42,474 bases of DNA, from contig CAMWIR010000008.1 in NCBI GenBank assembly GCA_947174365.1, forward strand, positions 1 to 42,474, read 5' to 3'. Every line of letters starts with the position of its first letter. The stretch's first letter is position 1. This document shows, in pieces, positions 1 to 42,474 of this stretch. Below the pieces are notes generated by a model that was not told the origin of the DNA, made no database searches, and saw nothing but the letters and a program-made list of their open reading frames with translations. The DNA is from an uncultured Ruminococcus sp. (GTDB lineage: Bacteria > Bacillota > Clostridia > Oscillospirales > Ruminococcaceae). Both the position numbers and the translations under genes were made by a program.

Positions 1-170
1 ACACCAGGCTATTCGGCTGCAGCGTCAGATGTTTATAAGATACATAAATATAATATATTGTGAAATTGGATTTTTCGTGAACTGCAGAGAGGACGCAAAA
101 AATGTATATGTCAAATCAGGTTTAAGTTCAATTTAGTATAAACGGTGATATAAAAAATGACATTTTGTCT

Positions 171-956
171 TCAAACCCCAAAGCAATCCACCTCGTATTT
201 TTTCAGCCCCGCAAGCATTGCATTTTTAAGCTCAAACCGTTTTGACGTATCCTCCTCACGGGAATATTTGCGAATGATCTCACAGAACACCGCCGCCTCC
301 GCATATTCAAAATTATATTCGTAAATAAACGGATTGATAATAAGTGTAGGACATATTTCAAGCATGACCTTGTCGGGTTTATAATCTTTGCTGTACTCCT
401 CAAATTTCACCGCCCGGACAAGCCTTGCGCCCTCGTATTCGTAATACTCTCCGCTTGCCGAAACATCGCCCGTTTTATTGTTAAAAATGTTGCAGCTTAC
501 TATCCTGTTTTCATCATCATAAACCGAATGCACAAGCTCCGAAAAGCTCGGTGACGGCACACCCCGCTCATTGTTCATCACAAAAAAAGTCACAAGATCT
601 TTTGCATTGTTATCATACAAATAAAACGTTATCCTGCTGCTATAGCCCGGCATGGGAAATTCCGACAAAACAAGCTTGTCTCCGTCAAAATAATAGAACG
701 TGTATTCCTTTGCCGCAGACGGAAGCTTTCCGCGCAGGGGCGAAAAAAGACATTTGTTATAGTCGACGTGCCGCAGGATATCGCCTCCGAACATATTCCT
801 GCCCGATAGGGAAAAGGAAATATCCTTGCCGTATTTCACCGTGTATTTTTCCCTGTTCCTGTAAATATCCCAATCGCAGCGTGCTGTAAAATTATCCCGT
901 ATTTTACCGAAGCTTTCATCTGCAATTTTCTTGAATTTGTTTACATCAATAAGCAT
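171..956 (-). CDS. hypothetical protein
   Basis: ORF 171..974 on minus strand; the ATG at 956 (MLIDVNKFKK...) has an upstream GAGAGGAC-like RBS, so the internal start is preferred. No family recognised. Confidence 0.6.
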   Translation of the reverse strand: MLIDVNKFKKIADESFGKIRDNFTARCDWDIYRNREKYTVKYGKDISFSLSGRNMFGGDILRHVDYNKCLFSPLRGKLPSAAKEYTFYYFDGDKLVLSEFPMPGYSSRITFYLYDNNAKDLVTFFVMNNERGVPSPSFSELVHSVYDDENRIVSCNIFNNKTGDVSASGEYYEYEGARLVRAVKFEEYSKDYKPDKVMLEICPTLIINPFIYEYNFEYAEAAVFCEIIRKYSREEDTSKRFELKNAMLAGLKKYEVDCFGV

Positions 957-1071
957 TTTTATTTGTCCTCTCAATAAACTGATTTACGATCTGATTTTTT
1001 TTATGATTCCATATTATCACATTTTTCAAGGCAAGTCAAGTACTGCAAGCTGTTTCCGATAAAGCTCATTA

Positions 1072-1100
1072 TTGACAAAGCCAAATTTTTCTGTTATAAT
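1072..1100 (+). promoter_or_regulatory. sigma-A type promoter for the ADP-ribosylglycohydrolase gene
   Basis: TTGACA (1072-1077), 17-nt spacer, TATAAT (1095-1100). Confidence 0.8.
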
Positions 1101-1131
1101 TTAGAAAATTTATTATAAAACGAGTGATTAT

Positions 1132-1956
1132 ATGTTCGGGGCATTATTCGGAGATGTAATAGGTTCATATTATGAAATTCATTGTACAAAGGATTACGAT
1201 TTTTCATTAAATAAGGAAAGCACCTTTACCGATGACAGCGTTTTAACTGCCGCCGTATGTAAAGCTATACTGGTAAACAGCAACCCCATAGAAAAAAGAC
1301 AAACGGAAAAAAGAGCAAGAGAATATGCCGCTTGGTATAAAACATTTTATTCCTATTTTCCCAATGCAGGCTACGGAAATTTATTTTCCGTGTGGGCTTC
1401 CGATCCGCGGAATATGACAAAACAGCGAAGCTACGGAAACGGTGCGGCAATGCGTGCTGTACCGATAGGATACGCCTATGATAATATTGAACAGGTCTTG
1501 CTGCAAGCTAAAGCAAGCTGTTTGTATACCCATAACAGCAAAGAAGCAATCAAAGGGGCGCAGGCTGTGGCTTCCGCTGTTTTTCTTGCAAACCGTAAAG
1601 AATCCAAAGACTCTATAAAAAAATTTATATCTCAAAGCTTCAAATATGATCTTGATTATTCCATTAAAGATATCAGACCGTTCTATAGCTTTGACAGCAG
1701 CGCAAATTACAGCGTTCCTCCCTCAATCGTTGCTTTTTTGGATTCTGATGATTATGAAAGCGCTGTACGAAATACCGTTTCTCTCGGGGGCGACGCCGAT
1801 ACAATGGCTTGTATCGCGGGCGGGATTGCAGAAGCCTTCTATGGTGAAATGCCCGAATATATCAGAAAATTTTGTTACGGTAAGCTCGATCATACAATAA
1901 AAAGTGTTGCAGCGGAATTTTGCAGAAAATATCATATTTCGCTGTATAGAAATTAA
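1132..1956 (+). CDS. ADP-ribosylglycohydrolase (DraG/ARH-like) family protein
   Basis: MFGALFGDVIGSYYE...TFTDDSVLTAAV...GGDADTMACIAGGIAEAFYG motifs typical of the ARH fold. Confidence 0.88.
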   Translation: MFGALFGDVIGSYYEIHCTKDYDFSLNKESTFTDDSVLTAAVCKAILVNSNPIEKRQTEKRAREYAAWYKTFYSYFPNAGYGNLFSVWASDPRNMTKQRSYGNGAAMRAVPIGYAYDNIEQVLLQAKASCLYTHNSKEAIKGAQAVASAVFLANRKESKDSIKKFISQSFKYDLDYSIKDIRPFYSFDSSANYSVPPSIVAFLDSDDYESAVRNTVSLGGDADTMACIAGGIAEAFYGEMPEYIRKFCYGKLDHTIKSVAAEFCRKYHISLYRN

Positions 1957-1959
1957 TGG

Positions 1960-2415
1960 TCAGACCCCAAAGATCGCATAACTGTTTTCGTCTGCCGATA
2001 TGGGGATATAATCGCTTTTATCGAGCACCGGCAAACCGTTTATATAAGCCTTTAAAATTTCCCTGCTCATGTTGGTGATGTCCGCCCGGCCTACAGCCTC
2101 ACGGGGGTCAATGAGCAGCACCTCGCTGTTCTCATATCCGTCGGATACGGGCGTTCCCGAAATATATTCCATTTTAAAAACCACGCACCACTGACAGGGC
2201 TTGAACTGCACTGCCGCTACAGACTTTGCCCTTGCAGTCACCTTTGTTTCCTCAAATATTTCCCTCTCCGCCGCAGCGGTAGGCAGTTCATTTTCCCTGA
2301 CAAATCCTCCCGGCAGCAATATCCTGTCCTTTGCCGTGCCGTAGGTGTGCCGCACCAAAAGCACCTTTCCTTCTATCTCTACAATTCCGCAGACGGTGTA
2401 ATATTTGTTGTTCAT
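1960..2415 (-). CDS. NUDIX hydrolase
   Basis: MNNKYYTVCGIVEIEGKVLLVRH...GGFVRENELPTAAAEREIFEET matches the Nudix box. ATG at 2415 overlaps the MATE stop (ATGA). The longer ORF start at 2772 is antisense/out-of-frame read-through. Confidence 0.85.
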   Translation of the reverse strand: MNNKYYTVCGIVEIEGKVLLVRHTYGTAKDRILLPGGFVRENELPTAAAEREIFEETKVTARAKSVAAVQFKPCQWCVVFKMEYISGTPVSDGYENSEVLLIDPREAVGRADITNMSREILKAYINGLPVLDKSDYIPISADENSYAIFGV

Positions 2416-3800
2416 ATCTCTGCGCCTCCTTTTCTTAAAATTTTTCTGCCGTATATCATATAATACCCCAACCCCGCCATATCCGCCAGCGCCCACCCAA
2501 TGGGCACAGCCCACCATATCCCCAAAACGCCCACAGCAGGGATTGCCGATAATATGTAAGCCAGCGCCACCCTTGTCCCAAGGGAAATTACCGTGAGTAT
2601 CACCGACATCATAGGTCTCCCCACTCCCCTGTACAGCCCGTACAGCAAAAACAGGCAGCCTATGCCGCAGTAAAACGCACCCTCGATATGCAGGTATCTT
2701 ACCCCCTCCGATATGATCTTTGTTTCCTCGCCGCTTACAAATATTTCCATAAGCTGACGTGAGAATATCCACACGGCAGCCGAAATTATCAGGCAGAAAA
2801 TTACCGATATCATAAGGGCTGCCTTGAAGCCCTCTCTTATCCGTTCCCTTTTTTTTGCCCCGAAATTCTGTGCGGTAAAGGTGGAAAATGCATTGCCGAA
2901 ATCCTGGGCGGGACTGTAGGCAAAGGCGTCTATCTTTACCGCCGCCGCAAACGCCGTCATCACAACTCCCCCGAAGCTGTTCACCACTCCCTGCACCATT
3001 AATATACCCAGATTCATTACCGACTGCTGCACGCAGGTAAGCAGGGAAAACCCCGCAATTTCCTTTACGGAATTTATGCTCAAAGCCTCCCCTATTCTAA
3101 ACTCGCTTTTGTCGAATTTAAGGTAGGGTACTTTTATAAATGCATACACCGTTATCCCCGCTGCCGAAATGTACTGGGCAATGACCGTAGCTGTTGCCGC
3201 ACCTTGAACTCCATAGGGAATAACGACCACAAACAAAATATCCAGTCCTATATTAAGCAGTGCGGAAACCGCCAGAAATATCAGCGGCACTGCCGAATTT
3301 CCCACCGCCCGCAAAAGGCAGGCGAAAAAATTGTAAATGAACACAGCAAATATACCGCAGAAAATAATTTCCAGATAATCCCTCATAAAAACCCATATTT
3401 CTTCGGGCACATTCATAAATCCACCGATCCTGTTAAGCAGCAGAAAAGCCGCACCGTTAATAAGCACAGTCAGCAGGAAAATCAGAATAAAGGAAGCGAC
3501 AATACCCTTTTGCAGTTCCTTGATGTCGTTATCTCCGAAGCGAATGGAAAAAAATGCCCCGCTGCCCATACAAAGCCCCAGCAGAATAGAGGTGAGAAAG
3601 GTCATAAGCGTAAACGCAGAACCTACCGCAGCCAAAGGGTCTGCCCCAAGCACACGCCCCACAATGAGCGTGTCCGCAATGTTGTAGCACTGCTGAAGCA
3701 GGTTGCCTATCACCATAGGCAGCGTGAATCGCAGCAGAGATCTTATAATAGGCCCGTTTATCATATCCGTTTGCATATTCTTTCCCATTGAAAAGTTCAC
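2412..3800 (-). CDS. MATE family efflux transporter
   Basis: 462 aa polytopic protein: ...SLLRFTLPMVIGNLLQQCYNIADTLIVGRVLGADPLAAVGSAF..., typical MATE N-terminus. Confidence 0.92.
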   Translation of the reverse strand: MNFSMGKNMQTDMINGPIIRSLLRFTLPMVIGNLLQQCYNIADTLIVGRVLGADPLAAVGSAFTLMTFLTSILLGLCMGSGAFFSIRFGDNDIKELQKGIVASFILIFLLTVLINGAAFLLLNRIGGFMNVPEEIWVFMRDYLEIIFCGIFAVFIYNFFACLLRAVGNSAVPLIFLAVSALLNIGLDILFVVVIPYGVQGAATATVIAQYISAAGITVYAFIKVPYLKFDKSEFRIGEALSINSVKEIAGFSLLTCVQQSVMNLGILMVQGVVNSFGGVVMTAFAAAVKIDAFAYSPAQDFGNAFSTFTAQNFGAKKRERIREGFKAALMISVIFCLIISAAVWIFSRQLMEIFVSGEETKIISEGVRYLHIEGAFYCGIGCLFLLYGLYRGVGRPMMSVILTVISLGTRVALAYILSAIPAVGVLGIWWAVPIGWALADMAGLGYYMIYGRKILRKGGAEI

Positions 3801-4040
3801 TCCGAATTTTTGTTTGACTTTATTATACCATTTTATGTGGAATTTTGCAACAGCCCTTTTGGTGGATAAAGCACAGCCGCAATAAATATGAGGCAGGATT
3901 TTTGGCCATGCCTTCGAACACGCTTGTTCATTATTTGTTATTATAGATTATGATTTAATTTAACAAATCCTCCCCAACATTCCGCATAAAAACCGCCACT
4001 ATATATACAGAACGTTCGATAAAGCGAAGGAGTCCTTCAA

Positions 4041-5675
4041 ATGAAACTTACAGGAGAAATAATAACCCGTTACTCGCAGAAGATATACGGCTTTGCCTTT
4101 GACAAGCTCTGTGACCCCGACAGGGCGGAGGAGCTTTCCCAGGAAATTATTCTGGAGCTGCTCAAATCCGCAGCAAGAGGGCAGGAAGTTGATAACCCCG
4201 ACGGCTATGTTTACACCGTCTGCCGCTATGCCTTTGCAAAAAGCCTGCGAAAAAAATACCGCAGCAGGGAAATTTCCGTAGAAGATCACGTGAGCGGGGA
4301 TAACCCTATCCCGTCTAACGAAAACATCGAGGAAAACACCGAGCAAAAGCTGCTGACGGCAAGACTCATGCGGGAAATCACCCGCCTTTCCAGAAACCAC
4401 AGGCAGGTCACGGTCATGTTTTACTTTGACAATATCCCCGGTGAGGAAATTGCAAGGCGGCTGGGTATTCCCCATTCCACTGTAAGATATTATCTCGGCG
4501 AGTCACGGAAAAAGCTCAGGGAGGGCATTGATATGAGTGAGAATTTGAATTTTGATATTATTAAAATAGCCGCAGGGCACGACGGCAATGTTATCGATAT
4601 GAAAATGCACGGTCTGGCGGACAATCCGCTGGTTGCGGGCATAGTTGCGGCGTGCTGCGAAAAGCCTCTGACGGTAGAGGAAATTTCCCGTGCCATAGGC
4701 GTGGGGGCTGCTTATCTGGAATATTATCTTGATGACCTTACGGGTATGGACTATATGAAAAAAGTCGGCAATAAGTATGTTACCAACTTCTACCTGCGCA
4801 CCCCGGAAAGTATGGTAAAGTCTGAGAATTACAGCTATGTAAATGCTGCTGCCCCTGCAGTTACCGCCCTTGACGCTTTGCAAAGCCGTATGGACGATAT
4901 TCTTGCCATTGGCTTTATGGGCAGCGACCTTGACAGGGACAGCCTTACATGGATGTTTTACGGCGACCTTATAAAAACTCTGATAAGTTCGGCATATACC
5001 TATCCTTTGGATAAGGGCAGAAAATACCATGATATGCCGAATCCTCTGCGGGCGGACGGCAGCGCTCACTGGGTATGGGCGGCAATAAACAGCAAGCCCC
5101 GGAATCCCGTTTCCACAGCGGAGGGCTTCGATGAATATTCCGAATCCTGTCTGTCCTTTAACGGCGTAAAGACACGCTCCGCAGATGACAAAATATTCTC
5201 TCTGCAATTCGATTTCGGCACGGGCTGGCGTGAATTTAACGGCGAGGAGCTGTCGGCGCTGGGCAGGATAAGGGAACTTATCCTCTCGGGCGCAGAGCCT
5301 ACTGAGTATGACAAATTCATAATCGCCAATATGTCAAAGAACGGCTATGTGACGGTAAGCGGAGGCAAAATGCGCCTGAATCTCCCCTACATGGCCGCAG
5401 AGGAATACAAGAAATACCGTGACATTATCGAGGATATATGCGAAGAACTGGGCAGGGATTTCCTGCTGGAATATATCAAAGGCTCGGGTCGGCTGACGGA
5501 ATCGGATATTCCCGCTTATCTTGATGAGGATATGCGTTTTTACTACAAATACAGCAATGTAAAGATCAGGGAGTTCTTCCAGATCATTAAATATAAGGGG
5601 CTGTTGTCCCTGCCCGAAAACCTCGAAAATTCGGCATTCTGTACGCTGGTTTATGAACAAAAAGCAAAAGGTTAA
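4041..5675 (+). CDS. ECF-like RNA polymerase sigma factor with long C-terminal extension
   Basis: Sigma-2-like region (CDPDRAEELSQEIILELLKSA...NPDGYVYTVCRYAFAKSLRKKYR) and sigma-4-like HTH (GEEIARRLGIPHSTVRYYLGESRKKLREG) in the first ~165 aa, then about 380 aa including a winged-helix-like stretch. Confidence 0.8.
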   Translation: MKLTGEIITRYSQKIYGFAFDKLCDPDRAEELSQEIILELLKSAARGQEVDNPDGYVYTVCRYAFAKSLRKKYRSREISVEDHVSGDNPIPSNENIEENTEQKLLTARLMREITRLSRNHRQVTVMFYFDNIPGEEIARRLGIPHSTVRYYLGESRKKLREGIDMSENLNFDIIKIAAGHDGNVIDMKMHGLADNPLVAGIVAACCEKPLTVEEISRAIGVGAAYLEYYLDDLTGMDYMKKVGNKYVTNFYLRTPESMVKSENYSYVNAAAPAVTALDALQSRMDDILAIGFMGSDLDRDSLTWMFYGDLIKTLISSAYTYPLDKGRKYHDMPNPLRADGSAHWVWAAINSKPRNPVSTAEGFDEYSESCLSFNGVKTRSADDKIFSLQFDFGTGWREFNGEELSALGRIRELILSGAEPTEYDKFIIANMSKNGYVTVSGGKMRLNLPYMAAEEYKKYRDIIEDICEELGRDFLLEYIKGSGRLTESDIPAYLDEDMRFYYKYSNVKIREFFQIIKYKGLLSLPENLENSAFCTLVYEQKAKG

Positions 5676-5756
5676 GAGGCAGGAAGTGAGATAACGGCAG
5701 GTGTTTATTTGCGGATGATGCTAACGTTGCTAACGCAGCCGCAAAATCTGTGAAAA

Positions 5757-5795
5757 AATGCGCCGGGCGGGCAAATCGTCCGGCGTATTTTCTGC
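5757..5795 (+). terminator. intrinsic terminator downstream of the sigma factor ORF
   Basis: CGCCGGGCGG-gcaaat-CGTCCGGCG followed by TATTTT. Confidence 0.7.
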
Positions 5796-6036
5796 TTCTT
5801 GCTTCCTGCCCCGGCAGGCACGGCAGGCAAAAGTTACAATTGAAACCATTCTGTAACTATTATGTTGTTTATACATTTTGTAAAATTTGGGAATTTTATT
5901 TGATTTTGTAAGAAGTTACAAAAAAAATCAAGAAAGTGTAAACAAATGCCCAAATTTGTTTTGAAAGAAGTGTTTTTAAAGGGGTAAAATATTTTGATTT
6001 TCGTCAAAGTGTACAAAAACGGGTGAAAAAATTTTT

Positions 6037-6065
6037 TTGACAGAGCGGAAAAATTACGGTATAAT
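6037..6065 (+). promoter_or_regulatory. sigma-A consensus promoter for the G5/3D-domain gene
   Basis: TTGACA (6037-6042), 17-nt spacer, TATAAT (6060-6065). Confidence 0.85.
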
Positions 6066-6247
6066 TACAAAAGTGATTTAATATGGATTGTGTTTGTAAC
6101 CAATTTGTAATAATTTAAACTTTAAAGAACGTTGCCCGCAGTGCGGAAAATGAATTAAACTTTCCGTAAAAGCGAGGGTTGAAGAAATGCAAATGAGATT
6201 TGATAAATCCCTGTAAATAGCGTTTCGGATAGGAGCACGGAAGAAAT

Positions 6248-7648
6248 ATGGCTGAATTTATGAGTACCGGAATAAGGGCGAACCGTCCGGCAAACAGAAT
6301 AAAGAAACACATATCCCGTGCGGCAGCGGTGCTTGCGGGGATAGGGGTATTTACGGGAGCGGTTGTTTTCTGCATAAGCTCGTCCAACGAGATTACGATT
6401 ACCGAAGAGGCAATGGACGCGGATATTCCTGTAGAGATGACCGATGCGGAGATCCCCGAGGAAACGGAAGAGACTATGGAGATAGTCAGCAGAACTTTTG
6501 CAAGGGCTGCGGGCGATTATATGGAGATAACCGTTGAGGCGGACGGCAGGAGCATAGTGGTGGCGGCAGCCCCCGGCAGCACTGCGGAGGAAGTTCTCGA
6601 AAAAGCGGGACTGAGCCTGGGCGATGACGATGTTATGGACATTGAGCCGGGCGAGGTGCTCAGCGGCAACAGGGTCATTACTCTGAGCCGTGTGGAATAT
6701 GTTGAAAAGACCTACAGGCGTGAATATGAGCTGGACACCGAGTACCGCGAGGATGACAGCCTTCCCAGAGGGGACAGCAAGGTAGTTACCGACGGGGAAA
6801 AGGGCGAGATGATCGTTAAGGTACGTTCCAAAATGGTGAACGGAGAAAAGGTTGACAGCGAGATAATAAGCAAGGAAATTACCGTTAAGGCAGTGCGCCC
6901 TGTGGTTGCCATGGGCACGCTGGAGGTGGACGAATACAGCTATGCTGCTGCCGACCCCGAGGAGCGTGAGCCCGAAGAGGAACGCATTTACGCCAAGGAT
7001 AATTCCGATTCGGATAAATATGACACTGATTCCTATGAGCAGAGACTCGAAGAAGAGGATATTACCGTGACAACTGCTCCCGAGGAAGAGGATATAACGG
7101 TATCGGAGACGGCTGTTAATTCCGACAAGATACTGGAGCCTGTGTATTCCGTATGGACAAAGCCCGAGGAACCGGAGGTTCCCGAGGATATATATGAGGA
7201 TCCCGAACCTGTGGTGACCGAAGCTCCCGAAAAGGAAACGGTGGACGGTATGGCTGTTGTTGAGGGCAGCGAGGGCATTTGCCTGGACGGCAGCAAGCCT
7301 GTATCGAGATTTGCTCCCGAGGGCGTCAAGCTCGACGAGAACGGCATTCCCGTGAACTATAAGGAAATTCACAGAGGCGAATCCTGCGCATACACTGCGG
7401 AGGAGGGCGCGCTGATGTCCACCGGTAAAGAAGTTTTCCAGGGATATGTGGCAGTTGATCCCGACATTATCCCCTATGGCTCCAAGCTTTACATAATTGC
7501 CGATGACGGCGCTGTTTACGGTTATGCCGTGGCTGCGGACACGGGTTATTCCGTCGGCGAGGGTCACATTATAGTTGACCTGTTTATGGCAAGCCATGAT
7601 GATTGCGTTCAGTGGGGACGCAGGAATGTGACCATTTATGTGCTGTAA
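6248..7648 (+). CDS. G5 domain / 3D domain-containing cell-wall-associated protein (YabE-like)
   Basis: N-terminal TM segment; DUF348-like ADGRSIVVAAAPGSTAEEVLEKAG; G5-like VRSKMVNGEKVDSEIISKEITVKAV; C-terminal 3D domain GYVAVDPDIIPYGSKLYI...AADTG...HIIVDLFMASHDDCVQWGRRNVTIYVL. Confidence 0.85.
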   Translation: MAEFMSTGIRANRPANRIKKHISRAAAVLAGIGVFTGAVVFCISSSNEITITEEAMDADIPVEMTDAEIPEETEETMEIVSRTFARAAGDYMEITVEADGRSIVVAAAPGSTAEEVLEKAGLSLGDDDVMDIEPGEVLSGNRVITLSRVEYVEKTYRREYELDTEYREDDSLPRGDSKVVTDGEKGEMIVKVRSKMVNGEKVDSEIISKEITVKAVRPVVAMGTLEVDEYSYAAADPEEREPEEERIYAKDNSDSDKYDTDSYEQRLEEEDITVTTAPEEEDITVSETAVNSDKILEPVYSVWTKPEEPEVPEDIYEDPEPVVTEAPEKETVDGMAVVEGSEGICLDGSKPVSRFAPEGVKLDENGIPVNYKEIHRGESCAYTAEEGALMSTGKEVFQGYVAVDPDIIPYGSKLYIIADDGAVYGYAVAADTGYSVGEGHIIVDLFMASHDDCVQWGRRNVTIYVL

Positions 7649-7676
7649 GAGGCAAGAGGTTGAGAAGCAAGAGTCA
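7648..7676 (+). repeat. heptad repeat array (purine strand), ~4 degenerate units
   Basis: AGAGGCA AGAGGTT g AGAAGCA AGAGTCA directly at the stop codon of the 3D-domain gene. Confidence 0.75.
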
Positions 7677-7714
7677 AGAGAGTGTGCTTCTTTCTGAAAT
7701 TTGAATAACTGTTC

Positions 7715-7760
7715 TGACCGGCGGTCTTTGAGCTTTAAGGACTGTCGGTCATGTTTTTTG
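7715..7760 (+). terminator. intrinsic terminator downstream of the 3D-domain gene
   Basis: TGACCGGCGGTC ... GACTGTCGGTCA followed by TGTTTTTT. Confidence 0.7.
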
Positions 7761-8218
7761 ACGTTTTAGCCTAATTACTTGTAGTTCATATTAAGATAAT
7801 TATACTATTTGTATTAAATGTGACGTTTTGTTTTTTATGTTTATAAGGATTTGTTTGCGGAAATATGTATTTTACAAATAGTTGATTTTTTTGGTAAACT
7901 ACTGTTTGTATTGGGAATTGTTTTCTTTTCAGGTAAAGTCAGGAAAATTACAAATGGGCATATATTATTAAAATATACTTATAGTATTAAAACCGGCTTT
8001 TGCTGAGGAAGCTTTGCAGAGGTAAATTCTGGATTATACAATATGTTAATACAAAATGAATTATACTTAAAGTAATTAATGTTATTTATTACCAAATATT
8101 ACATTGAGGTTTGTACAAAACATTAATCAATATTTTGGAAAATATGAATTTTGGGAAAAATGGACATTTTTCAACCGAAAAATTCGGCAAATATTTTAGA
8201 ATTATTTTTTTTAAGCCA

Positions 8219-8247
8219 TTGTTTTTTTTTGAGTTTGGTGTTATAAT
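8219..8247 (+). promoter_or_regulatory. candidate sigma-A promoter of the flagellar operon
   Basis: TTGTTT (8219-8224), 17-nt spacer, TATAAT (8242-8247), about 143 nt upstream of flgB. Confidence 0.55.
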
Positions 8248-8390
8248 TAATATAGGTATAAGTGTGTTATAATGTTCGTATTAATACCTGAATATTCCAA
8301 TATGGGCTGCTTTACGGCTTTAGCAGGCAAGTGTATGCGGCTTGCTGTGCTGTTTCGCTGTAGGGATATGACCCGAAAGGAGAATTACAT

Positions 8391-8789
8391 ATGAGTTTAT
8401 TTGATTCCGCCGCCTTTACGCTGACAGAACAGGGACTTGACGCTGCCTGGTATAAACAGCAGGTGATAAATCATAATATTGCGAATGTCAGCACCCCCGA
8501 TTACAAGGCTAAGACGGTGAATTTCGGGTTAGTGCTTAAAGAGCGGGCAAAGTGCAAGTATCACGATCACACCGCCTGCCCCGATGACAGCACCAGGGAA
8601 AAGCAAAAGACCGATCCTATATGGGTGACGACTACTTATGAGACCAACACCAGGCAGATACTCAACGGCAACAATGTTGACATTGAAAAGGAAGCCAAGG
8701 AGCTATCGGACACCCAATATCAGTACAACACCATGATAGATTATCTGAACAGTCAGTACGCCATGATACGAATGGCGATAAACAAATAA
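8391..8789 (+). CDS. flgB: flagellar basal-body rod protein FlgB
   Basis: LTEQGLDAAWYKQQVINHNIANVSTPDYKAKTVNF motif, first gene of the operon, RBS AAAGGAG. Confidence 0.92.
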   Translation: MSLFDSAAFTLTEQGLDAAWYKQQVINHNIANVSTPDYKAKTVNFGLVLKERAKCKYHDHTACPDDSTREKQKTDPIWVTTTYETNTRQILNGNNVDIEKEAKELSDTQYQYNTMIDYLNSQYAMIRMAINK

Positions 8790-8803
8790 GGAGGCTATGA
8801 GGC

Positions 8804-9289
8804 ATGGCATTTCTTCCCTCTCTTGAAATAGGCTACTCGGGGCTTTCGGCTCAGAGGCTCAGGCAGGACATTATTAATCAGAACATTTCCAATCAGTATT
8901 CCTACAACACCTCCACGGGGCAGCCCTACTGCCGCCAGCTTACGGTGTTTACAGAGCAGAAGGATTTTGCGGGGATACTCAATAAGTACACCACGAGGTA
9001 TGAATCCACTCATCACAGGGGCGTTTACTATCGGGCAAATCTCGACAAGTGGCGCAATGCGGGAGTTACGGTGGCGGCGGTCATTGACGACGACGCTCCC
9101 TTTATCCCGGTTTACGACCCGGATAATCCACTTGCTGATGAAGACGGTTATGTATATCATTCAAATGTGGACAACACCAAGGAACAGATCGACCTTATGG
9201 CGACCCAGCGCGCTTACGAGGCCAATGTTTCCGCTATCAATGCGGTCAAGGCCATGATGAGCAAGGCTATGGAACTTAAAGGCTCGTGA
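8804..9289 (+). CDS. flgC: flagellar basal-body rod protein FlgC
   Basis: GYSGLSAQRLRQDIINQNISNQYSY...; C-terminal ...DLMATQRAYEANVSAINAVKAMMSKAMEL typical of FlgC. Confidence 0.92.
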   Translation: MAFLPSLEIGYSGLSAQRLRQDIINQNISNQYSYNTSTGQPYCRQLTVFTEQKDFAGILNKYTTRYESTHHRGVYYRANLDKWRNAGVTVAAVIDDDAPFIPVYDPDNPLADEDGYVYHSNVDNTKEQIDLMATQRAYEANVSAINAVKAMMSKAMELKGS

Positions 9290-9352
9290 TCGGCGGTACG
9301 GCTGCTGTGCAAGCACAGCCAATCAATCTTGAAATAAAGGAGTTCGGTTTAA

Positions 9353-9667
9353 ATGTACATAGTTCCTATCAGCTCGTCCATTCAGCCCCTTAACATTCTT
9401 TCCCAGAATGAAATGGCTGCTGCGGGCGATGACAGAGGGATAAAGGGTCCTACCTTTGCGGATGTTTTCAGAGAGATCATGGGCGACATGGAGGACACGC
9501 AGCAGGTACTGAATGAGGACGCTGCGCAGCTTGTTATGGGCGGCATTGACGATCTTCACACTATTTACAATCACATTACTAAGGCGCAGGTCGCTGTGGA
9601 GACTTTTGTGGCAGTGAAAAACGCCTGCCAGCAAAGCTACGATCAGATCCTCCAGATCTCCATGTAA
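9353..9667 (+). CDS. fliE: flagellar hook-basal body protein FliE
   Basis: 104 aa; C-terminal DLHTIYNHITKAQVAVETFVAVKNACQQSYDQILQISM; position between flgC and fliF. Confidence 0.88.
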   Translation: MYIVPISSSIQPLNILSQNEMAAAGDDRGIKGPTFADVFREIMGDMEDTQQVLNEDAAQLVMGGIDDLHTIYNHITKAQVAVETFVAVKNACQQSYDQILQISM

Positions 9668-9883
9668 TATGTCAGCAAGCTGACATGCGGTGGCGCCGCG
9701 GCCACTCGTTGGGAATGTTTGAGCCATTCGTTTTGGTTGTGGCTCGGCAATGTTTATGCCTTGCGGGTTTTGACTGCATTTCGGAGCATGTTTGCTATGG
9801 TGATCTTGTATAGTTTTATCGAGTATTTAGAGCAGGGTCGGAAATGAGGCGGCTTGGCAGCTTATCTGGTCGGCGGGAGCAAA

Positions 9884-9919
9884 CTCCTGCCTCTTGCCTC
9901 TAAACCTCTTGCTTCTAAT
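9884..9919 (+). repeat. heptad repeat array (pyrimidine strand) before fliF
   Basis: CTCCTGC CTCTTGC CTCTAAA c CTCTTGC TTCTAAT. Confidence 0.75.
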
Positions 9920-9940
9920 AGGAAAGGGCTAATACACGGA

Positions 9941-11587
9941 ATGAATGAAAGAGTGCAGAAGACTGTAACTGTAGTCAAAGAGTTCTGGTCTTCAAAAGAT
10001 AAGAAAACTAAGGGGCTGCTGATCGGCGGCTTGGCGGCGGTGCTTATTGTTGCCATTGTGGCGGTGATACTGCTTAACCGCAAGGATTATGTTGTGCTTT
10101 ACGAAAACCTCGAAAATACCGAGGCGGCGGAGATAGTGGCGCTTATTGAGGACGCAGGCTATGAATGCACCCTGAAGGGCGGTACGATTACCGTTCCCGA
10201 GGGGACGGAAAACGCTATAGCCATGAGCCTTGCGCTTCAGAAATATCCCCGTTCGCAGCTGAACTACCCCACTTACACGGAGAATGTGGGAATGTTCACT
10301 ACCGAGTCGGAGTCTCTGGAATATGAGCAGATCGCCTTGCAGGAGCGCCTGAGTTCTATAATAGCTTCCATGACAGATGTTCGGGACGCGGAGGTCACAC
10401 TGTTTAACCCGCCTCTCAAGAACACGGTCATTGAAGTGAACAAGAGGCTTCCCTCGGCGGCGGCTACGATATATCTCCGTGACGGGGTGGAGCTTACCAA
10501 CGAGCAGATCGAGGGTATTACATATCTTATTGCAAATTCTTCGGGAGTGGCTGCGGATAACGTTTCCCTGGTCGACGGCAACGGCGTTCCACTGGTGCCG
10601 AAGGATATCCCTGTTGATGAGATAGCTGAGGAGATACGCAGGCTGCGTTTTAAAAATGAACTGGAAAATCAGATAAATGCCAAGATAAGAGATCTGCTGG
10701 TGCGGGCTTACGGCGAGGAGGGTTTCTCGTCAGCTGTAAACATGGTGCTGAACTTTGATACAAAGGTTTATGAGGACACGGTATACACCCCCTCCACCAA
10801 TGATGAGCGAGGTATGCTCCAGCACACCGACGCTTCCCAGGCTTCGGGCTATGCCACAGCCCAGGGCGGCATTGTGGGCGTTGAGGTAAATGCGGATGAT
10901 ACATATCCTACGGGAGATACCGCAGGCAACGGGCAATGGACGGAAAACTCCGTTTCCAACACATATCTTGTAAACACCTACAAGGAGCAGGTGGAAAAGG
11001 CGGGGTATGTTATTGACGGGCTTTCCATTTCGGTGGTTATTTACACGGATTACCTTCCGGACGTTACCAGGCAGGATCTGGTGGAGCTGGTGGGAAATGC
11101 GGCTACTGTAAATCCCGAGCTTTTCAACGAGGTCGTTTCGGTTATCAGCCTTAATCCCTTTAATCCCGATGTTGCGGCGGATTCGGAGGCTATTCTCTTC
11201 GGGCTTACTCTCGATCAGCTTATTCTGCTGGGCGCAATACTGCTTGCTATACTTATTATACTTATCATTGTGCTGGCTTCTATCAGCTCGAGGAACAAGA
11301 AGCGCAGGAGAAGCTTCGAGAAGACCCTGCTCGAACAGCACGCTCTTCCCGAGGGCGAGACTTTGGTGGAGGATTTCTTCACTATCGGCGATCAGAGCTT
11401 TACCCCTGCGGAGATGCCAAGTCTTTTGGCGGAAAACGAAGTGGAGACCAAGGAGCAGGTCATCAGAAGAGAGCTGGCGGACTTTGCAAAGAACAGCCCC
11501 GAGATCGTGGCGCAGCTGCTGCGTAACTGGATAAAGGGCGACGAGGACGCTGTACACGTTCCCGAAAAGAGCGCACAGCATTCATGA
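9941..11587 (+). CDS. fliF: flagellar MS-ring protein FliF
   Basis: YVVLYENLENTEAAEIVALIEDAGYECTLKGG...; two TM segments. The ORF-track start at 9854 runs through a heptad repeat (LLPLASKPLASNRKG); ATG 9941 preferred. Confidence 0.92.
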   Translation: MNERVQKTVTVVKEFWSSKDKKTKGLLIGGLAAVLIVAIVAVILLNRKDYVVLYENLENTEAAEIVALIEDAGYECTLKGGTITVPEGTENAIAMSLALQKYPRSQLNYPTYTENVGMFTTESESLEYEQIALQERLSSIIASMTDVRDAEVTLFNPPLKNTVIEVNKRLPSAAATIYLRDGVELTNEQIEGITYLIANSSGVAADNVSLVDGNGVPLVPKDIPVDEIAEEIRRLRFKNELENQINAKIRDLLVRAYGEEGFSSAVNMVLNFDTKVYEDTVYTPSTNDERGMLQHTDASQASGYATAQGGIVGVEVNADDTYPTGDTAGNGQWTENSVSNTYLVNTYKEQVEKAGYVIDGLSISVVIYTDYLPDVTRQDLVELVGNAATVNPELFNEVVSVISLNPFNPDVAADSEAILFGLTLDQLILLGAILLAILIILIIVLASISSRNKKRRRSFEKTLLEQHALPEGETLVEDFFTIGDQSFTPAEMPSLLAENEVETKEQVIRRELADFAKNSPEIVAQLLRNWIKGDEDAVHVPEKSAQHS

Positions 11588-11726
11588 TAAAATGATAAAA
11601 GGGCAAAGGCATTGGCGGGACAGTGTTTCTCGCTTCCCGACAATGCCGCTACGATTTGTCGATAATATGAGGTCGGTAGGTTTTGTAAAGCAAGAGCCCG
11701 GAAAATAGCGGTCAACAGCAAATATT

Positions 11727-11761
11727 TTCCTGCATCCTGCTTCTTGCCTCTTGCCTCTGAT
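11727..11761 (+). repeat. heptad repeat array (pyrimidine strand) before fliG
   Basis: TTCCTGC ATCCTGC TTCTTGC CTCTTGC CTCTGAT, exact period 7. Confidence 0.85.
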
Positions 11762-11779
11762 AGCGGAGAGGATCAAATT

Positions 11780-12790
11780 ATGAGTGATTTACTGGAGCTT
11801 TCTTCCAAGCAGAAAGCGGCGGTGGTGATTGCCGCTCTTGGGGCGGAGAATGCGGCTTTTGTTTACAAGTATTTCTCCAATGACGAGGTGGAGAGCCTTA
11901 CCTTTGACGTTTCCAGTCTGCCCTATCTTGATGTGCAGACGGTGGACGGGGTCTTGGGAGAATTTTATGAGCTTTGCCTGACGCAGAAGGTAATTACCGA
12001 CGGCGGTGTGGAATATGCCCGGGATGTACTTACCAAGGCCTTCGGCGAGGAGGCAGCGGCAAGACTTATGGAGAAGATCAACCGCTCCATGCAGTCGAAA
12101 GCCTTCGACTTTATCAGAAAATCCGACTACAAAAATCTGCTGGCTATTGTGCAGAACGAGTACCCTCAGACCATTGCCCTTATACTTTCCTATGCAAACT
12201 CAGAGCAGGCTTCGGCTGTGCTCAGCGAGCTGCCTAAGGAAAAGCGGGTAGAGGTCATCGAGAGAATTGCCAAGATGGATTCCGCTTCGCCCGACACGGT
12301 AAAGACGGTGGAGGCGACTCTCGAAAGAAAGTTTGCTTCCGTTGTTTCCATGGACACCACAGAGGTGGGCGGTATCAATACCGTTGCCGACATTCTCAAC
12401 AAGGTCGACCGCGCTACGGAGAAATACATCTTTGATGAACTCACTGTGCGCGATCCTGCGCTGGTTGACGAGATCAAGAAAAAGATGTTCGTATTCGAGG
12501 ATATTCTCGGACTCGATTCCATGTCCATTCAGAGATTCATCAGAGAGTGCGACACCAAGGATCTGTCGGTGGCTATCAAAGGCTCCAACGAAGATGTGGC
12601 GGCTGTGCTTTATGCAAATATGCCCAAGAGAATGCAGGACACCATTCAGCAGGAGATCGAATACCTGCATAATATCCGTATGCGTGATGTTGAGGAGGCT
12701 CAGCAGCGCATCGTAGGCATTATCCGTCACCTGGAGGAAGAGGGCGAGCTTGTTATCGGCAAGGGCGGAGAGGATGAAATAATTGCTTAA
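11780..12790 (+). CDS. fliG: flagellar motor switch protein FliG
   Basis: LSSKQKAAVVIAALGAENAAFVYKYFSNDEVE...; C-terminal FVFEDILGLDSMSIQRFIRECDTKDLSVAIKG. ATG 11780 preferred over 11744, which lies in the heptad repeat (MPLASD...). Confidence 0.95.
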   Translation: MSDLLELSSKQKAAVVIAALGAENAAFVYKYFSNDEVESLTFDVSSLPYLDVQTVDGVLGEFYELCLTQKVITDGGVEYARDVLTKAFGEEAAARLMEKINRSMQSKAFDFIRKSDYKNLLAIVQNEYPQTIALILSYANSEQASAVLSELPKEKRVEVIERIAKMDSASPDTVKTVEATLERKFASVVSMDTTEVGGINTVADILNKVDRATEKYIFDELTVRDPALVDEIKKKMFVFEDILGLDSMSIQRFIRECDTKDLSVAIKGSNEDVAAVLYANMPKRMQDTIQQEIEYLHNIRMRDVEEAQQRIVGIIRHLEEEGELVIGKGGEDEIIA

Positions 12791-13700
12791 AATTGTTAAA
12801 TCCAAGGTTTACAACTTTGACAATACAAAGCCTGTTGCACTGGGCGCTCCGAAACCTGCTCCGAAGCCGAAAAAAAAGGAGTCCGAGGAAGAGGCAGAGC
12901 CGAGGATTTCTCCGGAGGAGCTGGAGAGGATCCGTGAGGAGGAGCGGCGGAAGAAAGCCGAGGAGGACGCAAGGCGATTCAACGAGGCAGTTGCCGGTCG
13001 GTGCAATGAGATAATCAAAAGCCGCAAGGCGCAGATGGACGCAGAGTACAACCGATTGGTGGAATCGGGCACGTCCAATGCGGAGAGGATCATTGAGGAC
13101 GCCAAGGCAAAGTCCCGCTCAATTTTTGAGGCAACCGACGAGGAATGCGCTCATTTAAAGGAAAAAGCCCGAATGGAGGGCTTTGAGGCGGGGTTTGAGG
13201 TAGGCAAGGCGGAGGCTGTGAGAGAATGCCAGAAATATCTGGACGCAGCTGCGGGGCTTATCAATGAGATAAACGCCAAGAAAGAGGCTTACTATGTAGC
13301 CAACGAGGTGGAATTGCAGGAAACGGTCATGGACATGGTGAAAAAGATCACCATGGAAGAGCTGAAATGCGACCCGTCGGTGATCGACAGGATATGCAGG
13401 AACGCTGCAAAGAATTTCCGCAATTCCGATTACCTTAAAATTTCCCTGTGCAAAGGAGAGGCTTCAAAGGAGTTTGTTTCCGACAGGGAGTTTGTGCAGT
13501 CCCTTATCCCCTTTATTCCCGAAATTGAGGTGGAGGAGCTGGACAGAGAGGATACCCCTGCGGGCACTGTTGTTCTGGACAACGGCTCGGAGATAATTGA
13601 CGCTTCTATACCCACTCAGCTGGAATTTCTTAAAGAGATCATGAAAAGCTCCGGCGGCGGGGGAGATGAAGAGGTTGGGGGATTACCCGAAGAGGAGTAA
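12783..13700 (+). CDS. fliH: flagellar assembly protein FliH
   Basis: Charged coiled-coil protein between fliG and fliI; ARMEGFEAGFEVGKAEA; overlaps fliG by 8 nt. Confidence 0.82.
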   Translation: MLKIVKSKVYNFDNTKPVALGAPKPAPKPKKKESEEEAEPRISPEELERIREEERRKKAEEDARRFNEAVAGRCNEIIKSRKAQMDAEYNRLVESGTSNAERIIEDAKAKSRSIFEATDEECAHLKEKARMEGFEAGFEVGKAEAVRECQKYLDAAAGLINEINAKKEAYYVANEVELQETVMDMVKKITMEELKCDPSVIDRICRNAAKNFRNSDYLKISLCKGEASKEFVSDREFVQSLIPFIPEIEVEELDREDTPAGTVVLDNGSEIIDASIPTQLEFLKEIMKSSGGGGDEEVGGLPEEE

Positions 13701-13796
13701 CGCTTTTGGCAAGAGGAAATGCGGCGCTGTATTACTGTGCGGCTGCGTTGTTTCTGTAATTCGATCCAATAAATTGTAATCGGAGATTGTTTTTAT

Positions 13797-15104
13797 ATGG
13801 ATTTTCCGGCTATAAGAAACGCTGTCAGGACGGCGGAGCTGTACCGCAGTCAGGGCAAGATAGAAAAAATTATCGGTACGACCATTGAGGCCAGCGGCCC
13901 TGTGTGCAACATAGGGGACGTATGCCGCATATATAAAGAGGGCAGAGGCGGCGATTTTATCTATGCCGAGGCTGTGGGCTTCCGCCACGGGACGGTAATG
14001 CTTATGCCCTACACCGACATTGAGGGCATTGGCCCGGGGTCGGTGGTGGACAACACGGGCGACAAGCTTAAAGTAGGCGTTGGCGAATGCCTTATCGGGC
14101 GTATCATCAACGCTGTGGGCGAGCCTCTGGACGGCGGCGCGCCCATAAGGACAACGGAAAGCTATTCCATAGCGGGCGAGCCTGTGAACCCCCTTACACG
14201 CCCTGCTATTCATGATATAATCCCCTTTGGAGTGAAGGCCATTGACGGGCTTCTGACCATTGGCAGGGGGCAGCGTATGGGCATTTTTGCAGGCTCGGGC
14301 GTTGGTAAGTCCACACTTCTGGGAATGATAGCCCGTGAGGTGGAGGCGGACATCAATGTTATTGCGCTGGTGGGAGAGCGTGGCAGAGAGGTATTGGAAT
14401 TCATTCAGCGTGACCTGGGACCGAAGGGTATGGCAAGGTCGGTTCTGGTGGTGGCGACCTCCGATCAGCCCTCCATGATGAGAAACAAGTGCCCCATGAC
14501 CGCCACTGCCATTGCGGAATATTTCAAGGACAAGGGCAAGAATGTGCTGCTGATGATGGATTCTCTTACGAGATACGCTATGGCGCAGCGTGAAATTGGT
14601 TTGGCAACGGGAGAAGCGCCCATTGCAAGAGGCTACACGCCCTCCATATACACCGCCATGCCAAAGCTCCTGGAGCGGGCGGGAAATTTCGAGAATGGCT
14701 CTATTACGGGAGTTTACACTGTTCTTGTAGAGGGCGATGACACCAACGAGCCTATTTCCGATACGGTAAGAGGTATCATTGACGGGCATATTATCCTTTC
14801 CCGAAAGGTGGCGGCGAGGAATCATTATCCTGCCATTGAGGTGCTTGACTCGGTTTCCCGTTTGATGTCGGAAATTGCGCCGAAGGATCAGAAGGACGCT
14901 GCGGCGAAGATGAGGAATCTTTTATCCACATATTATGCCAATGCCGACCTTGTTTCCATAGGCGCTTACAAAAAGGGCACGAATCATGCTCTTGACGAGG
15001 CCTTGAAGAAGATCGACAAGATAAACGCATTTTTGCAGCAGGCAACGGATGAGGCTTACTCCTTTGAGGACACGGTGAAGATGATGAAAGCGGCGGTAAG
15101 CTGA
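13797..15104 (+). CDS. fliI: flagellum-specific ATP synthase FliI
   Basis: Walker A GSGVGKSTLLGMIAR; VGERGREVLEFIQRDLG; LLMMDSLTRYAMAQREIGLATGE. Confidence 0.96.
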   Translation: MDFPAIRNAVRTAELYRSQGKIEKIIGTTIEASGPVCNIGDVCRIYKEGRGGDFIYAEAVGFRHGTVMLMPYTDIEGIGPGSVVDNTGDKLKVGVGECLIGRIINAVGEPLDGGAPIRTTESYSIAGEPVNPLTRPAIHDIIPFGVKAIDGLLTIGRGQRMGIFAGSGVGKSTLLGMIAREVEADINVIALVGERGREVLEFIQRDLGPKGMARSVLVVATSDQPSMMRNKCPMTATAIAEYFKDKGKNVLLMMDSLTRYAMAQREIGLATGEAPIARGYTPSIYTAMPKLLERAGNFENGSITGVYTVLVEGDDTNEPISDTVRGIIDGHIILSRKVAARNHYPAIEVLDSVSRLMSEIAPKDQKDAAAKMRNLLSTYYANADLVSIGAYKKGTNHALDEALKKIDKINAFLQQATDEAYSFEDTVKMMKAAVS

Positions 15105-15218
15105 AAGTTGTTGACCTGTTGAATTTGGGCGTGCAAAAGTGCAGGAAAAAATGTTATCCGAAACAAGATTTATATAGACCAACAAATAAATTATTAATTT
15201 AATTTTGAGGTGGTTCCA

Positions 15219-15680
15219 ATGAAGAAATTCAAGTTTACTCTTGATAAACTGCTTGATTACAAGGGGCAGATACTGGACAGGGAGAAAAACGACCTGGCGG
15301 CGCTGAATGTGGAGAGGGCTGAGGCTCTTGAGCTGAAAGCGGGGCTGGAGGCGGAGCTGCGGCGTAATCAGGATGAGTTCAACCGCAAGGCTGCCGAGGG
15401 CATTTCTCCTATGGATATGCTGGTTTTTACCAATTACCACAATGTTCTGCGGACTCGCATAGAGGACACTCAAAAGGAAATAGAGGCGCTGGAGGAAAAG
15501 ATAGCCAAGCAGCTGAATGTGGTGACCGAGGCTTCCAAAGAGGTAAAGAGTCTGGAGAAGCTGGAGGAAAAGCAGCTGGAGGATTATCGTTTTAAGGTGC
15601 AGAAGTCTGAGGAAAGCTTCATTGAGGAATATGTCAATGGGGCGGCGGTAAGGGCAAGCCTTGCGTCCATTAACGGTTAA
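15219..15680 (+). CDS. fliJ: flagellar export chaperone FliJ
   Basis: MKKFKFTLDKLLDYKGQILDREKNDLAAL coiled-coil protein after fliI; RBS GAGGTGG before ATG 15219. Confidence 0.85.
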   Translation: MKKFKFTLDKLLDYKGQILDREKNDLAALNVERAEALELKAGLEAELRRNQDEFNRKAAEGISPMDMLVFTNYHNVLRTRIEDTQKEIEALEEKIAKQLNVVTEASKEVKSLEKLEEKQLEDYRFKVQKSEESFIEEYVNGAAVRASLASING

Positions 15681-15855
15681 GGGGCTGCCGGCGCGGGACT
15701 TTTGCTGTACTGTTGGCGAGAAAACGGCGGGGGATAATTTTTGGTCAAAACGCTTTTTCTGCGGTATTTCGATTTGCGGAAAGGGCGGTTGACATAAATA
15801 TCAAGCAGCCTTGCTGTCAAGCGGTATTGGCTGTGCGGAAAGGAGGGTGAAGAAG

Positions 15856-17745
15856 ATGAGCGAGTTTTTGAATTTGCAGGCGGCTTTGGGGCAGACGTCG
15901 GTCTTGTCGGGGCTTAGCGGTGCGAATGCACGGGGCGTGAGCGGCGACGGAGGATTTGGCGCTGTGCTTGGAGCTGTTATGGCGGATTCAATGGGCGGCG
16001 TGTCGGCTGCGGATATTTCCGCCGGCGTTAATGCAGATGTTTCACGGGCAGACGGTTTAGCTGACGGCAATGCCAATGTCGGCGAAGATGTTTCCGAGGA
16101 CACGGCTGCGGCAGCTTTAGAGGCGGATAATGCTGCTAAGGCTTTGGCTGAGCTGTACGGCGCTTTGGGCGGCTTGGAAGGTTCTAACGGGGAATTGCCC
16201 GATGTGATGTTTACTTCCGAGGGCGCAAAGGCATTTATTTCGGTGTTGGAGCGGTATATTTCCCAAGGGAATGTTCCCCCGAAAGATATAGAGGAGCTTT
16301 GGAAAGATGTTTCGGCAGATGAGAAGGACGCTTATGCGGATATCCTCGGTGCTATCGCGCTGGGAAGCGTGGTGCTGCCCGATGAGAATGCCGAGATGTT
16401 CGAGGTAAGCTCCGAGGATGTGCTTGGGTTTGTGCTCAAAGAGGCAGGCAAACTGGCCATGAGGCCTGCGGCTTCAAGGAAGTCCGACAAGGACGAGGAA
16501 GAGGCTGCGTCTTACATAATGTCGGTATTTATTGCTCCAAGCTTTTCGGTGAACACGGAAACGGAGAACGCCGGTGCGGCAATTGCCGAGGGCGATCTTA
16601 CAAGCGCTGTTCGGGGCGATCTGTCCCTTGCGGCAGACGAGGTTGTCGAAGCGGTACAGCATACAACCGAGAATATTCCTGAGGCTGATAATGGCATTTC
16701 TGCCGATGAAAACGCAGGCACGGTAAGCACATTTACTATGAGCGAGCTTGGCGAGGCGATAGCCGAGAGGGTGTTTGAAGCAGATCCCGCTTATGCCGAT
16801 GAACTGGAAAAATTCTGCGGCGAATTTGCAAGTGAACTGAAAGCGGAGGTCGCTAAGGATATGGCGAATGCCGAAAGAGCTTTTGCGGCTGCTCCCGAGG
16901 ATATCGGCAGGCAAGCTTTTATGGCAAGAGTTTCCGCTCCTGTGCATGAAGCGTCCGTTGCTCGGGTTGAGGCGGTTTTGAGGCAGAATGCGGCTGAAAA
17001 TATTGAGGCGGCTGAGATGTCGGATGCCGTGATCGGCGGGACAGCAAGAGGTGAGTCCGAGGTTTCCGTGACAAATGCGGAAAATGACAATATTTCCGAT
17101 AATGCTATCGGCGGGACTATCCCGGAGGACGACAAAAATGTCGGCATGAATGCTTTTGAGGGCGCTGTACAGGCTGCGCAGAATGCGGCAGTGCAAGGCT
17201 CGCGGGTATTTGAGACGGAGGAAGCTGCCTATGCCGAGGATGTTCCTGTAAGTCCTGCGGACACCGAGGAGATCGCAAGGCGCATTTCCGAGAATATTTC
17301 AAAGGGCAGAAATGAGAGCATTATTTTGCGGCTCGATCCCGAGGATCTGGGTGAGATAAAGGTCACTGTAAGCAGAAAGGCGGGAGAGACGGTGGTTGCT
17401 TTTGAGGCGCACAAGAGCGAATCCGCACAGCTTATAGGAGACAGAGCTGCGGCGCTGGCTGAATCTCTTGCGGCTAAGGGTATTGCGGTCAGAGAAATTT
17501 CCGTTACCGATATGAGCAGCAACAGCAGCGGCGGCAATGCGAGAAACAGCGGCGAGTTTTACGGCGGCAACCGTCATGCGAATACCGACGGCAGTGCAAA
17601 CGGCAGCGCCAATAACGGCGCAGACGGCAATGCTTCGGGAAACGGCTACAGCAGGCATTATTACTTTGAAGAGCCGGAGGAGACCCCTGCGGCGGACGAA
17701 AGCTACTATTATAACAAGGAGGCGGATTTATGGCTCAGGGTATGA
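15856..17745 (+). CDS. fliK: flagellar hook-length control protein FliK
   Basis: Long low-complexity N-terminus; C-terminal IILRLDPEDLGEIKVTVSRKAGETVVAFEAHKSESAQLIGDRAAALAESLAAKGI (Flg_hook domain). RBS GGAGGG before ATG 15856. Confidence 0.9.
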   Translation: MSEFLNLQAALGQTSVLSGLSGANARGVSGDGGFGAVLGAVMADSMGGVSAADISAGVNADVSRADGLADGNANVGEDVSEDTAAAALEADNAAKALAELYGALGGLEGSNGELPDVMFTSEGAKAFISVLERYISQGNVPPKDIEELWKDVSADEKDAYADILGAIALGSVVLPDENAEMFEVSSEDVLGFVLKEAGKLAMRPAASRKSDKDEEEAASYIMSVFIAPSFSVNTETENAGAAIAEGDLTSAVRGDLSLAADEVVEAVQHTTENIPEADNGISADENAGTVSTFTMSELGEAIAERVFEADPAYADELEKFCGEFASELKAEVAKDMANAERAFAAAPEDIGRQAFMARVSAPVHEASVARVEAVLRQNAAENIEAAEMSDAVIGGTARGESEVSVTNAENDNISDNAIGGTIPEDDKNVGMNAFEGAVQAAQNAAVQGSRVFETEEAAYAEDVPVSPADTEEIARRISENISKGRNESIILRLDPEDLGEIKVTVSRKAGETVVAFEAHKSESAQLIGDRAAALAESLAAKGIAVREISVTDMSSNSSGGNARNSGEFYGGNRHANTDGSANGSANNGADGNASGNGYSRHYYFEEPEETPAADESYYYNKEADLWLRV

Positions 17746-19754
17746 CCGGTGTTTCGGCGGATGAGCTTATTAACAACGATTATTCCAAGTACAACAACAA
17801 CGCCATAAAGACAGACGTTGACCCCAATGACCCCAGTAACAGCTATATGGATTTTGAGGGCTATCTGAAGCTCCTTTCGGCTCAGATGTCTAACCAGGAC
17901 TTCAACAACTCCATGAGCGATTCGGAGTTCATTCAGCAGATGGCGTCCTATTCCATGATGGAGGCCATAAGCCAGATGAACAAGCAGTCTCAGCTTACTT
18001 ATTCGGCGTCCCTTATCGGCAAGGCGGTAACGGTTACGGATGAAAGCGGCGCTCCGGATACGGGTATCGTTGAGGCGGTAACTATGACGGAAAAGGGCTG
18101 CAATATTCTTATCAACGGCAATCAGTATCCCTCCTCAAAGATCACCGACGTGGTGGACGGGGACATTTATTCAAGTCTCAATCTGTTCACGGGACATAAG
18201 GTTGAGGTCGAGGTTGCGGGCGATGATGGTACTACCACAGCTTCGGGTACTGTAACAAGCGTTTACATTAGCAACGGTCAGGGCTATGTGGTTCTGGACA
18301 AGAGGAATACATATCCGCTGGCTGCCATTTCCAAGATAATTGATGATAACCCCGATCACCTTTTATCACGCCCGGACGGTTCAAGCGGCAGAGATCCCTC
18401 AGCTGACGGAGACGTTCCCGCACCATCGGAAGGCACTGACAACAGTTCCTCACCCGAAAATGCAGGTGATGCAGCTGCTTCAGGCTCTGACAATTCACAG
18501 GGAACCGAAAATGCCGATAATTCGGGCGTTTCGGCGGAGAATGCGGCGGCGCTCCAGAGCGAGCTGGAGGCAAAACTCAGTTCGTCGGCTGTTAATGAAT
18601 CTGCGGCGGCTTCTGCTTCGGGAACTGTTTACAGAGGCGTTGCGGGCGTTACCTCGAAAAAATCGAGGAATGCAGATGAGCGCAATGACGGAAGCAACAG
18701 TAACAGCGGTTTTGATACGCTGCTGGATATGCTGGACGGTACAAGTGCAGCAGACGGCAGAGGGCTGATGAGCTATGCAAGTGCGGCGGTAAGATCTAAT
18801 CTGGAGGCTATCGCTTCAAGAAGAATTGCTCAGGTGGAAGAGCCTGTAGCGGCTTCGGGCGTATCGAGTGACAGCGACAGAGTTCCTGCTCCGTCGGTAT
18901 ACAATCAGTATATTACAGGGAATTCCGCTAATAATAATACCGAGAGTAATAATACTGTTGGAAATTCTGCGGGAGCAAGCAGGACAAACAGCACAAGCAG
19001 CAGAATGCCTGCACCATCGGCGTACAACAGCTATGTAAGCGGGAACACTACCCGTAATACCGCAAACAATGCAAACAGTGCAAATAATGCAGGAGCAAGC
19101 AGTACAAACACTGCGGTGGGCGGCGTTACAAGCCAGAATAATCTGACAGGCGGAAACAGAGTTTCTTCAAGAAACGCAAAGTCTACTTATGACACAGGGG
19201 CGCAGTACGGCAGCATTTCCGTTTCGGATATGGACGCGGCGGCGCGGAACCTGGAGACCTACACAAACAGCGGAAGCACTGTCGGCAGCAGCTATGCGGG
19301 AACAAGGTCATATGCACCCGAATATGTGCTTGAGGCAGCTTTTGCGGACAGCGTGGGCACAAGAATGGGAGATATCCGCTACATCGGCAACACCGATATT
19401 ATGAACAGGATAGACACCTCGGAGGTCATCGCTTACACGCAGAAGGGCAGAGCGGTAACCGACATCGGCTGGTGCGGAAAAGGGAGACTGGGCGAGGTCC
19501 TCACATTCCCCGACGGCAAGCAGAGGGTAGAGGTCATTCTGGGAGATGATATTTCCTATTTCTACACAACGGGAAATTACACCTTGAATGAACTGTTCAA
19601 CAAGAATGTTCCTGCGGGTTACTGGGTAGACAAGACTACTCCTCAGGAAAGAGCGCTTATGCACTATGCAGAGGAATACACTCCTGCGGAAAAGGCAGAG
19701 ATGGAAGCTTTTGAGCAGTACTGCGTAAGGCATGCGGCTACTATGCTCTATTAA
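17730..19754 (+). CDS. flgD: flagellar hook assembly (cap) protein FlgD with very long C-terminal extension
   Basis: N-terminal MDFEGYLKLLSAQMSNQDFNNSMSDSEFIQQMASYSMMEAISQMNKQ (FlgD) plus SLIGKAVTV; 674 aa total. Overlaps fliK by 16 nt. Confidence 0.88.
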   Translation: MAQGMTGVSADELINNDYSKYNNNAIKTDVDPNDPSNSYMDFEGYLKLLSAQMSNQDFNNSMSDSEFIQQMASYSMMEAISQMNKQSQLTYSASLIGKAVTVTDESGAPDTGIVEAVTMTEKGCNILINGNQYPSSKITDVVDGDIYSSLNLFTGHKVEVEVAGDDGTTTASGTVTSVYISNGQGYVVLDKRNTYPLAAISKIIDDNPDHLLSRPDGSSGRDPSADGDVPAPSEGTDNSSSPENAGDAAASGSDNSQGTENADNSGVSAENAAALQSELEAKLSSSAVNESAAASASGTVYRGVAGVTSKKSRNADERNDGSNSNSGFDTLLDMLDGTSAADGRGLMSYASAAVRSNLEAIASRRIAQVEEPVAASGVSSDSDRVPAPSVYNQYITGNSANNNTESNNTVGNSAGASRTNSTSSRMPAPSAYNSYVSGNTTRNTANNANSANNAGASSTNTAVGGVTSQNNLTGGNRVSSRNAKSTYDTGAQYGSISVSDMDAAARNLETYTNSGSTVGSSYAGTRSYAPEYVLEAAFADSVGTRMGDIRYIGNTDIMNRIDTSEVIAYTQKGRAVTDIGWCGKGRLGEVLTFPDGKQRVEVILGDDISYFYTTGNYTLNELFNKNVPAGYWVDKTTPQERALMHYAEEYTPAEKAEMEAFEQYCVRHAATMLY

Positions 19755-19833
19755 CAGCATGACGGCTTATAAGCCTCGGTCAGACAGAGGCACGGTTTCT
19801 TTAAAGGAACCGGCAGATCAAAAATAAGGAAGG

Positions 19834-20301
19834 ATGGATATGCTTACAAGCGACTTTTTACGCATAAGAGGTACTCCCGAAATAACCTCGGGGCAGGATG
19901 TGCAAGTCCAGCATGGGCAAGCACAGCAGCAAACGGCAAACGGCAGCACCTTTGCGGAAGAACTGCGGCAGAGAATAGCGGCGCAGAACGGATTTGCAGA
20001 GCCGGTGCGGCAGCCGACAACGGCCGAACAGCTGGAGATTATGTCGGGAATAAATTTTTCCAGGCACGCTGTGGAGAGAATAAACAGCAGGCAGATCGAC
20101 GTTATGAGCGATAACCGCTTACAGCGGCTTTCCAGAGGCATGGAGCTGGCGGAGAGCAAAGGCTCGGACGATGCGCTGGTGATCGTGGACACTACCGCTT
20201 TTGTGGTGAATGTGCCCGGAAACAAGGTCATTACGGCGGTCGAGGCGGGAGATGTGCAGGGAAATGTTTTCACTAACATTGACACTGCGGTAATTATGTA
20301 A
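19834..20301 (+). CDS. flagellar operon protein (TIGR02530-like)
   Basis: INFSRHAVERINSRQIDVMSDNRLQRLSRGMELAESKGSDDALVIVDTTAFVVNVPGNKVITAVEAGDVQGNVFTNIDTAVIM; between flgD and flgE. Start could also be ATG 19840. Confidence 0.85.
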   Translation: MDMLTSDFLRIRGTPEITSGQDVQVQHGQAQQQTANGSTFAEELRQRIAAQNGFAEPVRQPTTAEQLEIMSGINFSRHAVERINSRQIDVMSDNRLQRLSRGMELAESKGSDDALVIVDTTAFVVNVPGNKVITAVEAGDVQGNVFTNIDTAVIM

Positions 20302-20495
20302 AGGCCGGAGGTAAGAATGCCGGAATTGGCTGACGCTAAAACCTTGGCAAGATTATAAAGGCAAACAATTTTATCAAATCTCAGAAAAAGGGTGAATGGT
20401 GCTTGGACCGTTTACGGAAAGCTTTTCTCCCGACCGATTGACGGAGAAATACCCTTTGATGAGAAAAACATATCAACAAAGGAGAATGTTTTAGA

Positions 20496-22217
20496 ATGGT
20501 TAGATCACTTTATTCGGGCGTTTCGGGACTTAAGGTCCACCAGACAAGAATGGACGTTATCGGTAACAATATCGCTAACGTTAACACTGCGGGCTTTAAG
20601 GCTTCCCGTGTTTCCTTTGCGGACATTTATTATCAGGCTGCAAGGACAGAGTCGGGCGGTAACGCTACATTTGCGGGTAATAACTCCGCTCAGGTAGGTT
20701 ACGGTGCGCAGATCGCTGCTATCGACAAGGATATGTCGGGCGGCAACCTGCAAAGCTCCAACAGACTGTTGGACCTTGCTATAGCGGGTGAGGGCTTCTT
20801 CTGCGTAGGCTCGCTGGACGAGAACGGCAATGTAAACGGCGTGAACTACACAAGAATGGGTAACTTCGGCATTGACTCGGCAGGTAACCTTGTTAATGCT
20901 CTGAACCAGTTTGTACTGGGCAGAAACAATGTCAGCAGAATAAAGGGCGGTACATACAGCTCGACTCAGCTGGACGGACAGCTCCCTGCGGAAAAGGCAA
21001 ACGAGATGGAAGCAATCAACATTTTTGAGCGCATCTGGGACGCTTTCAAGCCCGAGGCTGAGATGGATATCGACAATGTTACCCGCAAATACTGGAAGGA
21101 CGAGGCGGCAAACTACTACTCTTTCTCCACAGAGGGTATCACGGTTCCCGAGGGAAGCGGCGTTACGCAGGTGGCACCGCCTACCATTACGGACGGCGTA
21201 AGAACAGGCGGCAGAAAGCTCATGACCATTTTTGAGGGCACAGATCCTTATGATGATACAAGATCGATCGCGTACGACTACCATATGCAGGACACTGCGG
21301 CTGCGGCAACGGGCACTGCTACCGTTCCTGCGGATTACTCGGTGAACGTTGTTCATACGGCTGCAAACAGGTACATAAAGCAGTATGGCAATCAGGCTGC
21401 TGCGAACGTGAACGAGGCAGGGTACAAGGCTAATGTTTATTCCACAGACGGCAGACTGCTTACGGAGTATGACAATTCCGCTGCGGCAGCAAAGGCCACT
21501 ATGAGGAACAATCAGTATCAGGTAGCTACCGACTATATCCTTTACACCAAGGACGGTAAGTACATGAACAACCAGGGCGTTCAGTATGATGAGGACGTGG
21601 GACTTTACAAGGACGAGGAAGGCAACTACTACGAATATGAGTGCATTACCACTATCGGCGACGACGGCACTCTTACAAAGACCCATACCTACACCAAGAT
21701 GAATGAGATCGTGGATCAGGACGGAAACAAGCAGTACTACAGAAGCACCAACGCTTACGACGTTTACGACTATGACCCCGTTGACAGGGTGTTCGCTTCC
21801 AGAGAGCCCGATCCCAACGGCAATATCCTTTATGCGAATATGACGGATATTTCCCTGAAATATTCGGATATGCAGTCCTTTAACATTACCGAGACGGGTG
21901 TTATTACCGCAAAATACGGCGGCGTTCTCAAGTACCTTGCAAGAATCGACCTTGCTACATTTGAGAATGTGGACGGTCTTAACGAGGTAGGGCAGACCCA
22001 GTTCGAGGAGACTGCCGCTTCGGGCGTGCCCAACATCAAAAAGGCACAGAGCTCGGGCGCAGGTGCAATTAAGGCGTCACGTCTCGAAATGTCCAACGTA
22101 AGCCTTGCAGATGAGTTCTCGGATATGATCGTTACTCAGAGAGGCTTCCAGGCAAACGCAAGAATCATTACCACCTCCGACTCCATGCTTGAAGAGCTGG
22201 TAAATATGAAGCGATAA
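20496..22217 (+). CDS. flgE: flagellar hook protein FlgE
   Basis: MVRSLYSGVSGLKVHQTRMDVIGNNIANVNTAGFKASRVSFADIYYQ; C-terminal LADEFSDMIVTQRGFQANARIITTSDSMLEELVNMKR. Confidence 0.94.
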   Translation: MVRSLYSGVSGLKVHQTRMDVIGNNIANVNTAGFKASRVSFADIYYQAARTESGGNATFAGNNSAQVGYGAQIAAIDKDMSGGNLQSSNRLLDLAIAGEGFFCVGSLDENGNVNGVNYTRMGNFGIDSAGNLVNALNQFVLGRNNVSRIKGGTYSSTQLDGQLPAEKANEMEAINIFERIWDAFKPEAEMDIDNVTRKYWKDEAANYYSFSTEGITVPEGSGVTQVAPPTITDGVRTGGRKLMTIFEGTDPYDDTRSIAYDYHMQDTAAAATGTATVPADYSVNVVHTAANRYIKQYGNQAAANVNEAGYKANVYSTDGRLLTEYDNSAAAAKATMRNNQYQVATDYILYTKDGKYMNNQGVQYDEDVGLYKDEEGNYYEYECITTIGDDGTLTKTHTYTKMNEIVDQDGNKQYYRSTNAYDVYDYDPVDRVFASREPDPNGNILYANMTDISLKYSDMQSFNITETGVITAKYGGVLKYLARIDLATFENVDGLNEVGQTQFEETAASGVPNIKKAQSSGAGAIKASRLEMSNVSLADEFSDMIVTQRGFQANARIITTSDSMLEELVNMKR

Positions 22218-22275
22218 GCTTTAAGTAAGCTATAAGTTTTATGACGCCCGGTATTACGGGCTTCGGGAGGAGAGC

Positions 22276-22324
22276 GCAAGAGGCAGGAAAACCTCTTACC
22301 TCTTGCCTCTAACCTCTAATTTCT
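22276..22324 (+). repeat. paired heptad repeat arms between flgE and flbD
   Basis: GCAAGAGG (22276-22283) and CCTCTTGC (22299-22306) are exact reverse complements; followed by CTCTAAC CTCTAAT TTCTAAA units. Confidence 0.8.
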
Positions 22325-22345
22325 AAAAGGGGCTGACCATAATTT

Positions 22346-22543
22346 ATGATCAAACTTACAAGAACAAGCGGCACGGAGCTGCTGGTAAATGAAAATTTTA
22401 TTGCGATTGCCGAGGAAACGCCCGACACGGTGATGACTCTGCAAAACGGCAACAAGTACTTTATTAAAGAGGGAATTGACGAGATCCTTGGCAAGATCAT
22501 GGATTTTGAGAAAGAAAAAGCTGCGGTAAAGCAGATCAAATAA
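22346..22543 (+). CDS. flbD: flagellar FlbD family protein (SwrD)
   Basis: MIKLTRTSGTELLVNENFIAIAEETPDTVMTLQNGNKYFIKEGIDEIL, 65 aa, after flgE. Confidence 0.9.
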   Translation: MIKLTRTSGTELLVNENFIAIAEETPDTVMTLQNGNKYFIKEGIDEILGKIMDFEKEKAAVKQIK

Positions 22544-22648
22544 GCGGCTGCCGCATTTATATAGATCAGATGAGGTCAATGTGTTTTACGGCGGTGCAGA
22601 TATTCTGCCGGTTAAGCCTTGACTATTAAAAGGAGGATTTTAAAGGTT

Positions 22649-23446
22649 ATGAATCTCGCGTTGATCATAGGTTTGATAATTGCCTTCGGAATGACGATTT
22701 TCGGCTGTCTTTCGGGCGGTGAGCTGAGCTGGTTTATAGATATACCCTCGGTCGCCATAGTTGTGGGCGGTACTATCGGTGCGGTTATCGCAAACTTCCC
22801 CGGAAGTACGCTGAAAAAAATAGGAAAGCTTATGGGACTTGCTTTCAAGTCTCCCAAATATGACCCGGAGGATTACATTCAGCAAATGGTGGATTACTGC
22901 AAGACCGCACGTCAGAAAGGTATCCTTGCGCTGGAGGAACAGGCGAATGCCTGCCCCGATGAATTTATGAAGTCCGCTCTTATGCTGATAGTTGACGCAA
23001 ACGATTCGGACAAGGTAAAGAGTATGCTGGACGACTCCATTAACTTCCTTTGCGACCGCCATGAGGCTAACATCGGTATCTTTAACCGAGCTTCGGGCGT
23101 TGCCCCTGCATTCGGTATGATCGGTACGCTTTGCGGACTTATCGGAATGCTCAAGCAGATGGACCCCACAGACCCCGACTCGGCGGCAAGCCTCGGCGGC
23201 GCTATGGCGACGGCGCTGGTTACCACGTTCTACGGCTGTCTGCTGGCGCACTGTATCTTTACCCCTATCGGCAACCAGCTTACATATCTGCATAACAAGG
23301 AAGTGCTTTGCTTACAGATAATCGAGGAGGGCACTCTTGCGATCATTTCGGGCGCTAACCCCAGATATGTTGAGGAAAAGCTGAGAATGATGCTGCCTAT
23401 GAACGAAAAGGGCAAGGCGAAGCCCGCAGGCGGTTCGGACGAGTAA
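22649..23446 (+). CDS. motA: flagellar motor stator protein MotA
   Basis: GGELSWFIDIPSVAIVVGGTIGAVIANFP...; ASGVAPAFGMIGTLCGLIGMLKQMDP. RBS GGAGG before ATG 22649. Confidence 0.94.
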   Translation: MNLALIIGLIIAFGMTIFGCLSGGELSWFIDIPSVAIVVGGTIGAVIANFPGSTLKKIGKLMGLAFKSPKYDPEDYIQQMVDYCKTARQKGILALEEQANACPDEFMKSALMLIVDANDSDKVKSMLDDSINFLCDRHEANIGIFNRASGVAPAFGMIGTLCGLIGMLKQMDPTDPDSAASLGGAMATALVTTFYGCLLAHCIFTPIGNQLTYLHNKEVLCLQIIEEGTLAIISGANPRYVEEKLRMMLPMNEKGKAKPAGGSDE

Positions 23447-23856
23447 TTTCAATGCTTTCGGTGCGGTTTCGGCTGTCTGGCGGGATTGCGGTTGTGTGAG
23501 CTTTTGAAAAGCGGTGGATTGCGGCATAGGGGCATATCTGCATTGCTGCGTTCCTGCCATTGGACAGTATGCAACAATTCTAAGAAAATTTTCAAAAAAT
23601 TTACAAAGTGTATTCTTAAATCAACTGGAAATTTGTCTTTTTGTGCTAACTGCACTAAATCGACAAAGATTTGCAGAAAAATTTTACTATCAAGATTAAA
23701 ATATGTTCCAAAAGACAGTAGAAATTTTTGAAAATCTATGATATAATTAATAGGATAGGGCAAGTGTCCGTTAATGTGTGTTTGTGCTGTATATGCTCTT
23801 TGAGTTTGCAATGTGCAAGGCGCACCGAAACAGACAAGCCTTTATCGTGGAGGTGA

Positions 23857-24762
23857 ATGCAGATGGCAAGAAGAAAGGGCGGCGGAGGCGGCGAGGGCGC
23901 TAACTGGATGGATACCTACGGCGACCTGGTTACGCTTTTGCTTTGTTTCTTTGTTTTGCTGTATGCGATGTCAAGTATGGACCCCAGCAAGTGGCAGTAT
24001 ATTGCCCAGGCCTTTTCTGCGGGAAACGGCGAGATAATCAACGTTGTGGTCGACAGGGAACCGAATGAGGAGAACGACCCAAGCGCTATATATGTGGACG
24101 AGGATCAGGAACAGCAGAGCGAGATAGATTTTGATGAATTCTATCTTTATCTCAACGAAGCTGTAAAGGCTGAGGGCTTGCAGGAAAGCGTTTCGGTGGA
24201 AATGTCCAACACGGGAGTTTACATGAAGTTCCGCGACAATGTTTTCTTTGAGGGGGATTCCTACGTTCTTGTTGACGAGGGCAGGTATATTCTGGAGGTC
24301 ATCTGCGACGGCATAAGAGCGGTGGACAACTATGTTTACGCCATTAAGGTGAACGGGCACACCGCAAAGAGCCCAGGCTCGAACACCAACGAGTGGGAGC
24401 TTTCCTCGGGGAGAGCAAGCTCGGTCATCAACTTTATGCTTGGTCTTGACTGCTGCGACAGCAACAAGTTTTCTGCGGCGGGTTACGGCGGATACAAGCC
24501 TATTGCCGACAACGACACCCCGGAGGGCAGACGGCAGAACAGGCGTGTGGAGATCGTCTTTATAAGGAACGACATTGACTTTGACGACCCTGCTGTTATG
24601 CAGGAGATGTTTGCAATGGAGTTCGGACAGAACTTTGTGGCTCCCTCGGGCGCTGACGGCGAAACAAGCAGCGGCAATGAGGGTGCAGCAGAGTCAATAG
24701 AAGAGGAGACCACATATCTTGACAAGGACGACTATATGTCCGGCAGGACGGATATCCCTTGA
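23857..24762 (+). CDS. motB: flagellar motor stator protein MotB
   Basis: MARRKGGGGGEGANWMDTYGDLVTLLLCFFVLLYAMSSMD; OmpA-like ELSSGRASSVINFML...AAGYGGYKPIADNDTPEGRRQNRRVEI. In-frame start ~23860 also possible. Confidence 0.94.
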   Translation: MQMARRKGGGGGEGANWMDTYGDLVTLLLCFFVLLYAMSSMDPSKWQYIAQAFSAGNGEIINVVVDREPNEENDPSAIYVDEDQEQQSEIDFDEFYLYLNEAVKAEGLQESVSVEMSNTGVYMKFRDNVFFEGDSYVLVDEGRYILEVICDGIRAVDNYVYAIKVNGHTAKSPGSNTNEWELSSGRASSVINFMLGLDCCDSNKFSAAGYGGYKPIADNDTPEGRRQNRRVEIVFIRNDIDFDDPAVMQEMFAMEFGQNFVAPSGADGETSSGNEGAAESIEEETTYLDKDDYMSGRTDIP

Positions 24763-24868
24763 TCTTTCAGGGGCATATCGGTGCGACTGAAAATTACTCC
24801 TATGTGAGATGATATAAAAGGCTTTATGCCTTTGAAAAATTCCCGCTTTATGAATGAAGGTGAATACT

Positions 24869-25873
24869 TTGGCTGACGTTCTGTCGCAAAAGCAGATAGA
24901 CGAATTGCTTAACAGCTTTAACACGCAAGGTTCTAATGCTTTCGAGGAGATCGAAGAAAAGAACGACAAAAATGTTAAGAACTATGACTTCAAAACACCG
25001 AAGAAGTTTACCAAAGAGCAGCTGAAGGTCATTGATAACATATTCGAGAACTACACCCGAGTGCTTTCGAGTTACCTGACGGGGCTTATGAGACTGTACT
25101 GCCGGGTGGAGGTAATGCAGATAGAGGAGCAGAGATATTACGAATTCAACAACGCTCTGCCCGATTATGTTATGATGGCTTTGGTAAATATGGGGATACA
25201 TGATGACGATGTGTTGGAAACCAACTGCATTATGCAGATATCCAACCCCATCACGTTCACCATGATAGACAGACTTATGGGCGGACATGGATCATTTACC
25301 GAGATAAACCGTGACTTTACCGAGATCGAGATGACGATAATGTCGGGAGTTATGGAAAAAATGGCGCAGTCCCTTAAATCCCCTTGGGGACAGTATATTG
25401 ACCTTGACCCGATGATAGCGGGAATTGAAACAAACTCCCGTGTAATGCAGTCAATCCCTCCGGATGAGGTGGTCATCCTCGTTAATCTGGAGATTGAAAT
25501 AAAAGACGTGAAGAACGTTATGAGCATTTGCATTCCTGCAATGAATCTGGAATCCATAATGAGCAAGTTCGGCGACAGGTGGGCAAGAACCACCAAGCGG
25601 CAGGACCCCAGGAGGGAACTGGAACGCAGGGAAAACATTATGAATGCTCTGAAAACATCGGACGTAAGCGTTCGCGCGGTTCTCTGTGACACCAAGGTCG
25701 ACCTTTACGATATTCTGACCCTGCAAGTAGATGACGTGATACCCCTTAATACCCCTATCTCACGGAATGTGGAACTTAAAATAGGCGGAAATGTATGGTA
25801 TGACGGAAAGCTTGGAGTTATGAATAACAGAAAGGCTATCAAAATAGATAATATATATAAGGAATTGAGGTAG
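24869..25873 (+). CDS. fliM: flagellar motor switch protein FliM
   Basis: N-terminal LADVLSQKQIDELLNSF (CheY-binding type motif), FDRLMGGHG-like FTMIDRLMGGHG. TTG start at 24869 with GAAGGTG RBS preferred. Confidence 0.93.
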   Translation: MADVLSQKQIDELLNSFNTQGSNAFEEIEEKNDKNVKNYDFKTPKKFTKEQLKVIDNIFENYTRVLSSYLTGLMRLYCRVEVMQIEEQRYYEFNNALPDYVMMALVNMGIHDDDVLETNCIMQISNPITFTMIDRLMGGHGSFTEINRDFTEIEMTIMSGVMEKMAQSLKSPWGQYIDLDPMIAGIETNSRVMQSIPPDEVVILVNLEIEIKDVKNVMSICIPAMNLESIMSKFGDRWARTTKRQDPRRELERRENIMNALKTSDVSVRAVLCDTKVDLYDILTLQVDDVIPLNTPISRNVELKIGGNVWYDGKLGVMNNRKAIKIDNIYKELR

Positions 25874-25877
25874 GGAA

Positions 25878-27305
25878 ATGAGCGAAAACGTTAATATTGA
25901 CGGCTTCGGCGCGGCGGAAAAGGACGCCATAGGCGAGATCATGAATATTACAATGGGCTCTGCCGCTACAGCGGTGTCCAATATGCTGAGCGCCAAGGTG
26001 TGGATCACTACTCCGACGGTTTCGGTTGCCAAGCTCAAGGACTTCAGCTATCCCGAGCTTGAACCGTCCATACACGTAAAGATCCGTTATACCTTGGGTG
26101 TAAGCGGCGATAACGTGCTTGTGCTCAAGCAGGCGGACGTGCAGATGATCTTGAACCAGCTTATGGGCCTCCCTCTGGAGGTTACGGACGATTTTGAATT
26201 TGACGAAATGAATATTTCGGCAGTGTGCGAGGTCATGAATCAGATGATGGGCGCTTCCGCTACGGCACTGTCGGAGCTTATAAATATCCCCATTGACATA
26301 TCCACTCCCGAGGCAATAGTCAGCATGGGGGACGACGGCACAAGCCCTTACGGGGACGACCCCGAGCAGGATGTGTGTGTTGTAAAGTTCAAGCTTACTA
26401 TTGATAACGTTATAAACTCCGAGTTTATTTCCGTATACTCCATAGAGCTTGCAAAGGAAATGGCCAACGGTCTTATGAAGAGCTTTTCCGAGGAAGCGCC
26501 TGCAAACGACGCTGGCGGCGATCTTAGCCAGGACGACATTGCTGCGCTTCTGGGCAATGCGGGAGGTATGGAGCCCGCACCTGCGGCTGCGACACCTGCG
26601 GCTGCGGCACCTGCTCCCGCTCCGGCGGCGCCTGCTCCGGCTGCGGCATCCGGCGGGTCTATGAGCCAGGATGAGATAAACGCCATGCTCGGCGGTGCGG
26701 GGGCTGCTCCTCAGCCTATGCAGCAGCCGGTACAGCCTGCTATGCAGCCGCAAATGCAGCCTCAGGCTATGCCGGGACAGCCCGCAATGCAGCAGCCTAT
26801 GCAGACGCAGATGGCTATGCCGGGACAGCCCATGGGTATGCCTGCACAGCCTATGCAGCAAGTTCCTATGGGGGCGGGCTACGGCGGATATCCTCCCTAC
26901 AATCCTTACGGCGCACCTATGGGAATGCCCGGTGCACCCGGAATGCCTCCTGTGGGACGCGGCAGTGCAGTAAATGTTCAGGCTGTTCAGCTTCAAGGCT
27001 TTGAGAATTATAACAGCAAGGATCTTAATGTCAACCAGAATGACAATCTTAAACTTCTTATGGGCGTGCCTCTGGACGTTACGGTCGAGATAGGCTCCGC
27101 AACAAAGAAGGTCAAGGACATTCTGGACTTTACACAGGGCACCATAATAGAGCTTGAACGACAGGCGGGCGCACCCGTAGACGTTATAGTCAACGGTCAT
27201 CTGATAGCCCGAGGCGATGTTGTGGTAATTGATGATAACTTTGCCGTAAGGATAACGGAGATCATCAAATCAAAATTTTTAGATAACTTAGGTAAGGAGA
27301 ATTAA
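25878..27305 (+). CDS. fliY: flagellar motor switch protein FliY/FliN (CheC-like domain + linker + SpoA/FliN domain)
   Basis: CheC-like EKDAIGEIMNITMGSAATAVSNML; M/P/Q/A-rich linker; C-terminal LLMGVPLDVTVEIGSATKKVKDILDFTQGTIIELERQAGAPVDVIVNGHLIARGDVVVIDDNFAVRITEI. Confidence 0.92.
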   Translation: MSENVNIDGFGAAEKDAIGEIMNITMGSAATAVSNMLSAKVWITTPTVSVAKLKDFSYPELEPSIHVKIRYTLGVSGDNVLVLKQADVQMILNQLMGLPLEVTDDFEFDEMNISAVCEVMNQMMGASATALSELINIPIDISTPEAIVSMGDDGTSPYGDDPEQDVCVVKFKLTIDNVINSEFISVYSIELAKEMANGLMKSFSEEAPANDAGGDLSQDDIAALLGNAGGMEPAPAAATPAAAAPAPAPAAPAPAAASGGSMSQDEINAMLGGAGAAPQPMQQPVQPAMQPQMQPQAMPGQPAMQQPMQTQMAMPGQPMGMPAQPMQQVPMGAGYGGYPPYNPYGAPMGMPGAPGMPPVGRGSAVNVQAVQLQGFENYNSKDLNVNQNDNLKLLMGVPLDVTVEIGSATKKVKDILDFTQGTIIELERQAGAPVDVIVNGHLIARGDVVVIDDNFAVRITEIIKSKFLDNLGKEN

Positions 27306-27307
27306 CT

Positions 27308-27670
27308 ATGGACAAGAAGATTATGCTCGTTGACGACGCCGCTTTCATGCGTATGATGATCAAGGACACGCTGACCAAAAACGGCTACACCAACATTATC
27401 GAGGCAGGAGACGGAGAGATCGCCTGCAATACATACGCCGCAGAGAAGCCCGACCTTGTTATAATGGACATTACCATGCCCAACAAGACAGGCATTGAGG
27501 CGCTGCGCGACATCAAGGCTTCCGACCCCGGAGCCAAGATTGTTATGTGCTCTGCAATGGGTCAGGAGTCCATGGTTGTGGAGGCTATAAAGCTTGGCGC
27601 TCTGGACTTTATTGTAAAGCCCTTTAAGCCCGACAGAATTCTTGCTACCGTTCAGAAGGTCCTTGGCTGA
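27308..27670 (+). CDS. cheY: chemotaxis response regulator CheY
   Basis: 120 aa receiver domain, MDKKIMLVDDAAFMRMMIKDTLTKNGY...VIMDITMPNKTG; adjacent to fliY. Confidence 0.93.
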   Translation: MDKKIMLVDDAAFMRMMIKDTLTKNGYTNIIEAGDGEIACNTYAAEKPDLVIMDITMPNKTGIEALRDIKASDPGAKIVMCSAMGQESMVVEAIKLGALDFIVKPFKPDRILATVQKVLG

Positions 27671-28083
27671 TGACTCAGGTTCTTCCTGTTGCGTTGGCGC
27701 TGCTGGGCGTTATTGCGCTGATGATCGGGGCGATGTTCGGACTTAAATGGCTGACAGGCAAGGTTTCCTTTAAAGGAAGCGGGGGAATGAAGATAATCTC
27801 CGCTTTAAGCCTTGGGCAGGACAAAACCCTTTATGCAGTAGAAGCCGGCAGCAGGAAATTATTGATAGGCGCTTCGGGTGGAAGTTTATCCCTTATCTGT
27901 GAATTATCCGAGGAGGATATGGCTCTGTTAAAGGGCTCGACTCCGAATGCAGCGGATATGCAGGGGAAAAGCTTTTCCGAGGTGCTCAGACAGAATATGA
28001 AAAAAATGGGCGGAGAATTTATCCGCCCTTATCAGAAGAATGACGGTAATGAGAATGGGGACGGAGAAAATTCCGATAGCTGA
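27670..28083 (+). CDS. fliO: flagellar biosynthetic protein FliO/FliZ
   Basis: N-terminal TM; MKIISALSLGQDKTLYAVEAGSRKLLIGASGGSLSLI; position before fliP. Confidence 0.82.
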   Translation: MTQVLPVALALLGVIALMIGAMFGLKWLTGKVSFKGSGGMKIISALSLGQDKTLYAVEAGSRKLLIGASGGSLSLICELSEEDMALLKGSTPNAADMQGKSFSEVLRQNMKKMGGEFIRPYQKNDGNENGDGENSDS

Positions 28084-28109
28084 CGGGAAAGGAGTCCAAA
28101 GGCTTTACA

Positions 28110-29129
28110 ATGAAAAAGAAAATTTGGAGTACGATCCCGGAATGGCTTAAGATCTCTGCGGCGGCAGGACTGTGTGCAGCGGGGGTTTTATGGGGCGGCG
28201 TTGGCGCTGCAAGCGTTTTGGCTGCTCCCGACCCGAATGCGCAGGAGGGTGTGTTTACGACCGTTTCGACCTCGGAGAGCGTGGAGCTTACCTCGATCTC
28301 CACGGCTATGGAGACGGAAATTTCCAATGTTACCACCACGGTTCCCGAAACGGCTCAGACCACGAACCCGCCCCAGGCGGTGACCGAGGCTCGGAGCACG
28401 CTCCCCTACAATGAGCCTGAGACCGACGAAACGGGCGACGGTGCGGACAGCATTCTCGATCTGCTGGATGTGAACAACAATTCAAGCACCATTGACCTTA
28501 TCGTTCTTATTACCATTATTTCCTTAGCGCCCTCGCTGCTGGTAATGCTGACCTGTTTTACAAGGATCATCATTTCCTTTTCCCTGCTGCGAAATGCAAT
28601 GGGTATCCAGCAGACACCTCCGAATCAGGTTATGATAGGGCTGGCACTGTTTCTTACGCTGTTTATCATGTCCCCTGTGGTGGACGAGATGAACGAGGTC
28701 GCCTATGTTCCCTATAAAAACGGGGAATACACCTCTGTTGAGGCGGTGAAAGAGGCGAGCGTGCCCCTGAAAAAGTGGATGCTTGCCAACACCTCAAATG
28801 AGACGATGGCATTCTTCATGAACCTTTCCGGGGAGGATTTTTCCTCCGAGACCGAGGCGGAATTTGTTGAAAAGATCCCATTTACGCTGGTTGCCCCTGC
28901 CTTTATTCTGAGTGAGATAAAGATAGGCTTCCAGATAGGGTTTTTACTGTACATCCCATTTCTGGTAATTGACATGGTGGTCTCCACGGTGTTAATGTCA
29001 ATGGGTATGATGATGATGCCCCCTGCAACGGTGGCTATGCCCTTTAAGATACTGATGTTTGTACTGGTGGACGGCTGGCAGCTGCTGGCAGGTTCGCTGG
29101 TGAACGGCTTCAACCTATACGGAGGTTAG
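28110..29129 (+). CDS. fliP: flagellar export protein FliP, extended N-terminus
   Basis: FliP core TIDLIVLITIISLAPSLLVMLTCFTRIIISFSLLRNAMGIQQTPPNQVMIGLALFLTLFIMSPV... Confidence 0.94.
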   Translation: MKKKIWSTIPEWLKISAAAGLCAAGVLWGGVGAASVLAAPDPNAQEGVFTTVSTSESVELTSISTAMETEISNVTTTVPETAQTTNPPQAVTEARSTLPYNEPETDETGDGADSILDLLDVNNNSSTIDLIVLITIISLAPSLLVMLTCFTRIIISFSLLRNAMGIQQTPPNQVMIGLALFLTLFIMSPVVDEMNEVAYVPYKNGEYTSVEAVKEASVPLKKWMLANTSNETMAFFMNLSGEDFSSETEAEFVEKIPFTLVAPAFILSEIKIGFQIGFLLYIPFLVIDMVVSTVLMSMGMMMMPPATVAMPFKILMFVLVDGWQLLAGSLVNGFNLYGG

Positions 29130-29134
29130 TGTAG

Positions 29135-29419
29135 ATGACTCAGGATTCTGTTTTGCAAATACTGAGGGACGCTATGACCCTTACTTTTAAGCTGGCGGGG
29201 CCGCTGCTTATAATCAGTATGCTGGTGGGACTTGTTATAGCCATTATTCAGGCGGCAACACAGGTGCATGAGCAGACCTTGACCTTTGTGCCGAAGGTGC
29301 TGACTATTGTGCTGGTGCTGTTTGTTATGGCTTCCTTTATAATGTCCGAGATGAGCAGCTTTGTTACGGAGATATTTGAGGTAATAGAGCAGATCAGCAC
29401 TCATACGGTAACCTCATAA
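29135..29419 (+). CDS. fliQ: flagellar export protein FliQ
   Basis: 94 aa, two TM, LLIISMLVGLVIAIIQAATQVHEQTLTFVPKVL. Confidence 0.93.
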   Translation: MTQDSVLQILRDAMTLTFKLAGPLLIISMLVGLVIAIIQAATQVHEQTLTFVPKVLTIVLVLFVMASFIMSEMSSFVTEIFEVIEQISTHTVTS

Positions 29420-29437
29420 GGCTTACGGAGTTACGGT

Positions 29438-30232
29438 ATGGATGAATTCTGGAATGTCCTTATGGACAATATGGACGCTACTCTTATGATATTTGCGCGG
29501 ATCTTAGGAATATTTTCCTTTAATCCGATTTTATCAAGAGCCAATGTGCCGGGCAGAGTGCGGGCGGGAGGCTCGCTGCTTATCACCTACGTTATTGCCA
29601 TGACGATAAATGTGGGAGAATTGCAGATAGGAAGCACTGCGGGAGAATATGTGCTGTGCATTTTGAGAGAGCTGGCGATAGGGCTTATACTGGGCTTTAT
29701 CTGCGATTTGTTCGTTTATCTCATCTTTTTTGCGGGCGAGATAATGGACTCACAGGCGGGTCTCGGCATGGCTAAGATATTTGACCCGTCCTCTCATATG
29801 CAGATGTCCCTTTACGGGTCGTATATCGGGTATATGTTTTACCTGTATTTCTTTGTGAGCGATTCTCATCTGACGCTTATAAAGATATTTGCGGATTCCT
29901 TTGAGACTATCCCCCTTTGCACGGGATTTGCCGACTATAACTTCGGCTGGACGGCGGTGGAGATGTTTGCAAACATTGTCACGCTTATGGTTCAGCTGGC
30001 TATGCCCATAATGGCGGCGGAGCTTATAGTGGAATTTTCCGTGGGGATAATGATGAAGGCTGTTCCTCAGATACAGATAATGGCGGTGAATATTCAGCTA
30101 AAAGTGCTGGTGGGTTTTGCGGTGCTTTTTGCAATAACCCCTGCGTTATCCGAGTTTATAACTTCATATATGGACAATATGCTGGAGACCTGCAAGAATG
30201 CGATTCCCATTATGTGGGTATTAGAGGGATAG
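29438..30232 (+). CDS. fliR: flagellar export protein FliR
   Basis: RILGIFSFNPILSRANVPGRVRAGGSLLITYVIA...GEIMDSQAGLGMAKIFDPSS. Confidence 0.93.
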   Translation: MDEFWNVLMDNMDATLMIFARILGIFSFNPILSRANVPGRVRAGGSLLITYVIAMTINVGELQIGSTAGEYVLCILRELAIGLILGFICDLFVYLIFFAGEIMDSQAGLGMAKIFDPSSHMQMSLYGSYIGYMFYLYFFVSDSHLTLIKIFADSFETIPLCTGFADYNFGWTAVEMFANIVTLMVQLAMPIMAAELIVEFSVGIMMKAVPQIQIMAVNIQLKVLVGFAVLFAITPALSEFITSYMDNMLETCKNAIPIMWVLEG

Positions 30233-30237
30233 AGATT

Positions 30238-30255
30238 AAGAGGCAAGAGGCAAGA
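30238..30255 (+). repeat. heptad repeat (purine strand) after fliR
   Basis: AAGAGGCAAGAGGCAAGA immediately downstream of the fliR stop. Confidence 0.8.
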
Positions 30256-30372
30256 TGTTGTGCTTTTTACCGATATGTGAAATGCTGCTGATTGCTTTGA
30301 CTCTTAACATATGGTTGCGTTCTTGGGGTAAAATACGAAAATCCGCTTGTTAGACGGGTTACGGCTTTAAAA

Positions 30373-30406
30373 TCTAGCTTCTAGCCCTCTAACTTCCAGA
30401 CTCTAG
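30373..30406 (+). repeat. degenerate heptad repeat (pyrimidine strand) before flhB
   Basis: TCTAGCT TCTAGCC CTCTAAC TTCCAGA CTCTAG. Confidence 0.7.
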
Positions 30407-30422
30407 TAGGTGGTGGTTGTTT

Positions 30423-31553
30423 TTGGCTGAAAATGAAAACGGCGAGGAAAAAACCGAACAAGCCACCGAGAAAAAACGGCGGGACGCCCGTAAAAAAGGG
30501 CAGGTTTTAAAAAGCCAGGATATTTCCATAGTTTGCTCATTGTTTCTTACCTTTTTGGTGCTGCGGGTGACTGCTCCCCTTATATTCAGCAGCCTTACAA
30601 ATTATATGAGCGGCATTCTCTCTGCTGCGGGAGACGGCATAGGGGACATAAGGTATGTTGACAATGTTATGTTTGTAAGACAATTCTTCGCAAGGGCGGT
30701 ACTGGTATTCCTCATTTGCAGCGGAATACTGCTGGTGGTGTCCTTTGCGGTTGCTATAATATCGACGGGTGTACAGACAAAATTTCTGGTTTCCTTTGAG
30801 GCGCTTAAATTCAAGCTTGACAAGCTGAACCCCATTAAGGGCATTAAAAATATGTTCTCCTTAAAGAGAATTTTTGAAATGGCCAAATCGCTGCTTAAAA
30901 TGATAATTCTTGTTGCGGTGGTTTACAATGAACTGGGGAAGAGGCTGCATGAAATTATTCGCCTTATAAAGCTTGAACCCTCCTCGGGGCTTGTATATAC
31001 GGCACAGACTGTGTTTTCACTGGTGATGACCATTGGAATGGTGTTTGTGGCGATCGCGGCGGCGGACTTCCTTTTTCAGCGGTGGAATTTTGAAAATGAG
31101 CTGAAAATGACAAAGCAGGAGGTCAAGGACGAGTACAAGATGATGGAGGGCGACCCGAAAGTAAAGGGCAAGCGCAGGGCTATCCAGCAGCAGATGGCGC
31201 AGCAGCGCATGATGCAGGAGGTGCCGAGTGCGGATGTGGTAATCCGTAACCCTACACATATTGCAGTCGCCATACGGTACGACCCTCAGAAAGCCCCCTC
31301 CCCTGTGGTGGTGGCAAAGGCAAAGGACAAGGGTGCGGCAAGACTGGTGGAGATAGCCGAGGAAGCGGATGTTGCCACAGTGGAAAACAAGCCCCTGGCC
31401 CGTTCCCTTTATGAAAAGGTAGAGGTCGGGCGGGAAATTTCTCCCGAGTTCTACGAAAGTGTGGCAGATGTGCTCTGGTTTGTGTATAACCTCAAAAACA
31501 AGCCCCTGCCCATTTCCCAAAAGCCCAAAACAAACGCTCCTTACAACTATTAA
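30423..31553 (+). CDS. flhB: flagellar export switch protein FlhB
   Basis: ENGEEKTEQATEKKRRDARKKGQVLKSQD; autocleavage motif NPTH in VVIRNPTHIAVAIRY. TTG start at 30423 preferred. Confidence 0.95.
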   Translation: MAENENGEEKTEQATEKKRRDARKKGQVLKSQDISIVCSLFLTFLVLRVTAPLIFSSLTNYMSGILSAAGDGIGDIRYVDNVMFVRQFFARAVLVFLICSGILLVVSFAVAIISTGVQTKFLVSFEALKFKLDKLNPIKGIKNMFSLKRIFEMAKSLLKMIILVAVVYNELGKRLHEIIRLIKLEPSSGLVYTAQTVFSLVMTIGMVFVAIAAADFLFQRWNFENELKMTKQEVKDEYKMMEGDPKVKGKRRAIQQQMAQQRMMQEVPSADVVIRNPTHIAVAIRYDPQKAPSPVVVAKAKDKGAARLVEIAEEADVATVENKPLARSLYEKVEVGREISPEFYESVADVLWFVYNLKNKPLPISQKPKTNAPYNY

Positions 31554-31596
31554 GGTGCGGCTCAGATATTTCGGAAGCATTTTAAAGGAAAGAAGC

Positions 31597-31624
31597 TTCT
31601 TGCCTCTTGCCTCTTGCTTCTTGC
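31597..31624 (+). repeat. heptad repeat array (pyrimidine strand) before flhA
   Basis: TTCTTGC CTCTTGC CTCTTGC TTCTTGC, four units in exact period 7. Confidence 0.9.
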
Positions 31625-31633
31625 TTCGAGGCG

Positions 31634-33721
31634 GTGAATACCCTGAATTTTCTAAAAAATGTGGTAGGAAAGAATGTAGTAACGGTATTCGTCATCGTTG
31701 CAATATTCTTAATAATCATTCCCCTGCCCACGGCGCTCCTTGACCTGTTGTTTGCGGTCAACATTGCGCTGTCGGTGTATATCCTTATCACGACAATGTA
31801 TATAAAGGAATCACTGGAATTTTCCATATTCCCCTCCCTGCTGCTGATAACTACGGTTTTCAGACTGGGTCTTAACATTTCCTCCACCCGTTCCATTTTG
31901 CAGAACAGGGGCTATGCGGGGGAGATAATAAATGCTTTCGGCACATTCGTAATGCAGGGCAATGCTGTAGTCGGATTTATAGTGTTCGTGCTCATTACGG
32001 TGGTTCAGATGGTGGTCATCACAAAGGGTGCGGAGCGTGTTGCGGAGGTAACCGCAAGATTTACGCTGGACGCTATGCCCGGTAAGCAGATGGCCATTGA
32101 CGCCGATCTTAACCAGGGTATTATTGACGACGCTCAGGCTAAGGTAAGGCGTGACAAGATACAGCGTGAATCCGACTTCTTCGGCGCTATGGACGGTGCT
32201 GCCAAGTTCGTAAAGGGAGACGCTACATTCTCAATAGTTGCTGCCATTGTAAACCTTCTGGGCGGCGCTATAATGGGTATGGCCTTTGAGGGCATGGAGT
32301 TTTCCGAGGTGCTCAGTACCTACACCATTGCTACCGTCGGAGACGGTCTTTGCTCACAGATACCCTCGCTGCTCATTTCCGTGGCAATGGGTATGATAGT
32401 AACCAGGGCGGCTTCAGAGGAATCCCTCAACAGCGATGTTCTGGGGCAGTTTACCGCTCAGCCTACCGTGCCTATGATAGCGGGCGGGGTAATGTTCATA
32501 ATGGGAATTATCCCCGGTTTCCCGACGCTTACTCTGTTTATACTGGGCGGGGCTTTGATAGGTCTTGGCTTTGGGCTGAGGCGCACTCTCAAGGTGGCCG
32601 AGGAAACAGGCGTGGACGAGGAAGCCATGCGGGAAATGGCGGAAAATCAGGACGCTATTTCCGAAATGGAATATTACAAGGATATTGACAATGTATATAA
32701 GCTCTTGGCGGTTGAGCCTGTGGAAATGGAATTCGGCTACTCGCTGATACCTTTGGCGGACGAGGCTTCGGGAGGCACGTTCATTGAGCGTGTGGTTATT
32801 TTCCGAAAGCAGTTTGCCATGGATATGGGCATGGTGTTCCCCTCCATAAGAATGAGGGACAATCAGCACATCAACCCCAATCAGTATATTATAAAGATAA
32901 AGGGCGAAGAGGTCGCCCAGGGCGAGATCCTTATGGATCATTACCTTGCTCTTGACAACGGCGGGATAACCAAAGAGGTAGACGGAATTGACACCATTGA
33001 GCCTGCCTTTAACATTCCCGCAAAGTGGATAAGCGAGGAAAACAAGCTTAAAGCGGAGATAGCGGGGTACACCCTTATCGACCCCACCTCCGTTATGATA
33101 ACTCACCTTTCGGAAGTAATAAAGAACTATGCCCATGAGCTGCTGAGCAGACAGGATGTAAAGACCATGCTTGACAAGCTCAAGGAAACAAATCCCTCCA
33201 TTGTGGAGGATATTGTGCCGAATATAGTGCCTGTGGCGTATCTGCAAAAGGAGCTTTGTCTGCTTTTAAAGGAGAACATTCCCATAAGAGACTTGCAGAC
33301 CATTCTGGAAACGCTGGCAGACAATCAGCATAATATGAAGGATCTTGATATTACCAACGAGTATGTTCGTCAGGCGCTCAAGCGTACTATTACAAGGCGC
33401 TTTTCCGACGGCGGACAGGTGAGAGTCATCACTCTTGACACGGAAACGGAGAACAAGATAATAGCTTCCGTTAAAAAATCCGAGCAGGGGTCGTATCTTG
33501 CAATGGATCCTCAGTCCATACAGGATCTTATTGCCTCTCTGAACGCTCAGGTGGAGCGGATAAAGGACGTTGTGCCGAGTCCTATTGTGCTCACATCTCC
33601 CATTGTGCGCATATACTTTAAAAAGCTGGTGGATCAGTTTATTCAGGGGGTCACGGTGCTTTCCTTTAATGAGATCGACAACTCTGTGCAGATACAGGCA
33701 GTAGGAAATATAAGCATTTAA
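31634..33721 (+). CDS. flhA: flagellar export protein FlhA
   Basis: NTLNFLKNVVGKNVVTVFVIVAIFLIIIPLPTALLDLLFAVNIALSVYIL...; FHIPEP-type protein. Start uncertain: ORF-track start 31607 lies in the heptad repeat; in-frame GTG 31634 is a candidate. Confidence 0.93.
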   Translation: MNTLNFLKNVVGKNVVTVFVIVAIFLIIIPLPTALLDLLFAVNIALSVYILITTMYIKESLEFSIFPSLLLITTVFRLGLNISSTRSILQNRGYAGEIINAFGTFVMQGNAVVGFIVFVLITVVQMVVITKGAERVAEVTARFTLDAMPGKQMAIDADLNQGIIDDAQAKVRRDKIQRESDFFGAMDGAAKFVKGDATFSIVAAIVNLLGGAIMGMAFEGMEFSEVLSTYTIATVGDGLCSQIPSLLISVAMGMIVTRAASEESLNSDVLGQFTAQPTVPMIAGGVMFIMGIIPGFPTLTLFILGGALIGLGFGLRRTLKVAEETGVDEEAMREMAENQDAISEMEYYKDIDNVYKLLAVEPVEMEFGYSLIPLADEASGGTFIERVVIFRKQFAMDMGMVFPSIRMRDNQHINPNQYIIKIKGEEVAQGEILMDHYLALDNGGITKEVDGIDTIEPAFNIPAKWISEENKLKAEIAGYTLIDPTSVMITHLSEVIKNYAHELLSRQDVKTMLDKLKETNPSIVEDIVPNIVPVAYLQKELCLLLKENIPIRDLQTILETLADNQHNMKDLDITNEYVRQALKRTITRRFSDGGQVRVITLDTETENKIIASVKKSEQGSYLAMDPQSIQDLIASLNAQVERIKDVVPSPIVLTSPIVRIYFKKLVDQFIQGVTVLSFNEIDNSVQIQAVGNISI

Positions 33722-33788
33722 ATTAAACTTGCAATATAGGCATTTTCCCATTTGAATGAACTTTATTTGATTTGGGGGTGGAAGCAAG

Positions 33789-34583
33789 ATGTATATGAAT
33801 GCGGCGGAAAATACGGATAACGCAGTCAGGATTGACAATGCCGGGCAGGAAATTGCGGGGCTGTTCGAAAAATACGGCAGGGACAAGGACAGTGCGGTAC
33901 GTAATGAGATCGTTATGCGCAGTATGCATATTGTGAAATATGCGGTGCTTTCCACACGGAATATGTTCAGGAAATATACCGATGAGGATGATGTGTACAA
34001 CGAGGCGGCGCTGGCGCTTCTCGGCGCTGTGGACAGCTTTGACCCCGCAAGGGGTGTGAAGTTCGACACGTACGCTTCCATAAAGGTGCGGGGGGCTATA
34101 ATAGACTATGTGAGGCGGAGCGATGCGGTGCCGAGAGGTGTGCGGAAATTCGCCAAGGAATACGACAGGGCTTATTCCGAGCTTTACGAGAAGCTGGACA
34201 GAGAGCCTACCCGTGAGGAAATTGCGAAATTTCTGGGAATGAGCGTGGAAAAGCTGGACAGCTTTGCTGCAAGGAATGCTGCCGCTCAGACGGTAAGCTT
34301 TGAGGAAATGCTGCTGGGGGGCTTTGACCCTGCGGCGGACAGCGACGACAGCTGCTATGAAGCGGAGCGCACTGTTCTGGAGGGGGAGCGGCGTCAGCAG
34401 CTCATTGAGGCAATAAAAGCCCTCAAAGACAAGGAACGGACGGTCATTACCCTTTACTATTACGAAAAGCTCAAATATTCGGAAATTGCAGAGGTTATGG
34501 AGGTTTCCGAATCGAGAGTCTGCCAGATACATTCCAAGGCTGTGGGAAAGCTGAGGGATCATTTAAAGGAATATTTGTTTTAA
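33789..34583 (+). CDS. fliA: RNA polymerase sigma-28 factor (SigD/FliA)
   Basis: EDDVYNEAALALLGAVDSFDPARGVKFDTYASIKVRGAIIDYVRRSDAVPRGVRKFAKEYD...; sigma-4 LKYSEIAEVMEVSESRVCQIHSKAVGKLR. Confidence 0.93.
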   Translation: MYMNAAENTDNAVRIDNAGQEIAGLFEKYGRDKDSAVRNEIVMRSMHIVKYAVLSTRNMFRKYTDEDDVYNEAALALLGAVDSFDPARGVKFDTYASIKVRGAIIDYVRRSDAVPRGVRKFAKEYDRAYSELYEKLDREPTREEIAKFLGMSVEKLDSFAARNAAAQTVSFEEMLLGGFDPAADSDDSCYEAERTVLEGERRQQLIEAIKALKDKERTVITLYYYEKLKYSEIAEVMEVSESRVCQIHSKAVGKLRDHLKEYLF

Positions 34584-34633
34584 GGAAAGATATTTTCCGG
34601 ATATATACATACAGAAGCTAAGGAGGAATACAT

Positions 34634-35395
34634 ATGCTCAGAGGCTACTACACTTCTGCCAACGGGATAATCAACGAGGAAAGGATACTGAACATCATCA
34701 CCAACAACCTTTCCAACGCCAAGACCTCGGGATACAAGGCGGACACGGCTATCCCCACCACCTTTGAAGATGAGCTGCTGCTTTTATACAACGGACAGCG
34801 GAGCGATACGGGAACTATCCGCTACCGCACCATTATTGACAGCTTTACATCTCTGGAGGACGGCAGCTACGAGCAGACAGGCTCGCCTTTGGATATAGCC
34901 ATAATGGGTTCCATGTACTTTAACATTCAGCGGAGAAACGGCGACATTGCTCTTACAAGGAGCGGTCAGTTCAATATAGACAACGAGGGTTATCTTGCTC
35001 TTGGCTCGGCGGGACGGTTGATCGATGAAAACGGCGACCCCATTTACCTGGCCACGGCGGATTTCAAGGTAAATGAGCGGGGAGTCATAACTGCTCCCGA
35101 CGGCAGGGAGATACAGCTTGCTCTTACCTTTGTGGAGGACACCTCGGACGTGGAAAAGCTGGACACCAATCTTTTCAGGCCTTATGAGGATCTGGGCTGG
35201 GGGAATGCTCCCGAGGGCATGGTCTACAGAGTGCGGCAGGGGTGGTTTGAACGGTCTAATGTGGATGTGGCAGATGAAATGGTCAAGGCTATGGACGCAA
35301 ATTCCCTTTTCAGAGCCAATGCCCAGGCACTGCAAATTGCCAACTCCATTAATCAGATAGCCTGCAATCAGCTGTTTGGTATCACGGGCAATTAA
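34634..35395 (+). CDS. flagellar hook-basal body protein (FlgF/FlhO-like rod protein)
   Basis: MLRGYYTSANGIINEERILNIITNNLSNAKTSGYKADT...; C-terminal VDVADEMVKAMDANSLFRANAQALQIANSI. Confidence 0.88.
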   Translation: MLRGYYTSANGIINEERILNIITNNLSNAKTSGYKADTAIPTTFEDELLLLYNGQRSDTGTIRYRTIIDSFTSLEDGSYEQTGSPLDIAIMGSMYFNIQRRNGDIALTRSGQFNIDNEGYLALGSAGRLIDENGDPIYLATADFKVNERGVITAPDGREIQLALTFVEDTSDVEKLDTNLFRPYEDLGWGNAPEGMVYRVRQGWFERSNVDVADEMVKAMDANSLFRANAQALQIANSINQIACNQLFGITGN

Positions 35396-35453
35396 TTTAA
35401 GATAATAAACTGAAAAAAACAATAAGAGTTAAAGGACAGGCGGCTGATAACTT

Positions 35454-35488
35454 TTCTAACCCCTTACCTCTAACTTCTAACCTCTAAA
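35454..35488 (+). repeat. heptad repeat array (pyrimidine strand, TCTAAC variant) before the flgG-like gene
   Basis: TTCTAAC CCCTTAC CTCTAAC TTCTAAC CTCTAAA, exact period 7. Confidence 0.85.
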
Positions 35489-35501
35489 AAGGAGTATCTA
35501 A

Positions 35502-36236
35502 ATGGGCAGAATAGGATTTTTTACGGCTTCAACGGCTGTTATCGCGTATCAGATGGGAATGGACATTACAGGCAATAACCTTGCCAATGTCAACACCTAC
35601 GGATTTAAAGCGGCAAGACCGTCCTTTGCGGATCTTATTTACGACAAGCGGAATAATGACATTGAGGAGGTTCAGACAGGTCACGGCATTAAGGTAGACA
35701 AGACCGATTATATGTTCGAGCAGTCCTCGCTGCGGACAACGGGGCGTGACTTTGACTTTGCGGCTTTGGACGAGGGCTTTTTCGCTGTGGAAACTCCCTC
35801 GGGGAATGTTGCTTACTCAAAGGACGGCGCATTCTACATGACCGATATAAACGGCGATGGCACGGGCTGGCTGCTTTGCGATTCCAAGGGCAGCTTTGTG
35901 CTGGATTACGAGGGCAACCGCATAGAGATACCCTTTGACGAGAACCGTCAGGTGGACACCAATGCTCTTAGAGACAGCATAGGTACTTACCGTTTCGAGA
36001 ATCCTTACGGGCTTGACCAGTTCGGGGATAACTACGTTATTCCCACAGGCTCCAGCGGAGAGGCCTTTGCGGACGAGAATGTCAAAAAGAAGCAAGGGTA
36101 TTTGGAGGCTTCGGGCACAAGCGTTGCAAATGAGATGTCCAAGGTTATCGAATATCAGCGCGCTTTCCAGCTGAATATCAACATGGTAAAGCTCCATGAC
36201 GACCTGATAAATGTGGTGAACAATCTGCGGAATTAA
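35502..36236 (+). CDS. flagellar hook-basal body protein (FlgG/FlhP-like rod protein)
   Basis: MGRIGFFTASTAVIAYQMGMDITGNNLANVNTYGFKAARPSFADLIYDKRN...; C-terminal TSVANEMSKVIEYQRAFQLNINMVKLHDDLINVVNNLRN. Confidence 0.88.
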   Translation: MGRIGFFTASTAVIAYQMGMDITGNNLANVNTYGFKAARPSFADLIYDKRNNDIEEVQTGHGIKVDKTDYMFEQSSLRTTGRDFDFAALDEGFFAVETPSGNVAYSKDGAFYMTDINGDGTGWLLCDSKGSFVLDYEGNRIEIPFDENRQVDTNALRDSIGTYRFENPYGLDQFGDNYVIPTGSSGEAFADENVKKKQGYLEASGTSVANEMSKVIEYQRAFQLNINMVKLHDDLINVVNNLRN

Positions 36237-36315
36237 CGGTGCGGCAGCATTAAAGCGATATATATAAATTTCCTGCCGGAGAAAAATATGGCAGGTTTGA
36301 AGAAAGGGATATAAT

Positions 36316-36951
36316 ATGGCACTTAAAAATATGCACGATCTTAATGCGGTGCACTTTGATGTGCTGCGGGAGATAGGCAACATAGGGCAAGGAAATGCGG
36401 CAAGCTCTCTGTCGGAAATGCTTGGAATGTCCATTGATATTTCCGTTCCCACAGTGCGGCTTCTGGAGATGGATGAAACCGTTCAGTATCTTGGCGGCCC
36501 CGAAAATATAGTTCTCGGAATGCTGGTGGGGCTCAGCGGCGACATTCAGGGAATGATGCTGTATGTGCTGCAAAAGGGCTTTGCCACAACTATGATAAAC
36601 ACGATCTTCGGCAAGAATGTACAGGAGCTTACGGATTTTGACGAGATGGATCTTTCCTTTGTGCAGGAGATAGGGAATATTCTGGCGGGGTCGTATGTAA
36701 ATGCGCTGTCGTCATTGTCGGGGCTTACTATTGACATTTCCGTGCCCAATATTTCCATTGATATGGCGGGGGCTATCCTTGCTGTGCCTGCGGTGGAGTT
36801 TGCTCACATCGGCAGCAAGGTGCTGTTTATTGACGATAATTTTATGTTTGCAAGCGAAAAAGCTTCCAACGAGGTCAAGAGCAATATGATTCTTGTTCCC
36901 GAGCTTAAATCTCTGGACACGCTGTTTGAACGGCTGGGCGTGGCGGTCTGA
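36316..36951 (+). CDS. cheC: chemotaxis protein CheC
   Basis: LREIGNIGQGNAASSLSEMLGMSIDISVPTV and LSFVQEIGNILAGSYVNALSSLSGLTIDISVP: two phosphatase-type E..N motifs. Confidence 0.9.
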   Translation: MALKNMHDLNAVHFDVLREIGNIGQGNAASSLSEMLGMSIDISVPTVRLLEMDETVQYLGGPENIVLGMLVGLSGDIQGMMLYVLQKGFATTMINTIFGKNVQELTDFDEMDLSFVQEIGNILAGSYVNALSSLSGLTIDISVPNISIDMAGAILAVPAVEFAHIGSKVLFIDDNFMFASEKASNEVKSNMILVPELKSLDTLFERLGVAV

Positions 36952-36954
36952 ATT

Positions 36955-36986
36955 AGAGGCAGGAGGCAAGAAGCAAGAGGCAAGAA
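36955..36986 (+). repeat. heptad repeat array (purine strand) after cheC
   Basis: AGAGGCA GGAGGCA AGAAGCA AGAGGCA AGAA, exact period 7. Confidence 0.9.
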
Positions 36987-37063
36987 ATGTTTGCTGTGAG
37001 CTTTGAGCCTGATTTCGGGGTGCTTGTGGGGCTGGGGATATTCTTTAAACATTGAAATTTTAA

Positions 37064-37127
37064 AAAAGGCAGAGCAGTTTTGCAGAGAAACACAGGGAAG
37101 CGGCTCGGTTTCTTCGGTCTGCCTTTT
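37064..37127 (+). terminator. terminator/attenuator-like hairpin upstream of cheD
   Basis: AAAAGGCAGA (37064-37073) and exact reverse complement TCTGCCTTTT (37118-37127). Confidence 0.5.
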
Positions 37128-37151
37128 GAGGAAAGAAAGTGTTAATGGAAA

Positions 37152-37625
37152 ATGGTAACGGTAGGTATAGCTGATCTTAATATTGCAAGGAATACCGACA
37201 CGGTCTGCACATATGCGCTTGGGTCATGTGTGGGGATATGTCTTTACGATAAGGATCTGAAGATAGCGGGGCTGGCGCATATAATGCTGCCCTGGAGCAA
37301 GGACGCAAACATTCCCAACGACAATATGCGCAGGTATGCGGACACGGGAATAACCGAGCTTATTCAGAAGATGATAGCGTGCGGTGCACGAAAGCCCGTG
37401 CTTACGGCAAAAATTGCAGGCGGGGCGCAGATGTTCGCCACGAATTCGGCGGTATTCAACATTGGCGACAGGAATGTGGACGCGGTCAAAAAGGTGCTGG
37501 CTTCTTATAATATTCCCATTATTGCCGAACAGACAGGGTCGAATTTCGGCAGGACGGTATTTTTCCATGCCGATACGGGAATAATGGAAATAAGAGCGGC
37601 GACAAAGCCGACGGTTATGCTTTGA
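37152..37625 (+). CDS. cheD: chemoreceptor glutamine deamidase CheD
   Basis: MVTVGIADLNIARNTDTVCTYALGSCVGICLYDKDLKIAGLAHIMLP; catalytic C/H motif context and ...AKIAGGAQMF. Confidence 0.93.
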   Translation: MVTVGIADLNIARNTDTVCTYALGSCVGICLYDKDLKIAGLAHIMLPWSKDANIPNDNMRRYADTGITELIQKMIACGARKPVLTAKIAGGAQMFATNSAVFNIGDRNVDAVKKVLASYNIPIIAEQTGSNFGRTVFFHADTGIMEIRAATKPTVML

Positions 37626-37641
37626 TAGAGGCAAGATATTT

Positions 37642-37686
37642 AAGAGGCAAGAGGCAAGAGGTGTAGGCTTGCAATCTTGCCTTTTT
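37642..37686 (+). terminator. intrinsic terminator at the end of the flagellar operon, built from heptad repeats
   Basis: AAGAGGCAAGA ... TCTTGCC (37675-37681) followed by TTTTT. Confidence 0.7.
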
Positions 37687-37709
37687 GGTTTTTGAAAGCG
37701 AACAAAGAG

Positions 37710-38214
37710 CACTCACTCCACTCGGGTTCCAAGGGCGGAGCCTTTGGCGGGTCAAGGGCAGCGCCCTTGCGGGGGTCGGGGGGCAGCGCCCCCTTGGCAC
37801 TAACATAGTGTTGCAAACTAAAGCACAACGCAGCAAAGTAACGCCAACCGCCGCCCGACGTCAAGAAAAGGGGTCAAGTGAACTAACGTTATATTTGTAA
37901 TGTTACAGATTAAAACAAACCCACGTCGGGCGGCGGTGCAGCATAGAACGTGCGGCGAATGCCGTGCGTTCATGCTGCCGCCCGTAAGGGCGAAGTCGCT
38001 GACTGTTGAGAACAAAGTAAAGCGATATATCAAGCAAGTAATGCCTTATTATATGGGCAAATAAGGGTGACGGCTCGGCAAAAGCCTCGGCGGTGACGCT
38101 TGCCGTCACCTATTGCGCCCTTACGGGCGGCGCATTTGGGGGTTCTCCTGAAGTGCTTTCTGTATGGCGGCTGTCAGAGGGGGCTCCGCCCTTGGAACCC
38201 GAGTGGCGTGAGTG
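37710..38214. mobile_element. MITE-like / structured non-coding element with 33-bp terminal inverted repeats
   Basis: CACTCACTCCACTCGGGTTCCAAGGGCGGAGCC (37710-37742) versus reverse complement of 38182-38214 (CACTCACGCCACTCGGGTTCCAAGGGCGGAGCC): 32/33 match; no credible CDS inside. Confidence 0.6.
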
Positions 38215-38253
38215 CGCTTGGGTGCTTTAGTTTATTCTTTGGAGGTACGAAAA

Positions 38254-40077
38254 ATGAACCCACGGCTTGATTATTTACGTGAAAAAACCATGCTGCTGAC
38301 CACTGCCCCGGGGGTCTATCAGATGAAAGACGAGGGCGGTCACATCATCTATATCGGCAAAGCCAAAAACCTGCGGAACAGAGTTTCCTCCTACTTCGCT
38401 AAGACCCCCAACCACACCCCCAAGGTGGCAAGCATGGTGGCGAATGTTTACGATTACGATTTTATTGTTACAAAGTCCGAATATGAGGCGCTGGTGCTGG
38501 AATGCTCCATGATAAAGCAGCATTCCCCCAAATACAACATTCTCCTGAAGGACGACAAGGGCTACAGCTATATCCGCATTTCCCCGCCCCCTTATTCCCG
38601 CATAACCGCCGAGCTGCAAAAGCCCTCCTCGGGCACGCTTCTCGGCCCTTACACCAGTTCATTCGTGGCAAGGCAGACGGTAAATGAAGTGAACAGAGTT
38701 TTCATGCTGCCCTCATGCAGGAAAAATTTCCCGAAGGATATCGGCAAGGGCAGGCCTTGTCTTAATCATCACATCAAGAGGTGCATGGGAGTTTGTCTGG
38801 GCAATGTTTCCGAAAAGGAATATGAGGAGATAATTGCGGGGGCTTTGGATTACATGAAAAACGGCTCGGAAATGTCCGTGAAAAAGATGACAGAGAAGAT
38901 GAACGAGGCGGCGGAAAATCTTGATTTTGAAACGGCTGCACGCTTGCGTGACCGCATAAGTGCGGTACAAAGGGCAGCGGACAGTCAGAATATAATAAGC
39001 GAGGCTTTGCCCGATACGGACGCTGTTGCCATTGCGCGGAACAGCGGAGAGGCGTGCGCTGCGGTGATAATGTACCGCGGAGGCAGGCTTTTCGACCGTG
39101 CGGAATATTTTCTTGGGGAGGAAGAGGGGGAAAGCGAAATGATGGAGGATTTCGTTACCCAGTATTACAGCGGGCAAAGGGAGATCCCGCGGAATGTGGT
39201 TCTCGGCTGCGACCCCGGGAATATGCCCGATATTGAAGAACTTTTGCGCAGCCGCAGCGGACGGGCGGTTGATGTTATGTGTCCGCAGAGGGGGCGTTAT
39301 ATGCGACTTTCGGAAATTGCCCGTTCCAATGCCGAGGAATACCTTTCCATAAAGGTGGGGAGGACAGCCCGTGAAATTGCCGCGCTTGAAGAATTGGCAC
39401 GTTTGCTGGGTCTGAAAAAAACGCCTCTTTACATTGAAAGCTACGATATATCCAACTTGGGTTCGGCGGATATGGTAGCGGGAATGATAGTTTTTGAAAA
39501 CGGCAGACCCTGCAAAAAGATGTACAAAAAATTCTCCATTAAGGAGAATAAAATTCAGAACGACCTTGCCTGTATGCAGGAGGTTTTGCGGCGGCGATTC
39601 ACTCATTATTTAGATGAGAACGAGACAGACGAGGGCTTCAAGCGCCTGCCCGACCTTATTTTGCTTGACGGCGGGGAAAATCAGCTGAACGCCGTCAGGG
39701 AAGTGCTGTGGGAAATGGATATTAACCTGCCTGTGTTCGGCATGGTAAAGGACAACAATCACCGCACCCGTGCCATAACCGCAGACGGGGGCGAAATAAG
39801 CATATCCGAGGCAAAGTCCGCTTTTATGCTGGTGACGAGAATACAGGACGAGGTGCACAGGTTCTCCATAGGCTATCAGCGGAAAAAGCACCGCAAGAGC
39901 GCCTTTGAACTGGGGATCACAAGCGTTAAGGGGATAGGCGAAAAAAAGGCAATGAAGCTTCTGAGCACATTCAAGACCATGGAAAACCTGAAAAAAGCTT
40001 CTCCCGAGGAGATCGCTGCTGCTGCGGGAGTGAATTTGCAGGTAGCCCGGGACGTGTGGGAATATGTGCATGAGTAA
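38254..40077 (+). CDS. uvrC: excinuclease ABC subunit C
   Basis: GIY-YIG domain (PGVYQMKDEGGHIIYIGKAKNLRNRVSSYF), UVR, RNase H-like (ESYDISNLGSADMVAGMIVFENG), C-terminal HhH. RBS GGAGG 38241-38245 before ATG 38254. Confidence 0.96.
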   Translation: MNPRLDYLREKTMLLTTAPGVYQMKDEGGHIIYIGKAKNLRNRVSSYFAKTPNHTPKVASMVANVYDYDFIVTKSEYEALVLECSMIKQHSPKYNILLKDDKGYSYIRISPPPYSRITAELQKPSSGTLLGPYTSSFVARQTVNEVNRVFMLPSCRKNFPKDIGKGRPCLNHHIKRCMGVCLGNVSEKEYEEIIAGALDYMKNGSEMSVKKMTEKMNEAAENLDFETAARLRDRISAVQRAADSQNIISEALPDTDAVAIARNSGEACAAVIMYRGGRLFDRAEYFLGEEEGESEMMEDFVTQYYSGQREIPRNVVLGCDPGNMPDIEELLRSRSGRAVDVMCPQRGRYMRLSEIARSNAEEYLSIKVGRTAREIAALEELARLLGLKKTPLYIESYDISNLGSADMVAGMIVFENGRPCKKMYKKFSIKENKIQNDLACMQEVLRRRFTHYLDENETDEGFKRLPDLILLDGGENQLNAVREVLWEMDINLPVFGMVKDNNHRTRAITADGGEISISEAKSAFMLVTRIQDEVHRFSIGYQRKKHRKSAFELGITSVKGIGEKKAMKLLSTFKTMENLKKASPEEIAAAAGVNLQVARDVWEYVHE

Positions 40078-40080
40078 AGG

Positions 40081-40125
40081 AAAAAATGGCTTTTGCAGCA
40101 CCTGCCGCAAAAGCCTTTGAAATTC
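40081..40125. terminator. bidirectional intrinsic terminator between uvrC and prmC
   Basis: AAAAAAT-GGCTTTTGC-agcacctgcc-GCAAAAGCC-TTTGAAATT. Confidence 0.7.
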
Positions 40126-41010
40126 TTACATTTTATGTCCCCCGACCACACGAATGATACCCGCTCCGTCCTTTTCGGTAAAAATATCCCCGAAGCCGTT
40201 TTCCTCCAGAATGCGGCTTACGATAGCCGACTCATTGTCTCCGACCTCAAAGATCATAAGTCCTCCCGGAGTAAGCAGATAGTTCCACATACAGGCTATC
40301 ACACGGTAGAATTTGAGACCGTCCGATCCGCCGTACAGGGCTGTTTCCGGCTCAAAGGTGACCTCCCGCTGCAAATTGCTCATCTCATCGTCCGTTAAAT
40401 AAGGAGGATTTGCCACAATGCAGTCAATGGGGATGAACCGCTCGTCATCAATGGGGTCGCGAAAATTATCCAGCATACGCCCGTCCATTACATCACCTCG
40501 GAAAAGCCGCACATTGACATTATTGTTACGCACATTTTCCGAAAGATACGGAAACGCCTCTCCCGACAGTTCTACAGCATAAAGCTGTGCTGCCTCTTCC
40601 ATTTTTTTTGCTATGCTTATCGCCACGCAGCCGCTGCCGCTGCACAGGTCTATTACATGGACTTTGCGGTCAAGCTTTTTGTGCATTTTCCGCAACTGTA
40701 CAAGGGAAACATCCACCAGCGCTTCGGTGTCCGCTCGGGGAATGAGCACACCCTCGCCCACACGGAATTTAAGCCCGTAAAATTCCCACTCGCCAAGTAT
40801 ATATTGCAGAGGATAGCCCAGTGCGCGGGTGTTTGCCGCCCCCAGCACCTTCTGACAGCGGTCGGGGCTTATTTCTTCCTCGGGGTGCAGCGCCAGAGCT
40901 TCACGGGTTATATTCCCGAAATCCTCTAAAATGCAGGTCTTGTCGAAATCCCTGTCGGGAATGTCCTGCAATATTTTGTCAACATTTTCATTAAGTTCAC
41001 GAACGGTCAT
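40126..41010 (-). CDS. prmC: peptide chain release factor N5-glutamine methyltransferase
   Basis: YILGEWEFYGLKFRVGEGVLIPRADTEALV...VIDLCSGSGCVAISIA...CIVANPPYLTDDEMSNLQREVTFEPETALYGGSDG. Confidence 0.94.
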   Translation of the reverse strand: MTVRELNENVDKILQDIPDRDFDKTCILEDFGNITREALALHPEEEISPDRCQKVLGAANTRALGYPLQYILGEWEFYGLKFRVGEGVLIPRADTEALVDVSLVQLRKMHKKLDRKVHVIDLCSGSGCVAISIAKKMEEAAQLYAVELSGEAFPYLSENVRNNNVNVRLFRGDVMDGRMLDNFRDPIDDERFIPIDCIVANPPYLTDDEMSNLQREVTFEPETALYGGSDGLKFYRVIACMWNYLLTPGGLMIFEVGDNESAIVSRILEENGFGDIFTEKDGAGIIRVVGGHKM

Positions 41011-41107
41011 AATTTGCCACCTTATAAAAATATATACCGAAGATACGGCGGTTTACAGTAATCGACATTGAATTGCAGCATTCGGCTTTCCAATGCCGTT
41101 ATATTTT

Positions 41108-42154
41108 TTAATTGCCGGTAATAGTCCTTATCTCGTTTATTGAGTGCTCAAACGCTGCCAGTATTTTCGGGTTAAAGCAGCCGCATTCTCCGCCCTTTAT
41201 CATCTGCACAGCCTTTTCATGGCTGAATGCGGACTTGTAGACTCTGCGGGATGTAAGGGCGTCGTACACGTCGGCTATGGACACTACCTGGGACCATATG
41301 GTTATCTCATCCCCTGCAAGACCGTCGGGATAGCCTTTGCCGTCCCAACGCTCGTGGTGATGTCGGCAGATGTCGCGGCAGTAGGCGTAAATATCCTCGT
41401 CGATTATATCGGAAACCTTTTCCAGTATTTCCCAGCCGCTTACGGTGTGCCGCTTCATTATTTCAAATTCGGCAGGGGTAAGCCTGCCGGGCTTGCCCAG
41501 GATACTGTCGGGTACGGAAATTTTGCCAATGTCATGGAGCATGGCGGAGATGACCATTTTGCGTATCTCTCCCGAATGCAGCTCATACTCGGGATAAAGC
41601 TCTGCAACGCTGTGGAGCAGCACGTTGGTTATGCCGCAGATCCGCTTGACGTGTTCTCCCGATTCGCAGTCACGGAATTCTATAAGCTCCGCCAGAGCCT
41701 GAACCATGGAAATATGCATTGCGGAAAGCTTCTTCACCTGCTCCGCTACCATATCCTCCAGCTCTCTGCGGTGTCTGAAAAGCTCGATCATATTTTCCAC
41801 ACGGCAGATGAGGAAATTCGCTATAAAGGGCTTGGGGATAATGTCCACTGCGCCCAGCCGATATGCCTCCAGCAGCAGCTCCTCGCTGTCTGCGGCAGTG
41901 GCAGTGGTTATCACCAGCACGGGCACACGCTTTACAAGGCCGGAGCTATTGAGCTTCTCCAGCATTTCGATACCGCCCATCACGGGCATCATAAGATCCA
42001 GCAGTATGGCTGAGACCTCGGTATTTTCCAGGATCTCAAGCGCCTGCTTGCCGTTTTCCGCCTGGAGCGTATTATATTTTCCCTCGAAGCAGTCTGCCAA
42101 TATTTCACGGTTAATGGCAGCGTCATCAACTATAAGAATGCTGCTTTTTTCCAT
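41108..42154 (-). CDS. response regulator with receiver and HD-GYP domain (putative c-di-GMP phosphodiesterase)
   Basis: Receiver SSILIVDDAAINREIL...AILLDLMMPVMGG; HD-GYP AMLHDIGKISVPDSILGKPGRLTPAEFEIMKRHT...HHERWDGKGYPDGL. Confidence 0.93.
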   Translation of the reverse strand: MEKSSILIVDDAAINREILADCFEGKYNTLQAENGKQALEILENTEVSAILLDLMMPVMGGIEMLEKLNSSGLVKRVPVLVITTATAADSEELLLEAYRLGAVDIIPKPFIANFLICRVENMIELFRHRRELEDMVAEQVKKLSAMHISMVQALAELIEFRDCESGEHVKRICGITNVLLHSVAELYPEYELHSGEIRKMVISAMLHDIGKISVPDSILGKPGRLTPAEFEIMKRHTVSGWEILEKVSDIIDEDIYAYCRDICRHHHERWDGKGYPDGLAGDEITIWSQVVSIADVYDALTSRRVYKSAFSHEKAVQMIKGGECGCFNPKILAAFEHSINEIRTITGN

Positions 42155-42474
42155 AACATACCACCCTCAAAGTTTCTGTAGATTTGGCTGAAATTGCTGA
42201 TCCGGATCAGCTCGAAAAGTTATTTGTAAATAATTCTTCTTATATTTTATCATATATTTGCCTATTAGTTGAGGGTAATTATAAACTGTTTTGTTAAATT
42301 ATTGTGAACAAAGCCGCAGGGGCTTTGTTCCCCTCATACGCCGTAGAACGGGATTTTTTCCTCTCACACTCTGTGGGGGCGGCTTTTGTGTTGATGTGAA
42401 TGTTTTTTTGAAATGTCGTTTATTTGTCGGTAATTGTGACTTGCCTGTATAAATGAAATGAGACTTTGTTTGTG

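What the first reader, a model, noticed from the sequence alone, without database searches (positions are those of the whole stretch)
37710..38214. ~505-bp non-coding element with 33-bp near-perfect terminal inverted repeats between cheD and uvrC
Termini match 32/33 in inverted orientation, with weaker similarity continuing outward (AAAGCGAACAAAGAG / AAAGCACCCAAGCG). The left end holds three consecutive GC hairpins (37729-37747; 37753-37769; 37779-37793). There is no transposase and no credible ORF. This resembles a MITE or a REP-like structured repeat; hairpins of the type AAGGGCNGNGCCCTT are, to my recollection, common between genes in Ruminococcaceae, but the full element with TIRs may not be described.
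Basis: partly seen in the sequence, partly recalled or inferred. Interest (0 to 1): 0.66.

Follow-up and report, generated by a model that had tools for sequence, protein, structure and literature searches.

The report
Structured hairpin repeats placed after genes
The inverted repeat between cheD and uvrC is one copy of a repeated, strongly folded non-coding element that sits just after genes and points the same way they do in several genera of Ruminococcus-like gut bacteria, and no known transposase or RNA family explains it.

Summary
In detail: 32 of 33 bases match in inverted orientation, and the region folds far better than shuffled sequence (z = -13.8). The interpretation needs changing. 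The repeating unit is not a TIR-bounded MITE but a one-ended cassette of about 300 nt: three GC hairpins, a linker, a GC stem with a loop of about 65 nt, a covarying hairpin, a GTAA-loop hairpin and an A-rich tail. The "TIRs" are the 5' ends of two cassettes facing each other; the right-hand one is truncated. Many copies carry one cassette and one end only.

The genome has roughly 40 copies. Related cassettes occur in congeners, and diverged ones with the same architecture in at least three other genera of the family. Empty and occupied versions of the same sites exist, so the element is gained or lost. Cassettes nearly always point the same way as the gene just upstream (28 of 31 distinct sites). 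Compensatory changes and G-U-biased wobbles suggest selection on the folded RNA. I found no target-site duplication, no RAYT and no Rfam match. Best reading: a non-autonomous mobile repeat, constrained as RNA, occupying gene 3' ends. How it moves and what it does for the host are unproven.

The parts
37646..37686 (+). Intrinsic-terminator-like hairpin plus TTTTT after cheD, upstream of the element
   Evidence: stem-loop -15.7 kcal/mol followed by T5
37695..38005 (+). Left, complete unit (5' end, three hairpins, linker, long-loop stem, D hairpin, tetraloop hairpin, start of tail)
   Evidence: multi-copy blastn matches; covariance-model match
37705..37742 (+). 5' end of left unit = left 'TIR'
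   Evidence: 38-nt inverted arm, 95%; recurs in about 70 places
37729..37747 (+). Hairpin 1, CCAAGGGCGGAGCCTTTGG
   Evidence: sequence
37753..37769 (+). Hairpin 2, CAAGGGCAGCGCCCTTG
   Evidence: sequence
37778..37793 (+). Hairpin 3, GGGGGGCAGCGCCCCC
   Evidence: sequence
37794..37847 (+). A-rich linker; comes in at least two exchangeable versions among copies
   Evidence: comparison of copies
37848..37936 (+). Long-loop stem: CCGCCGCCCGACGTC...ACGTCGGGCGGCGG, 87-91 nt in all copies of G000, G005 and G007
37938..37978 (+). D hairpin, with compensatory changes at 13 of 18 pairs
37979..37992 (+). Short hairpin CGCCC-GTAA-GGGCG (tetraloop GTAA/GCAA/GTGA in other copies, one GTCA)
37993..38104 (.). 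Centre between the two units
   Evidence: in full copies this stretch lies between the mirrored halves, e.g. L066
38105..38229 (-). Right unit, inverted and truncated: long-loop stem and D hairpin missing, joined at the shared word GCCGCCCG
   Evidence: sequence of the reverse complement; same junction in L034 and L005
38182..38219 (-). 5' end of right unit = right 'TIR'

Best explanation
It is a copy of a dispersed, non-autonomous repeat whose unit is a one-ended, multi-hairpin cassette of about 300 nt. Shown: the units are many, they are gained or lost at particular sites, they lie just downstream of genes in the gene's own direction, and their hairpins are kept by compensatory change. In the window, one complete unit follows cheD and its terminator, and a second, truncated unit lies opposite it next to uvrC; together they look like one element with terminal inverted repeats. 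Inferred: the unit is transcribed with, or by read-through from, the upstream gene; its folded RNA is what selection preserves; an unidentified enzyme acting in trans spreads it; and recombination between copies or between its short internal repeats produces the mosaic, short and long forms.
For: Multi-copy: 110 blastn pieces in the genome. One-ended units. Sense orientation downstream of a gene: 31 of 34 units, 28 of 31 distinct sites (p = 5e-6), and 13 of 16 further units in other lineages. Gain or loss: ftsZ site occupied in G000 and G005 but empty in 12 other species; icd site occupied in G005, G008 and G011, a remnant in G000 and empty in others; trpE site occupied in G005 and G007 but empty in G000. 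RNA constraint: 15 pairs with two-sided changes, covariation 0.245 against 0.122 shuffled and at most 0.072 slid; 25 G-T against 2 A-C wobbles in 30 distinct D hairpins. Same architecture in other genera, with covariance models matching in both directions. Mosaic and short/long forms at one site: cheD-uvrC 505 bp in G000 against about 100 bp in G005, and the reverse at G000:C84/G005:C196.
Against: No transcript data. No mobilising enzyme found. No target-site duplication. Copies are related by descent and by exchange, so covariation and wobble counts are not independent events; strand-biased mutation could also give G-T over A-C. In two-unit copies one unit is antisense to its neighbour on at least one side. 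Seven of 38 units lie behind an intrinsic terminator (the script scored six, and L162 is clear by eye), so they would be transcribed only by read-through. Orientation used simple gene calls.
Confidence: 0.6

Rival explanations
1. A classical MITE: a deletion derivative of a DNA transposon, moved by a DDE transposase that recognises the 33-38 bp inverted ends.
For: Inverted ends, many copies, empty sites, no internal ORF.
Against: Many copies have only one end; no target-site duplication above random pairing, 6.3 against 6.5; strong orientation relative to genes is not expected; G008 units show no terminal inverted repeats by eye; no copy with a transposase seen.
Confidence: 0.15
2. A host-beneficial 3' mRNA element (stabiliser or processing site) rather than a selfish repeat: units protect upstream mRNA from 3' exonucleases or set RNA ends.
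For: Sense orientation directly after stop codons, strong hairpins first, RNA-type covariation, 31 of 38 units without an intrinsic terminator before them.
Against: Closely related species lack the unit at the same genes (ftsZ, icd, trpE), so the host gene does not need it. The unit can sit inside an operon (trpE-pabA).
Confidence: 0.3
3. An intrinsic transcription terminator or bidirectional terminator array.
For: GC hairpins at gene ends; some two-unit copies lie between convergent genes.
Against: No T-run follows the unit hairpins; it lies between trpE and pabA in G005 and G007; several units follow a separate intrinsic terminator.
Confidence: 0.1
4. REP/BIME family member moved by a RAYT.
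For: Mosaic of palindromic modules in intergenic regions.
Against: No Y1_Tnp (PF01797) in G000 (99.7% complete), G005, G007 or G008, while the search works in controls. Unit much larger than a REP.
Confidence: 0.05

Closest known systems
REP / BIME / REPIN repeats with RAYT transposases
   Same: Intergenic, palindromic, multi-copy, mosaic of modules, non-coding
   Different: Unit about 300 nt with six or so hairpins, no RAYT in carriers, strong sense orientation to the upstream gene, conserved long-loop stem
Bacterial MITEs (e.g. RU-1/2/3 in enterobacteria, PMC2759123; Correia and RUP type elements, from memory)
   Same: Short, non-coding, dispersed, empty sites, inverted ends in some copies
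   Different: One-ended units are common, no target-site duplication found, no transposon with matching ends found
bcr1-type and other stem-loop repeat families of bacteria (PMC2267715 surveys such families)
   Same: Non-coding stem-loop repeat families that may be transcribed
   Different: Not tested against those families directly except through Rfam, which gave no match
Group IIC introns (from memory)
   Same: Sense insertion just after terminators or gene ends, RNA-level structure
   Different: No group II intron match in Rfam; most units not behind a terminator

Membership tests
MITE | Terminal inverted repeats bounding every copy | tested here: not met
   one-ended copies L003, L009, L054, L114
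MITE | Target-site duplication | tested here: not met
   longest flanking direct repeat 6.3 nt against 6.5 nt for shuffled partners, 14 copies
MITE | Autonomous transposon with the same ends | tested here: inconclusive
   none in about 70 sampled ends; genome is fragmented and contigs break at copies
MITE | Empty sites in relatives | tested here: met
   ftsZ, icd, trpE sites
REP/BIME | RAYT (Y1_Tnp) in the genome | tested here: not met
   PF01797 absent from G000, G005, G007, G008; found in 5 of 14 controls
REP/BIME | Mosaic of palindromic modules | tested here: met
   exchanged linkers and hairpin versions, short and long forms
Group II intron | Catalytic core recognised by Rfam models | tested here: not met
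   no such match
Any Rfam RNA family | Match above the gathering score | tested here: not met
   none for the window element or eleven related loci; only sub-threshold chance matches
Structured RNA (general) | Compensatory base-pair changes beyond controls | tested here: met
   15 pairs, 0 of 500 shuffles; slid controls at most 5 pairs
Structured RNA (general) | Expression in the modelled strand | not testable with these tools
   no RNA-seq available

The most novel reading that the evidence does not exclude
A family-wide class of mobile RNA cassettes in Ruminococcaceae-type bacteria that places itself at gene 3' ends in the sense direction, keeps its RNA architecture over several genera while its sequence turns over, and moves by a mechanism other than RAYT or TIR transposition, possibly through an RNA intermediate.
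Probability: 0.3. Interest if true: 0.8.

Novelty: new variant of a known kind. Interest (0 to 1): 0.6.

Why it matters
Dispersed repeats in gut Firmicutes are little described. This one combines three things not usually seen together: presence/absence at sites like a mobile element, strict orientation to the gene upstream, and covariation like a functional RNA. The icd and trpE sites (occupied in one species, empty or nearly so in its sister) and the ftsZ site (occupied in two species, empty in 12 others) make both its effect on gene expression and its mode of movement directly testable. It also breaks assemblies of these genomes.

Tried and rejected
Rfam search of the element and eleven related loci: nothing above threshold. 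RAYT search: absent. Phage, plasmid and viral collections: no match. Target-site duplications: none; a TAACCGA pair at the trpE site looked promising but stands alone. The order-wide pattern GCCGCCCG-N-CGGGCGGC was at control level outside G000, so that motif alone is not diagnostic. In one search the weakest matches in single genomes (L295, L297, L298) show no such architecture and I discount them; L296 is uncertain. Literature searches for repeats of this kind in Ruminococcaceae found nothing relevant, within an open-licence library only.

Full report
Check of the observation. The two ends match at 32 of 33 positions in inverted orientation, the arms extend to 38 nt, and all 11 exact 16-nt inverted pairs within 1 kb in the whole window lie in this element. 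The region folds at -294.9 kcal/mol, z = -13.8. It contains no credible gene. The element starts shortly after an intrinsic-terminator-like hairpin behind cheD (37646-37686) and ends 24 bases before the uvrC start codon.

Copies. A blastn search of the own genome gave 110 matching pieces; with two end-sequence searches I count roughly 40 places, some of which are two halves of one site split by a contig end. Four of 61 genomes searched had blastn matches, all in the same genus (G000, G005, G007, G008). No match in viral, phage or plasmid collections.

Anatomy. Aligning copies shows that the repeated thing is a unit with one defined end: GAGCACACACTCCACTCGGGTTCC, three GC hairpins, an A-rich linker in at least two exchangeable versions, a stem of GCCGCCCG type with a loop of about 65 nt (total length 87-91 nt in every copy), a hairpin here called D, a short hairpin with a GTAA loop (GCAA or GTGA in some copies, GTCA in one), and an A-rich tail. 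Many copies have one unit and one end (L003, L009, L054). Others have two units facing each other (L066, L046). The window has a complete left unit and a truncated right unit. The right unit lacks the long-loop stem and D hairpin, and its junction falls in a word, GCCGCCCG, that occurs at both points in complete units; the same junction occurs in L034 and L005. So the 'terminal inverted repeats' are two unit ends, and the truncation looks like a deletion between short repeats (inference).

Same site, different content. G000 and G005 are about 91% identical in DNA over most shared flanks. At cheD-uvrC, G000 has 505 bp and G005 only about 100 bp with the same outer ends; at G000:C84/G005:C196 it is the other way round. 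G007 carries a diverged unit at cheD-uvrC, of the second long-stem type. This is mosaic turnover at fixed sites, as in BIMEs.

Gain and loss. After ftsZ, G000 and G005 have a terminator and then a unit; 12 other species have no unit. After icd, G008 has a complete unit of its own sequence type, G005 and G011 have the starts of units at contig ends, G000 keeps only a remnant of the end, and other species are empty. Between trpE and pabA, G005 has a unit, G007 has one, and G000 has a short empty spacer. At the G000:C16 site G005 has no unit. No target-site duplication stands out against shuffled partners.

Orientation. With the hairpin end counted as the front, the gene upstream of the unit reads in the same direction in 31 of 34 units: 15/17 in G000/G005, 6/6 in G007, 6/7 in G008, 4/4 in genus g143. 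Counting each site once gives 28 of 31, p = 5e-6. In 16 further units from other genomes it is 13 of 16. The counts rest on a simple hexamer gene caller. Counted per end rather than per unit, 43 ends face an incoming gene and 24 do not; a weaker bias is expected there because two-unit copies carry one end each way. Most units (31 of 38) have no intrinsic terminator between the stop codon and the unit; 7 do (the script flagged six, and the seventh, L162, is visible in the printed sequence).

RNA-level constraint. On 33 units, 15 of 35 pairs have changes on both sides with pairing kept; 98% of cells pair; the covariation score is 0.245 against 0.122 for shuffles and 0.014-0.072 for slid structures. 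In 30 distinct D hairpins there are 25 G-T and 2 A-C wobble positions on the unit strand, as expected if the RNA of that strand is what matters. Relatedness and exchange among copies mean these are not independent events.

Wider family. A covariance model from the 33 units matched 2 of 249 family genomes beyond the own one, both of genus g143, where loci show repeats with hairpins, linker, long-loop stem, D-like hairpin, short hairpin and tail in the same order but otherwise different sequence. A model from those five units matched back to G000 (E = 3e-6) and reached G720, G202 and G634, with the same order of parts. G008 has its own version of about 420 bp with an 88-nt long-loop stem. Homology across genera is likely but rests partly on rough E-values and on shared architecture.

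Interpretation. The best single account is a non-autonomous mobile repeat constrained as RNA and tolerated or favoured just after genes. Gain/loss, position, orientation and structure are shown from sequence; transcription, benefit to the host and the mobilising enzyme are inferred or unknown. RAYT-type mobilisation is unlikely and group II intron identity is not supported.

Noticed in passing
window 37628-37662; also upstream of L002, L012, L110, L128, L075: Degenerate short tandem repeats (AAGAGGCAAGAGG, AGAGGTTAGAGG) often lie between the stop codon and the unit; possibly part of the 5' end or a preferred target.
   Followed up: no
G005:C178 (L283), orthologous to G000:C16 unit site: In place of the unit, G005 carries a small gene of unknown function between the same flanking genes.
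   Followed up: no
L010, L024, L025, L161: Several D hairpins carry an inserted GTGCAACTTTAGTTGCAC hairpin, a further exchangeable module.
   Followed up: no
L181, L182, L187, L293, L303: In genera g143 and g90 the D-like hairpin keeps an internal motif close to GACAGCGAAGCGAATC, which may be a protein-binding or tertiary-contact motif.
   Followed up: no
G000 contig ends (C11, C19, C74, C91, C172 and others): Many contigs of this assembly end inside copies of the element, so assemblies of these species break at it.
   Followed up: partly
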